From: Salinivenus sp.
Lineage (GTDB): Bacteria; Bacteroidota; Rhodothermia; Rhodothermales; Salinibacteraceae
NCBI GenBank assembly: GCA_018609755.1
Contig: JAHENZ010000228.1
Span: 1 to 54,073 of the forward strand
DNA length: 54,073 nucleotides
Reading direction: 5' to 3'
Position 1 is the stretch's first letter. Each line of letters opens with the position of its first letter. Below are positions 1 to 54,073 of this stretch, in pieces. The position numbers and the translations under genes were made by a program. The notes under the pieces are model-generated. The model was not told the origin of the DNA and did not search any database. It saw only the letters and a program-made list of their open reading frames with translations.

Positions 1-1251
1 GCCCTTGCGGCCCCCAGCGTCCGCATGATGGCACCGATTCCGGGCAAGTCGGCCGTCGGCGTCGAGATTCCGAACAGCAATCGGGAGCTGGTGCGGCTCC
101 GCGAAGTCCTGGGGACTGCCAAATTCCGGGACACGGACATGACGCTGCCCATTGCAATGGGCAAGACGATTGAGGGGGAGGTCTTCTTGTCCGACCTGAC
201 GAAGATGCCGCACCTGCTCATCGCTGGAGCCACAGGCTCCGGAAAATCGGTAGGCCTCAACTCCCTGATCACGGGGCTCATCTACGCCTGCCATCCGATG
301 AACCTGCGGTTCGTGATTATCGACCCGAAGAAGATCGAGCTGCAGCAGTACACCGCCCTCGAAACGCAGTTTGTGGCCCAACCGCAGGACGTCGACCAGA
401 CAGTCATCACCGACATCGAAGAGGCCTCCGGGGTGCTCAAGAGCGTGGAGAAAGAGATGGAGGAGCGCTACGACCTCCTCTCCGAGGCGAGCGTGCGCGG
501 CATCGACGGATACAACGAAAAGTTCAAGGCTGGTGAGCTCTCGCCGGAAGACGGGCACCGACACATGCCGTACATCGTGGTGGTGGTCGACGAGCTGGCC
601 GACCTCATGATGGCAGTGGGGGACGACATTGAAGGCCCGATCTCCCGTCTCGCGCAGATGGCCCGTGCCGTGGGCATCCACCTCATCCTGGCCACCCAGC
701 GGCCGTCCGTGGACGTCATTACGGGAGTCATCAAGGCCAACTTTCCGTCCCGCATCGCCTACGAGGTGGCCTCGATGGCCGATTCGCGCACCATCCTCGA
801 TCAGGGCGGTGCTGAAGGCCTCGTGGGAAATGGCGACATGCTCTTCCTCAGCGGCAGCGACATGCGGCGCCTGCAGGGGCCCTTCGTCAGCGTCGAGGAG
901 GTGGAAGACGTGGTCGACTTCGTGTCGGAGCAGCCGGGGGTTACGCCCTACGAACTGCCCTCTCTCCTGGATGCCGGACACGGCCCGGACGAAACGCTCG
1001 GCGTAGAAGATACTGACGAACACTTTGAGGAAGCGGCTCGGGTCACCGTCCGCCGACAGCAAGGGTCTGTCTCGCTCCTCCAACGCAAGCTGGCCGTCGG
1101 GTACACACGGGCGGCCCGCATCGTGGACCAGCTCGAAGAGGCCGGAATCGTGGGTCCCCACAACGGCACAAAGGCCCGCGAGGTGCTCGTTGAGAGCGAG
1201 GATGAGCTGGAACGGCTGCTAAAGGGAGAGGAGGTGGACGCTACCGAATAA
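1..1251 (+). CDS. ftsK: DNA translocase FtsK/SpoIIIE, 3' part (5' cut by window edge)
   Basis: Membrane-anchored, ATP-driven DNA pump that moves chromosome ends through the closing septum and activates XerCD recombination (family knowledge). The reading frame is open to base 1, so the N-terminal membrane and linker regions lie outside the window. Visible are the family signature APIPGKSAVGVEIPN, Walker A GATGSGKS (from about base 225), Walker B VVVVDELADL (about bases 577-606), the ATPase stretch ending LATQRPSVDVITG, and a C-terminal winged-helix gamma domain (LQRKLAVGYTRAARIVDQLE) that reads KOPS polarity sites. The internal Met at 25 is not the real start. purK follows 36 bp downstream on the same strand. 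Confidence 0.95.
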   Translation, partial: ALAAPSVRMMAPIPGKSAVGVEIPNSNRELVRLREVLGTAKFRDTDMTLPIAMGKTIEGEVFLSDLTKMPHLLIAGATGSGKSVGLNSLITGLIYACHPMNLRFVIIDPKKIELQQYTALETQFVAQPQDVDQTVITDIEEASGVLKSVEKEMEERYDLLSEASVRGIDGYNEKFKAGELSPEDGHRHMPYIVVVVDELADLMMAVGDDIEGPISRLAQMARAVGIHLILATQRPSVDVITGVIKANFPSRIAYEVASMADSRTILDQGGAEGLVGNGDMLFLSGSDMRRLQGPFVSVEEVEDVVDFVSEQPGVTPYELPSLLDAGHGPDETLGVEDTDEHFEEAARVTVRRQQGSVSLLQRKLAVGYTRAARIVDQLEEAGIVGPHNGTKAREVLVESEDELERLLKGEEVDATE

Positions 1252-1287
1252 CTGCACCATTCTTTTCTTCGACTGTCTGTATTCTCC

Positions 1288-2424
1288 GTGGCATCCTTTC
1301 CAACCATTGGCATCCTCGGCGGCGGCCAGCTCGGCAAGATGATGGCGGCCGACGCCGTCCGCATGAGCGTAAACGTGCGACTCCTCTCCCCCAAGGACGC
1401 AGGGCCGATGCAGGCCTACGCCGACGCTCGGGTCGGCGACTGGACCGATCCGGACGTGCTCCGCGACTTCGGGGCCGACTGCGACGTGATCACGGTCGAG
1501 AGCGAGTGGGCCCCCGCGGCGGAAGCGGCCGACGCTCTTTCCGACGACATTGACGTGTGGCCCGCTCCAGACACGCTGGAGCTGATCAAGGACAAGGGCG
1601 TGCAGAAGCGGCATCTGGCCGACGCCGGCTGTCCCGTTCCGACGTTTGAGTGCTGCGAAACGGTGGACGAGGCCGTGTCGGTCGCCGATGACTTTGGCTA
1701 CCCGGTGGTACTCAAGCAGTACCGGGGCGCGTACGACGGCTACGGAAACGCGACCGTCCACTCCGCCGACGAGCTGCGGACGGCGTGGCCCGACCTGGCG
1801 GCGGACGATGGCCTCATGGTCGAGGTCTTCGCCGAATTCACCCGGGAGCTGGCTGTGCAGGTCGCACGACGGCCCGGCGGCGAGCAGGTAGTCTATCCGG
1901 TGGCCTACACCGTGCAGGAGAATCACCGCTGCCACGCCGTGGAGGTACCGGCAGACGTGAGCGACGCGGTCGAAGAAAAGGCTCGCTCCATCGCCCAGCG
2001 GTCCGTCGACGCGGTAAACGGGGTCGGACTGATCGCCGTTGAGCTCTTTGAGATGCCGGACGGGCGGGTGCTCGTGAACGAGTTGGCCCCCCGCCCTCAC
2101 AACACCGGCCACTACTCAATCGAGGGGTGTCACACGTCCCAGTTCGAAAACCACGTGCGCGCCATCCTCGACTGGCCCCTTGGCAGCACTGCGCTGCGCT
2201 CCCCCGCCGCCGTCATGGTGAACGTCCTCGGGGACCGGGAGGGCACACCCACCCAGTCCGATACGCTTCCCGACGCTCTTGCCGTTGAGGGCGCAACGCC
2301 CCACATCTACGGCAAGCCCGACGTGCGCCCCGGCCGCAAAATGGGGCACGTGACGGCTCTCGGAACCGACGTCGAGAGTGCCCGTGCCCGCGCCGAACGC
2401 GCCGCCGACGCCATTCACTTGTAA
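1288..2424 (+). CDS. purK: N5-carboxyaminoimidazole ribonucleotide synthase
   Basis: ATP-grasp enzyme of de novo purine synthesis that carboxylates AIR to N5-CAIR with ATP and bicarbonate. The N-terminal IGILGGGQLGKMM loop, the ATP-grasp core (VLKQYRGAYDGYGN; EVFAEFTRELAV) and the C-terminal ELAPRPHNTGHYS motif identify PurK, and 378 residues is the usual length. The start is GTG at 1288: no ATG lies near, and the conserved glycine loop begins only seven residues in. No Shine-Dalgarno sequence is apparent. purE follows after 188 bp, so the pair is ordered purK-purE, the reverse of the common purEK operon. Confidence 0.95.
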   Translation: MASFPTIGILGGGQLGKMMAADAVRMSVNVRLLSPKDAGPMQAYADARVGDWTDPDVLRDFGADCDVITVESEWAPAAEAADALSDDIDVWPAPDTLELIKDKGVQKRHLADAGCPVPTFECCETVDEAVSVADDFGYPVVLKQYRGAYDGYGNATVHSADELRTAWPDLAADDGLMVEVFAEFTRELAVQVARRPGGEQVVYPVAYTVQENHRCHAVEVPADVSDAVEEKARSIAQRSVDAVNGVGLIAVELFEMPDGRVLVNELAPRPHNTGHYSIEGCHTSQFENHVRAILDWPLGSTALRSPAAVMVNVLGDREGTPTQSDTLPDALAVEGATPHIYGKPDVRPGRKMGHVTALGTDVESARARAERAADAIHL

Positions 2425-2612
2425 CGTGATGCTTTTTTCGTCTTCTACTACGTCGAGGACCGATCGGGGCTCTTTTCTCCTTGCACGTGATCCATCATGC
2501 ATAGCGGAGAAGTGAATTGTCAGCATGGGATTGCTCTCACGCTTCCCTCCGCAGGTACGAGAGCCCCCTGGTTGAATTTGCAAACGTCTCTTCAAACGAA
2601 CGATATCGTTCT

Positions 2613-3125
2613 ATGTCCGACCCTTCTGCTCCCCCCGTTGGCATTGCCATGGGCAGCGACTCCGACCTTCCCGTGATGGAGGCTGCCGCAGACGTGCTCG
2701 ACGACTTTGACGTCGCCTATGAGATGCGCGTCCTCTCCGCCCACCGTACGCCGGGCGTGATGAAAGAGTACGCCGAGACCGCCCACGAGCGAGGGGTTGA
2801 GGTCATTATCGCCGGAGCGGGAGGAGCCGCTCACCTGCCTGGCATGATTGCTGCAGGCACACCTCTCCCCGTCATCGGCGTCCCGGTGAAGACGAGCAAG
2901 CTCAACGGGGTCGATTCGCTGCTCTCCATCGTGCAGATGCCTGGAGGCGTTCCCGTCGGCTCCGTCGCCATCAACGCCGCCGACAACGCTGCGCTCCTGG
3001 CCCTGCAGATTCTCGGCACGGGCCGTCCGGATCTTCGGGACCAGATGATCCAGTACAAGGAGAGCTTGACCGAAAAGGTCGCGGAGATGGACAAGCGAGT
3101 GCAAGAGCGATCGACGAGCAACTGA
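2613..3125 (+). CDS. purE: N5-CAIR mutase
   Basis: Class I PurE, which converts N5-CAIR to CAIR, the step after PurK. It shows the glycine-rich nucleotide loop GSDSDLPVM near the N-terminus, the catalytic SAHRTP motif (His) and AGAGGAAHLPGM. Length is 170 residues from the ATG at 2613. The frame stays open to 2517, but the upstream residues have no family resemblance, so 2613 is preferred. It lies downstream of purK on the same strand and is probably cotranscribed. Confidence 0.95.
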   Translation: MSDPSAPPVGIAMGSDSDLPVMEAAADVLDDFDVAYEMRVLSAHRTPGVMKEYAETAHERGVEVIIAGAGGAAHLPGMIAAGTPLPVIGVPVKTSKLNGVDSLLSIVQMPGGVPVGSVAINAADNAALLALQILGTGRPDLRDQMIQYKESLTEKVAEMDKRVQERSTSN

Positions 3126-3157
3126 CTCCCTGAGCTTTTTCCAACCTGTTTGTTCTT

Positions 3158-5560
3158 ATGAAGCGTCTTCGTTTCGCTGTTGTCCTGTTGGGTCTCTCTC
3201 TTGGACTGTTCTGGGCGATACGGCCTGCCTCAGCCCAACAGCAGCCCACCCTCCCCTCCCACCGGCACGCAAACGTCGTTCAGGACCTTCAGTCCGTCCA
3301 GCGCCACACCCTTCCCCCCGTGGACACGGAGGCGCTTCGAACTGAAGACGCCGAACGCTCAGGTCAGATTGGTCCCTATCGCTACGGCACAGTCGTCGAG
3401 ACCAACCTGACCCCTCGCCGCAACGGAACGTGGGAACGGCTACCCGGGGGGCACTGGCTCTGGCGCCTGCGTATCCACTCCCAGGACGCCCGTTCTCTGA
3501 GTCTCGCGTTCACGACCTTTAAAATCCCCAGAGGTGCTTCCCTTTCTGTCTACGGGCCAGACCAAACAATCGTGAGAGGTCCTTACACGCATCAGGATGC
3601 AACAAATGGGCAGCACCGAACTCCGATCGTGAAGGGCGACGAACTCATCGTAGAGCTCCACGTGCCTCACGGTCGCCGCTCCAACACAGACATCGCCATC
3701 GGCAAGGTCGTCCACGGCTATCGCTCCCTTTTCTCTCGTTCAGGGAGGTCCTCATCCAAGTCGGGTACCTGTAACGTCGACGTCGCCTGCGAAGAGGCAG
3801 ACCCCTGGCGCGAACAGGTCAGCGCAGTCGCCCGGTACACATTTGAAGCCCAGGGAAGCACGTTCTCTTGTAGTGGTTCTCTCGTCAACAACACTGACGA
3901 AGACAACACGCCCTACTTTCTCACAGCGGAGCACTGCATCAATTCTTCGGACCGGGCCAATTCGATGGTCTTCTACTGGAACTACCAGAATTCGACGTGT
4001 CGAACGCCCGGAACGACGGAGAATGGAACCGTCACGAACGACGACCCGACGGACCAAACGTCCTCTGGGGCCATTCTGCGAGCCCGCTATGGAGGCACTC
4101 ACGAAGATGGAACGATTTCCGGAAAGTCCGACTTGTCTCTCGTCGAAATCGACGACCAGATTCCCTTTTCCTACGATCTCTTCTTTAGCGGTTGGAGCCG
4201 CGAAGGTCAATCCCCCCAGGAAAGTGTGACCATTCACCACCCGCAGGGACACGGGAAGCGGATTAGCTTTGACCAGGACCCGTCAACCATTACTGCGTAT
4301 GGCGGCAATAATGGAGGGGACACCCACCTCCGCATCGGAGACTGGGAAATTGGAACGACGGAACGAGGATCGTCCGGCTCCCCTCTATTCGATAGCAATC
4401 AGCGGATCGTTGGTGTCCTATCAGGCGGAAAAGCCGGGTGTGGAGGAGACGGGGATGCCGAGGACAACAATGAGCCGGACTGGTATGGTCGGGCTGCTCC
4501 AGGCTTCGACAATGGAGACTACCAGAGCTCTACACTGGCCGAGTGGCTGGACCCAACAAACTCGGGCACACAAACCCTCGACGGCATTCCGCAGGTGGAC
4601 GCAGATGATAGCACTCCCCCTGCCAAAATCGACGATTTGACGGTCTCTTCCACTGACACGACCTCCATGACCCTAGAGTGGACGGCCTCTGGGGACGACG
4701 GCAATCAGGGCACTGCGCAGGAATATGACCTTCGCTACGCCACCTTCCCCATCGATTCGGACGACGATTTTGCGTCGGCAATCAAGGTGGCAGACATTCC
4801 CTCTCCGAAGGCTGCCGGGACAACCCAGAGCACGGAGGTCACCGGCCTCGTTCCCGATAGCACGTATTACTTTGCCATTCGTGCAATCGACGACGGCCGA
4901 AATGAATCCGTGACTGGTACGACGGGAGCGACCCCTCTTCCCGACAAGATCGCTCCAGCCTCCATTCAGAATATCCGAATTACGAACGTAAACACTACTG
5001 ATTTGGAAGTGACGCTTGAGTGGACGGCCACGGGCGATGATCGGCGTCGAGGAACCGCCTCAAGCTATGAACTCCGATATGCCGAATCTCCAATAGAGAC
5101 CGAAACGGACTTCCAAAATGCAACTCCGGTCACTGGACTTCCTCAACCCGCGAAGAGTTCGCGTACAGAAACGGTTCGAGTAACAAAAACAGACGGCCTG
5201 GAACAGGGAGAGCCCTATCATTTCGCCCTGAAAGCTCTCGACAACGCCGGAAATTCGTCTCCACAAGCGATCCCTGAGGAAAAAGCAGTACTGGTCAGAG
5301 ACATTTCCGTGAGTCAAGGTACCGCGGCGTCAAACCAGACCATTCAGTTTGTGGTGAAGGAAACCCAAACCGTCCGAGTCGAGATGTACGACCTCCTGGG
5401 CCGCCACATCGGCGTGCTCTTCAACAACGAAGTCCAGGAGGGACTCGAACGGGTCGTACAAATTGACGCGACCCGTCGTCGGCTGTCGAGTGGTCCATAC
5501 TTCCTCCGTTTCACGGGAAAGACCTTTACGGAAACCCGGAAGATTATGGTCTTGAAGTGA
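3158..5560 (+). CDS. Secreted lysyl-endopeptidase-like serine protease with two FN3 domains and a C-terminal sorting module
   Basis: An 800-residue exported protease. A signal peptide (residues 1-26, hydrophobic core then ASA) is followed by a prodomain-like region to about 205 and a chymotrypsin-fold domain with catalytic His259 (LTAEHC), Asp325 (KSDLSLVE) and Ser406 (RGSSGSPLF). Cysteines around CNVDVAC, SCSG, HC and CGG match the Lys-C/Achromobacter protease I type. Two fibronectin type III domains follow (about 484-594 and 596-714, each with LEWTA.GDD). The last ~75 residues (VEMYDLLGR...LSSGPYFLR...KIMVLK) look like a type IX secretion sorting module. Lys specificity is inferred only. 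The downstream hairpin at 5688 may end the transcript. Confidence 0.88.
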   Translation: MKRLRFAVVLLGLSLGLFWAIRPASAQQQPTLPSHRHANVVQDLQSVQRHTLPPVDTEALRTEDAERSGQIGPYRYGTVVETNLTPRRNGTWERLPGGHWLWRLRIHSQDARSLSLAFTTFKIPRGASLSVYGPDQTIVRGPYTHQDATNGQHRTPIVKGDELIVELHVPHGRRSNTDIAIGKVVHGYRSLFSRSGRSSSKSGTCNVDVACEEADPWREQVSAVARYTFEAQGSTFSCSGSLVNNTDEDNTPYFLTAEHCINSSDRANSMVFYWNYQNSTCRTPGTTENGTVTNDDPTDQTSSGAILRARYGGTHEDGTISGKSDLSLVEIDDQIPFSYDLFFSGWSREGQSPQESVTIHHPQGHGKRISFDQDPSTITAYGGNNGGDTHLRIGDWEIGTTERGSSGSPLFDSNQRIVGVLSGGKAGCGGDGDAEDNNEPDWYGRAAPGFDNGDYQSSTLAEWLDPTNSGTQTLDGIPQVDADDSTPPAKIDDLTVSSTDTTSMTLEWTASGDDGNQGTAQEYDLRYATFPIDSDDDFASAIKVADIPSPKAAGTTQSTEVTGLVPDSTYYFAIRAIDDGRNESVTGTTGATPLPDKIAPASIQNIRITNVNTTDLEVTLEWTATGDDRRRGTASSYELRYAESPIETETDFQNATPVTGLPQPAKSSRTETVRVTKTDGLEQGEPYHFALKALDNAGNSSPQAIPEEKAVLVRDISVSQGTAASNQTIQFVVKETQTVRVEMYDLLGRHIGVLFNNEVQEGLERVVQIDATRRRLSSGPYFLRFTGKTFTETRKIMVLK

Positions 5561-5598
5561 ATCCCGGTCTTCCCCTTTTCTCCTGTGACCTTGTGAGG

Positions 5599-5684
5599 CT
5601 AGTGACCTTGCACAACTACTCTGGCGGTTTCGAGCGTCGGTCACCTGACGTCACAATCGTCAGCGTTTGCTAGTAGCGGTCGAT
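5599..5684 (-). repeat. 86-bp dispersed repeat, copy 1 (inverted relative to copy 2)
   Basis: The reverse complement of this stretch matches 44493-44578 over 86 bp without gaps, with 8 mismatches counted by eye (about 91 percent). Similarity stops abruptly on both sides in both copies, so this is a discrete unit. It lies just downstream of the protease stop. No terminal inverted repeats and no ORF were seen. Confidence 0.85.
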
Positions 5685-5687
5685 CAG

Positions 5688-5716
5688 GTGGCGCCGTTGG
5701 AATCCAACGGCGCCAC
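5688..5716. terminator. Strong 13-bp stem-loop in a convergent intergenic region
   Basis: Perfect inverted repeat GTGGCGCCGTTGG with loop AAT and the exact complementary arm. It lies 128 bp past the protease stop and 159 bp past the tyrS stop, a natural place for a bidirectional terminator. There is no clear T-run on either strand, so intrinsic termination is uncertain. Confidence 0.5.
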
Positions 5717-5874
5717 GAATAACATTTAATGTAGGAAAGGGAGGAAGGCCTGACGTTGCCCGAGATCGCGCTTCCCTATACCAGAAGTTTACATCCGGAC
5801 TAGGCATCCACTCTCGGTGGAGGACAGCCCGCAGGTCATCTCACCCACCGTGCTCTGAAGCCGGAGCCAATACG

Positions 5875-7104
5875 CTACTCTCTCCCGTTCCAGACGATGC
5901 GGGCGTACCGGCGCTTGCCGACCTTCAGGACGAACGGGGCCTGCTCGGAAACGTCCACGTACAATCCCGTGTCCTCCACCGTCTCGTCGTCAATGGAGAC
6001 GGCCCCCTGCTCGATCAGTCGGCGACCTTCACTGTTCGACTCGGTGAGGTCAGCGTTGCGCATGAGGTTGAGGAGACCCACCTCCTGCCCGGCCTCGGCG
6101 TCGGGCTGAAACTCCGGAATCTCGTCCGGCGTGCCCCCTTCCACGACCGTCTGTTCGAAGTGCTGCTGTGCCGCGTCGGCCTCCTCCTCGCTGTGGTACA
6201 TCGTTACGATGCGACGAGCGAGCTGGGCCTTCGCGTCGCGCGGGTTCTCCTGCGCAAACGCCTTCACCTTGGGAAGATCCTCCGTCGGCACGTCGGTAAT
6301 GAGCTCCACGTACCGGTAGATGAGGTCGTCCGAAATGGACATAACCTTTCCGTACATGTCCTCCGGCGCCTCCGTGATGCCGATGGCGTTGTCGAGGGAC
6401 TTCGACATCTTCTCCGTACCGTCGGTCCCCTCCAACAGCGGCAGCATCATACACACCTGCGGATCCTGCCCCTGGGCCTCTTGAATTTGGCGTCCGAGCA
6501 GCAGGTTGAAGCGCTGGTCCGTCCCGCCCAGCTCCACGTCGGCCTCGATGTGCACCGAGTCCTGCGCCTGCGCCAGCGGATACAGAAATTCGTGGATGCT
6601 GATCGGCTGCCCGGCCTCATATCGATTCTTGAAGTCCTCTCGCTCCAGCATCCGCGCCACCGTCTGCTGCGCCGAGAGCTCGATCACGTCGCTGAACGAC
6701 ATCGCGTCCAGCCACTCGGAGTTGTAGAGGATTTCTGTCTTTTCCGGATCGAGGATGCGCGTGGCCTGGTCGTAATAGGTTTGCCCGTGCCGCCGCGTCT
6801 CTTCGAGCGTGAGCTGGGGCCGCGTCTTGGACCGCCCGGACGGGTCCCCAATCATCCCGGTAAAGTCGCCGACGATGAGGATGGCCCGGTGGCCGAGATC
6901 CTGAAACTGCCGGAGCTTGCGGAGCACAACCGTATGCCCGAGGTGTAGATCGGGCCGACTCGGGTCGCACCCAAGCTTCACGGTGAGTGGTGTCTCGGTC
7001 TCACGGGACTGTTCAACTTTTTCGACGAGCTCGTCTTCGGGAACGAGCTCCTCCACCCCGCGGCGAAGGACCTCCATCTGCTCGTCAACCGGTGGAAAGG
7101 CCAT
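5875..7104 (-). CDS. tyrS: Tyrosyl-tRNA synthetase
   Basis: Class I aminoacyl-tRNA synthetase charging tRNA-Tyr. It has the HIGH-type motif HLGH at residues 54-57 inside DPSRPDLHLGHTVVL, the VGDFTGMIGDPSGR segment of the Rossmann fold, and a KMSKS loop at 232-236, which is the TyrZ-like variant rather than KFGKT. The C-terminal S4-like RNA-binding domain ends with VLKVGKRRYARIVW. ATG at 7104 gives 409 residues. The frame continues to 7212, but those residues are not family-like. AGGAG lies about 14 nt upstream of this ATG. It is the last gene of the minus-strand block, with 176 bp between it and smpB. Confidence 0.95.
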   Translation of the reverse strand: MAFPPVDEQMEVLRRGVEELVPEDELVEKVEQSRETETPLTVKLGCDPSRPDLHLGHTVVLRKLRQFQDLGHRAILIVGDFTGMIGDPSGRSKTRPQLTLEETRRHGQTYYDQATRILDPEKTEILYNSEWLDAMSFSDVIELSAQQTVARMLEREDFKNRYEAGQPISIHEFLYPLAQAQDSVHIEADVELGGTDQRFNLLLGRQIQEAQGQDPQVCMMLPLLEGTDGTEKMSKSLDNAIGITEAPEDMYGKVMSISDDLIYRYVELITDVPTEDLPKVKAFAQENPRDAKAQLARRIVTMYHSEEEADAAQQHFEQTVVEGGTPDEIPEFQPDAEAGQEVGLLNLMRNADLTESNSEGRRLIEQGAVSIDDETVEDTGLYVDVSEQAPFVLKVGKRRYARIVWNGRE

Positions 7105-7280
7105 GTTTGTATTCTGGTCTCCTGATAGTGAGAAATGATTTGACAGGGAGTCCCCCTCAAGTTGGCTGAGGCCATAGTTCAAAGACGGTAGACGACGAAC
7201 CGCAGACGACATCAGAAAATGGGTACAGCACGTCCACTACCACGAGCACTCACTCATGACTCACAACGCATCAACTTAAG

Positions 7281-7745
7281 TCAGAGGTTGTACTCCCGCT
7301 TCGTCTGCTGCATACGCCGGTTCTCTTCTCGCTCCTTAATGACCTGACGCTTGTCGTGCTGTTTCCGGCCTTTCGCCAGCCCGATTTTCAGCTTCGCCCA
7401 ACCGTCCCGGAAGTAAAGCTCCAGTGGCACGATCGTGTACCGCTTCTTCTCCGCCATGTCGCCCCACGACTCAATCTCCTGATCGTGCATCAGCAACTTA
7501 CGGTCGCGGCGCGGCTCGTGGCCAAAGGGCCCGGCCTGATCGTACGGCTTCACGTACATGCCGTGGATCTTCATTTCGCCGTAGCGGTCCACCTGGCAGT
7601 ACGCCCCATCGAGGCTCACCTTGCCCTGGCGCACCGACTTCACCTCGGAGCCCTCAAGGACGATGCCCGCTTCCAGCGTCTCCTCGATGTCGTATTCGAA
7701 CTGCGCCTTCTTATTGCGCTCAACAATCTCAACGCCTTCGGCCAT
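7281..7745 (-). CDS. smpB: SsrA (tmRNA)-binding protein SmpB
   Basis: RNA-binding partner of tmRNA in trans-translation, rescuing stalled ribosomes. 154 residues, full length. Family signatures are the early beta-barrel segment ([20 protein letters not shown] followed by GSEVKS), the [19 protein letters not shown] core, and a basic C-terminal tail that enters the mRNA channel, beginning HDKRQ. No tmRNA gene could be recognised nearby. It lies between mqnA and tyrS on the same strand. Confidence 0.95.
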
Positions 7746-7808
7746 GGCACGCAGGTGGGCTCAATGAGACAAACGACACTGACGGCTCCCCTTCGTCAAT
7801 TACTCAAC

Positions 7809-8624
7809 TCATGACTCGGACTCTTCTTCTTCCTCCTCGTCCTCATCAAGAAAGACAAACGGAAGATCCGGGACTTCCTCCGTCACGTCGTAGTAGAAGA
7901 GATACTTCCGAAACTCGGTCAGACTGGCAATGGCCAGCTTGTCGAGTCCCGTCCGCAGGTCCTCCCGATAGAATGCATTCAAGGTTTTGGAGGTCTCTTG
8001 TGCCTGCACCCACACGTCGCGGTTCTCCTCGGCCGCCCGGGCGGAGGCAATGAGCGCCTCAATCATCTCGTCGGTGGCCTGGTCGCGCTTGGTAACGTAG
8101 ATCCCCCACACCATCGGGTAGTTGGTGAGCTCGTACCACTCCTGCCCCACGTCGATCGTAAAGGGCTCGGTCTGGAGCGACGGCACGTTCGGCCCGACCA
8201 GTAGCGAGGCATCCTCGTCCACCTCCAGCAGCTCGGTCGGCGAGTGGCCGTCGTACGGGACGAAGGTGGGATCCACCCCGTAGTGTTCGTGCATAATGAT
8301 CCGGGTCACGACCCGCTCCTGCGCCACCCGCCGGTCGTAGGCGATGGTCTCGGGAAAGTCGTGCAGCCCCCCGCCCCACACGAGCTTCGCGTACGGGTAG
8401 TCCCAGGACACGAGGCCCACGCTCGGAATGACGTCGATTGCGTCACTCGCCTGCAGGGCCAGCATCGTGGGCAGCAGGGCCACGTCCACCTCATCCTCCA
8501 CGAACCGCGCCGCACATTCTTCCGGGCGGTATCGTTTGATTGAAAACGGATTCTCAACCGCCCCCGACGTAAATCCGGAGACGAGAAACTCGGCCGGTGG
8601 GTAGTCCCAGGTTGCGAGCTCCAT
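7809..8624 (-). CDS. mqnA: MqnA/MqnD-family menaquinone biosynthesis protein, most likely chorismate dehydratase MqnA
   Basis: MqnA removes water from chorismate to give 3-[(1-carboxyvinyl)oxy]benzoate, the first step of the futalosine menaquinone route. The fold is a periplasmic-binding-protein type. N-terminal ATWDYPPAEFLVSGF aligns with the MqnA start, and DVALLPTMLALQ matches the family's DVALVPS-type motif. VGPNVPSLQTEPFTIDVGQEW.LTNYPMVWGIYV is also typical. The last ~20 residues are an almost pure Asp/Glu tail. Placement in the MqnA rather than MqnD branch rests on length (271) and the N-terminus, and is not certain. No other mqn genes are in the window. Confidence 0.78.
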   Translation of the reverse strand: MELATWDYPPAEFLVSGFTSGAVENPFSIKRYRPEECAARFVEDEVDVALLPTMLALQASDAIDVIPSVGLVSWDYPYAKLVWGGGLHDFPETIAYDRRVAQERVVTRIIMHEHYGVDPTFVPYDGHSPTELLEVDEDASLLVGPNVPSLQTEPFTIDVGQEWYELTNYPMVWGIYVTKRDQATDEMIEALIASARAAEENRDVWVQAQETSKTLNAFYREDLRTGLDKLAIASLTEFRKYLFYYDVTEEVPDLPFVFLDEDEEEEEESES

Positions 8625-8847
8625 ACGCGGTGGAAATCAATTCAGGGATACAAAACAGGATCTTTCCCTCAAAACGCTCAGTGGCCGGGTCTCCCCTCGG
8701 GAATCCGCTCGAACCATCGGCAACGCCCCCACCCTCCTAAACACAAGAACGAAGACCTCACAACTCTTCAACGCACGATCTCCCGTCTCCACGTCATCCC
8801 CGCAGGGGGCAGTCTCCAGGGCGGGTCGGCCGTTTCAGCCAAACGGA

Positions 8848-9207
8848 CTACTCATCATCCTGCACGCGCTCCTTCACGCGAGCGGACTTCCCCACGCGAT
8901 CACGGAGGAACGAGAGATTGGACCGGCGGACCTTGCCGCGCCGGACCACCTCAATTTTGGCAATTCGAGGCGAGTGGATCGGGAAGATCCGTTCCACACC
9001 GGTGCCCTCCGACATTTTTCGGACCGTGAAGGTCTCGCTTGCACCGGAGCCGCGTCGATTGAGGCAAATGCCTTCAAATTTCTGAATTCGTTCCTTTTCG
9101 CCTTCGACCACGCGCAGGTGGACGTTAACGGTATCCCCCACGTCAAAGTCGGGAATGTCGTCCCGGAATTGCGTGGCCTCGACGACGCTCATCAGGTCAG
9201 TGGCCAT
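8848..9207 (-). CDS. rplS: 50S ribosomal protein L19
   Basis: Large-subunit protein at the 30S-50S interface. 119 residues with [20 protein letters not shown], the [20 protein letters not shown] core, [13 protein letters not shown] and [22 protein letters not shown], a complete L19. It is the last gene of the classic rpsP-rimM-trmD-rplS string, 39 bp after trmD. A short hairpin (CCGTTT/AAACGG) sits immediately past the stop on the minus strand. Confidence 0.97.
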
Positions 9208-9246
9208 GGCTCTAGATTGGGTTGTCAGTAAAAGGGAATGTCGAAA

Positions 9247-9954
9247 TCACGAATCGTCCGGGGCCGTCGATGACGACTCCGGAAGCAAATCGGGGCGGCG
9301 GCTGCGCGTCTTTTCGAGACGCTTTTCGTCCCGCCATTCTTCTACGCGCTTGTGGTCGCCGGACCGAAGCACCTCGGGCACCGAGCGCCCACGATACTCC
9401 GCCGGACGGGTGTAGACCGGGGCGTCGAGCAATCCGTCCTGGAACGAGTCCGTAAGGGCGGAGGACGCGTCCCCCAGCACGCCGGGCAGAAGCCGCACCA
9501 CCGCGTCGATGAGAACGAGCGCGGGCAACTCACCGCCGCTAAGCACGAAATCACCGATCGAAAGTTCTCTCGTCACCAGAACGTCCCGTACCCGTTGGTC
9601 GATGCCTTTGTAGTGCCCCGCGAGCAACACCAAATGATCGTACATCGTCAGCCGGTTCACGATCGGTTGGTCGATCGTTTCGCCGTCGGGGGTCAAAAAA
9701 ATAATCTCGTCGGGCTCGCCGTGCTCCTCCTCGATTGCCTCTACGCACCGAAAAATGGGCTCGGGCTTGAGTACCATGCCCGCGCCCCCACCGTACGGAA
9801 AGTCGTCGATCTGCCGGTGCTTCCCCACGGCATGCTCCCGCAGGTCGTGCACGGAGATCTCAACAGCCCCGTGATCCTGCGCCCGCTGCACGATGCTGTA
9901 CTGCAGGGGATCCTCCACGAGACCGGGCAGAGCTGTAATGACATCAATACGCAT
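9247..9954 (-). CDS. trmD: tRNA (guanine37-N1)-methyltransferase
   Basis: Homodimeric SPOUT methyltransferase that makes m1G37 in tRNAs with G36, guarding against +1 frameshifts. [21 protein letters not shown] is replaced here by the motifs [27 protein letters not shown] (SAM/tRNA site), [13 protein letters not shown] and [20 protein letters not shown], which contain the trefoil-knot SAM pocket. 235 residues, full length, with an Arg-rich C-terminus. It is transcribed after rimM, with 139 bp between them. Confidence 0.97.
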
Positions 9955-10093
9955 GGCACCTCAGAACAGGCCATCTCAGGTTGATGTAGGAGCGCATCGC
10001 GGGCCGAGTGACACGAGACCATGCCTGTGGTGCTTGTGGCCCCACGAGCACGAAGAGGCCTCACGATATTCCACAGAGGAAAAAACGTCTGAA

Positions 10094-10681
10094 TCAGTCG
10101 AGCAGACCGTCAATCGGGCGCACCACCAGCCGGCCGCCGTCCAGATCCACGTCGATGATGAAATCCTCGACGGCCGGAATCATGGATTCTCCCCCGTCGG
10201 GACGGGTAACGACGAACACGTCCTGGGCCGGCATTTCCATGTAATTCGCCACGGTGCCCAGCTCCTCTTCCTCCTCGCTTACGACCTCAAGCCCAACCAA
10301 CTCGTGAATGAAGACCTCGTCGTCCCCCAGCTCCAAGTCGTCCTCGGCGGCAAACACCTTTTGCTTCATCACCGCCTCGGCGTCCGTGCGCGACGCGATG
10401 TCGTCCAGCCCGAGAATGACGGTCGTCCCGCGCTTCGTCTGCTGGTACCGAACCGACGAGATCGTGTGCTGAACGACGGCGTGCGGACTCGTTCCGAGGT
10501 AGACCGTCTCCAGCTCCTCGTACCGGGCCGGATCGTCGGTGTGCTCCGGGTTAATTTTGAGCTCGCCCTCGATGCCGTGCGGTCGAAAGACGAACCCGAC
10601 CTGCACCATGCTCTCCGGAGCTACGTCGGCGTAGTCCGGCGTGGCATCCGAGTCCGGCGATGGATCAAACGAGGACGGCAT
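10094..10681 (-). CDS. rimM: 16S rRNA processing protein RimM
   Basis: Assembly factor for the 30S head that binds S19 and aids 16S rRNA maturation. The N-terminal barrel contains VQVGFVFRPHGIEGELKI, the standard RimM opening (VGKIxxxHGxxGE.K), and the C-terminal PRC-barrel spans ELVGLEVVSEEEEELGTV to VVRPIDGLLD. ATG at 10681 gives 195 residues. The open frame runs on to 11035, but that part is antisense-like Arg/Ser-rich translation of rpsP. About 25 acidic N-terminal residues precede the barrel. Confidence 0.93.
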   Translation of the reverse strand: MPSSFDPSPDSDATPDYADVAPESMVQVGFVFRPHGIEGELKINPEHTDDPARYEELETVYLGTSPHAVVQHTISSVRYQQTKRGTTVILGLDDIASRTDAEAVMKQKVFAAEDDLELGDDEVFIHELVGLEVVSEEEEELGTVANYMEMPAQDVFVVTRPDGGESMIPAVEDFIIDVDLDGGRLVVRPIDGLLD

Positions 10682-10712
10682 CTCGCAAGGGGTCGCTGTC
10701 GGAAAAGAGGCG

Positions 10713-11318
10713 TTACGTTTCGTCCTCGTCCGTCTCCTCGTCGTCGGCATCCGCTTCTGCGTCGGCCTCGTCTTCGGCCTCTGCGTCTGCATCGGACGCC
10801 TCAGCCTCCTCTGCGCTGGCCTCCGATTCGTCAGCCGCTTCCGCGTCGGCTTCTTCTTCCTCCTGCACGACAGAGAGCGGGGTGGCCTGGGCTCGAAGGC
10901 GCGCGTCCTCGTCGAGGTCCTCGGCCCGCTCACGCTCCTTCTCCAGCGCGTCGGCCCCGCGCGGCTGCACAGCCATCTTGATCTCATCGCCCTGCTCGGC
11001 CATACGGTCCCGAAACTCGGCGACCTTCTCCTCAATCACGTCGGCCGGCTCCCCCTTCTGCTTCAGGTGGTTCTGGAGCATCAGGCCGCGGCGGTAGAGG
11101 ATGGATCGCACCGTATCGCTGGGCTGCGCGCCGTTATCGAGCCAGTAGAGCGCGCGCTCCTCGTCGAGCCGCACCTCGGCGGGCTCGCGAAGCGGAAAAT
11201 AGCGCCCAAGGTCCTCGATGTAACGACCGTCTCGGGCATTGCGCGAGTCGGTGGCGACAATCGAATAAACCGGAATTTTTTTGCGCCCTATGCGGCGCAG
11301 TCGAAGTTTGACGGACAC
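10713..11318 (-). CDS. rpsP: 30S ribosomal protein S16 with a long acidic C-terminal extension
   Basis: The S16 core is clear: SVKLRLRRIGRKKIPVYSIV, ARDGRYIEDLGRYFPL and RALYWLDNGAQPSDTVRSIL, residues 1 to about 85. GTG at 11318 is preferred because it puts the start right at the conserved SVKLRLRRIG. An ATG at 11360 would add 14 unrelated residues. The protein continues for about 115 more residues: a charged helical stretch, then a low-complexity tail of Asp, Glu, Ala and Ser. Normal S16 is 80-100 residues. Extended forms are known in Bacteroidota, but this tail is long and strikingly acidic, in keeping with a salt-in proteome. Confidence 0.93.
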   Translation of the reverse strand: MSVKLRLRRIGRKKIPVYSIVATDSRNARDGRYIEDLGRYFPLREPAEVRLDEERALYWLDNGAQPSDTVRSILYRRGLMLQNHLKQKGEPADVIEEKVAEFRDRMAEQGDEIKMAVQPRGADALEKERERAEDLDEDARLRAQATPLSVVQEEEEADAEAADESEASAEEAEASDADAEAEDEADAEADADDEETDEDET

Positions 11319-11415
11319 GTTGGTGTGTGGTCGAGTGTTCTGAAAAAACGTTCTAGGCAAAAGTAGGGGCGCCCCAGAGACTTCTGGACTCCCCGCAGCA
11401 AAATCAAATCGTACG

Positions 11416-12801
11416 CTACCGTGGACTCGGGCTCGGGCCGCCTCCGCCCCCGGTAAGCTTGTCCATGAGGTTCGACATGCTGACGTCCCGCCCCTGACTC
11501 GTCAGCTTCTGCATCGTCTTCATCATCTTCTTCATCTCGTTGAACTGGCTGATGAGCTGGTTCACGTCCCGAACCTCAACCCCGCTTCCGCGCGCAATGC
11601 GGCGACGGCGCATGCCGTTGAGAATCTCGGGGCGCGATCGCTCTTCAGGCGTCATCGACTGGATCATGGCCTCAATGTGCTTGAAGGCGTCCTCGTCGAT
11701 GTCGAGGTCGCTGATCTTGTTTCCGACGCCCGGAATCATGCCCATCAGGTCCTTCAGGGATCCCATGTTCTGGATCCGCTGCAGCTGGTCGTAGAAGTCC
11801 TGCAGATCAAAGTCGTCCGACTGAATCTTCTGCTGCAGCCGTTCGGCTTCCTTCTCGTCGTACTCTTCCTGCGCCCGCTCAACGAACGACACCACGTCGC
11901 CCATGCCCAGGATGCGCTGAGCCATGCGATCGGGGTAGAACGGCGTCAGAGCGTCGAGCTTCTCCCCCGTGGAGGCAAACTTGATCGGCTTATTGACGAC
12001 GGTGCGGATGGAGAGGGCCGCGCCCCCTCGGGTATCCCCGTCGAGCTTCGTCAGGACGACCCCGTCGTAGTCGAGCTGCTCGTTAAACTCCTTGGCGGTA
12101 TTGACGGCATCCTGCCCCGTCATGCTGTCCACGACGAAGAGCGTCTCGTTCGGATTCACAGCGCTCTTGATGTCGGCCACCTCCTGCATCATCTGCTCGT
12201 CGATGTGCATGCGGCCGGCCGTGTCGATAATGACCACGTCGCGCGCCGTCTCACGGGCTTCCTCCACGGCCTCGTCGGCGACGCGAACGGCATCTTCCAC
12301 AATCTTGCCGTCCTCCTCAATCGAGTAGACCGGCACGCCCACCTGGTCGGCCAGCTTCTTGAGCTGATCCACGGCGGCGGGACGATACACGTCCGAGGCG
12401 GCCAGCAGTGGGGCGTGGCCCTGCTTGCGCAAGTGCCGGGCGAGCTTGGCGCTGAAGGTCGTCTTCCCGGAGCCCTGAAGGCCCGCAACGAGAATGACCG
12501 TCGGCGGCGTCTCCGCCATCTCAATTTCCTCGTGCTCGCCCCCCAGCACCCGCGCCAGCTCGTCGTACACAATCTTCGTGAGCTGCTGCCCCGGCGTCAC
12601 GGAGTTGAGGACATCTTCCCCGGTAGCCTCCTCTTTTACGTTGTTCGTAAACTCCTTGGCCACCTGGTAGTTGACGTCTGCATTCAGGAGCGCCCGCCGG
12701 ATCTCCCGCATCGTCTCGGCCACGTTGACCTCGTTGATGCGGCCCTGACCCGTCACGGACTGAAGCGCCCCCTCTAGCTTTTCGGACAGGCTCTCAAACA
12801 T
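11416..12801 (-). CDS. ffh: Signal recognition particle protein Ffh (SRP54)
   Basis: GTPase that binds signal sequences and 4.5S RNA and docks with FtsY for cotranslational membrane targeting. N domain with ADVNYQVAKEF; G domain with P-loop GLQGSGKTTF, DVYRPAAVDQL, the DTAGRMH switch and TKLDGDTRGGAAL. The Met-rich M domain carries MIPGVGNKISD, the RNA-binding RRRRIARGSG and MKKMMKTMQKL. 461 residues ending in a Gly/Pro/Ser tail. It is probably first in the ffh-rpsP-rimM-trmD-rplS operon. No 4.5S RNA gene was recognised nearby. Confidence 0.97.
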   Translation of the reverse strand: MFESLSEKLEGALQSVTGQGRINEVNVAETMREIRRALLNADVNYQVAKEFTNNVKEEATGEDVLNSVTPGQQLTKIVYDELARVLGGEHEEIEMAETPPTVILVAGLQGSGKTTFSAKLARHLRKQGHAPLLAASDVYRPAAVDQLKKLADQVGVPVYSIEEDGKIVEDAVRVADEAVEEARETARDVVIIDTAGRMHIDEQMMQEVADIKSAVNPNETLFVVDSMTGQDAVNTAKEFNEQLDYDGVVLTKLDGDTRGGAALSIRTVVNKPIKFASTGEKLDALTPFYPDRMAQRILGMGDVVSFVERAQEEYDEKEAERLQQKIQSDDFDLQDFYDQLQRIQNMGSLKDLMGMIPGVGNKISDLDIDEDAFKHIEAMIQSMTPEERSRPEILNGMRRRRIARGSGVEVRDVNQLISQFNEMKKMMKTMQKLTSQGRDVSMSNLMDKLTGGGGGPSPSPR

Positions 12802-13451
12802 AGATCCAGATTCGCTTCCACAGTGTACGGTGCCGGCAGCGCTCCCCTCAACCGTCTGAGCGGCAGCGCTATCGCGTTATTCAATCTGGTTGGTTGCCAC
12901 GGCTTCGACAAAACTCGTCCCAATCCAACAATGGAGACTGATTGAACACCCAACGCGACTGAATAACGCGATGTCACGGATAGAAGAACCGCTCGCCCCC
13001 TTCACATTTTCTTTTAGGGGACAAAGCGGCTTATCCGGTTCCTATACGCGACGAAGACCCGAAAACGATCCTGACGGTCAGGGGTGTTCATCCATTATTC
13101 GCTGCCCACCCAAGCACAACGGAGAATTTCTTCTCTACAGCCTCCTCTCTCGACTCTCCCTCCCTGTACGTCCGCCCGTTCTAGTGACCTCCTCACAGTT
13201 CCAACCGGCCTCCCGGTAACAGTTCGGCACACAGGTTCGTCTGTACCAGGCAACCGGTCGTAGGGATCTCCCCTCCGATCGATTCTCTCGATCCATGAAG
13301 ATGCCCATGAAAACCGTACCTGCGCGCCCACATGTTGGGGCCCCCGTTGTTACGAATCGACCGACAGAGGATTCGGGCGGAGTAGAGGATCGTTTCCGCC
13401 TTCCGAAGCATTCACGTTACAGACTGAATTTCTCAAAATCTGCGGCGCGCC
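12802..13451. other. Long intergenic region between divergent ffh and formyl-THF cyclo-ligase genes
   Basis: About 650 bp with no convincing gene. ORFs here lack family resemblance and carry stops at odd places. It must hold the promoters of two divergent genes. The only structure recognised is the inverted-repeat element at 12871-12972. From about 12973 to 13451 nothing was seen. 6S RNA often neighbours this ligase gene in other bacteria, but no 6S fold could be confirmed by eye. Confidence 0.5.
12871..12972. repeat. 102-bp element bounded by a perfect 13-bp inverted repeat
   Basis: ATCGCGTTATTCA at 12871-12883 is exactly complementary to 12960-12972, and similarity continues imperfectly inward for about 15 more bases. 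It has the form of a small miniature inverted-repeat element or a long imperfect hairpin. If CGCG is a duplicated target, the true ends would be TTATTCA/TGAATAA, but a palindromic duplication cannot be told from part of the repeat. It sits 70 bp upstream of ffh. Confidence 0.55.
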
Positions 13452-14051
13452 ATGCCTTCCTCTGTCTCCTCCCGGTCGAAGGACGAGTGGCGGGCGCAGT
13501 TTCGCTCCGTCCGGCGCGGGCTCTCGCCGGACCGCTACGCCGCACTGGGCGCCCTAATCAGCAGTCGGGCGCTGACGCTCCCCTCAGTGGTGCAGGCCTC
13601 GGTGGTGCACGTGTACTGGCCCCTCCCCGAACAGGGCGAGGTGGATACCCGTCCCCTCATCGCAGCGCTACGGGGCCAGGAAAAAACGGTGGTGCTGCCG
13701 GTCGTCACGAGCTACGACCCGGCCTCCCCCAAAATGGAGCATCGCAGATACGAAGGGCTGGCTGCCACAACCAAAAATCGGTGGGGCATTCGGGAACCTA
13801 CGGGCACAGCGTCCCTCCCGGCCGACGCGATCGACGTCGTTCTGGTCCCGGCGTTGGGGGTGGACCAACAGGGCAACCGCATTGGACAGGGGGCCGGCTA
13901 CTACGACGCGTTCCTTCAGGCAGTGGACGGGCCTCGGATTGCGCTGGTGTACGACGACTGCTTCGTGCCCCGGCTCCCATCCGATCCACACGACATTCCC
14001 ATCACGACGGTCGTGAGTGAGCGAGGCATCACTCCGATCTCGTCGACTTAG
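13452..14051 (+). CDS. fthC: 5-formyltetrahydrofolate cyclo-ligase
   Basis: ATP-dependent conversion of 5-formyl-THF to 5,10-methenyl-THF, returning a storage/inhibitor folate to the one-carbon pool. 199 residues. N-terminal SKDEWRAQFRSVRRGLSPD provides the basic ATP-contacting helix, HVYWPLPEQGEVDTRPLI is the substrate region, and VLVPALGVDQQGNRIGQGAGYYD is represented by the motif NRIGQGAGYYD. The stop codon TAG uses the first base (G, 14051) of an inserted element. Without the element the site would read TAA, so the product length is unchanged. Confidence 0.93.
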   Translation: MPSSVSSRSKDEWRAQFRSVRRGLSPDRYAALGALISSRALTLPSVVQASVVHVYWPLPEQGEVDTRPLIAALRGQEKTVVLPVVTSYDPASPKMEHRRYEGLAATTKNRWGIREPTGTASLPADAIDVVLVPALGVDQQGNRIGQGAGYYDAFLQAVDGPRIALVYDDCFVPRLPSDPHDIPITTVVSERGITPISST

Positions 14052-14209
14052 AACCTGTTTCAATTTACGACCGTCTCCACATCCGTATTCGATGTTGTCG
14101 ATAGGGATGCCAATCGGACGCTTGTGTGTCTACTTACGACAATTGGAATGACCGTTTTGCGGTCGTTATGCGCAGCCATATTCGCTGCGTTTGAAATTGA
14201 AACAGCTTC
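14051..14209. mobile_element. 159-bp MITE-like element with 16-bp terminal inverted repeats and TTA target duplication
   Basis: Left end GAACCTGTTTCAATTT (14051-14066) and right end (14194-14209) are inverted repeats with one mismatch. The element is flanked directly by TTA at 14048-14050 and 14210-14212. Inside are two small hairpins (GACCG/CGGTC; CGCAGC/GCTGCG at about 14171-14189). No ORF, so it would need a transposase supplied in trans. A 3-bp TNA duplication is typical of the IS1031/IS427 groups of the IS5 family, so kinship to those is inferred. Confidence 0.8.
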
Positions 14210-14248
14210 TTAACCCAGTTGTCTGTTTGCTACAATTCTTTTGGGATC

Positions 14249-14914
14249 ATGGCCAATCGCGAACGCACCCGCTCTTCCTCCAACTCCTCTTCGGCGCAAA
14301 ATGAGGCTTTTGAGGTCGGACGCACCACGCTCGACCTCGACGACATTTCCGAAGAGGAGCTGGAGTCGCTTTACTTCGAGGACGACGCAGAGGAGGAGTC
14401 GAGCCTTTTGAACGTCCAGACCATTTCCGGACTGAGTCTCATTCTGGCGGGCATCGTGTACCTGCTGACTGAGATTGGGGTCTGGGCGGACCCGGCCCTC
14501 CTCGGGCTCAACGCGGCCCTCCCGTGGCTCATCGGGGTGTTCGTCATCCTGGTGGGCTTCGGGGTCCTCACCTGGGGCCCTTCTCGTTCGTCGGACGAGA
14601 AGGAGCGCTCGACGAAGAAGGCGGTGGACGCCAACACCGGCGAGACGAAGGTGGTGGAGGAACCGAAGAAGGCTCGCAAGAAGCGCCTCACGCGGTCGCG
14701 GACGGATAAAAAATTTCTGGGCGTCTGCGGCGGGATTGCCGAGTACCTGAACCTCGACCCCACTCTCGTCCGCATCGCGTTCGTCATCGGCGTGATCAGC
14801 TCGTTCGGCCCGCTAGTGCTCGCCTACTTTGGCCTTGCCTTCGCCATGCCCAAGGAGGAGCCCCTGTCTCCCGAGGAGCGGCTGTCGATCATTCGGGACG
14901 AAGTCGACGAGTAG
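14249..14914 (+). CDS. PspC-domain membrane protein
   Basis: 221 residues from ATG 14249; an upstream TTG at 14219 is less likely. Order: acidic Ser-rich cytosolic N-terminus, two TM segments (about residues 60-80 and 92-112; LIGVFVILVGFGVLTW), a charged Lys/Arg linker, then a C-terminal PspC domain with DKKFLGVCGGIAEYLNLDPTLVRI and a hydrophobic helix. PspC domains occur in phage-shock/envelope-stress membrane proteins, but no other psp gene is present, so the role is open. The 3' end of this gene (from 14892) and the DNA after it are repeated at 15799-15940. Confidence 0.85.
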   Translation: MANRERTRSSSNSSSAQNEAFEVGRTTLDLDDISEEELESLYFEDDAEEESSLLNVQTISGLSLILAGIVYLLTEIGVWADPALLGLNAALPWLIGVFVILVGFGVLTWGPSRSSDEKERSTKKAVDANTGETKVVEEPKKARKKRLTRSRTDKKFLGVCGGIAEYLNLDPTLVRIAFVIGVISSFGPLVLAYFGLAFAMPKEEPLSPEERLSIIRDEVDE

Positions 14915-15080
14915 CACCGGCTTCTCGAGCTCGTCCTGTCGTTCTCCCCGCACGACGACCGGAGCACCTACGCTCAGAAAGAAGTGGGTACTCTAAGCAA
15001 ATTCGTCCTACACCCGTTCCCTCAGTCTACATCGGTAGCCCCATTACAGATTACAGTACGACTGCGCCATCCTCTACTGG
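14892..15080 (+). repeat. Direct repeat A: pspC 3' end plus downstream DNA
   Basis: This stretch matches 15799-15940 in the same orientation. An identical 26-bp core lies at 14898-14923 and 15805-15830, and about 80 bp align at roughly 85 percent by eye. After an indel a further block (about 15053-15080) matches about 15911-15938. It includes the last six sense codons and stop of the PspC gene. Confidence 0.8.
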
Positions 15081-15184
15081 CGATCGATGGGATTCTCGTT
15101 CCGACAACAAGCTTCCGGCTGGTAGAAAAAGCATCGCGGATGATGGAGAGCCGATGTATGTATCGGCGAAATCCTACTCTCTTT

Positions 15185-15514
15185 TCAGCTCCCCTTCTTG
15201 AATTGCAAAATCCCCCAATTAATTACCGCTCCCCATACTAAGCTGTTTACTACCCATAGAGCGTATCCCACAAATTCGGAGATCGGTCCAACAAAAAATT
15301 CTCCTACTGGATTTACTAAGGGAAATGTTAAAATATCCAAACCAAAACTTATCACCATTTCGGTAAAAGACTGTGGAGCTCCATTTTCAAATCGACGTGC
15401 GGATTGCCCCGCTGCAGCAAACAGAAGGACTAGAGAGAGTAGATGGTGTAGAATTGCTATGGATAACCAGGAGATTCCTTTTCCCCACAGCTCATTTTTT
15501 GAGTTTGATAACAT
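15185..15514 (-). CDS. Small multi-TM membrane protein, candidate immunity protein 1
   Basis: 109 residues, family not recognised. About three hydrophobic segments are visible: residues 12-34 (ISWLSIAILHHLLSLVLLFA), about 52-66, and about 78-104 (VGYALWVVNSLVWGAVINWG). DNA here is poorer in G+C than the flanks. On the minus strand it follows, after a 125-bp AT-rich gap, a detached fragment of the C-terminal tip of the large lipoprotein. The same order (tip, then small membrane protein) is seen for the intact lipoprotein and the 105-residue protein, which suggests a membrane-embedded immunity role. The two small proteins share no obvious sequence similarity. Expression and function are unproven. 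Confidence 0.6.
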   Translation of the reverse strand: MLSNSKNELWGKGISWLSIAILHHLLSLVLLFAAAGQSARRFENGAPQSFTEMVISFGLDILTFPLVNPVGEFFVGPISEFVGYALWVVNSLVWGAVINWGILQFKKGS

Positions 15515-15639
15515 CCTTGTAATTGAGAATGGCCCAGTCGAGCAGAATAACTTGCTAGTTTATAAAATATACTTAAAATATAACCACAATTGACTTTTTT
15601 TAATAAATAAACCACCCTCGACTGGAAGTCGATTAAAGC
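15515..15639. other. AT-rich gap between the orphan tip fragment and candidate immunity gene 1
   Basis: About 125 bp, very A+T-rich. It contains a short perfect stem TCGACT/AGTCGA with a 3-base loop near 15619-15633 followed by AT-rich DNA, possibly a weak terminator or remnant. No gene. Confidence 0.4.
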
Positions 15640-15789
15640 TCATTCCACTCCCAGGGCGCGCCTTATTCCGTTCCTGAACAGACTCGTCCAGATCTGATCA
15701 CCCTTCTTGAAACCGTCCGCAAATAGATTTCCAAGCCGAATCGCATCAATGGAGATACGGTCAACCCCCCGCGTATAGAAAGGTGGCAG
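15640..15789 (-). pseudogene. Orphan C-terminal tip fragment of a lipoprotein like 16305-17933
   Basis: The frame reads PPFYTRGVDRIS, then GNLFADGFKKGDQIW and ends IRRALGVE before a TGA stop. It aligns with residues 455-502 of the large lipoprotein (FYTRGIDRM, then ADALWRSFQQKIKEA). The shared pattern is FYTRG-DR, a central N, then F, D, W, S and I with similar spacing. There is no start codon or upstream domain in this frame. It abuts the copied pspC tail directly and lacks the last ~37 residues of the intact tip. It looks like a leftover cassette rather than an expressed gene. Confidence 0.65.
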
Positions 15790-15798
15790 TGTCGACCG

Positions 15799-15940
15799 TT
15801 CGGTACGAAGTCGACGAGTAGCACCGGCTTGTCGACTTCTCCCTCTCGTTCCCACCGCACGATGATCGGGACACCGGTGCTGTCTAAAACCTACGTCCGG
15901 TGACCCACTGGGTATGACTACGCCGTCCTTTGCGGGAGAC
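15799..15940 (+). repeat. Direct repeat B: displaced copy of the pspC 3' end and downstream DNA
   Basis: Diverged second copy of 14892-15080 (see that entry). It preserves the codons and stop for EVDE* in the same orientation but has no gene body upstream. The orphan tip fragment lies immediately on its left and the 105-residue candidate immunity gene immediately on its right. Confidence 0.8.
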
Positions 15941-15941
15941 A

Positions 15942-16259
15942 TCAAGACACAATGTAAGCAGAAACAAAAATCACCCCCACAAACAAAACATTTAAAGAAA
16001 ATAAAAGTATATTAATCTTTCTAATCATATAAAAACTATTATTAAATATATTACTATTATATATATAAATATATAAATAGTTTATTACAAATATTGCCAT
16101 AAACCATGATATATATACGAACAAAAACTTTACATAATTAACGAAATAAAATCCCGGTTCGTCTCCAAAAATTACCCCAATTATAGCAAACAAACATAAA
16201 CATAAAGAAGCAAAAAATACAATTGTATATGTTATTTCTATTACTTTTTTTATAAACAT
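15942..16259 (-). CDS. AT-rich multi-TM membrane protein, candidate immunity protein 2
   Basis: 105 residues, unrecognised. Almost entirely hydrophobic, with about three TM segments: residues 8-30 (TIVFFASLCLCLFAIIGVIF), 38-66 (FLFVYISWFMAIFVINYLYI) and 84-104 (LLFSLNVLFVGVIFVSAYIV). Ile, Phe, Tyr and Asn are heavily used. Base composition is about a quarter G+C by eye, far below the window average, so recent acquisition is likely. It starts 45 bp after the stop of the large lipoprotein on the same strand, as an immunity gene follows its toxin. A run of A precedes the ATG, with no Shine-Dalgarno. Function is inferred from position only. Confidence 0.65.
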   Translation of the reverse strand: MFIKKVIEITYTIVFFASLCLCLFAIIGVIFGDEPGFYFVNYVKFLFVYISWFMAIFVINYLYIYIYNSNIFNNSFYMIRKINILLFSLNVLFVGVIFVSAYIVS

Positions 16260-16304
16260 TTTTTATTACGTTTTTTATGACATAAATACTCAATAATTGA
16301 CAAT

Positions 16305-17933
16305 TTACTTAATATTCCTCGTAATCATTCTGCTTCTGTTGCATCCATTAAGAGCTGAAATGGAGGTATTTCCATTGATTACGCCTTCGACCTCGGACCA
16401 ATCTGGACGATACGTTAGGGGCTTCACGATCTCTGCCTTCCCATTGGTAGCCTCCTTTATCTTTTGCTGGAACGAACGCCAGAGTGCATCCGCTTGGCCG
16501 AAGGCGAGTTGTCCAACATTCGCAATACGGTCGAGTGTGGTTGTCATTCGATCAATACCACGCGTGTAGAAGGTAACCTTATTTCCGCTGCGCTCGAACC
16601 CGAATCTCCGGTTGCCGCTCACAGGGTGGTAGCCGTCGAACGTCGTATACACTGTGCTAAACGTCCAGTGCAATCGCGACCGGTCACTAACGACGACCGT
16701 TCCTTCATCTAGCCATCCCCCTGTTGGGTCTAGGCTAATGCTCACAACGGTCCCTAGCGGATCCCCACTTCCCATCGACCCCAGAACTTCAGTGAAATGA
16801 ACACCCGGTCTGTCAGTATACTGATTCAGGTTGGACCGGATCTCTCGCAGGAACTGCCTTGGCGTCCTTCCGCCGGGGATGTCTCCGACCGTCATCGTAA
16901 CCCCGAACTCATCCATGTTCACAACCGCCCCCGCTGCATTCTGGAGTCGCTGAATCCCGGAAATCCCGTAGCGGTCAAGGTCCTCTATCGTGGCGAGTAC
17001 GCTTTGGGGAACCTTCAAGTTGGCAAGATCCACGTACTTCGGAATCTGGTCGCACGGTACGTCCAGCAGCGCAAATGGATTGGCCTTGAGGTAATCAGTC
17101 AGATAGCCGGTGTAATGACATGGCCCGTCCTCAGAGCCTGAACTGCAGGGGTCGGCCGTTCCGCCCCCCGAGTTGCCGCCTCCACTGCCCCCGTTCCACG
17201 GTCCGGAGCTGGGAGGAGACGGAACGTCCCCAGCCCCGCCGGTCGTCCCTCCATCTCCGGGCGTGACGACCACCTCATCGTTGTAACACGTGATTCCTCC
17301 GGTACCCGGCCCAGTGTCGGGATGCTGCGTGCACCACAATCCACTCTCTTCCGCCCACTCCCAGAGCTCTTCCCTCCAGTCGTTCGACGAGGATTCCTCA
17401 GCAATCTTCGGGGCAGACTGCCGAGTGCGTTCATCGGTAAGATCGATCACCGTCCCGCTCCCGTGGTAGCGTAGGGCCTCGTGAAGCATGCGGGCTGCCC
17501 TCGGAGAGGCCGGCAGGCGACAACGTGCCATACGCCCGGTAGAGCGATCTGTACCCACCTGACTGCTACTGTCTTTCTGCACGTGGAGACGATAGGTCAG
17601 ATGGACCGGCGGTCCGGACGCGTCTTCCAGAATCGCGTCCGGATACAGGAGATACACTTTCTGGTACCGATACCGGTGCGGCCCCTCGGGCGTGCGAACG
17701 CTCGTGAGGCAGACGTACGGAGACGGGGGCGGCGTCCCGGCTTTTCTCCGCGTCTCCGGTGAATCCTTATCGTTCAGAGGGGCATACGAGAAGCGCAAGC
17801 GGTCGGACCGTTCGGACTGGAACGGTGGGTCCGGTGCGAAGCTGTCACATCCAACGAGCAAAAGCAGCGCGGCACAAGCAATCGCAGAAGTGAGGTGAAA
17901 AAGAAGAACCGTGGGGCGTACGTGATCAGACAT
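16305..17933 (-). CDS. Large lipoprotein with Gly/Pro linker and C-terminal domain; candidate polymorphic toxin
   Basis: 542 residues from ATG 17933; the open frame beyond this start is not protein-like. A lipoprotein signal ends LLLLVGCDS (Cys about 28). The N-terminal domain to about 250 includes RYQKVYLLYPDAILED. A low-complexity Gly/Ser/Pro linker (about 255-320) follows, then a C-terminal region with FTEVLGSMGSGDPLGTVVSI, GYHPVSGNRRFGFERSGNKV, FYTRGIDRMTTTLDRI and PDWSEVEGVI. No catalytic motif was recognised. A second, detached copy of the FYTRGIDR tip lies downstream, and each tip is followed by a different small membrane protein. This is the layout of polymorphic toxins with orphan cassettes. 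The toxin role is inference. Confidence 0.7.
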   Translation of the reverse strand: MSDHVRPTVLLFHLTSAIACAALLLLVGCDSFAPDPPFQSERSDRLRFSYAPLNDKDSPETRRKAGTPPPSPYVCLTSVRTPEGPHRYRYQKVYLLYPDAILEDASGPPVHLTYRLHVQKDSSSQVGTDRSTGRMARCRLPASPRAARMLHEALRYHGSGTVIDLTDERTRQSAPKIAEESSSNDWREELWEWAEESGLWCTQHPDTGPGTGGITCYNDEVVVTPGDGGTTGGAGDVPSPPSSGPWNGGSGGGNSGGGTADPCSSGSEDGPCHYTGYLTDYLKANPFALLDVPCDQIPKYVDLANLKVPQSVLATIEDLDRYGISGIQRLQNAAGAVVNMDEFGVTMTVGDIPGGRTPRQFLREIRSNLNQYTDRPGVHFTEVLGSMGSGDPLGTVVSISLDPTGGWLDEGTVVVSDRSRLHWTFSTVYTTFDGYHPVSGNRRFGFERSGNKVTFYTRGIDRMTTTLDRIANVGQLAFGQADALWRSFQQKIKEATNGKAEIVKPLTYRPDWSEVEGVINGNTSISALNGCNRSRMITRNIK

Positions 17934-18447
17934 CGCGAAGGGGCAAAGCGAGGAATTGTAGAATTGGAATGCCCCACGGTACAAAAGGGTAAAACAGTAC
18001 GCAAGAGGAGAACACGTGAATGTCAGAAAAGTCCGGCGTGTGGGGTCCCATTTTCGGGAAATGAAACAGCCCTGAAGCGGCATGATCCGCCTCATGCAGT
18101 GATGGCTGGCCGGTGTCCGCAAGCCCTTCGATGTTCATCTGCTCACGTCCCTTTACGAATGACCAGACCCTCACAGCCAGTGTTGCAGCTCGTCCCGAAC
18201 GGCCTGCCTCCAACCTGTGCCGAGCGTAGGAGCGAAATGATCGACTAGAGGTGAGAAACTCGGCGCAGCACTACTGTCAGATTTCGGGAAACCGACCGGC
18301 TCCCCACAGAGGGGACAATAAGAAGTGAAAGTATAACCCTTGAGTAATCGAGAGCACGGGGGGCGAACTGAGATGTGAACCTGATTCCCCTACTGCTGCC
18401 CCCTTCGCTTCAACTCAACACCTGCCTGAAATCCCCCGCCCGTCTCG
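17934..18447. other. Intergenic region upstream of the lipoprotein
   Basis: About 514 bp between the lipoprotein start and the stop of the M16-like gene. Apart from a sigma70-like promoter candidate next to the lipoprotein, nothing was recognised. Confidence 0.5.
17955..17984 (-). promoter_or_regulatory. Candidate promoter of the lipoprotein/immunity unit
   Basis: Reading on the minus strand, TTGTAC, 18 bp, TACAAT, ending about 22 bp before the ATG at 17933. This resembles a sigma70 -35/-10 pair. It would drive the lipoprotein and the 105-residue gene together. Confidence 0.35.
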
Positions 18448-19737
18448 TCAGGCGTCCACCGGTTCCGGAGCAACCCCTGCCAGCGCCTCGTGCATCGCGT
18501 CCGGGCGGAGATGGGTGCGGACGGCCTCGTTCACGTCGTCGAGCGTGAGCCCCTCAATTTCCTCGGGGAATCGGTCCAGGTACTCGAGGTCGAATCCGCG
18601 CTCGGCGTTGGTGAGGATGGACTGCGCGAGGCGACGGGTCGTGGCGAGTCCCACGGCGTACGAGCCGGTGATGGTGGTCTTCTTGCTTTCCAGCTCCTCC
18701 TCCGTCGCCCCCTCCTCTACAAACTGCCGGATGACCTCCGTCGTGGTCTCGATGCCCTCTTCCAGCGCGTCGTGGCTGAGGGTAACGCTCGTCTGCCAGT
18801 AGCCCGCGTAGCGGGTGGAGACGCCGGAGAGCCCTGAGCTGATGTGGTACGTGAGCCCCTTCTCGTCGCGCACTGTGTTCATGAGCCGGGCCGCAAAGTC
18901 GCCGCCCAGAATATAGTTTCCGACGTACAGGGCGGGATAGTCGTCGTGGTCGCGTCGGAGGGAAACGGCGTGCCCCATCCGAACGTCCACGTTCGACTTG
19001 TCGGGCATCGGCACCACACTCCGGCCAGGCTCCGCTTCCTCCTTTCCCTCCGTCTCGTGCGACGGATCGGCGTCGTGCGGCGCCCATCCCGCAAACGTAT
19101 CGGCCACGACCGATTCGACCATGTCGTGCTCCAGATCGCCCACTACGGCCAACGTCCACTCGGTGGCACCGAAGTGCGCGGCGTGATACTGGCGGATATC
19201 ATCGAGCGTGAGCTGCTGGAGCTTTTGGAGTACTGCCTCCAGCGCATCGCTGTAGTTGGGATGTCCCTCTCCGAAGAGGCGGCGGGTAAGTGCAGAAGAA
19301 GCCTGGGCACTCGTCTTCTCCATCCGGCGTTGTACGTTCGCAAGGGCCTGTGCCCGGGCCTTCTCGAACTCCTCTTCCTCAAACGACGGCGACTGCAGCA
19401 TCTCCGACAGCACGTCCATTACGCGCGGCAGATCGTCCGTCAAGGCACGACCCGAAATGTCCACGTAGAGACCGTCGCTCGATAGATTGAGCTTGGCGCC
19501 GCAGTCTTCGAGGACGCGGGCGAGTTCGAACCGATCCCGTTGCTCCGTCCCTTTGTCGAGGAGCGAAACCGTCAATTTTTGCCGCAAATCGTCGTCGGCA
19601 GCAAGGTCGGGATAGGCCAAAAACGAACCGCGCCACGACACAATGTCGTCGACGGAGGTTTGGAGGGTGAGCAGTCGCCCCGGGCCGGCCTCACGGTCAT
19701 GAATCTGAGAGGCAAGATTCGGACTGGAATTGGACAT
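18448..19737 (-). CDS. M16-family peptidase homologue without the zinc motif
   Basis: 429 residues from ATG 19737. The fold signatures of a pitrilysin-type protein are present (FEEEEFEKARAQALANVQRR; WTLAVVGDLEHDMVE; YVGNYILGGDFAARLMNTVR; GLTYHISSGLSG), but HXXEH is missing, so it should not be catalytic by itself. It is transcribed 78 bp after an M16 protein that has HMLEH. Such active/inactive pairs form heterodimers in which the inactive subunit contributes an Arg/Tyr substrate pocket. It is therefore probably the non-catalytic partner. Confidence 0.88.
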   Translation of the reverse strand: MSNSSPNLASQIHDREAGPGRLLTLQTSVDDIVSWRGSFLAYPDLAADDDLRQKLTVSLLDKGTEQRDRFELARVLEDCGAKLNLSSDGLYVDISGRALTDDLPRVMDVLSEMLQSPSFEEEEFEKARAQALANVQRRMEKTSAQASSALTRRLFGEGHPNYSDALEAVLQKLQQLTLDDIRQYHAAHFGATEWTLAVVGDLEHDMVESVVADTFAGWAPHDADPSHETEGKEEAEPGRSVVPMPDKSNVDVRMGHAVSLRRDHDDYPALYVGNYILGGDFAARLMNTVRDEKGLTYHISSGLSGVSTRYAGYWQTSVTLSHDALEEGIETTTEVIRQFVEEGATEEELESKKTTITGSYAVGLATTRRLAQSILTNAERGFDLEYLDRFPEEIEGLTLDDVNEAVRTHLRPDAMHEALAGVAPEPVDA

Positions 19738-19815
19738 GGAATCCACGATGGATAAAAGGGAAATCGAAGGGAGAGCAACGGACCGATCCACGGTTCACGT
19801 ATCACTTCTCACGCA
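19738..19815. repeat. Short spacer with repeated CACGyATCA words between the M16 genes
   Basis: The 78-bp spacer contains CACGTATCA and CACGCATCA 15 bp apart. Similar short words occur before smpB/tyrS (about 7243-7270), but whether they are one repeat family cannot be settled by eye. Confidence 0.3.
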
Positions 19816-21135
19816 TCAGTCTTCACTCGGCACGTACCAGCCGACGGTGCTGGTCTCGTCGGTGAGGTAGGTTTGCGCCACGCGCTGGATGTCGTCTACA
19901 GTCACCTCCTCCAACCGGTCGAGGTACTGCGTGTAGAGCTTCCAGTCGCCAGCGGCCAGCGCCTCGTTGAGCTGTGACGCCACTTTCATCGGCCCGTCGC
20001 GGTCGAACGCAATCTGCGCGCGGAGCTGGCTGCGGGCCCGGTCGAGCTCCTCCTGCGTCACCCCCTCGTCGCGGATTGTCTGAATTTCCTCGTTGAGGGC
20101 CGACTCCACGGTCTCGTGGTCGGTCTCCGGGGCCAGATAGGCAAAAATCGAAAACAGACCGGGATCGCGGAGGCGGAAGTTCATCCCGAACACGTCGCTC
20201 GTGAGGCCCTGGTCCGTGCAGCGCTGAAAGAGTCGGCTGCCTTTGCCGGAGGCGAGGATGCGGGCCAGGACGTCGAGCGCGTCCGAATCCGGCTCCACGG
20301 CGGGCGGCGACTTGTAGCTCATGAGCACGGCCCCGAGCTGCCCGTCCTGCTTCACCGTCACGCGGCGCTGGCCAGTCTGCTCCGGCTCTTCGGTCGTGAC
20401 CTGCGGAATGTCGTGCGGCGCCGCGTCGTGCGCGCCGAAGTGGTCGGCTACCTCATTCAACACGTCGGTGCGGTCGAAGTGACCGACGATCGAGACGGTG
20501 GCGTTGTTCGGCCAGTAGAAGGTGTCGTAGTATTCCCGCAGCCCGTCGGCCGTAATGCTCTCGATGTCGCTCTTCCACCCGATGGTGGGGTGGTGGTACG
20601 GATGCGCGGTGAACGCGGCGGCCCACACCTCGTCGAAGAGGCGCGAGACCGGGTCGTTCTGGTTGCGATCCCGTTCGTTGAGAATCACCGTCCGCTCCGA
20701 CTCCACGTCCCGCGGGTCGAGGAGCGCCCCCCGCATGCGGTCGGCCTCGATGTCGAGCGCCAGCGGCAGATGTTCGGTCGGCAGCATCTCGTAGTAGTTC
20801 GTCCGGTCCAGCCACGTGGAGGCGTTCACCTTGGCCCCCACCCGCTGCAGCGTCTCGAAAATCGACGTGCCCTTGCGCTTGTGGTACCGTTCGGTCCCCT
20901 TAAACATGAGGTGCTCCAGCATGTGGGTCGCGCCGGTGTGTCCGGTGCGCTCGTTGCGACTCCCCACGTGGTAGGTCACCATCGACGTGGCCACCGGTGC
21001 ACCCTCCTGGGGCAGCAGCAGAACGCGGAGGTCGTTGTCCGTAAGGCGGTAGCACTCGATGCCGTCGGACGCCTCCTCAAACTCGAAGGCGGCGGGGATG
21101 GCGGGCGAAGAATCAGCGACAGTCGTCTGGTTCAT
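19816..21135 (-). CDS. Zinc-dependent M16-family peptidase
   Basis: 439 residues from ATG 21135. Inverted zinc motif HMLEH at 71-75 (His71 and His75 ligands, Glu74 general base), with the downstream acidic ligand in ESERTVILNE. Further family segments are NASTWLDRTNYYEMLP and NNATVSIVGHF. The second domain has GSRLFQRCTDQGLTSDV. No signal peptide, so probably cytoplasmic. The related protein encoded 78 bp downstream lacks the zinc motif, so a two-subunit peptidase is likely. Substrate unknown. Confidence 0.92.
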   Translation of the reverse strand: MNQTTVADSSPAIPAAFEFEEASDGIECYRLTDNDLRVLLLPQEGAPVATSMVTYHVGSRNERTGHTGATHMLEHLMFKGTERYHKRKGTSIFETLQRVGAKVNASTWLDRTNYYEMLPTEHLPLALDIEADRMRGALLDPRDVESERTVILNERDRNQNDPVSRLFDEVWAAAFTAHPYHHPTIGWKSDIESITADGLREYYDTFYWPNNATVSIVGHFDRTDVLNEVADHFGAHDAAPHDIPQVTTEEPEQTGQRRVTVKQDGQLGAVLMSYKSPPAVEPDSDALDVLARILASGKGSRLFQRCTDQGLTSDVFGMNFRLRDPGLFSIFAYLAPETDHETVESALNEEIQTIRDEGVTQEELDRARSQLRAQIAFDRDGPMKVASQLNEALAAGDWKLYTQYLDRLEEVTVDDIQRVAQTYLTDETSTVGWYVPSED

Positions 21136-21174
21136 ATAGCTGGGGTTGAGAGTATTCTTCAATTCAAAACCGTT

Positions 21175-21240
21175 CGTATTTCGTATTGCGTGTTTCGTCT
21201 CCCAAAAACTAAGATCACGCAATACGCAACACGGAATACG
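21175..21240. repeat. 23-bp imperfect inverted repeat made of CGTATT/CGTGTT words
   Basis: 21175-21197 and 21218-21240 are inverted copies with 19 of 23 matches, separated by 20 bases. Each arm is itself an internal repeat of CGTATT-like 8-9-mers. It lies between the polA stop (21249) and the active M16 gene start and could fold into a hairpin in RNA or single-stranded DNA. Confidence 0.6.
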
Positions 21241-21248
21241 TAATGTTC

Positions 21249-24032
21249 TCAGTGCGCATCGAGCCAGTGATCCCCCACGCCGATGTCGATCACGACCGGC
21301 ACGTCGTCGAGCGGTAGGGCGTCGCGCATCTCTTCATCGACCATCGACTGCACGTCGTCGATCTCCTCCGGCGATACCTCGAAGACGAGCTCGTCGTGCA
21401 CCTGGAGCAGCATCTCGGCGTCCCAGCCCTCTTCGGCCAGCCGCTCGTGGATGCGGTTCATCGCGATCTTGATCATGTCCGCCTGCGTGCCCTGAATCGG
21501 CATGTTCACGGCCACGCGCTCGGCGGCGCTGCGGCGATTGCTGTTGGAATGGTCGATGTCGGGCAGGTACCGGCGGCGCCCGAGCAGCGTTTGTGCGTAG
21601 CCGTTCTCCTGCGCCTGTTCCACCAGCTCGTTCAATAGCCGCGAGACGCCGGAGTACGACTTCCGGTACTGTTTGATGAGGTCTTGCGCCTCGTCGACCG
21701 GCATGCGCATCCGCTGGGCGAGGCCCCACGGCGAGATGCCGTACGGAATGCCATAATTTACTTCTTTCGCCTTGCGGCGCTGGTCGGACGTCACCTCATC
21801 GGGATCGATGTCGAAGACGCGCGCGGCGGCATCGGTGTGGATGTCGCCGCCCGAGCGAAAGGTTTCCTTCATGGCCTCGTCCCCACTCATGGAGGCGAGG
21901 ATGCGGAGCTCAATCTGTGCGTAGTCGGCCGCCATCAACTTCCAGCCGTCGCGCGGTACAAAGGCCCGCCGGATCTCGCGCCCCACCGGGGTGCGGATCG
22001 GGATGTTCTGGAGATTGGGATCGCTGGAGGAAAGCCGCCCGGTCGAGGTGCGCGTCTGGTTAAAGCTGGTGTGGATGCGGCCCGTCTCCGGATGCACGAG
22101 CTCGCCCAGCGCATCCAGATAGGTACTCTTAATCTTGTAGGTCGAGCGCCAGTCGAGAACGAGGCCCGGCATCTCGTGCTCCGTAGAGAGCTCTTCCAGC
22201 ACACTTTCCTTCGTCGAGCGCTTGCCGGTCGGCGTTTTGGAGACGACGGGGAGCTCGAGCTTGTCGAAGAGCACCTCGGCGAGCTGCTGCCGGGAGTTGA
22301 TGTTGAACTCCTGCCCGGCCATCTCGTAGATCTGCTCCTCAATTTCGCGCAGCTCCGACTCCAGATCAGCAGAGATCTCATCGAGAACGTCGGTGTCAAC
22401 CGTGATCCCGACGTGCTCCATCTCGGCCAGCACGCGGATGAGCGGGAATTCCATGTCCTCGGCAATTTCGAGGAGCTTGTCGTCTACCAACTGCTCCTCC
22501 AGGGCGTCAGCGAGGCGAAGCGCAATGTCGGCATCCTCGCAGGCGTACGGGGCCGTCTCCTCCACCGCCACGTCGCGCATCGACAGGTCATCGTCGTCGC
22601 CCAGCAGGTCGGAGATGGGCACCATTTTGTAGTTGAGGACCGACCGCGCCACGTCGTCGAGGTTGTGGTTCTCCTCCGGCGCCGTCAGGTAGTGCGCGAT
22701 CATCGTGTCCACGAGCGGTCCCTCCACTTCGACGCCGTGCCGCCGCAGAACCAGAAGGTCGTACTTCAGATTGTGCCCGACCTTCGTGGTGTCGTCCTCC
22801 AGCAAGGGGCCGAGCACGTCGAGCACCGCGTCCGTGTCGGTGCCGTCGGGGAGCGGGGTGGGCACGTACACGCCCTGCTTCTCCGTCCAGCTAAAGGACA
22901 GCCCGACGAGCGCAGCGTACATTGGGTCGGTAGAGGTCGTCTCCGCATCGAAGGCATATCGGTCGTGCTCGTCAAGCTCCGACGCAAACGCCTCCAGCTG
23001 CTCCCGATTCTGCACGAAGTCGTAGTCGACCTCGTCAGTGTCGAGCGCCTGCACCTCCTCGTACGGCCCGAAGTCGAATTCGAGCGCCGGATCCTCCGAC
23101 GCCTCGTCCTCGTCGTCCACCTCGCCGTCGATGTCCATGCGGTCGAGCAGCGACTCGAACTCCAGCTCGCGGAAGAGCGCCCGCAGCTTGTCTTCGTCCG
23201 GATTGGCGCGGCGGAGTTGGTGCCAGTCCATCCCCACGTCCAGGTCGGTACGGATGCGCACGAGGCGCCTGGACATGCGGGCCTCCTCGGCGTATTCCTT
23301 TAGATTCTCCCCCCGCTTCCCTCCGATCTCGTCCGCATTCTCAATGACCTCTTCCACGTCATAATACTGCTTGAGGTACTTCATGGAGGTCTTCTCCCCA
23401 ATGTTGGGCACTCCCGGAACGTTGTCGGAGCTGTCCCCCCACAGCGCAAGCATGTCGATGAATTGAACGGGATCCAACTCGTACTCCTCCCGAAACGTCT
23501 CGTCGGTTAGAATCTCGAAGTCCTGGTCGCCCTTCGCCGGCTTATAGATCGAGACGTGCTCCGAGAGTAGCTGCTTGAAGTCCTTGTCCGGCGACACGAT
23601 CACCACGTCGGCCCCGTCCTCTTCGGCCTGCTTCGCCAAGGTGCCAATCACGTCGTCGGCCTCCACCTTCGGCACCTCCAGCACCGGAATGTCCATCGCC
23701 TCCACGATCTCCTTGATGTACGGAAGGTTCTCCAGAAGCTCGTCCGGCGGCGGATCGCGATTGGCCTTGTAGTCCTCGTAAATCTCCTTGCGGAAGGTGT
23801 CCTCCTCCCCCTCGTCGAACACCACGGCCGCGTGTTCGATGCTGTGGTCGTCGATCAGCTTGACGAGCGAGTTCGTAAACGCGTAGGCCGCCGAGGTATT
23901 CTGTCCCTCGGAGTTGATGAGGGGCCGACTGATGAAGATGTAATGTGCGCGATACGCAAGGGACATCGCGTCGATGAGGTAGAGGGTCTTCCCCTCATCT
24001 TCAGCGGTCGGGGAGGCAGATGGCTCGGACAT
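21249..24032 (-). CDS. polA: DNA polymerase I
   Basis: 927 residues from ATG 24032, all three domains present. The 5' nuclease domain is at 1 to about 300 (LYLIDAMSLAYRAHY, VIVSPDKDFKQLL, ALWGDSSDNVPGVPNIGEKT). The 3'-5' proofreading domain looks intact: YAFDAETTSTD, VGHNLKYDLLVLRRHG and YACEDADIALRL carry the DEDD residues. The polymerase domain has motif A DYAQIELRILA, motif B RRKAKEVNYGIPYGIS and motif C VHDELVFEV. In motif B the position of E. coli Phe762/Taq Phe667 is Tyr760 here. The pocket therefore resembles T7 and mycobacterial polymerases, which discriminate poorly against dideoxynucleotides. Confidence 0.97.
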   Translation of the reverse strand: MSEPSASPTAEDEGKTLYLIDAMSLAYRAHYIFISRPLINSEGQNTSAAYAFTNSLVKLIDDHSIEHAAVVFDEGEEDTFRKEIYEDYKANRDPPPDELLENLPYIKEIVEAMDIPVLEVPKVEADDVIGTLAKQAEEDGADVVIVSPDKDFKQLLSEHVSIYKPAKGDQDFEILTDETFREEYELDPVQFIDMLALWGDSSDNVPGVPNIGEKTSMKYLKQYYDVEEVIENADEIGGKRGENLKEYAEEARMSRRLVRIRTDLDVGMDWHQLRRANPDEDKLRALFRELEFESLLDRMDIDGEVDDEDEASEDPALEFDFGPYEEVQALDTDEVDYDFVQNREQLEAFASELDEHDRYAFDAETTSTDPMYAALVGLSFSWTEKQGVYVPTPLPDGTDTDAVLDVLGPLLEDDTTKVGHNLKYDLLVLRRHGVEVEGPLVDTMIAHYLTAPEENHNLDDVARSVLNYKMVPISDLLGDDDDLSMRDVAVEETAPYACEDADIALRLADALEEQLVDDKLLEIAEDMEFPLIRVLAEMEHVGITVDTDVLDEISADLESELREIEEQIYEMAGQEFNINSRQQLAEVLFDKLELPVVSKTPTGKRSTKESVLEELSTEHEMPGLVLDWRSTYKIKSTYLDALGELVHPETGRIHTSFNQTRTSTGRLSSSDPNLQNIPIRTPVGREIRRAFVPRDGWKLMAADYAQIELRILASMSGDEAMKETFRSGGDIHTDAAARVFDIDPDEVTSDQRRKAKEVNYGIPYGISPWGLAQRMRMPVDEAQDLIKQYRKSYSGVSRLLNELVEQAQENGYAQTLLGRRRYLPDIDHSNSNRRSAAERVAVNMPIQGTQADMIKIAMNRIHERLAEEGWDAEMLLQVHDELVFEVSPEEIDDVQSMVDEEMRDALPLDDVPVVIDIGVGDHWLDAH

Positions 24033-24609
24033 TCGACGGGACGTAACCTGGAACGGAATGTGGCGAAACGACGAAGCAAACCCGCGCGGGAGACGCAAGC
24101 GGGAGACGAACCGCGCAGCAGTTCGTCGGAGAGGGTCTGATCGTCTGATTTCAATTCTTTCGCGCGCCCCTAGTTCGTGCCGATCTGTGAGAAAGTGTGT
24201 GAATCGCCCGGTGGTCGCGCCCGATTCTTCCCTTTTGATCTACACCCACCGGCGAACGAAGGCACGCGCTGCGCGCAGAACCCGTGTACTTTGTTGATCG
24301 CTCCGCGGTCCTGCAGGCTTGTGCATCCATTGCCCTTTTGAAGGACGGGGGAGCGTTGAGTACCGATGGGAGGCAACAAATCTGCCATCGTCACGTCGTT
24401 GCCAAACTAGTGGTGCGTCAAGTTTTCCATGTCGAGTAAAGCCCCGATCAATGAACGGTATCCAGGCCGTTGAAGTGACATTCAAGCGGGTGTATTCAAT
24501 TCGGCACCCGACACCTTCGGCTTGACTGACCACTAGCATCGTGTGACATTTAAATAGCCTCCCAGTATTGTTTATCGCTGGTGTTTCGCCCTCTTCTACG
24601 GCTTCTGAC
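24033..24609. other. Intergenic region between divergent polA and HAD phosphatase genes
   Basis: About 577 bp with no gene. It contains the CTAG-flanked inverted-repeat element at 24407-24536. The remainder (24033-24406) shows nothing beyond presumed promoters. Confidence 0.5.
24407..24536. mobile_element. Small MITE-like element with CTAG target duplication
   Basis: CTAG at 24407-24410 and 24533-24536 flanks a 122-bp unit. Its ends, TGGTGCGTCAAG and CTTGACTGACCA, are inverted repeats matching at 10 of 12 positions. CTAG fits the 4-bp YTAR duplication of the IS5 subgroup. No ORF inside. The ends are less perfect than in the 14051 element, so it may be older. Confidence 0.5.
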
Positions 24610-25290
24610 ATGACACTCCTGCTTTTCGACATTGACGGCACGCTCGTCCGAGTCAACGGTGGGGTCCACCAGGCGGTCGCACACGCAATTTCGAGCGTAA
24701 CTGGACGAGAGGCTTTCACCGACGGGGTCCCCTTCTCGGGGCGAACCGATCTCGCGATCTTTCGGGACGTGTTGAACGAGAGCGGGATCTCCTCCCCGAG
24801 CGCCGTCCTCCAGGATGTCATTGCGCGTTACGCGGAGACGGCCCAGGAGACCATCCACTCCCGCCACGTGGAGATCCTCCCCGGCGTCTCGACTCTGCTC
24901 TCCCAATTGTCCGGTCGGGACGATGTCTTTCTGGGACTGGTGACGGGAAATGTTGAAGCCGTTGCCTACCACAAACTCCGGTGTGCAGGCCTTGCTGAAT
25001 ACTTTTCGGTCGGTGCATTTGGAAGTGACCACGCAGACCGTTCCGCACTACCGCCGATGGCCCTCCAGCGGGCCTCGGAGACATCCGGACGCTCCTTCTC
25101 TCCCGAACACACGACCATCATTGGAGATACGCACCATGACATTCAGTGTGCTCACGCTACGGGAACGCGCTCCGTGGCCGTGTGCACGGGACGATTTTCC
25201 CGATCGGAACTCTCCCCGCACGCGCCCGACCTACTTCTCGACAACCTGATCAATCCCCCTCGCGTAATCGACCAGGTCCTCGAAATTTGA
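24610..25290 (+). CDS. HAD-superfamily hydrolase, phosphoglycolate-phosphatase-like
   Basis: 226 residues from ATG 24610. Motif I LLFDIDGTLV gives nucleophile Asp7 and acid/base Asp9. A helical cap domain follows (about 15-85). Motif II is LVTGN, a Lys lies in the YHKLRCAGLAEYF region, and motif IV IIGDTHHDIQCAHATG supplies the Mg2+ aspartates. The pattern is closest to phosphoglycolate phosphatase/PGMB-like enzymes, and the substrate is not deducible. It is transcribed divergently from polA. A GC-rich stem-loop lies 90 bp past the stop. Confidence 0.88.
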   Translation: MTLLLFDIDGTLVRVNGGVHQAVAHAISSVTGREAFTDGVPFSGRTDLAIFRDVLNESGISSPSAVLQDVIARYAETAQETIHSRHVEILPGVSTLLSQLSGRDDVFLGLVTGNVEAVAYHKLRCAGLAEYFSVGAFGSDHADRSALPPMALQRASETSGRSFSPEHTTIIGDTHHDIQCAHATGTRSVAVCTGRFSRSELSPHAPDLLLDNLINPPRVIDQVLEI

Positions 25291-25693
25291 CGCCTTTTCC
25301 CCTCCCCCATCCAAGCTCGGCACGATCTTTAAGAGTATTGTGGTCCGGCGTCTGCTACTGAATCCGCCAGGCCTCCCTCACGGCCGGGTTCCGGCCGGAC
25401 AGGCCGCCTTCGAATCGCGTCTCCCGATCACATTTGGTTCTTTTGTGCTGAGCATCGCCGCGTTTCCTTGAGAGTCGTGGCTCTGCAACGATGCACCCTT
25501 TCCCCCGTTCGAGGGGTCGAACAATAGGAATGGAGGGTGCGTGTTAGTGCATCTTAACCTTGTGTTTCCGAGAGAGACGGCGGTTTGTGTGGAGTGTGCT
25601 ACCCGCCCTGTTCTCTTTCCTCCACCCAACGGAGGAGGAGGGCAGTCCCCAACCGTCCGACTCGTTCATCCAATAGAACGGCTGCTCATCGTA
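25291..25693. other. Intergenic region before the PP2C phosphatase
   Basis: About 403 bp. Only a 7-bp stem-loop at 25381-25397 was recognised. The PP2C frame is open back to 25541, but the upstream residues are not family-like. Confidence 0.45.
25381..25397. terminator. GC-rich stem-loop downstream of the HAD gene
   Basis: CGGCCGG, loop GTT, CCGGCCG: a perfect 7-bp stem 90 bp past the HAD stop. There is no T-run, so a factor-independent terminator is only possible. Confidence 0.3.
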
Positions 25694-26527
25694 ATGCTAC
25701 CAATCTCCGCCCACGGCACGACATTTCCAGGTCGCCGGGATGTAAATCAGGACGACATCTTACATTTTTACCCCTCCTCGAACGCCTTCTTCTTGGGGGT
25801 CGCTGACGGCATGGGAGGCGTTGCAGGAGGCCAGATTGCGAGCCAGACCGTTTTACAGACGGTGGAATCGCACCTCCGTGAGGCGTTTGAAGACGGAGAG
25901 GTCACGCCGGACATGCTGAAAGACATTCTGGGCGGTGCGTTCGACGCTGCGCAGGACTCAATCCGCGAAATCACGGAGCAGGACCCCTCCCTGGATGGCA
26001 TGGGAACGACCCTCACCTGCGTGCTCGGATGCGAAAATGAGTTCATTGCGGGCAATCTCGGGGACAGCCGCGTCTACTACCTGACAGACGGGGAAATCAA
26101 GCAAGTGACGGAGGACCACTCGTACCTCCGTGAATTTGAAAAGGAAGCAGGGGGCGACAACATCGATCCGGAGTTCATCGAGCAGTACGGACACATCATC
26201 AACAAGACCCTCGACGGAACGGGGGACGAGCCGGACTTCTTTCCGAAGGACTCTCCGTCGTACTCCCTGTCGGAGCAGGATGGCTTTCTGCTCTGCTCCG
26301 ACGGCCTCATCGTAGACAAGCTGCAGGACCAGAAACAGCTCTTCAAATCGTACATGCTCGGCACGCCGGACCTCCAGACGGCGGCCGAATCGCTCGTGTC
26401 TCTCGCTTACTATTCCGGCTCCACCGACAACATCTCCGCTGTTCTTGCGGAAGCCGGCACTCTGGAGCGGGAACTCGGACGTGTTCGCACGTATCCCTTT
26501 CCTCCTCGCGAGGAAGAGCCTGCGTAG
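25694..26527 (+). CDS. PPM/PP2C-family Ser/Thr protein phosphatase
   Basis: 277 residues from ATG 25694. PPM motifs in order: GRRDVNQDD (Arg/Asp near the metal site), GVADGMGG (metal Asp and Gly), GTTLTCVL, AGNLGDSRVYYLTDGEI, EDHS and FLLCSDGL with the C-terminal DNISAVL. This is a complete soluble, Mn/Mg-dependent phosphatase with no TM segment. It is on the same strand as the FHA protein and Ser/Thr kinase downstream and is probably the phosphatase that reverses that kinase. Confidence 0.93.
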   Translation: MLPISAHGTTFPGRRDVNQDDILHFYPSSNAFFLGVADGMGGVAGGQIASQTVLQTVESHLREAFEDGEVTPDMLKDILGGAFDAAQDSIREITEQDPSLDGMGTTLTCVLGCENEFIAGNLGDSRVYYLTDGEIKQVTEDHSYLREFEKEAGGDNIDPEFIEQYGHIINKTLDGTGDEPDFFPKDSPSYSLSEQDGFLLCSDGLIVDKLQDQKQLFKSYMLGTPDLQTAAESLVSLAYYSGSTDNISAVLAEAGTLERELGRVRTYPFPPREEEPA

Positions 26528-26830
26528 GACAAAACGGCGGGCCTCCTCCCTTCAAAACGTTTGCATTCCCCCAAAGATGGCCATAGATTTCAGGGACGGG
26601 TCAATGATTTGTCCGTCTATGTAAATTTTCCATGTATCCATCCAGTTTGGGGCTTCGTGGACTCCCTTTCGGGACGGACAATACATCTATCCTGGTCCGC
26701 ACTCATACGTAAATCCGATCCTAAAGGCTCGTCCTTAGGTACACCGTCCGATTCATTTCCCTAAGGGAAACACCATCGTCCCCTAATCCAGTCGCGTACG
26801 GGTTCTTCCGATGCCCCCCTATTTTTGCCG
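26528..26830. other. Intergenic region with an operator-like palindrome
   Basis: About 303 bp between the PP2C gene and the secreted protein. CCTAA/TTAGG arms surround about 26720-26739, and a 15-bp palindrome is at 26756-26770. No gene. Confidence 0.45.
26756..26770. promoter_or_regulatory. 15-bp palindrome upstream of the secreted orphan protein
   Basis: TTTCCCT-A-AGGGAAA, 7-bp arms around a single base, 60 bp before the ATG at 26831. The size and position suit a dimeric repressor or activator site. The binding protein is unknown. Confidence 0.35.
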
Positions 26831-28336
26831 ATGCCGATGCTTCATCGCAACAGCATGATGCTTTTCTCACTTGTCATTGCTCTGTTAGTGGTTCCCACTA
26901 CACATGCAGAGCCGTCCTCTCCTGAGACAGCTCGGCATGCTTTGACCGATGCTGATGCCTCGTCGTACTGTGAGGGATTTGCCAAGCGGCAAGTGAACCT
27001 CGCGGACCGTCTTCTTCAGAAGTCGAATTTCACGCGGGCGATCAAAGTTCTCAATAGCACTGCCCAGGACTGCGACCGCGACTTTGTGCGAAAAAAGCTG
27101 GTCGAGGTGCTAAATGAATGGTTCGGGGCAGTCCAAAACAAAGGCTCCAGTGCCCTTCAACAGTACATCAGCGTGCTTTCCAACCAGACGTATCTGACGT
27201 CCAGTCAACGATCTCGACTGTCTGGTCAGGTTGAATCGCACGTGCAGTCTCTCATTCAGCAAGAATACCGGTCGGACGAATATCAGGCTGCCGATCGTCT
27301 GTGTCGGACTTATTCCGATTACGTGAGTGATAGCTTTCAGTCTCGGTATTACTGTGGATCCTCAGCGTTAGAGATTGGGGCTCGGTGGAGAGCCATGCGT
27401 GCCTACGGTTGGCTCGTGGACAACTGGTCCAGTCAGTCCTTCATTACCTGGGAAGAGGCCGCAAACACGCTCGAAGAGCTTTATTTTTTGAACGGACAGT
27501 TCCGCGAGGCCTATGCCCTCTCCCGCGAGATGGCGGTTCGCGACCCAACCCCCAAGGCCATCTTATCGTCTCTCATCTCGGTTCGGGGAAATTTTCTCGC
27601 CCCCCTCCTGCGCGTCGGCGCCGAGTTTTACGAGGAGCAGCCCACAAACGAGGCTTTGAGCCACGTGGACACCGAGATGCAACGGGTAAACTTTCCGACG
27701 TACGTAAAGGCGTTTTACATCCTGGCGTCCGACGGGAGCGTCGAGCGGGGCATGTACGGCAGTGAGGCCAATCAGCCCAGCAGCGCGCTTCTGGAGGATG
27801 CCGCCGGCAACGTTTCCCTACTCCAATCGTCGGATCAATCAAACACCGCGTGGCTCGTAAGTCCCTTGGGGTCCCGCCACCTTGTTCTCGAGTTTGGAAT
27901 GGCAACTACGCCCGAGGAGAACGTTCGCCTCGAAACCATTCAGGAAAATGTCGAAAGTGACGAGCAGTGGCGAAAGTTGTATCAACTCGAGTTCGGGGAG
28001 ACTTCCCCGGCCATCGGCAGTGGAATTGGGACCTTTCTCAGCGGGGCCAACCTCGCAACGGCCAATTTCGACGCCTATGACGGAATCTTTGATGATTCGC
28101 CGGTTTTGACCTACTATTGTATTCAAAATGGCTCCGACGGAATCGAGGAATCTTACAACTTCAATCGCTCGAACCTTGGATACGGAGAAGGCGAATGGTC
28201 ACGCACCTCCAACACTCCTGCCCTCTACCACCACGAAGTCCAGTACGGTGGTCAGTCGGTGCGTGAGATCGTTTGGCCGAATTTCGTAGACGACAATTGG
28301 ACTGGGGTTGTTCGTATCGGCCTCGCTCACAGCTAA
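26831..28336 (+). CDS. Secreted protein of unknown function with TPR-like helical repeats
   Basis: 501 residues from ATG 26831 (a TTG two codons earlier and an ATG at 26837 are alternatives). Signal peptide MMLFSLVIALLVVPTTHAEP. Residues about 40-260 are mostly amphipathic helices with TPR-like spacing (LADRLLQKSNFTRAIKVLN; LEELYFLNGQFREAYALSRE). Residues about 270-500 look like a mixed/beta domain rich in Asn, Ser and Asp, with no recognised motif. Paired cysteines occur at about 48, 76, 157 and 171. It lies between the PP2C gene and the FHA gene (23 bp to the latter), which suggests it is the extracytoplasmic input or target of that signalling unit. Confidence 0.75.
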   Translation: MPMLHRNSMMLFSLVIALLVVPTTHAEPSSPETARHALTDADASSYCEGFAKRQVNLADRLLQKSNFTRAIKVLNSTAQDCDRDFVRKKLVEVLNEWFGAVQNKGSSALQQYISVLSNQTYLTSSQRSRLSGQVESHVQSLIQQEYRSDEYQAADRLCRTYSDYVSDSFQSRYYCGSSALEIGARWRAMRAYGWLVDNWSSQSFITWEEAANTLEELYFLNGQFREAYALSREMAVRDPTPKAILSSLISVRGNFLAPLLRVGAEFYEEQPTNEALSHVDTEMQRVNFPTYVKAFYILASDGSVERGMYGSEANQPSSALLEDAAGNVSLLQSSDQSNTAWLVSPLGSRHLVLEFGMATTPEENVRLETIQENVESDEQWRKLYQLEFGETSPAIGSGIGTFLSGANLATANFDAYDGIFDDSPVLTYYCIQNGSDGIEESYNFNRSNLGYGEGEWSRTSNTPALYHHEVQYGGQSVREIVWPNFVDDNWTGVVRIGLAHS

Positions 28337-28358
28337 GTTGAACGCAAGCCAACCTCTG

Positions 28359-29450
28359 ATGACTTTCCCCATGACTCGGTACGTGAAGACGTTTACTCCT
28401 CCAGTGCGATCTGTCGCTTGGATGTGCCTCCTGTTGATCTTTGGGGCCTGGGGAGTACAGGCCCAGACCTCGATCAAGGAAATCAACGGAAACCCTGGCA
28501 AATTTCGAGGCCAGACCGTAACGATCGAGGGCTCTGTGGCCCGTCAAGTAGACAGCGGCAGCGACACCCAGACGAAAAACTATATTTTGCAGGACGATAG
28601 TGGGGCCGAAATCCGCGCCCGGACTACACAACAGCCCCCCGATCCTGGACAACGCTACAGTGTTGAAGGGGTCGTCGAGATTAGTCCATTCAACCGCGAG
28701 CCCGTGTTGGACGAGTCCAGCCGGACACAACTCTCGTCTGGCAACCAGACTCAAACCTCCAGCGACTCTCTTCGCCAAGGCTTTTCGACAATAACGGTCT
28801 ATCTCATCTTAGGCCTTGGCGTCCTCGTGGTGGTGGTGCTCGGCTACTTCGCGTATGCCAGCCAGGACCAGGAGCGCGCGCGCCCAGCCGCCCCGTCCAC
28901 TGAGGATGGCGCCGCCGATGACGACGCCCCCTCCTCCGATCTTTCCTCCACGGAGCTCGGCGCCGAGGGAGACGGCGCAGAAACCGGCTTCCCCGAACCG
29001 TCTGGCCAGCGCATCAAATCCGAATCGAGTAGTTCTCAGTCGCCGGAAGAGGACTCCGACGGTCCCGAAACCTTGAAGTTCAAGGCGCCTCCGAAGACGA
29101 TGAAGTTCGTTCCGGGCCGCCTCGTGATCGCCGCCGGGCCGGACCAGGGCAAGGAGTTCCGCATTGCGGGCCGCCCGACGCCGGAAGGGAACGTGGTCAC
29201 CATTGGGCGCGCCGAAGTGGAAGGAGAGCGTGCCTTCGCGCACATTCAGTTGGGAGATACCTACCGTACAGTGTCTCGCATGCAGGCAGAAATCATTCAG
29301 CAGGATCAGACCATTCTGCTGAAAAATACCAGTGAAACGAACCCGACGATGGTGAACGGAGATCAGGTACCGGAAGGCAATACCGTCGAACTTCAGGACG
29401 GCGACATGATTCGGATGGGCGAAATGATGCTCCGGTACGAACGAGACTAG
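28359..29450 (+). CDS. Membrane protein with periplasmic OB-fold-like domain and cytosolic FHA domain
   Basis: 363 residues from ATG 28359 (ATG 28371 possible). Order: signal/TM helix 14-36 (SVAWMCLLLIFGAWGVQAQ); an OB-fold-like segment about 37-115 (KFRGQTVTIEGSVARQV; NYILQDDSGAEIRART; YSVEGVVEIS); TM helix about 143-166 (TVYLILGLGVLVVVVLGYFA); an acidic Ser-rich linker; then an FHA domain about 260-363 with VVTIGRAEVEG, SRMQAEI and NPTMVNG. The usual SRxH histidine is Gln here. FHA domains bind phosphothreonine, so the cytosolic end likely reads marks laid by the Ser/Thr kinase at 29919. Confidence 0.85.
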   Translation: MTFPMTRYVKTFTPPVRSVAWMCLLLIFGAWGVQAQTSIKEINGNPGKFRGQTVTIEGSVARQVDSGSDTQTKNYILQDDSGAEIRARTTQQPPDPGQRYSVEGVVEISPFNREPVLDESSRTQLSSGNQTQTSSDSLRQGFSTITVYLILGLGVLVVVVLGYFAYASQDQERARPAAPSTEDGAADDDAPSSDLSSTELGAEGDGAETGFPEPSGQRIKSESSSSQSPEEDSDGPETLKFKAPPKTMKFVPGRLVIAAGPDQGKEFRIAGRPTPEGNVVTIGRAEVEGERAFAHIQLGDTYRTVSRMQAEIIQQDQTILLKNTSETNPTMVNGDQVPEGNTVELQDGDMIRMGEMMLRYERD

Positions 29451-29918
29451 ATTTCTGAAGCCCTCAGAAGCGGGACCGAGCACCGTTTGCCTTCGATTTT
29501 TCAGTACAGGCTGAGCCCGTGGCTTCCTTTCGGTGATGCCTAGAATCGAGGCAGCGAGAACAAACTTCAGATTGAAAAGCATCCCCGCCGGAAACTCTAC
29601 ACGACCTTGACGACTCCCCCGCTTGTGTCTTTCCGCTGTCTGTTTTTTTGCGGATTCTATTCGTCTTTCTTCACAAGCCTCGGTCCCGTTTCCTGAATCT
29701 GGCAATATTATTGCTCTTCATCTGCATGGAGGAAGAGTGCTCCACGACATCTGTTGTCCGGGTTCGATGTGGTTATAACCTCTGCCTTGTTTCAGTCCTA
29801 CTCGGACGACATCCATCGATGGTCTTTCCATTCCTGCTCACTCGACGGCTGGCTTCCGATCCATTCGGACCTCACGCCGCCTTCCAAGCAGGTGCAGTGC
29901 ACGAATCGCCCTTAGGAC
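29451..29918. other. Intergenic region before the Ser/Thr kinase
   Basis: About 468 bp. No gene, tRNA or repeat was recognised. A GGTTCGAT word near 29760 is not part of a tRNA cloverleaf. Confidence 0.45.
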
Positions 29919-32039
29919 ATGTCTGAAGCCACAAAGCGTTGTCCGTATTGCCACGAAGAAATCCTGGAAGCTGCCCGCAAGTGCAAACATTGCGGAGAGT
30001 GGCTTGAGGACCCGCCAGAAACGTCGTCTACTGGCACCGGATCGCTCTCATCCAATCCCGAGACGCTCGTGCGGGATGCGATGTCCCCCGAGTATAACAT
30101 TGAAAAGGAACTGGGCCGCGGCGGCATGGCCATCGTCTACAAGGCCGTCCAGGAGAGCCTCGGACGGGAAGTGGCGTTGAAGGTGCTGCCACAGGGAATG
30201 ACCCACGACCGGAAGATGTTGGAACGGTTCCACCGGGAAGCCCAATCGGCCGCCCAACTCAACCACCCCCACATCGTCACCATCTTCGATGAGGGAGAGT
30301 TGAACGGGGTTCACTACATGGCGATGGAGTACCTGGAGGGCCGGGACCTCCACGAAATCGTTCAGGAAAAAGGGCCCGTACCGCCCGAACAGGCGGTGAG
30401 CTTGATTGCGCCTATGGCCGAGGCCCTCGGCTACGCCCACAATCAGGGCACGGTGCACCGCGACGTGAAAAGCTCGAACGTCATGGTCACCGACGTGGGC
30501 CGCCCGGTACTGATGGACTTCGGCATTGCCTACGCGGGCTCCGATGCACGGCTCACGCAGACGGGGACTGTGCTGGGAACCCCCGAATACATGAGCCCCG
30601 AGCAGGCCCGGGGCAACGACGTAGATGCCCGAGGCGACCTCTATAGTCTCGGGGTCGTGCTCTACGAGTCCCTCACCGGAAAACTACCCCATACCGGTGG
30701 GCACCCGATGAGCGTTGTCTACAAGGTGCTTCACGAATCGTATACCCCGCCCCGGCAGATTGACGATAACATTCCGGAATGGCTCGAACAGGTCATTGCG
30801 AAACTTTTGAAGAAGGACCCCGAGGAGCGGTACCAAACGGGACAGGATGCTGCTGAGGCCCTTCGCTCGAAAGATCCGGGCGAAGAAGTCGAGGTCCCCT
30901 CTCCGTCCTCGGGCGACGGTACCGCCGACGCTGAAGAGCAGGTGGCCATGGACGCTGGCGGAGAACAGGGCGAGCCCGCAAAGACGCAGGTCTACCGCCC
31001 TGGTGAGGAGGGCAGCGAGCCCGAACCCGAGCCCGCCGCAATGTCCGAAACGGCGACCGCTACTGAGGAAGACGAAGAAGAGCAGGTGGCCGCTCCATCC
31101 ACGGAGGACGGAGCGACAGAGTCGGAGGGGCCGCAGCGCCAGCGGCTGCACATCGTACGATCGCTGGAGGGCAATGCGGACTGGGTCAACGCCGTCTCCT
31201 TCTCCCCCGACGGGCAGTATGCGCTTTCAGGTGCCCCCAACAATACGATTAAGCTGTGGGAGGTCGTGACTGGTCGAGAGATCCAGACGTTTCAGAGCCT
31301 CACCGAGCAACCCATCTCCGTTGCTCTCTCCCCCGACGGCGAACGCTTGGTCTCCGAAACGTCGGACGGCATCGTTCGCCTCTGGGACGTCGATAGTGGC
31401 GACTCCGTCCGGACCCTGGAGGAAAACTCTGAGGCGGTGCTCGGCGCCACGTTCTCGCCGGATGGCCAGTACGTGCTTTCCGGCGGCGGCGCCTCGGGCA
31501 CCCTCCACCTCTGGGATGTCGAAACGGGCGACCTCGCCCGCCGCTTCGACGAAAACAACGAGGCCATTTTCTCAATCGCCTTTTCTCCCGATGGTCAGTA
31601 CGTGCTCTCGGGCAGCGGTCAATCCGGTACCCTCAAGCTCTGGGAAACCGAAACGGGACGGGTCGTTCGGACCTTCGACGAGGGGGATTGGGATTCGACG
31701 TACGTCTTCTCCGTTGCCTTCTCGCCGAACGGCGAATACGCCCTCTCCGGTAGTGACGACATGACGGCCCGCCTCTGGGACGTCGAATCGGGCAAACTCC
31801 TCCGCACCTTCGAGGGCCACTCCGGCCTCGTCATCGCGGTGGCCTTCTCGCCGGACGGCCAGTACGTCCTGAGCGGAAGTAGCGACATGACCGTCCAGCT
31901 CTGGAAGGTAGAGGACGGCAACCTCGGGTACGTCTTTGAGGGCGACGCCGAGGGCGTCAACGCCATCGCCTTCTCGCCCGACGGGCGCTACGTCCTTTCC
32001 GGCAGCAAAGACGACGACGTAAAGCTCTGGACCCCGTAG
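29919..32039 (+). CDS. Ser/Thr protein kinase with N-terminal zinc ribbon and C-terminal seven-bladed WD40 propeller
   Basis: 706 residues. A zinc ribbon (Cys8, Cys11, Cys22, Cys25) is followed by a Hanks-type kinase domain of about 60-315: glycine loop LGRGGMAIVY, Lys88 in VALKV, Glu107, catalytic loop HRDVKSSN (Asp182, Asn187), DFG at 200-202, and GTPEYMSPEQA. An acidic Ser/Glu-rich linker (about 316-405) leads to seven WD repeats, each with FSPDG.Y.LSG and a closing LW.V, enough for one propeller. There is no TM helix, so it should be cytosolic, unlike most PknB-type kinases. The last gene of the cluster; a GC-rich hairpin follows at 32081. Confidence 0.95.
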   Translation: MSEATKRCPYCHEEILEAARKCKHCGEWLEDPPETSSTGTGSLSSNPETLVRDAMSPEYNIEKELGRGGMAIVYKAVQESLGREVALKVLPQGMTHDRKMLERFHREAQSAAQLNHPHIVTIFDEGELNGVHYMAMEYLEGRDLHEIVQEKGPVPPEQAVSLIAPMAEALGYAHNQGTVHRDVKSSNVMVTDVGRPVLMDFGIAYAGSDARLTQTGTVLGTPEYMSPEQARGNDVDARGDLYSLGVVLYESLTGKLPHTGGHPMSVVYKVLHESYTPPRQIDDNIPEWLEQVIAKLLKKDPEERYQTGQDAAEALRSKDPGEEVEVPSPSSGDGTADAEEQVAMDAGGEQGEPAKTQVYRPGEEGSEPEPEPAAMSETATATEEDEEEQVAAPSTEDGATESEGPQRQRLHIVRSLEGNADWVNAVSFSPDGQYALSGAPNNTIKLWEVVTGREIQTFQSLTEQPISVALSPDGERLVSETSDGIVRLWDVDSGDSVRTLEENSEAVLGATFSPDGQYVLSGGGASGTLHLWDVETGDLARRFDENNEAIFSIAFSPDGQYVLSGSGQSGTLKLWETETGRVVRTFDEGDWDSTYVFSVAFSPNGEYALSGSDDMTARLWDVESGKLLRTFEGHSGLVIAVAFSPDGQYVLSGSSDMTVQLWKVEDGNLGYVFEGDAEGVNAIAFSPDGRYVLSGSKDDDVKLWTP

Positions 32040-32080
32040 TGTATTCCTCTCAGACCGGTTCGATTCCCGACTAATTTTCA

Positions 32081-32105
32081 GGCTCGGCGCTCGACGCGCC
32101 GGGCC
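32081..32105. terminator. Stem-loop between convergent kinase and hemL genes
   Basis: GGCTCGGCGC and GCGCCGGGCC pair over 10 bases with one G-T type mismatch around a 5-base loop. It lies 42 bp past the kinase stop and just before the hemL stop, with a short T-rich run on the plus side, and could act bidirectionally. Confidence 0.5.
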
Positions 32106-32109
32106 GTTT

Positions 32110-33423
32110 CTATTGGACGCGCTTGAGCGCTTTGCGCTGCGCCTTCAGGGTCGCGTCAAGTTCCTCTTCGCCGTGGCAGGTGCCGAAGAAGATGGCCTCG
32201 AACTGAGACGGTGGCAGATAGATGCCCTCCTCCAGCATGGCGTGGAAGTACGCAGCGTACTTATCGGTGTCGGTCGTCTTCGCCGTGTCCTGGTCTACGA
32301 CCCGCTGATCGGTAAAGAAAAGGCTCGCCATCGCCCCGACCCGATTCGTCGTGAAGTCGAGGTCCAGCGCGTCGAGATTCCGGTGCATCCCCTCCTCGAG
32401 TGCTGTGCCGAACGCTTCAAGCTCGTCGTAGATGGTGTCTTTGTTCTCGGCAATTTTCGAGAGCACGGCGTGACCGGCCCGCATGGCAAGCGGATTCCCG
32501 CTAAGGGTCCCGGCCTGGTACACCGGGCCTGTCGGCGAAATGTAGTCCATGATCTCTTTCTTGCCGCCATATGCCCCCACCGGGAGCCCGCCGCCGATGA
32601 TCTTTCCGAGGCACGTGAGATCGGGCGTGACGCCGTAGCGCTCCTGCGCGCCGCCGGGCGCCACGCGAAACCCGGTCATCACCTCGTCGAAAATGAGGAC
32701 AATGTCGTTCTCGTCGCAGAGCTCGCGCAGCCCTTCCAGAAAGCCGGGCTCGGGCGGGATGCATCCCATGTTGCCGGCAATCGGCTCCAGAATGATACAG
32801 GCCACTTCCCCGGCGTTCGCCTCTACGAGCTTCTGAACGTGCTCTAGATCGTTGAAGGGGGCGAGAAGGGTATCTTTCGCGTTTCCCTTTGTGACGCCGG
32901 GCGAGTCCGGTTCACTCAGCGTCATGGGCCCACTACCCGCAGCGATGAGGAAAAAATCTCCGTGGCCGTGATAGTTGCCCTCGAACTTGATAATCTTGTC
33001 TCGCCCCGTATAGCCGCGAGCAAGACGGGCCGCACTCATGGTAGCCTCCGTACCGGAGTTGACCATGCGGACCTTTTCGACCGACGGCACGAGATCGCAG
33101 ACCAGCTCGGCCACCTCAATCTCCACCTCGGTTGGGGCCCCGAAGGAGGTGGACGCCGTCGCCTGATCCTGCACGGCCTCCACGACGTCCGGGTGCGCGT
33201 GGCCGAAAATCATCGGCCCCCACGATCCCACGTAGTCGACGTACTGGTTGCCGTCGGCGTCCGTGAGGTAGGCTCCTTCCGCTTCTTCGATAAACAGCGG
33301 AGTGCCACCGACGCTGTCAAACGCTCGGGCGGGCGAGTTTACGCCCCCCGGAATGGAGTTCTGCGCCTGCTCGTAGAGCTGCTTGCTGCGACGGAGATCG
33401 AGCTTCGAGGGAGCAACTTCCAT
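32110..33423 (-). CDS. hemL: Glutamate-1-semialdehyde 2,1-aminomutase
   Basis: PLP enzyme making 5-aminolevulinate from GSA in the C5 heme pathway. 437 residues from ATG 33423. Start SKQLYEQAQNSIPGGVNSPAR is typical. MVNSGTEATMSAARLARGYTGR forms the cofactor phosphate site, IIFDEVMTGFR is represented by LIFDEVMTGFR, and LGKIIGGGLPVGAYGG contains the Schiff-base Lys. It is last in the minus-strand heme run, 121 bp after a methyltransferase gene. Confidence 0.97.
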   Translation of the reverse strand: MEVAPSKLDLRRSKQLYEQAQNSIPGGVNSPARAFDSVGGTPLFIEEAEGAYLTDADGNQYVDYVGSWGPMIFGHAHPDVVEAVQDQATASTSFGAPTEVEIEVAELVCDLVPSVEKVRMVNSGTEATMSAARLARGYTGRDKIIKFEGNYHGHGDFFLIAAGSGPMTLSEPDSPGVTKGNAKDTLLAPFNDLEHVQKLVEANAGEVACIILEPIAGNMGCIPPEPGFLEGLRELCDENDIVLIFDEVMTGFRVAPGGAQERYGVTPDLTCLGKIIGGGLPVGAYGGKKEIMDYISPTGPVYQAGTLSGNPLAMRAGHAVLSKIAENKDTIYDELEAFGTALEEGMHRNLDALDLDFTTNRVGAMASLFFTDQRVVDQDTAKTTDTDKYAAYFHAMLEEGIYLPPSQFEAIFFGTCHGEEELDATLKAQRKALKRVQ

Positions 33424-33544
33424 GGGTGCTACGTCGATTTGGTCGAATGAGTCCTCAAGGATGCTGCACGAAGTGAACCGCTCATGCGTCGGGGATGGTC
33501 CAAACCAACGACCGAGCGAGCCCACTCGTTACCGTCGCGTCCAG

Positions 33545-34132
33545 CTACAAGGGGGCCTGTGAATCCACCCGTCGGTAAAGGGCCCGAATCCGCGGCTGGC
33601 CTTCCACCTCAATTCGAGAGGGCTCGCGTGCCTCCGCGAGATGGACCTCTTTTCGAAGCGCCTCCAGGGTGTCGATCGAGAACGCCACACCATTCGAGTC
33701 TCCCGGGGCGGATGTGCTCTCCTCCGACGAATGCGTCGGAAGAGTCAGATACAACCAGCCCCCCGGAACGAGCACACGGCGGCTTTCCGAAAGCACCGTG
33801 CGAAGGGCATCCTCGGTCGTGGCGTAAATCTCCGCCCGATCTGCTACCACCCAGTTGAAAGTTTTTTCCGGGTAGTCGAGGGCGTCGAGGGGCGTCATCT
33901 GCACGGTGGTCTCCACGTCCCCTTCCTCAATCAGTTCTGCCACTCGATCTCGGGTCGCAGCGACGGCCTCGGCGCGCGGGTCACACGCATGGACAGGAAA
34001 CCCAAGGCGCAAGAGAGGTTCGGTGTGGCGCCCCGTTCCACATCCAAGGTCGAGAATCGAATTCGAGACCGGAACGGCCGCAAGCGTCCGCAGCAGGTGG
34101 TCGGAGGGAGCCGTCGGAGCGGTTGATTCCAT
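33545..34132 (-). CDS. Class I SAM-dependent methyltransferase
   Basis: 195 residues. Motif I ILDLGCGTGRHTEPLL, the acidic residue ending beta-2 (HACDPRAEAV), FNWVVADRAEIYAT (motif IV region) and VLVPGGWLYLTLP (post-II) define a Rossmann methyltransferase. Substrate unknown. It lies between hemH (50 bp away) and hemL on the same strand. Nothing in the sequence ties it to porphyrins, so a heme-related role is only a positional suggestion. Confidence 0.85.
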   Translation of the reverse strand: MESTAPTAPSDHLLRTLAAVPVSNSILDLGCGTGRHTEPLLRLGFPVHACDPRAEAVAATRDRVAELIEEGDVETTVQMTPLDALDYPEKTFNWVVADRAEIYATTEDALRTVLSESRRVLVPGGWLYLTLPTHSSEESTSAPGDSNGVAFSIDTLEALRKEVHLAEAREPSRIEVEGQPRIRALYRRVDSQAPL

Positions 34133-34182
34133 AGCAGTCCACAGGTTCGGTCCGGAGGGAAGACGTCAATCGCCCATTTCCA

Positions 34183-35496
34183 TCAGGACGATTCCGAGAT
34201 CGCGCTCTCTTCTGAGCTGGCCTGGATTGCGTCCGGCTCCGGGGTCTCGTCCGGCTCCGTCCAGCGCCGCGCCTTCGGCACCCCGCCGCAGTGCGAACAC
34301 CGACCGACCGAACCGTCAACGTCATGGAGCGGAAGCTCTTCGATCGGTCGGAGCGGGTAATCCTGCGAAAGGCCGTCGCCTCCAATTCGAAGCTGATTGA
34401 CGTCGACAGGCAATTCCAACTGGGCCACCGTCGCTTCACCCAAAGCCTCAATAAAGAGGGGGTGCGTGTTAAGGCCCGAGGTCACTTCATAGTGGGTAAT
34501 GCCGGCAACTTCGGCCTGCTCGCGGACCCGAATGTCGAGATCGTAGCTGGTTTCTACGTGATCGGTGACAACCGTCACGGGCACCACGAGCACAGCCTCC
34601 ACCCCTTCTTCGGCAAGTGCTTTCAATTTGTCGGGAGTCGTAGGGGTCAGCCACCGCGTAAGGCCAGTCTTGCTCTGGAAGGCCGTGTGGTAGGGCCGTT
34701 CGCGGCCCCGATACTTCATGACCTGTTCGACCGTGGTGTGGACGAGGCAGCAGTACGGATCTTTCCTCTGATTTTGGTCCCGCATCGGAGCGCCATGCGC
34801 ACTGAAGAGCAACTGCACATCGCCTCGACGATCCCGAGCAAAACGCTGCAGCCCTTCATCGATACGCTCAGCCAGGGCCTGCACGTACTTCGGGTTCGCG
34901 GCGTACTCGACGACCGACGTCGTGGGCCAATCCGGAATTTCGTTCGCGTCGTCGAGCGCTCGCCAGTAGGCGAGCGAAGAGCCGCTAGTCGACGTCGAAT
35001 ACTGCGGATACAACGGCAGAAGAACGACCTTGTCGACGCCATCTGCCTCCATCTGCGCCGCCGCTTCCTCGCTGAAGGGGTGCCAGTAGCGCATCGCGAC
35101 GTAGGTAGAAAAGTCAACCCCGGCAGGCTCTCCGAAATGTTCGTTCAGATGGGTCTGCAGGTCTTGTGCCTGCTCCTTGGTGAGCCGGGTCAACGGCGAT
35201 CCGCCGCCAATGAGCTCATAGTCCTCTTTCACTGCGTCTCCTCGATACCAGGCAAGAGCCTTACAGAGCCACCGTCGCAGATGACCGCCCACGGGGAGAT
35301 CCAGCAGGGCGGGATCCATGAGCAGATTGTAGAGAAACGGTTCTACGTCCTCAAGCGTCTCCGGCCCCCCGAGATTCATCAAGACAACTCCCACTCGGTC
35401 CCCCTCCTCTACGGTGAGCGGTGCCGACGGGTAGTAGTCCCCGTCGATGCTCCGGGCATCAAACTCGTAGCGTCGCAAAAAGTCAAGGGGCGTCAT
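34183..35496 (-). CDS. hemH: Ferrochelatase
   Basis: Inserts iron into the porphyrin, the last or next-to-last step of heme synthesis. 437 residues. VGVVLMNLGGPETLEDVEPFL is represented by VLMNLGGPETLEDV; ELIGGGSPL, LLPLYPQYSTSTSGSS, LFSAHGAP (catalytic His) and VVPVTVVTDHVETSYDLDIR follow. About 40 residues precede the usual start, and a C-terminal tail contains CSHCGG. Cysteines in ferrochelatase C-termini can hold an Fe-S cluster, but two or three here are too few to claim it. Preceded by hemF on the same strand. Confidence 0.94.
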   Translation of the reverse strand: MTPLDFLRRYEFDARSIDGDYYPSAPLTVEEGDRVGVVLMNLGGPETLEDVEPFLYNLLMDPALLDLPVGGHLRRWLCKALAWYRGDAVKEDYELIGGGSPLTRLTKEQAQDLQTHLNEHFGEPAGVDFSTYVAMRYWHPFSEEAAAQMEADGVDKVVLLPLYPQYSTSTSGSSLAYWRALDDANEIPDWPTTSVVEYAANPKYVQALAERIDEGLQRFARDRRGDVQLLFSAHGAPMRDQNQRKDPYCCLVHTTVEQVMKYRGRERPYHTAFQSKTGLTRWLTPTTPDKLKALAEEGVEAVLVVPVTVVTDHVETSYDLDIRVREQAEVAGITHYEVTSGLNTHPLFIEALGEATVAQLELPVDVNQLRIGGDGLSQDYPLRPIEELPLHDVDGSVGRCSHCGGVPKARRWTEPDETPEPDAIQASSEESAISESS

Positions 35497-35556
35497 GAGG
35501 CACGGAGCCTAGAATGAGGATACTGCTCCGAGAATTGTGTTGAACTTAAGCGAAGA

Positions 35557-35568
35557 GAGACATGTCTC
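35557..35568. promoter_or_regulatory. 12-bp palindrome upstream of hemH
   Basis: GAGACATGTCTC, perfectly palindromic, in the 126-bp hemF-hemH gap, 61 bp before the hemH start. Possibly an operator; too short to be sure. Confidence 0.25.
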
Positions 35569-35622
35569 AGTTCCTCTTGGGCGTTGAACTTTGCCGAAAA
35601 GCTCCCCGAAGATCTGGGGGAT

Positions 35623-36609
35623 TCACTCGGTCCCCGTTGGCACGTCCGCGGACGAAAGATCCAGCCAGTCACGGGGCTCGAAATACCACAGCACACGCGC
35701 TTCGGGAGAGTCGGGCTCGGGCTGGTGGTCGTAGGTCCACCGTACGTGCGGCGGCAGGCTCATGAGAATGCTCTCGGTGCGCCCGTCCGTTTCGAGGCCA
35801 AACTTCGTCCCCCGGTCGTAGACCAAATTAAATTCAACGTAGCGCCCGCGCCTGATGAGTTGAAACCGGCGCTCACGCTCTCCCCATTCTTCCTCCCTCC
35901 GACGTTCCACGATGGGCAGGTACGACCGCAGGAAGGACCGCCCAGCCTCCCGCGTGAAGAAGAACGTCCCCTCCGGATCCTCGCGCAGGTAGTCGTAGAA
36001 AATGCCCCCGACGCCCCGCGCCTCGTTCCGATGGTCGAGGTAGAAGTACTCGTCGCACTCCGTTTTGAATTCCTCGTAATCGGCGACAGCGTCATGCCGG
36101 TCGCACACCTCCTTCCACACGCGATGGAAGTGTTGAACGTCTTCAAGACGAGGGTAGTACGGCGTGAGGTCGGCGCCCCCACCGAACCACTGATCGTCCG
36201 GATCCAGAAGATCGTCGCCGAGCGCAAAATAGCGGAAGTTGGCGTGCACGGTCGGAACGTAGGGCGACCGCGGATGCACCACGAGCGAGAGTCCCGTAGC
36301 GAAGAAGGGTTTGGCGTCCACGTCGAACGCCTGTGCCATCCGGTCCGGCAGAGGCCCGTGGACCGCAGAGGTGTTCACCCCGGCCTTCTCGAACACCTCC
36401 CCGTTCTCCATGACCGCCGTGATGCCCCCGCCCCCTTCGTCCCGGTCCCACTGGTCGACCTCGAAGGCGGTCGTATCGTCGATGTCGTCCATCTTTTTCG
36501 TGATGCGAATCTGGAGCGCCTCCACAAAGCGCTTCATGCGGTGCGCCATCGGAATGTCGTCGCGCGGATCCTCACGGAGCGTCTCGACGCGGTCGAAGGT
36601 ATCGCCCAT
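35623..36609 (-). CDS. hemF: Oxygen-dependent coproporphyrinogen III oxidase
   Basis: Converts coproporphyrinogen III to protoporphyrinogen IX using O2. 328 residues. GGGGITAVMENGEVFEKAGVN is represented by the conserved GGGGITAVM and FEKAGVNTSAVHG; then SLVVHPRSPYVPTVHANFRYF, QWFGGGADLTPYYP, RNEARGVGGIFYDYL and YVEFNLVYDRGTKFGLETDGR. All are hallmark HemF segments. The aerobic enzyme is encoded here, and no hemN was seen. First of the heme genes on this strand, 106 bp after an RluA-type gene. Confidence 0.96.
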   Translation of the reverse strand: MGDTFDRVETLREDPRDDIPMAHRMKRFVEALQIRITKKMDDIDDTTAFEVDQWDRDEGGGGITAVMENGEVFEKAGVNTSAVHGPLPDRMAQAFDVDAKPFFATGLSLVVHPRSPYVPTVHANFRYFALGDDLLDPDDQWFGGGADLTPYYPRLEDVQHFHRVWKEVCDRHDAVADYEEFKTECDEYFYLDHRNEARGVGGIFYDYLREDPEGTFFFTREAGRSFLRSYLPIVERRREEEWGERERRFQLIRRGRYVEFNLVYDRGTKFGLETDGRTESILMSLPPHVRWTYDHQPEPDSPEARVLWYFEPRDWLDLSSADVPTGTE

Positions 36610-36715
36610 AACTGCTCAAAGAAGACTTACGGAGTGAAAGGAGTGTGGAATTGGACGCCGGCAGGGGGACGCGCGTTCGTTCAAACGAGGTCGGTCGCCG
36701 GACTGAGCCGGATTT

Positions 36716-37417
36716 TCACGCGTGGGGACGGGCCTGTGCAAGCATACGCTGAAGTGCGGCCTGCATGTCGTCGGAGAGAGTGGCCCCCCAGGCCTCTGGC
36801 ACCGGGGCGACGAACGTTTCTCGTCGCGAACGCGTGGGGTGGTCAACACGCAGAATGGTGTGATGGAGCATAATTTCGCCGTCTCGCCACGTCTCTGTGG
36901 CCCCATATCGGGAATCTCCGGAAACGGGATGCCCCCGCTCAGCGGCCTGGAGACGAATCTGGTGAGGCCGTCCGGTTTGCAGTTGAAGGCGCAACAGCGT
37001 GCGGTTGGGGGCCGTGTGGAGGGCCTGCCAGTCAAGGGTGGCCCGTTTGCCCTCCGGATGCTCCGGCGACACGATCTGGGGCTGGCGATCAAGCTTCGCG
37101 ATGTAGTCGACCCACGACCCGATGCCTTGGAGGGTACCCTCCACAACCGCGACGTACACTTTCTCTACCGTCCGTTCGCGGAACTGCCGGCTCAGCGCCC
37201 GGGCACTTGCCGACGTACGCGCCAGCGCCATCACTCCCGACGTGGGCCGATCCAGTCGATGAACGAGTCCGAGGAACGGTTCGTCTATTCCCTGCTGGCG
37301 CAGATGCCGCTTTCCGAGCGTCAGCACGTCCGGGTCCCCGGTCCGATCCGGCTGGGCAAGGAGCCCGGCCGGCTTGCGAACAATGAACAGCTCTGAATCC
37401 TCATGCAAAATGGTCAT
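36716..37417 (-). CDS. RluA-family pseudouridine synthase
   Basis: 233 residues. Catalytic motif GLVHRLDRPTSGVMALARTS contains the essential Asp. VYVAVVEGTL, LLRLQLQTGRPHQIRLQ and HPVSGDSRYG complete the family. The N-terminal S4 domain of RluC/D is missing, so the protein resembles the short RluA/TruC type. Target uridine (rRNA or tRNA) cannot be told. Confidence 0.92.
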   Translation of the reverse strand: MTILHEDSELFIVRKPAGLLAQPDRTGDPDVLTLGKRHLRQQGIDEPFLGLVHRLDRPTSGVMALARTSASARALSRQFRERTVEKVYVAVVEGTLQGIGSWVDYIAKLDRQPQIVSPEHPEGKRATLDWQALHTAPNRTLLRLQLQTGRPHQIRLQAAERGHPVSGDSRYGATETWRDGEIMLHHTILRVDHPTRSRRETFVAPVPEAWGATLSDDMQAALQRMLAQARPHA

Positions 37418-37601
37418 CGGAGAGAATAGCAGTTGCGGAACGGACGAGCCGAATATCGGTCAGTGAATGGGCTCCTTCAACGGGGAGACCTCTGGGTCGA
37501 TTCTCCCCCCCGACTCCCTCCATTGGTGCTTGATTCAACGGACCGTCCCCTTCACCTTGAGGGGATGTTTCCAATGCTCCCCACTCACAGAATCCTTCCC
37601 G

Positions 37602-38171
37602 ATGTTGATGACACGCTTTGTTCCGGTCCTTCTCGCCCTCACCCTGTGTCTATCGTTTCTCAGCACCTCGTCTCTTTTCGCCCAAACGGAGGGCGTGGGG
37701 GTGGGGGCCTCACTTGGGGTGACCAACGGCCCCTCCGTCGTTGACCGCAATCCCGTGGGGTTCAATATCAAGGCGTGGATGTCCGATCGGCAGGCCGTGT
37801 CGGGGATGACGTCCTTCTTCGTCGGGGGATCGGCCCAGACAGCCCCTTCCTACTGGCTTCTTCAGGGAGACTACCTCTTCCATAACTTCAACAAGTTGAA
37901 CGTGGGGGAAGGATACCTGGCACTCTACATTGGGGCCGGTGGTCAGTACACGGTTTTCGAGGACGCGCGCGATCAGTTTTCTCTGCGCGCGCCCCTGGGC
38001 GTGACGTACCTTCTCGGATCCTCGCCCATTGACGTGTTTGTGGAAGTGACCCCCACCCTTCGCGTGACCGACCCAACCTCCCTTCGATTCGACGGAGCGA
38101 TCGGCTTTCGCTACTACCTCAACGGCGATTCGAACCCCTCGTCGGGCAGTGACTCCAGCTCGTCTCAGTAA
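37602..38171 (+). CDS. Small secreted/outer-membrane-like beta protein
   Basis: 189 residues from ATG 37602 (ATG 37608 equally possible). Signal peptide RFVPVLLALTLCLSFLSTSS ending in AQ. The rest is rich in Gly and aromatic residues with alternating beta stretches (GVGVGASLGVTN; GYLALYIGAGGQYTVF; DVFVEVTPTLRV; FDGAIGFRYYLNG), as in 8-stranded outer-membrane barrels. A Ser-rich tail follows. No family assigned. Located upstream of the spmA/spmB pair. Confidence 0.7.
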   Translation: MLMTRFVPVLLALTLCLSFLSTSSLFAQTEGVGVGASLGVTNGPSVVDRNPVGFNIKAWMSDRQAVSGMTSFFVGGSAQTAPSYWLLQGDYLFHNFNKLNVGEGYLALYIGAGGQYTVFEDARDQFSLRAPLGVTYLLGSSPIDVFVEVTPTLRVTDPTSLRFDGAIGFRYYLNGDSNPSSGSDSSSSQ

Positions 38172-38265
38172 CGGAGAGCCGCCGTTCGCATCTCATTTCT
38201 CTTCCGGACCGCAGTTCGTATGATGTGGGCGTCGTTCGCTCTCCGTGAGTACCGCCCCTTTCCCC

Positions 38266-39291
38266 ATGCTGAACTACATCTGGTCCGGGCTCATCATTTT
38301 CAGCCTGGTGTTCGCCCTTGCGGTGGACACGCAGGAGTTGGTGGAGAACCGATTTCGGAACGACTCCGCCCTCCCGGTCGCCGTTGAGTTTCCGGAGGGG
38401 TACGCGCCGGATGCCCGGCGGCAGCCGGTGACGATTCAGATCGACACCTCCACCTACAAGCAGTTCTTTGGGGTTGATGACACGCCGCAATCATCCTACA
38501 GCGGTACGCTGCTGCAAACGCAGGACGGCCGCCAGTTGCAGTTTTCCCCGGAGGCTACGCTCCCAGAGCCGCTCACGACGATTCAATCGTTCCACGCGAG
38601 CGACGAGAACGAGGCACTGCGTGGGACGCTACAGTCGGTACCATCGATTGCTGCCGGGACGTCACAGATTACCACAGCGGTGCAGTTTGAGCCCGTTCAC
38701 TTTCGCAAGCTGAACGCCATCGCGGAGGCTGCCCTCAACTTTGCGGAGACGGCGGCGTCCCTTGCGCTCGGCCTCATCGGCATCCTCGGGCTCATGCTCG
38801 GGCTCGTAAAAATTGGAGAGGAGGCCGGGCTCGTGCACGCCCTCGCGGAGTTTGTGCGTCCCCTGCTGAGCCCTCTCTTCCCCAACGTCCCGGAAGGACA
38901 TCCGGCCCTCGCCAACATCACGCTAAATCTACTGGCCAACGTCTTCGGCCTGGGCAACGCCGCCACCCCCCTCGGCATCAAGGCAATGGAGGACCTCCAG
39001 GAACTGAATCCGGACGACGAAACGGCGTCCGACGACATGGTGATGCTGCTGGCCCTCAACACGTCCAGCGTGCAGCTGGTGCCCCCCTCCTTGCTGGTAG
39101 CCATCATGGGCCTGCAGATTAACCAGCTGATCTTTTCGATCACGCTCGCCACTCTCTTCTCCTCCATCGCCGGCATCCTTGGTGCCTACACCCTCAGCAG
39201 AATGCCGTGGTTTCGGGTCTCAGCCCCCCACCGCAATGAGAATACCGACCCGTCCGCGGGGAACGCTTTCCCTCCCACTCATGATTCATAA
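38266..39291 (+). CDS. spmA: SpmA-like nucleoside-recognition (Gate) membrane protein
   Basis: 341 residues from ATG 38266; GTG 38245 would add 7 residues. MLNYIWSGLIIFSLVFALA is the standard SpmA opening. A soluble insertion of about residues 30-135 follows, then a multi-TM region with FAETAASLALGLIGILGLML, NVPEGHPALANITLNLLANV, GLGNAATPLGIKAM and the final SITLATLFSSIAGIL. The GNAATPLG gate motif is typical. Spore maturation names come from Bacillus; homologues are common in non-sporulating bacteria and may be transporters. spmB follows 84 bp on. Confidence 0.88.
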   Translation: MLNYIWSGLIIFSLVFALAVDTQELVENRFRNDSALPVAVEFPEGYAPDARRQPVTIQIDTSTYKQFFGVDDTPQSSYSGTLLQTQDGRQLQFSPEATLPEPLTTIQSFHASDENEALRGTLQSVPSIAAGTSQITTAVQFEPVHFRKLNAIAEAALNFAETAASLALGLIGILGLMLGLVKIGEEAGLVHALAEFVRPLLSPLFPNVPEGHPALANITLNLLANVFGLGNAATPLGIKAMEDLQELNPDDETASDDMVMLLALNTSSVQLVPPSLLVAIMGLQINQLIFSITLATLFSSIAGILGAYTLSRMPWFRVSAPHRNENTDPSAGNAFPPTHDS

Positions 39292-39375
39292 CGTCCCCGT
39301 ACCGCACCCTCGCCTTCGGCCCTCTGAAGAGCCTTCGCCGACCGACAAAAACGACATACGCCACCCGATTCCGCC

Positions 39376-39921
39376 ATGCTTGAAGCGATTCGCTCCACCG
39401 TCAGCATCCTCTCCTACTTCGTCCTTCCGAGCCTCCTCGTCGGTTTCCCGCTCTACGGCTTGATCAAGGGCGTTCCGGTCTACGAGGTATTCGTGGACGG
39501 AGCAAAAGAAGGGTTCGACGTGGCCGTAACCATTATTCCGTACCTCATCGCGATTCTCTTTGCGATCGGCATGTTTCGAGCGTCCGGCGCTATGGACTTT
39601 CTCGTAAACGCACTCGACCCGGTCCTTAGCCTGATTGGCGTTCCCGCAGAAGTGGTGCCTATGGGTATCGTGCGCCCACTCACGGGCTCGGGCTCAGCCG
39701 GCATCGTGGCGGACATGATCAACCAGTACGGGGAGGACTCCCTGGTTGTGAAGATGGCGGCCACAATGTTCGGCTCCACGGAAACGACGTTCTACGTGAT
39801 CGCAGTGTACTTCGGGGCCGTGAACATCCGGGATACGCGCCACGCGGTGCCCGCAGGACTGTTCGCCGACTTCGTAGGCTTTTTGGCGTCGGTATACGTG
39901 GTGCAGCTGCTCTTTGGGTAA
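39376..39921 (+). CDS. spmB: SpmB-like nucleoside-recognition (Gate) membrane protein
   Basis: 181 residues, multi-TM. LVGFPLYGLIKGVPVYEVFVDGAKEGFD is represented by GVPVYEVFVDGAKEGF; then IPYLIAILFAIGMFRASGAM, GIVRPLTGSGSAGI and KMAATMFGSTETTFYVIAVY, all hallmarks of SpmB. It pairs with the SpmA-like protein, and together they resemble a single two-part gate-domain membrane protein. Substrate unknown. Confidence 0.9.
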   Translation: MLEAIRSTVSILSYFVLPSLLVGFPLYGLIKGVPVYEVFVDGAKEGFDVAVTIIPYLIAILFAIGMFRASGAMDFLVNALDPVLSLIGVPAEVVPMGIVRPLTGSGSAGIVADMINQYGEDSLVVKMAATMFGSTETTFYVIAVYFGAVNIRDTRHAVPAGLFADFVGFLASVYVVQLLFG

Positions 39922-39960
39922 CGCGGAGCCCATCCGCGCCTCCGGGGAGTTCTCCACTCC

Positions 39961-41775
39961 TTACGGCAGCAACCGCTGGAGAAAGGGTCGCGAGTCGTCC
40001 GTCGGAATCTCAATGGGCGGCTGCACCGGCACGTCCGTGCGCCCCGTCACCTGCATCGTGAGGTCCGCGAGCTCCTCCCACGGCCCCGAGAGCCAGAGGC
40101 GTCGGTGCGTCTGAATGATGTTGAGCTGACGCTGGCGGTAGCGTGACGGATCTTCTTCGGCCAGCTCCTCAAACTTGTCGTGGAGCTCCAGCAGCCGGTC
40201 GCGGTGATCGGGCGTGAAGCCAAAGTGCTTAATGTCCTCCACCAAGGCGTCGTAGCGACGATCCCACACCGTCCGCTGGTCGTCCGACGGCGGCGTGAAG
40301 GTGGAGCCGTCGAACGTAAAGGAGAGATCCGGATCCACGACGTCGAGCCCGGCATTTCGAAGGGCCTCTGGCGCCCCGAGCGGCAGGAAGAACCGGACCG
40401 ATTTCCCGTCGACAGTGGAGACGAGCTCCACGTTCCCCTCGGCGGGCACCCCGTCGCCGGAAGCTTCCGGAAGTTCAAAGTGACTGTTGAAAGCCCGGAA
40501 TCGTTCGTACGTCGTGGGCCGATCAGCCACCGGCGTCCAGTCGAAGGACTGCGACGTGGTGTCGAGCACCGTAAGGAGCGTCTTTAGTGACACTCGTGTG
40601 TCGGGCTTCAACTGGACGCGCACCGCCCGCATGGACTGCGAGAGGTCGATGGGCTGACGATCTTGGGCCACGAGCGAGCCATAGGCAGATGGAATGTATC
40701 CCCGCGAGTAGGGGCCGAAGGACGATCCCTCCCGCACCGTGTCGAACCCTTTGCTTACCGCCCAAACGTACGCATCCACCACCGTCGAGGACGACGTATA
40801 GTACGACGAGTTCGTATAGTACTGGCGGTACAGCTTCCAGACATTTCCCGGGCCGGTGTGGTACGCCGATAAGCCGGGAATTTCGTGGCCAACCGCGTTG
40901 ATGTAACCGCGCAGTAGCAGGTAGGCCGGCTCAAGCGTCAAGAGCGGATGCAACGCTTCTTCCACGTCTACGCGAGCACCGGATTCGGCCCGAAGATCGA
41001 ATTCGTTCACTCCCCCCTTTCGCAGGATCCACGGCATCATCTGGTATCGGCTCTGCGCCCCCACGGACGACACGAGGTGGTCCTGATTGAAGGTCTCGAC
41101 CGTACCCATCTGCGTGGGCAAAAGGCTGAGGTCGAGATAGTGGGCCAGCTGAATCTCGTAGGCCTGATAGGGACGGTTGCGTGCGTGGGACTGCTCGACC
41201 TGATTGGCCCGCCCCCACCGCACGATGATGTCTTCGCGCGGCACCCCACGCTCGTCGTACTTGTCCACGAGCCGACGCGTTGCCTCTCGCCGCTTCTCAT
41301 CCACCACTCGCCACTCGATTGATTTCCCCTCTCGGTACTGCTCCCGAAGCTCCTCAAACTCGTACAGCTCCAGGAGTGAGTCCGTCCGGCGATCAATGAC
41401 GCGGACCGTAAAGTTGTCGTCCTGTGCCTGGCGCTGAGTAAACTGTGCCAGCAAGTCGTGGAAGTCGCGGAGCACCTCCGGATTGGCGACGGACGACGGG
41501 TCGGCCCCCGGGTTCATGTAGGGCGACAGCTTGTCCGCCGGGTGGGTCGGCATCTCGCGGAGGACCGGCCGGGCCGGAAGCGTGGTGTAATTGACTGAGC
41601 GCACCGTCGTATCCGCCGCCGTCGTAAAGGACGGAAGGGCCGACCACTGCTTGCCGAGAGTGTTGCCCCCCAGCACGGTGGTCAGGAAGAGAATAAGGAC
41701 ACAGCTCCCGAGAAGGCCGGCCGATACGCGAGTGGACGTATCCGCTGGAAGTTCGAACGAACGGAGTGGAGTCAT
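39961..41775 (-). CDS. Membrane-anchored protein with a divergent lytic-transglycosylase-like region
   Basis: 604 residues from ATG 41775. One N-terminal TM helix (about 17-37, VSAGLLGSCVLILFLTTVLG), the rest presumably periplasmic. Residues about 200-370 carry LLPTQMGTVETFNQDH, SSVGAQSRYQMMPWILRKGG and IPGLSAYHTGPGNVWKLYRQ. These are reminiscent of the SLT motifs GxxGLWQxMP and AYNxGxG. The Glu expected ahead of the GAQSRYQMMP stretch is not obvious. The C-terminal 230 residues are unrecognised. A cell-wall hydrolase or inactive binder is a guess at moderate confidence. Confidence 0.6.
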   Translation of the reverse strand: MTPLRSFELPADTSTRVSAGLLGSCVLILFLTTVLGGNTLGKQWSALPSFTTAADTTVRSVNYTTLPARPVLREMPTHPADKLSPYMNPGADPSSVANPEVLRDFHDLLAQFTQRQAQDDNFTVRVIDRRTDSLLELYEFEELREQYREGKSIEWRVVDEKRREATRRLVDKYDERGVPREDIIVRWGRANQVEQSHARNRPYQAYEIQLAHYLDLSLLPTQMGTVETFNQDHLVSSVGAQSRYQMMPWILRKGGVNEFDLRAESGARVDVEEALHPLLTLEPAYLLLRGYINAVGHEIPGLSAYHTGPGNVWKLYRQYYTNSSYYTSSSTVVDAYVWAVSKGFDTVREGSSFGPYSRGYIPSAYGSLVAQDRQPIDLSQSMRAVRVQLKPDTRVSLKTLLTVLDTTSQSFDWTPVADRPTTYERFRAFNSHFELPEASGDGVPAEGNVELVSTVDGKSVRFFLPLGAPEALRNAGLDVVDPDLSFTFDGSTFTPPSDDQRTVWDRRYDALVEDIKHFGFTPDHRDRLLELHDKFEELAEEDPSRYRQRQLNIIQTHRRLWLSGPWEELADLTMQVTGRTDVPVQPPIEIPTDDSRPFLQRLLP

Positions 41776-41803
41776 GAGCTGGAGAAAGAAAGCCGAGAAG
41801 GGA

Positions 41804-42496
41804 TCACGTAGGAGCGGTGGTGGAGTGCGTAGCCTCGGAAACGAGCCAGCGGAAGAGCGGCTGCATGGCGTCGCCCATGCGCTCGGGATGAAACTGTACG
41901 CCAAGAATCCTGCCGCTTTCGTGCTCGATGGCCTCAATCACCCCGTCCGGCGCAGTGGCGGCCACCGAGAATCCCGTACCCACGTCGGCAATGGCCTGCA
42001 AGTGCCGGGTGTTCACCCTGACGGTGCCGGTGCCCAGGAGTTCACGCAGGCGGGCCGACTGGATCTGCACTGGGTGCGTAGTGGCGCCGCGTTTCTGGCT
42101 GTGCGTCTGGGCCCCCTCATGCTCTCGCTCCACGTCGCCGTAGATGGTACCGCCTGCCAGCGCGTTCAGGCGCTGCATCCCGTAGCAGATGCCTAAAATC
42201 GGCAAATCGGCGGCCCAGGCCCGTTCCATCCACTTCCGATCCGAGGCAGCCCGCACGGTCCCCAATGTGCCCAGGTCATCGGGCACCGTGCCGACGAGGC
42301 CCTCAGTCACGGCCGGACCGCCGATCACGACGAGCCCATCAAGGCTGTCCACCAGGTCGCGGTACAACGCGTCCGTTTCCAGCATCGGAAGTGGAATCGG
42401 CAGGCCGCCGGCCCGCTCCACCGCCGTGACGTAGCGTCGATCCAGACACTGCGTTTCGTCTTCATACGAGGTCGTGACCCCGATCCGTGCAGGCAT
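41804..42496 (-). CDS. Class I glutamine-amidotransferase-like hydrolase (peptidase C26, PuuD-type)
   Basis: 230 residues. Nucleophile Cys in PILGICYGMQRLNALAGG, and the His-Glu pair in ILGVQFHPERM. The early IGVTTSYEDE and VIGGPAVTEG match gamma-glutamyl-GABA hydrolases. No synthetase partner is nearby, so the physiological gamma-glutamyl substrate is unknown. It starts 28 bp upstream of the transglycosylase-like gene end-to-start on the same strand. Confidence 0.85.
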   Translation of the reverse strand: MPARIGVTTSYEDETQCLDRRYVTAVERAGGLPIPLPMLETDALYRDLVDSLDGLVVIGGPAVTEGLVGTVPDDLGTLGTVRAASDRKWMERAWAADLPILGICYGMQRLNALAGGTIYGDVEREHEGAQTHSQKRGATTHPVQIQSARLRELLGTGTVRVNTRHLQAIADVGTGFSVAATAPDGVIEAIEHESGRILGVQFHPERMGDAMQPLFRWLVSEATHSTTAPT

Positions 42497-42655
42497 GTGC
42501 GGTCCGCAATTAGGGGAATGAATGTCAACGAGTTTTCATTTCTACACGTAGTCTCTTGGAAAGATCGGCCCTCTACACAGAAAAGATACGCCGATGGAGG
42601 GCCACTGTTGTACGCCTATGGATTAAGGGCATTGGATCCTTAGAGCAGAGTCGTT

Positions 42656-42988
42656 CTACGGCTGTACGTCTCGAAGCCGAATGGGCGTTCCGTCGGTCGA
42701 CGCCGTGAGATCGAGGGCCAACACGAGTGTGTTTTCCGATCGAATCACGTTCGTCGCGTGTGCGCCGAGTTCGCCCCGGTCCAGAAGATCGTAGAGGGCG
42801 CTCTTGATCGTGCGACTGTGCCGGTCCACAGTCGTCGAGGAGCCGTGAATGAGCTTGAGCCGGGTGCGTCCGCGCTCCTGGGCCAGCCGAAGCGTGCGAT
42901 AGGTCATGTCAATCGCCTCATCGACCGTAGCCCCATGCAAGTCAAGGGTTACGATCTTTCCATCGTCGTCCAGTTGTGGGGTCGCCAT
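42656..42988 (-). CDS. Smr-domain protein
   Basis: 110 residues from ATG 42988; the frame continues to 43264 without protein-like sequence. IVTLDLHGATVDEAIDMTYR carries the DLHG signature, and RLKLIHGSSTT corresponds to the usual IHGKG loop (here HGSS). It ends ENTLVLALDL. This is a stand-alone Smr domain, which in other proteins has endonuclease activity on nucleic acids or stalled-ribosome mRNA. Activity here is untested. Divergent from the AhpD-like gene. Confidence 0.85.
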   Translation of the reverse strand: MATPQLDDDGKIVTLDLHGATVDEAIDMTYRTLRLAQERGRTRLKLIHGSSTTVDRHSRTIKSALYDLLDRGELGAHATNVIRSENTLVLALDLTASTDGTPIRLRDVQP

Positions 42989-43011
42989 AATAAAATTTCC
43001 TACGAACACTG

Positions 43012-43041
43012 TTGACTTGGCAACGTGATTGCAGTTACAAA
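43012..43041 (+). promoter_or_regulatory. Candidate promoter of the AhpD-like gene
   Basis: TTGACT, 18 bp, TACAAA in the divergent gap between the Smr gene and the AhpD-like gene, about 100 bp before the ATG at 43143. A fair sigma70-like match. Confidence 0.35.
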
Positions 43042-43142
43042 ACGGTTCCATCAATGGTCCTGCCCCATTTGGGTCGCTCCCTCCCCCTTGGTGTCTGCGT
43101 CTCCTCATCCGGCACACTTCCTCACGAATTGCCCCTTGCTTA

Positions 43143-44252
43143 ATGCCAGATGATCGCACTTTCGAGGACCCGCGTCCCCCAACCGCGGACGAATGGGGAA
43201 CGCCGCTCGTGAGTCCCCAATCGTCTCCAGAGGTCGAACGGCAGTTCCGACGCCGATTGGGCATGGTCTCTGGTGCTGTGCCGTACGTCGCCCCTCACCC
43301 GTGGCTGTATCGGCCATTTCTTTTTCTCTCAGATCCGACGCTCACCGAACTGGACACGGACTTCGCCGCGTCGATCTCTTTCATCATTGCCCGTGACAAC
43401 TCGTGCCGATTTTGTTACAGCGCCTTCCGGACCCTGCTGCGGCTATCCAACTACTCCCAGAGCGATCTTCAGGACCTGGAAACCCACTTCTCCGCCCAAG
43501 ACTTTGATGAACGCGAAGAGTGGGGATTGCGGCTGGCCGTACGTTTGTCTCGATACAAAGACGTTCCCGCTGCCCTCGATCAACTCCAGGCGCTCGGCCA
43601 TTCGGACCCGGTCCTTCGGGAAATCGCCGGGATTAGTGCTCTAAATCTGGCCGCGAACCGAATCGGCACGACACTATCTATTCCGGTGAGCACATTTGAG
43701 GAACTGGCCGACCACTGGTATCTAGAGCCGTGGCGGATCCTAGCCCGTCCGCTGATCCGCCTTTCGGGCTTTTCGGACGAATGGAGCCGCCTGTCCGCCG
43801 ACGCCCCCGGTGGCTTGCTTGCTCCCTGGGTTCGAACCCTACGGAAGACCCCAGTGGGGACGGTGATGCACTCGCTCGTAGACGAGTGGCTGTCGGACGA
43901 GCGGCCGCTATCGGTACGGACGAAGCTGCTCATGCTGGCCGTGGTGGCACGCGGGCTGTCCTGCACCGCACTTGAAGATCATCTCCGCTCTCACCTGTCG
44001 GAGCACCACTCCGTTTCCCCCAACGCATTCGAACAGGTGGTTGAACACCTCGGCGGGGACAGTGTCGACGCAGAGATCAAACCCCTGCTGCGCTTCGCCC
44101 GGGCCTCCATCCGCTACGACTTCGGTCCCATCAAACGGGTGGCGTACGAATGCACCGAAGGCTTCAACCGGGAAGAGACGCTGGAGTCCGTCGCGTCCAT
44201 CAGTCTGGCCAATGCCGTCGCCCGGCTCGAAACGCTATTCGTGCTTGACTGA
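43143..44252 (+). CDS. AhpD/carboxymuconolactone-decarboxylase-like protein with two domains
   Basis: 369 residues from ATG 43143. The first CMD-like domain has ARDNSCRFCYSAFRTLLRL with a CxxC pair (Cys88, Cys91), as in alkylhydroperoxidase AhpD, and ISALNLAANRI. The second half repeats the pattern (RTKLLMLAVVARGLSCTALEDHL; SISLANAVARLETLF) but keeps only one cysteine. A tandem duplication with one redox-active half is inferred. Peroxidase activity is possible; the partner is unknown. Confidence 0.75.
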   Translation: MPDDRTFEDPRPPTADEWGTPLVSPQSSPEVERQFRRRLGMVSGAVPYVAPHPWLYRPFLFLSDPTLTELDTDFAASISFIIARDNSCRFCYSAFRTLLRLSNYSQSDLQDLETHFSAQDFDEREEWGLRLAVRLSRYKDVPAALDQLQALGHSDPVLREIAGISALNLAANRIGTTLSIPVSTFEELADHWYLEPWRILARPLIRLSGFSDEWSRLSADAPGGLLAPWVRTLRKTPVGTVMHSLVDEWLSDERPLSVRTKLLMLAVVARGLSCTALEDHLRSHLSEHHSVSPNAFEQVVEHLGGDSVDAEIKPLLRFARASIRYDFGPIKRVAYECTEGFNREETLESVASISLANAVARLETLFVLD

Positions 44253-44346
44253 CGCCCGTCGCTCGTGCCACGGATGAGCAGACGGAGTGCCCGTATCCGA
44301 CACGTGAAAAGTGGTTGATCAACTCGGCAGACTGTTGAAATCCAAC

Positions 44347-44398
44347 AAGCGTGTATTTTTGCTCCGTAAAAGGTCACCTTTTAAGAGAAGCGTGTATT
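44347..44398. promoter_or_regulatory. Palindrome flanked by direct repeats upstream of the TonB receptor
   Basis: AAAAGGT-C-ACCTTTT (44368-44382) lies between two copies of AAGCGTGTATT (44347-44357 and 44388-44398). The first copy runs into TATTTTTG, which fits the Bacteroidota -7 box TAnnTTTG. A regulated promoter is likely; the regulator is unknown. Confidence 0.45.
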
Positions 44399-44492
44399 CG
44401 TTCCCTAGTGGGCTTGTACAACTGAAACGCGAGACATCGCAGAGATCGTGACGCTGTTTCTGTCTGTACCTCCTGCGCGGAATCTGCTCGGA

Positions 44493-44578
44493 ATCGACCG
44501 CTGCTAGCAAACGCCGACGATTGTGGCGTCAGGGGACCGACGCTCGAACACGCCAGAGTCGTTGTGCAAGGTCACTGG
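44493..44578 (+). repeat. 86-bp dispersed repeat, copy 2
   Basis: Matches the reverse complement of 5599-5684 with 8 mismatches and no gaps. It ends 40 bp before the TonB receptor ATG, so it would lie in or near its 5' leader. Confidence 0.85.
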
Positions 44579-44618
44579 AAACGACCAAATCGTTTTTGCG
44601 GATGAAGTCATAGACACA

Positions 44619-46958
44619 ATGGGTATACGGCTGCGAACACGGGCGCTTGGACTTTTCCTTCTTCTGAGTCTCTTCGGAGCAGTCGGAGCATCGGCCCAAC
44701 CCGACTCCACGCGCCACACCCTGAGCGGCTTCGTAACGGATGCAGAAAGCGGCGAGACACTGGTCGGCGCAAATCTTTACGTGCCGTCTCTTCAGCACGG
44801 CACGACGACCAACGCACACGGCTTCTACAGCCTCTCGTTGCCGTCCGACTCGGTACGGCTCGTGGTATCGTTCCTGGGCTACGAACGCAGGGTGATTCCA
44901 CTTGCCCTCACCTCGGACCGCCGGCTCGATGTCGAACTCGCGCCGACGACGGTGCAGGCCGGAAGTCTCGAAGTGTCCGCCGAGCGCACCCCGCTTCAAC
45001 AGACCACCCGGACCAGCACGGTAGAAATTACGGCGGCGCGGGCCAAACAAACGCCTACTCTCCTCGGCGAAACCGACGTGCTGAAGACGCTGCAACTCAT
45101 GCCCGGGGTCCAGTCCGGCAACGAGGGCACGAGCGGGCTCTACGTGCGCGGCGGTACGCCCGACCAGAACCTCGTGATGCTGGATGGAGCCCCCCTCTAC
45201 AACGTCTCGCACCTGTTCGGCTTCCTGTCGGTCTTTAACCCCGACATCGTGCAGAACGTTCGACTCACCAAAGGGGGCTTCCCGGCTCGTTACGGGGGCC
45301 ATCTGTCGTCGATCGTGGAGGTCAACGTAGAGGACGGCAACCAGCAACAGTACCAGGTCGAAGGCAGCCTGGGCATGCTCTCGTCCCGTCTCACGCTCCA
45401 GGGCCCCATCGTGGACGACAAGACGTCCTTCCTCCTCTCCGGCCGGCGCACCTACGCGGATCTCCTCCTGCAAACGTTCGCCAACGATCTTGGGGCCGGG
45501 TACTACTTCTATGACGTGAACGCAAAACTGAACCATCGCTTTTCCTCGACGGATCGCATGTTCTGGAGCCTGTATACCGGCGACGACCGGTTCCATTCGC
45601 TCGGGGAAATCGACGACGAGCTTTCGTTCGACTTTGGCTGGGGAAACGTCACGTCCACGCTCCGCTGGAACCACGTCTACGGCAGCGACCTCTTCGGATC
45701 GGTGGCCCTCCGCTTCAGCCGGTATCGCTTTGACATCAACGCGGAGAGCGACGGAGGAGACGACGAGACGTACCGACTGCGATACCGCTCCGGCATCCGG
45801 GATTTCGAACTGGAATCGAGCTTCGACTACACGCTGAATGAGCGTCACGACCTCCGCGCAGGGGCCAACGTCACCTATCACCGGTTTCGCCCCGGCGCGA
45901 CGGAATACAACACCTCGGAGGCCAATCTCGACACGACCATTTCTCCATCCGAGCAGGTACGAGCCCTCAACGCCGCCGTGTACGCGGAGGATAAAATCGA
46001 ATGGTCCGATCAGTTGAGCACGAACGTGGGCCTGCGTGCGACCTCCTTCGTGGTGGATGGCACGAGCTACTGGTCGGTCCAGCCCCGCGTCTCGGCCCGC
46101 TATCTGCTGCCGCACGACTGGGCATTGAAGGGCTCCTACTCCCTGATGCGACAGCCGATCCACCTGCTGTCGAACAGCACGATCGGGCTGCCTACCGATC
46201 TGTGGGTGGCCTCCACTCGCGAAGTGCCCCCGGGACGTTCCCATCAAGTCACGCTTGGGATCTCCCGCTCCTTCCTCAACCGCGAGTACGAGGTGCGCCT
46301 GGAAGGCTACGGCAAGCTCATGGACAATCTCATCGAGTACAAGCAAGGCGCCACGTACACGCTCACGGCCACGACGGACTGGGAGAGCCGCGTTGAGACG
46401 GGCCAGGGATGGTCGTACGGAGCTGAGGTGCTGCTGCGCCGCACGCGGGGACGCACCTCCGGCTGGATTGGGTACACCCTCTCGTGGTCCCGCCGCCAGT
46501 TCGACGCGCTGAACGACGGGGAGCCCTTCCCCTTCCGCTACGACCGCCGCCACGACTTCTCGGCTACGGTGAGTCACCAGCTCACGGACGTGACGTCGGT
46601 CACCGGCACGTGGGTGTACGGCACGGGCGACGCCGTCACGGCCCCAAGCGCGCGCTACCGAGGGCGAAAGGTGGAGGGCCGCCGGTATTCCCCCTTCCTT
46701 CGCCCCGCCCCAACCCAGGACTACACCGAACGCAACGGCTTCCGGATGCCGGCCTACCACCGACTCGACCTCGGGCTGCGCTTCAAGTGGGGCGACCGTC
46801 GGGGCTTTCACGCCCTCAAAACCGGCGTCTACAACGCTTACAACCGGAAAAACCCCTATTTCTTTCAGACGAGCCGCGCCGATGACGGAGGGTTGGACGC
46901 CCAGGCCGTCACGCTCTTTCCCATTCTGCCCTACGTCAACTACCAATTCAAATTCTGA
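44619..46958 (+). CDS. TonB-dependent outer-membrane receptor with N-terminal carboxypeptidase-like domain
   Basis: 779 residues from ATG 44619; the frame is open from 44523. Signal peptide (LGLFLLLSLFGAVGASAQ). The CarboxypepD_reg-like domain, about 30-115, has GFVTDAESGETLVGANLYV, GTTTNAHGFYSLSL and VSFLGYERR. The plug domain has LKTLQLMPGVQSGNEGTSGL, YVRGGTPDQNLVMLDGAPLY and GGFPARYGGHLSSIVEV. A 22-strand-type barrel continues to a C-terminal aromatic (QFKF). It lacks the SusC length (~1000) and is paired with a DUF4249 lipoprotein instead of SusD, the usual partner for this receptor class. Ligand unknown. Confidence 0.95.
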   Translation: MGIRLRTRALGLFLLLSLFGAVGASAQPDSTRHTLSGFVTDAESGETLVGANLYVPSLQHGTTTNAHGFYSLSLPSDSVRLVVSFLGYERRVIPLALTSDRRLDVELAPTTVQAGSLEVSAERTPLQQTTRTSTVEITAARAKQTPTLLGETDVLKTLQLMPGVQSGNEGTSGLYVRGGTPDQNLVMLDGAPLYNVSHLFGFLSVFNPDIVQNVRLTKGGFPARYGGHLSSIVEVNVEDGNQQQYQVEGSLGMLSSRLTLQGPIVDDKTSFLLSGRRTYADLLLQTFANDLGAGYYFYDVNAKLNHRFSSTDRMFWSLYTGDDRFHSLGEIDDELSFDFGWGNVTSTLRWNHVYGSDLFGSVALRFSRYRFDINAESDGGDDETYRLRYRSGIRDFELESSFDYTLNERHDLRAGANVTYHRFRPGATEYNTSEANLDTTISPSEQVRALNAAVYAEDKIEWSDQLSTNVGLRATSFVVDGTSYWSVQPRVSARYLLPHDWALKGSYSLMRQPIHLLSNSTIGLPTDLWVASTREVPPGRSHQVTLGISRSFLNREYEVRLEGYGKLMDNLIEYKQGATYTLTATTDWESRVETGQGWSYGAEVLLRRTRGRTSGWIGYTLSWSRRQFDALNDGEPFPFRYDRRHDFSATVSHQLTDVTSVTGTWVYGTGDAVTAPSARYRGRKVEGRRYSPFLRPAPTQDYTERNGFRMPAYHRLDLGLRFKWGDRRGFHALKTGVYNAYNRKNPYFFQTSRADDGGLDAQAVTLFPILPYVNYQFKF

Positions 46959-47077
46959 GCCGGCCCCGTGCACGTCTACGCTGATCGAACCCGCCGGAAG
47001 GAGTTGCTCCTCACGGAGCGTTGAATGTCAAACGGCGCTTCGCGTTGAAGCCTTCCAACCCAACCCGACCGTACGCA

Positions 47078-48022
47078 ATGTCCTCCATGGACCGCTCTCC
47101 TGCCCTCTTCTTTTCCATCGCACTCGCGGCCACAGTGCTCATCGCTGGCTGCGACATGACCCGTACACTGGACCCGGACGAGCGCGACCACGATCCAAAA
47201 CTCGTGCTCCAGGAACGTTTTCAACCCGGACAGCCGTGGGAGGTGACCGTGAGCCGTTCGGTCGGGGCCTTCGAGCCGGGTCGCGTGACGGAGGAACAGT
47301 TTGACGTGACAGACGCGACCGTTGAGGTCTTCCGCGGCGACACGAAACTGGGGACGCTTAGCCGAGACTCCCTCAACCGCTATTCGACGACGGCCTTCAC
47401 GCCGTCGCCGGGCGTCGCCTATACGGTGCGCGCTTCGGCCCCCGAAATGGAAACGGTGGAGGCCACCGATCAAATTCCGCCCCTGCCCCCAGCGCGTCTC
47501 TCCGCGGAGAATACGGACTCCACCCAGCGTACGCTCGAGCTGACGATCGACGATCCGCGGGCCGCGGACAATTACTACGAGATCGTGCTGGAGGAGCGCG
47601 TGGATCGCGATAGCCTGGGCCCCATTCGAGACCGCATCTCCTTCGAAACTCAAAGTCAGGCCATTCTCAACGAGATGGGCGAAAGTCTCGAAATTGGAGA
47701 AGAAAACACCTACCGGGGCTCCGAAGCCGTCTTTACGGATGGCCTCTTTGACGGACAGTCCTACACGATCAACCTCCGCGTCCACAATCGAGGGAGCAGA
47801 TTCCACGACGCCGTTGAAGGAGTCACGTTCATCTTGCAACTTCGTACTCTGAGCGAAGACACCTACCAGTATCTCAGCACACGTCGTCTCGCCCAGCGGA
47901 CGGGGGACAACCCTTTTGCTTCTCCGGTCGACGTGGAGGGCAACGTGGAGGGCGGCTACGGACTCGTCGGGGCCCGCAACGTCGATACGCTGCGTTATCG
48001 CGTCTCAGGTGGAGACCAGTAA
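47078..48022 (+). CDS. DUF4249-type lipoprotein partner of the TonB receptor
   Basis: 314 residues from ATG 47078. Lipoprotein signal with ATVLIAGCDM (lipobox AGC). PKLVLQERFQPGQPWEVTVSRS, VTDATVEVFRG, YTVRASAPEMETVEATDQIP and EDTYQYLSTRRLAQRTGDNPFA are represented in part; the last is characteristic of DUF4249 proteins (YQYL.......NPF..P). It lies 119 bp downstream of the TonB receptor and probably forms its extracellular lid or ligand-binding subunit. Confidence 0.88.
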   Translation: MSSMDRSPALFFSIALAATVLIAGCDMTRTLDPDERDHDPKLVLQERFQPGQPWEVTVSRSVGAFEPGRVTEEQFDVTDATVEVFRGDTKLGTLSRDSLNRYSTTAFTPSPGVAYTVRASAPEMETVEATDQIPPLPPARLSAENTDSTQRTLELTIDDPRAADNYYEIVLEERVDRDSLGPIRDRISFETQSQAILNEMGESLEIGEENTYRGSEAVFTDGLFDGQSYTINLRVHNRGSRFHDAVEGVTFILQLRTLSEDTYQYLSTRRLAQRTGDNPFASPVDVEGNVEGGYGLVGARNVDTLRYRVSGGDQ

Positions 48023-48176
48023 GGAGTCGAAAGGGCCGCTGCACGACGGCTCCGGGCATTTCCGGAGATCGAACGGGACCGGTCACGGGCGGAACTCATT
48101 GATTCGGTAACACACGCTCCTTGCCCCCTGCAACGCCCTCGTTCAACTTCCCGCACGGTCGCCCTTCGACGCGCAG

Positions 48177-48950
48177 ATGGTTTCGACCCTCACGTTGCTT
48201 ACCCTCGCCGCGGTCGCCGGCACCGGCTTCTGGTTCTACTACCGCCGCACCCAGACCCTCCGCCAGCGCCTTTCCGACGCCAACCGCGAGCTCGAGGAGC
48301 TCCAGCGCACCTTCAATCGATTTGCGCCGGCGCGGGTGGTGGACGACATCCTGGAGCAGCGCTCGCTCGACATCGCCGAGACGCGGGAGGTCACGATTCT
48401 CTTCGCCGATCTTCGGGGCTTCACGGCGATGAGCGAGCAATTGGAGGCAGAAACGTTGGTGAACCTCCTCAACAAGTACTTCCAGCGGATGGACCGGGCG
48501 GTACATGAGCACAGCGGGTTCATTTCGAAGTTTATCGGCGACGGGCTGCTGGTCCTGTTTGGTGCCCTCCACCACAACCCCTGGCAGTCGACCGACGCCG
48601 TCAAGGCAGCCCTCGAGATGCAGCAGCAGGTGCAAGCCCTCAACGACAATATCGACGCCGCGGACTTACCGGACCTCTCATTGAGTGTCGGCATCCACCG
48701 AGGGCCGGTGGTCGCAGGCATCGTCGGCAGTTTTGAGGTGAAGGAGTTTACGGTCGTGGGGCGACACGTAAATCTCGCCTCACGGGTGGAGAACCTGACC
48801 CGGCAGCACGGCGTCGGGATCTTGATTACGGATGCGGTGAAGGAGGACCTCGACCCGTCGATCACTCTTGAGAAGCAACCGCCCACTCCGGTGAAGGGCG
48901 TGCAGAAGCCGGTGGTGACCTACGCCGTTCCCCCACAGGCCGAGACGTGA
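48177..48950 (+). CDS. Class III adenylate cyclase, membrane-anchored
   Basis: 257 residues. TM helix 4-21, a short coiled coil about 25-48 (RQRLSDANRELEELQ), then the cyclase homology domain. Metal-binding Asp78 (LFADLRGF) and Asp122 (GDGL), adenine-selecting Lys118 (ISKFIGDG), and the transition-state Asn199 and Arg203 (VNLASRVE) are all present, so it should be active. The base-contacting Asp/Thr position reads FTVVGRHVN. Its only input domain is the membrane helix. Target of the cyclic nucleotide unknown. Confidence 0.92.
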   Translation: MVSTLTLLTLAAVAGTGFWFYYRRTQTLRQRLSDANRELEELQRTFNRFAPARVVDDILEQRSLDIAETREVTILFADLRGFTAMSEQLEAETLVNLLNKYFQRMDRAVHEHSGFISKFIGDGLLVLFGALHHNPWQSTDAVKAALEMQQQVQALNDNIDAADLPDLSLSVGIHRGPVVAGIVGSFEVKEFTVVGRHVNLASRVENLTRQHGVGILITDAVKEDLDPSITLEKQPPTPVKGVQKPVVTYAVPPQAET

Positions 48951-48976
48951 TCCTCCGCCCTACGTGCGTGCAATCA

Positions 48977-49900
48977 TCAGCATTGTACCCGCAGCGCGTC
49001 CGGCACCACCTCCACCGTCACCGGAAGATGGCCGAGATGCTCGCCGTCCGCCTCTAGCCCCACGGAGGCGTCGGACCGAAGTCGAGCCGTGATCCGTCGC
49101 CCCCGGGCCACCGTCACCCCCTCAAGGTCGGAATGCGTTCCCCGGTAGAAGCGCGGGAGTCGACACAGAAGGGAACGGGCCGGCACGTCGTGGAGGATCG
49201 TGACGTCGAGGGCGCCGTCGTCCAGTTGGGCCTGCGGTGCGATGCGAATGCCTCCGCCGAACGAGTGGCCGTTTGCGATCGCAACGAGGTGAATCTCTGA
49301 GACGTCCAGTGGCTCGCCGTCCAGCACGAGCTCGGCCTGGAACGGACCGTGGGCCGTCAGGGCGCGAAGGAGGGCGGTGAGGTAGCGTAGCGATCCCGGC
49401 CCCCACCCGTGGCTTCGCTGTACGGCCTGAACCACGCGGCTGGTCAACCCGAACGACGTGATGTTGACGGCATAGCGATGGGCCCGCCGCCCCTCCTCCG
49501 TCACGTACTCGATTCGGAGCAGATCGACGCACCGGATCCGTTCGCTGCGGAGCAACTGCACGGCCTCAATCCCCGTCGGGACATTCAGGGCTCGACGAAA
49601 GTCCGTCCCGCTGCCACAGGCGATGGGCACCAGACAGGCGGACGCTCCCAGCGGCGTGCCGTCCGTCGCAAAGAAGCCGTTCACGACTTCGTGGAGCGTG
49701 CCATCGCCCCCGACCGCCACGATCCGTTCCGCTCCTTCCCGCAACGCCGTGCGAGTCAGGGTAGTGGCCTCACCAGGTGCCGTGGTCTTCTCAATCGTCA
49801 GGTCCGGCACCAGGTCGTGCAGGCGAGTCGCCAGATCCGGCCACAGCCGTCGGACCCGTCCTCGCCCGGCCACGGGATTCACGATCGCATGGGTGAACAT
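48977..49900 (-). CDS. Diacylglycerol/lipid kinase family protein (DgkB/YegS-like)
   Basis: 307 residues. NPVAGRGRVRRLWPDL (nucleotide loop), IVAVGGDGTLHEVVNGF (GGDGT catalytic signature), PIACGSGTDFRRALN and NGHSFGGGIRIAPQAQLDDG complete the family. A soluble kinase phosphorylating diacylglycerol or a related lipid at the membrane. It ends convergent with the cyclase gene, 26 bp apart. Confidence 0.92.
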   Translation of the reverse strand: MFTHAIVNPVAGRGRVRRLWPDLATRLHDLVPDLTIEKTTAPGEATTLTRTALREGAERIVAVGGDGTLHEVVNGFFATDGTPLGASACLVPIACGSGTDFRRALNVPTGIEAVQLLRSERIRCVDLLRIEYVTEEGRRAHRYAVNITSFGLTSRVVQAVQRSHGWGPGSLRYLTALLRALTAHGPFQAELVLDGEPLDVSEIHLVAIANGHSFGGGIRIAPQAQLDDGALDVTILHDVPARSLLCRLPRFYRGTHSDLEGVTVARGRRITARLRSDASVGLEADGEHLGHLPVTVEVVPDALRVQC

Positions 49901-50014
49901 GGAATCAGGTCGTTGAACCGGATCCGAACGGCCGCTCTTCCTTCCGTCGGTCAGCGTCCGACTGAGGTTTTCTCTAACGGATTGGGACGCCTCCGCTGTC
50001 GGAACAGTGGAAAA

Positions 50015-50836
50015 TTACAGCTCCCGCACGTAGATATCTCGAAACTGGACGAGGCTGGACGCCGCGTTCCAGGTGTCCGTGTTCTCGTCGTACCCGCCGT
50101 GGTGCTGGAGAGCAATCGGTCCAGCATCGGGAACGTCCGGAAGCCGCGCGTTCTCGATGACCGTCGTGCCGTTCAGTTCGACGGTCAGCCGGTCGTCTTC
50201 CATCGTGATGACGAACGTATTCCACTCGCCGATGGGACGATCGGCTCGTGTCGACGGCGTAACGCCGGCCCGCACCTCCGAGGGCATCGACTCGTCCGTC
50301 CGGTAGCCGTACACCTCGCCCGACCCCACCGGCCAGTTCCAGATGTTGACTTGTGCCTTCGGGGTCCCGCGCAGATAAATGCCGGAATCTGCATTCCGCC
50401 GCCGGACGGTGACGCGCTCTCCCTGGTCATTCGTCTCGTACGAACCGTCCGGGCGAATTTGGGGCATCTCGTATTTCCCGCCTTTTGTATCTTTGATGCG
50501 CCACTCCAGGCGGAGCTGGACGTCCCCAAATTCCCGTTTCGACCAAAGGTGCTTATCCTCTCCTTCCGGTTGCGTGCGAGGAGAACAGTCGATGACTTCA
50601 TTCTGGACGCTCCACACCGTGCGGCCGGCGTCGGAGCGGAAGGTCCAGTGCTCCTCCAGACTGTCGCCGTCGAACAAGGAGTGCCAGTCCGACTGCTCCC
50701 CGGGCGACCACGTAAGGGATCCCGGATCGGATTGGGCGCTCACAACTGTCGGCCCGAGCCCATTCAAAAGGAAACCGGCGGCAAGCAGACCGAGCAGAAG
50801 AGCCTTTGTACATTGTCGAGTAGAGAATAATCGCAT
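50015..50836 (-). CDS. Secreted DUF1080 (3-keto-disaccharide hydrolase-like) protein
   Basis: 273 residues, signal peptide ALLLGLLAAGFLLNGLG ending VVSAQ. A concanavalin-like jelly-roll domain: WHSLFDGDSLEEHW, FGDVQLRLEWRI, NADSGIYLRG, YGYRTDE, NTFVITMEDDRLTVELNG and GPIALQHHG. DUF1080 proteins include 3-keto-glucoside hydrolases. The adjacent exported Gfo/Idh oxidoreductase could supply the 3-keto sugar, which supports that reading. Confidence 0.88.
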   Translation of the reverse strand: MRLFSTRQCTKALLLGLLAAGFLLNGLGPTVVSAQSDPGSLTWSPGEQSDWHSLFDGDSLEEHWTFRSDAGRTVWSVQNEVIDCSPRTQPEGEDKHLWSKREFGDVQLRLEWRIKDTKGGKYEMPQIRPDGSYETNDQGERVTVRRRNADSGIYLRGTPKAQVNIWNWPVGSGEVYGYRTDESMPSEVRAGVTPSTRADRPIGEWNTFVITMEDDRLTVELNGTTVIENARLPDVPDAGPIALQHHGGYDENTDTWNAASSLVQFRDIYVREL

Positions 50837-50882
50837 ACGTTCGTCGGATGGTGGAAAGGGATGGAAAGCGTGTGAGGACGCG

Positions 50883-52226
50883 CTATACTGTGTCGGGAGT
50901 CGGGTGCGTCCACGGATCGCGGTATGATCGACTCAGGAGCCGATTGGCTTCCTCGTCTCCCTTCACCTGCTCGGTCTCGGGATCCCATTCGAGCGACCGG
51001 CCGAGGCGACGAGAGAGATTGGCGAGAATGCAGCTCGTCGTCGAGATGTACCCTTCCTCGATGTCGGCACGGGGGCGGCGTCCTGCGTCGATGGCCTCCA
51101 GAAAATCCATCATGTGCCGGCGGAGCGCAGGGGCGACGTGCTTTTCCAAGTTCTCTTCGGTCCGGTCCATCGGGTACTCGTCCAGTTCGTACACCACGTC
51201 GCCGTGGAGCGGCTCCCCCTCCCCCTGTGGAATGAAATCGTACTGCTTTACGCTCGCCTTGAGGGTCCCCTTATCGCCATGAAAGAAGGCCGCCCAGGGG
51301 TAGTCCGGATCAGTGGGCGTCCCCCAGGATCGATGCTGCCAGGTCATGGTCACATCGCCGAATTCAAACGTAGCGGTCTGCGTGTCGGCGGTGTTGGCTT
51401 TTGCCTCGGTCTGAACCTGGATGCCTCCCTGTGAATGGACGCACTCCGGCCAGCCGAGGCCGAGCATCCACCGGGCCATGTCCAGCATGTGTACCCCCAT
51501 GTCTCCGATGATGCCGTTGCTGTACTCCGTAAAGTTGCGCCAGCCCCCCGGATGGATGATCTCATTGTACGGACGCATCGGCGCCGGGCCGGTGTACCGC
51601 TCCCAGTCCAAGTGCTTGGGAGGCTCGATGTTAGGGGGATTGGACGTATCGCGCATGGGATAGTAACAACACATGTCCACGTGGCCCAAGTCGCCCAGCA
51701 GCCCCTCGTCAATGACCCGCTGTTTGGCCTCGATGAGGTGAGGCGTACTCCGGCGCTCCAGGTTGACCTGCACCGTGCGGTCGTATGTTCGGGCGGCCTC
51801 AAGCATGGCCTGTCCCTCCACCACGTCCACACTGATGGGCTTCTCCACGTACACGTCGATGCCCTGTCGGACGGCCTCAATCATCGGCTTCGCGTGCCAG
51901 TGGTCCGGCGTGGCGATAATCACGAGGTCGAGGTCCGCCTCCGATAGCATCCGCCGATAGTCGCGATAGGTGCGGGGGCGATTGCCGGACTCCTGCCGCT
52001 CGGCCACTTTCGCGGCGGCCTCGTCGAGCATCTGCGCGTCTACGTCGCAGAGACCGGTGACTTCCACGGGTGCAACCTGAAGGAGCCGAAAGAGATCGGT
52101 TTTGCCGTACCAGCCCGTCCCGATGAGCCCAGCGCGGATCGGGTCGTCGGCAAAGGCCTCAAATGGATCGAAGCTGGCAGCAAAGGGCAGCAGGCTCCCC
52201 ATCTTGAGAAAGGTGCGTCGCTCCAT
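50883..52226 (-). CDS. Tat-exported Gfo/Idh/MocA-family oxidoreductase
   Basis: 447 residues from ATG 52226. The start carries a twin-arginine signal, ERRTFLKMGSLLPFAASF, so it is exported folded with its cofactor. NAD-binding Rossmann motif GLIGTGWYGKTDLFRLL, EKPISVDVVEG (catalytic Lys) and the alpha/beta substrate domain with HPGGWRNFTEYSNG and MGVHMLDMARWMLG follow. Periplasmic members hold nicotinamide tightly and oxidise sugars. It sits 46 bp upstream of the DUF1080 gene on the same strand. Confidence 0.9.
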   Translation of the reverse strand: MERRTFLKMGSLLPFAASFDPFEAFADDPIRAGLIGTGWYGKTDLFRLLQVAPVEVTGLCDVDAQMLDEAAAKVAERQESGNRPRTYRDYRRMLSEADLDLVIIATPDHWHAKPMIEAVRQGIDVYVEKPISVDVVEGQAMLEAARTYDRTVQVNLERRSTPHLIEAKQRVIDEGLLGDLGHVDMCCYYPMRDTSNPPNIEPPKHLDWERYTGPAPMRPYNEIIHPGGWRNFTEYSNGIIGDMGVHMLDMARWMLGLGWPECVHSQGGIQVQTEAKANTADTQTATFEFGDVTMTWQHRSWGTPTDPDYPWAAFFHGDKGTLKASVKQYDFIPQGEGEPLHGDVVYELDEYPMDRTEENLEKHVAPALRRHMMDFLEAIDAGRRPRADIEEGYISTTSCILANLSRRLGRSLEWDPETEQVKGDEEANRLLSRSYRDPWTHPTPDTV

Positions 52227-52313
52227 AACGGACACAACTTTCAGGAAAAGGGCCGGGTGGAGAGTATTCCGTACGCATTCCACTTCCCAAGTGTCCGTGC
52301 CCCCAAGCCGCAC

Positions 52314-53330
52314 TCACACGTCGCCGCGCAAAACCTTGGCGTCGCGTTCGGGAATCGACGGGTTGATCCGAACGTCGGTGCTCAACTCGAACCCCGCCTC
52401 TACGTTGGTGCGAGGCTGGAGGCGAAGGCTCCAATGAAGATGTGGCGCAGTAGACTCGTATTCGAGGGCCGTGCGGACAAAAAAGTTGTAGTCGGGGTCG
52501 TCGAGGTGAGCGTGCAGGCGCCGAACGGCCTCTTGAAGCGTCCGTGCGAGCGACGAGCGCTGAGTCTCATTCAGCCGGCCAAACTCGGGCTCGTGGGTCC
52601 GCGGCAGAATCCACAACTCGTACGGCACCTGAGCAGCAAACGGCACGAACAGAACGTACTCGTCATTCGTCCAGACCAAGCGCTTCTCCGCATCCAGCTC
52701 TTTCGCGATCATTTCGCAGTACGCACACTGCCCCGTCTCCTCATACCGCGAGCGGGCCGCCTCTTCCTCATTCTCAATGCGCGACGGGGCAAAATGGGGG
52801 GCAATAATCTGGCTGTGGGGATGCGGGATCGACGCCCCCGCTTTGGCCCCGTAATTCCGAAAGATGAACGGATATAGCGTCTCCTCGCCCTGCCGAAGCG
52901 TGTGATAGCGCGCAAGATACGCCTGCAGCACCGCGTCGACCTGCGATGCCGGCATGTGGGCGAGGTCCTGGTAGTGATACGGCGTATCGATAATCACTTC
53001 CTGCCGCCCATAATTGCTTCGGGTCTGGTAGAGCCCCTCCATCTGCGGTTCCCGTTCCCCATCGGGCGTAAGCGCCGAATACTTGTTGGGGACAGCCCGC
53101 GTTTGCCAGGGCCGTTCATCGGCGGCCGCCTGTTCCCACAGCACCGTCGGCAGCATGTCCTCGTGACCGGGACAGAACGGACATCCCTCCACCGGCGTAT
53201 CGTGCGGTGGATCCTGGTCGGGGTCTCGGTCGCCGGTTTTCTGTGGACGGCTGCTGCGCTCGGGCGCACAGGCCACCCACTGCTGCGTGATGCGATCCTG
53301 CCGCGTTTCGGGATCGTACGTAGAAGCCAT
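52314..53330 (-). CDS. galT: Galactose-1-phosphate uridylyltransferase
   Basis: Leloir-pathway enzyme exchanging UMP between UDP-glucose and galactose-1-phosphate. 338 residues from ATG 53330. Zinc motif CPFCPGHE, RAVPNKYSAL, GRQEVIIDTPYH, and the nucleophilic His in SIPHPHSQIIA (HPHSQ). A second pair QCAYCEMI and the C-terminal TAPHLHWSLRL complete it. No galK or galE in the window. The downstream neighbours are sugar-related genes. Confidence 0.93.
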   Translation of the reverse strand: MASTYDPETRQDRITQQWVACAPERSSRPQKTGDRDPDQDPPHDTPVEGCPFCPGHEDMLPTVLWEQAAADERPWQTRAVPNKYSALTPDGEREPQMEGLYQTRSNYGRQEVIIDTPYHYQDLAHMPASQVDAVLQAYLARYHTLRQGEETLYPFIFRNYGAKAGASIPHPHSQIIAPHFAPSRIENEEEAARSRYEETGQCAYCEMIAKELDAEKRLVWTNDEYVLFVPFAAQVPYELWILPRTHEPEFGRLNETQRSSLARTLQEAVRRLHAHLDDPDYNFFVRTALEYESTAPHLHWSLRLQPRTNVEAGFELSTDVRINPSIPERDAKVLRGDV

Positions 53331-53451
53331 CGGCTGAGGAATGAGTGGAACGGACAGTGTTGTGCCCGAAGGGCGGGGACGACTGAAGGCTCCTGATGAA
53401 TCTCTACGACTCGGATACGTTTCCTGTCCCGCTGTGCGGAGGCAGACTGCC

Positions 53452-54073
53452 ATGATGCGCAATCACGACGCCGTTGCCGAGCACTATGATCATCTCGATC
53501 ACTTTTACCGACAGCTCTGGGGCGAGCACGTTCACCACGGGCTCTGGTCGGACCCGACCTTTTCCCAATCCCAGGCCGTACGGGAGCTCGTGCACCAGGT
53601 GGCCCGCGACGCGCACATTGACGAGGGAACGCGGGTGTGCGACATTGGCTGCGGCTATGGCGCCCCCGCCCGGCTGTGGGCGGAGGGGTACGGAGCACAG
53701 GTGACCGGCTATACGGTCTCGGAGACACAAGCGGCCTTTGCCCAACAGCAACCTGTGGAGGGACCGGCCCCGGAGTACCGCCTGCAGGATTTTCTGGAGA
53801 ATGACCTGCCGGACGCAAGCGTGGACGCCGCGGTCGCCATCGAAAGCCTGACGCACATCCGCACCCCGTCGCGCGTCTTTACGGAAGTGGAGCGCATTCT
53901 GCGCCCCGGCGGCCGGTTTGTCGCATGCGTGTGGATGGCATCGCCCTCCGCCTCCCGGTGGAGCCGCCGGTTTCTCCTCACCCCAATCCGAAAAGAGGGA
54001 CGACTCTCTGCTCTGCCGACAGCCCCCCAGCTCCACCGCTGGGCCACTCGCGCCGGGCTCACCGTCGACCGGC
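53452..54073 (+). CDS. SAM-dependent methyltransferase, small-molecule type (3' end cut by window edge)
   Basis: 207 complete codons from ATG 53452, still open at the window end. N-terminal HYDHLDHFYRQLWGEHVHHG is the sequence style of tocopherol/sarcosine-type and cyclopropane-synthase-like methyltransferases. Motif I CDIGCGYGAPARLWAEGYG, acidic/aromatic TGYTVSE, AAVAIESLTHI and ILRPGGRFVACVWM follow. The substrate cannot be told. An ATG at 53396 is out of frame. Divergent from galT. Confidence 0.85.
   Translation, partial: MMRNHDAVAEHYDHLDHFYRQLWGEHVHHGLWSDPTFSQSQAVRELVHQVARDAHIDEGTRVCDIGCGYGAPARLWAEGYGAQVTGYTVSETQAAFAQQQPVEGPAPEYRLQDFLENDLPDASVDAAVAIESLTHIRTPSRVFTEVERILRPGGRFVACVWMASPSASRWSRRFLLTPIRKEGRLSALPTAPQLHRWATRAGLTVDR

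Follow-up and report, generated by a model that had tools for sequence, protein, structure and literature searches.

A 174-bp, CTAG-ended MITE family, apparently undescribed so far, in a Salinivenus genome

The stretch of DNA analysed here (the window) comprises 54,073 nucleotides of a Salinivenus sp. genome (contig JAHENZ010000228.1). Between a gene for a secreted trypsin-like protease with fn3 domains and an opposite-strand gene for a tyrosyl/tryptophanyl-type tRNA synthetase lies a repeat that begins at position 5599. A second copy, at 44405-44578, stops some 40 bp upstream of the probable ATG (44619) of a gene assigned by Pfam to a TonB-dependent receptor, and it may affect or have altered the leader of that gene. 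Together they form an inverted pair (5601-5684 and 44493-44576; 84 nt, 92% complementary, 38.8 kb apart), which is the longest and best inverted pair within the window. An earlier note on this DNA had described an 86-bp repeat in two opposite-orientation copies. This observation is borne out (84 nt, 92% identical) yet incomplete, as the 86 bp make up no more than the left portion of an element 174 bp long. The window contains these copies and ends:

5599..5685, plus strand: right-truncated copy, element positions 1-87 only, with the left end CTAGTGACCTTGCACAAC intact and the right half missing
44405..44578, minus strand: complete MITE copy, 174 bp including the terminal CTAG/CCAG, with its left end at 44578 and its right end at 44405
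44561..44578, minus strand: left terminal inverted repeat of the complete copy, CCAGTGACCTTGCACAAC (consensus CTAGTGACCTTGCACAAC)
44405..44422, plus strand: right terminal inverted repeat of the complete copy, CTAGTGGGCTTGTACAAC (consensus CTAGTGGGCTTGCACAAC)

Directly 3' of the truncated copy, at 5687-5716, lies a near-perfect palindrome, GGTGGCGCCGTTGGAATCCAACGGCGCCACG. The congener G009 has similar palindromes at three sites, and this type of palindrome is perhaps a dispersed terminator-like repeat.

Alignment of the copies with their flanks gave a full element of 174 bp, with the terminal CTAGs counted. The left end CTAGTGACC is common to all copies, and nearly all extend past the 86-bp unit to a right end at CGCGTTTCAGTTGTGCAAGCCCACTAG; the part beyond that unit, 87-88 bp long, is present in the 44493 copy, where it reaches 44405, and in some 60 others. 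Of the two sharp ends described earlier, the CTAG end therefore stands, whereas the other is the point (about 5685) at which the 5599 copy breaks off. Once the right half is included, imperfect terminal inverted repeats of about 18 bp become visible, the consensus left end CTAGTGACCTTGCACAAC and the right end, read from the opposite side, CTAGTGGGCTTGCACAAC showing 2 differences in 18. The statement that the repeat has no terminal inverted repeats is thus wrong for the whole element; the ends were missed because a complete copy was set against half of one. The absence of an ORF was in substance correctly noted, the longest open frame being about 57 codons without gene-like features, and at 174 bp the element is well within the length (under about 600 bp) of a MITE without a gene-like ORF.

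Some copies carry a 15-bp internal duplication, and a variant subfamily (L109-L112, L067 and L125) has the ends of the element around a largely unrelated interior. Such different interiors under shared ends are as predicted if a transposase recognizes the ends. A nested insert of about 100 bp, bounded by inverted ends of its own (ACCGATCCGTGA), was seen at L024, L051, L015, L127, L107, L070 and L129 in G000, the window's own genome, and at L034 in the congener G008. Its position in the element is exactly the same in the copies of both species, so the composite seems to have been propagated as one unit, or else predates the split of the species.

The genome G000 is a draft of 5.02 Mb in 328 contigs. 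A search of the whole genome, for which the copy at 5.6 kb plus flanking sequence served as query, found at least 39 further copies (90-95% identity, E 1e-26 to 1e-35) among the 40 of 165 candidates that were scored, far beyond chance. Allowing up to 2 mismatches, the end pattern TAGTGRSCTTGCACAACT was matched 188 times, against once for a reversed-pattern control; with up to 1 mismatch it was matched 147 times. The family comprises about 90-100 copies in G000, and the 188 ends and 60 aligned full-length copies represent the many dispersed copies of one length that are typical of a MITE. These 60 copies differ from their consensus by a median of 6% and from each other by a mean of 11%, and conservation is even throughout the element; a neutral burst would be expected to give this pattern.

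Outside G000 the family is rare. Among 99 relatives searched, G008 alone has copies (about 81% identity), and an end search across the order, in 113 other genomes, gave four near-exact ends in G008 and, in G035, a lone end that continues into unrelated sequence; only one congener among the 113 clearly has the family. In G000, copy L105 is similar to the G008 subfamily, so the family is probably older than the divergence of these species, or else it has moved between them. The family was not found among the plasmids of PLSDB or the phages of INPHARED. Matches to the 18-bp end pattern in GTDB genomes (eight) and in IMG/VR (four) were single ends with unrelated continuations and were attributed to chance, except for one congener MAG (L097). 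The earlier suggestion of a new dispersed repeat was correct, as this high-copy family has no match in Rfam, PLSDB or INPHARED. A literature search found no description of it, and the family appears to be undescribed so far, although ordinary in kind.

Evidence for insertion comes from a nitroreductase gene of G000 (L028, contig C132) in which one copy resides. Joining the flanks of this copy at one CTAG gives a continuous frame (...AIRTAGTAPSGANRQPWQFV...). The same gene is also broken by a second, unrelated MITE with ends CTAGCAGGCTGTTGCGCA, and when both MITEs are removed, each join being made at a single CTAG, one unbroken nitroreductase frame results. The orthologues in the congeners G009 (88%) and G005 (73%) are uninterrupted, which provides empty sites, and restoration of the frame at a single CTAG indicates duplication of the target. 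For the window's own copies the comparison is less direct: an orthologous junction for the 44405-44578 copy was not found in G009 or G005, while the 5599 copy lies in extra sequence relative to G009, in which just a few tens of bp separate the two adjacent genes and the junction is unalignable.

The target motif was further defined from 74 copies whose flanks could be read at both ends. Most of them lie between two CTAGs, and three lie between two CTACs. The last base is concordant between the flanks (Fisher P 0.001, a guide only, as the 74 copies are not wholly independent), and the first base of CTAG is not. The CTAC/CTAC pairs suggest that the duplication probably takes in the base after TA, and with the first base non-concordant, 3 bp (TAG or TAC) fits slightly better than 4. 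The insertion target is CTAG, occasionally CTAC, with a probable duplication of 3-4 bp.

The earlier note held that the repeat was not a standard MITE. This view is contradicted by the inverted ends, the CTAG targets, the interrupted gene and the empty sites in congeners, which, with the copy number, place the element among MITEs. We are confident that the repeat represents the left half of a 174-bp non-autonomous DNA transposon of the MITE type, presumably moved in trans by a DDE-type transposase. Such an enzyme, supplied in trans, would recognize the terminal inverted repeats of about 18 bp and insert the element at CTAG (occasionally CTAC), doubling TAG/TAC or the whole CTAG. The element would have amplified in this manner to about 90-100 copies in the species, after which the 5599 copy would have lost its right half while that at 44405-44578 stayed complete.

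We infer that the transposase acting on these ends is IS5-like rather than IS630-like; the former is favoured and the latter possible. The search for an autonomous partner covered loci of the DDE_Tnp_1, DDE_3, DDE_5 and DUF4096 types, together with end patterns. No transposase gene bounded by the element's ends was found in the 328-contig draft of G000 or in relatives, and membership of a known IS was rejected, as the ends matched none of these loci. In particular, the IS5-type loci of the genus have ends that differ from those of the element, and the DDE_3 loci of G000 lack the element's ends. The element is accordingly classed as a MITE and not as an IS5 or IS630 derivative. An autonomous partner, if present, would be a transposase ORF between inverted TGRSCTTGCACAAC ends. 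The target duplication of IS5 is YTAR (PMC10359306), whereas the flanks here are mostly CTAG with some CTAC, and their first base is not concordant.

The best-surviving alternative concerns the mobilizing enzyme and not the nature of the element. In this reading, the MITE would be moved specifically by a transposase of the IS630/Tc1-mariner type, which cuts CTAG at its TA and doubles these two bases only. A preference of IS630 for TA within CTAG is reported, as worded in a title in the reference list of PMC2170065; the non-concordant first base fits a duplication shorter than 4 bp, and three DDE_3 loci are present in G000. However, CTAC on both sides of three copies argues against a duplication confined to TA, since the following base also seems to be duplicated, and those DDE_3 loci do not share the element's ends. 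An enzyme of this kind is therefore possible but rather unlikely, and an IS5-like transposase is preferred.

G000 also contains no fewer than three further MITE families that end in CTAG (C, D and E). One copy of family D lies in the window:

24408..24535, strand not assigned: family D MITE, 128 bp, CTAG-type, ends TAGTGGTGCGTCAAG / TAGTGGTCAGTCAAG, unrelated to the 174-bp family

At up to 1 mismatch, family D ends number 150 in G000, 30 in G009 and 11 in G008, and copies of this family are often found inserted directly at a CTAG end of the 174-bp family (e.g. L011, L062, L102, L125 and L138). Family C (ends CTAGCAGGCTGTTGCGCA / CTAGCAACCTGTTGCGCA, about 167 bp) supplies the second MITE in the nitroreductase gene (L028) and was also seen at L023, L024, L058 and, in G008, L155. 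Family E is a CTAG-ended repeat (CTAGTGGACCGTTACA / CTAGTGGACTGTTACA, about 200-400 bp between ends) adjoining copies of the 174-bp family at L008, L009, L042, L070 and L135. These unrelated families are often inserted at one another's ends. That a common transposase, whose requirements hardly go beyond CTAG and some neighbouring bases, serves the 174-bp family and families C, D and E is a speculative and doubtful proposal. If it were true, each insertion would create new landing sites, and elements would cluster.

A dispersed small-RNA gene or a regulatory binding-site unit, both raised in the earlier note, is very improbable. The consensus folds more stably than shuffled sequences (z about -3.5), and the window copies are intergenic; however, part of this stability comes from the inverted ends. 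Covariance folding, which the earlier note had suggested, gave no support for an RNA gene: in an alignment of 16 copies, G008 relatives included, the covariation term was unfavourable (+1.08 kcal/mol) and variation at paired sites was mostly one-sided. There is no Rfam match either, conservation is flat along the element, one copy breaks a coding gene, and congeners nearly lack the repeat. The element thus belongs to a known kind, of which it forms a new family, and is not a small-RNA gene. Just as improbable is the reading of the repeat as a lone remnant or degenerate end of some larger, known insertion sequence. In favour of it, the 5599 copy is a fragment and the inverted ends resemble those of an IS. 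The refuting condition of the earlier note, a larger known IS, is half borne out: the repeat does belong to a larger transposable element, but not to an IS that could be identified. No 1-2 kb element with such ends was found, and the same 174-bp length with both ends in sixty copies mostly refutes this reading.

Overall, about 16-17 kb of G000 is mobile non-coding DNA of this MITE family, which accounts for at least one gene disruption (nitroreductase) and could be used as a strain marker. The case also illustrates that a truncated MITE set against a complete one can pass for a novel repeat without ends.

Among known systems, the IS5 family is similar in that the element's CTAG fits YTAR and several IS5-type (DUF4096/DDE_Tnp_1) elements of the genus sit between CTAG sites. 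It differs in that the present element has no transposase, and the ends of the genus IS5-type elements (CTAGGCACTGTTTGA, CTAGGTCGTACTGAC) have little beyond CTAG in common with it. IS630/Tc1-mariner elements and their MITEs (ISY100, PMC2170065) are comparable for the CTAG preference in that cited title, whereas duplication there is of TA only and the CTAC/CTAC pairs suggest 3-4 bp here; the DDE_3 loci of G000 likewise differ at their ends. Of the MITEs known from halophilic prokaryotes, the five families of Haloquadratum walsbyi (PMC3119063) are likened to this one by their described features, not by sequence, and they belong to an archaeal host, whereas the host here is a bacterium; in that paper, CTAG is named only as an avoided tetranucleotide. 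They too are short, non-coding and of high copy number, with inverted ends and a transposase acting in trans, and some of them also have no intact matching transposase in the genome (PMC3119063).
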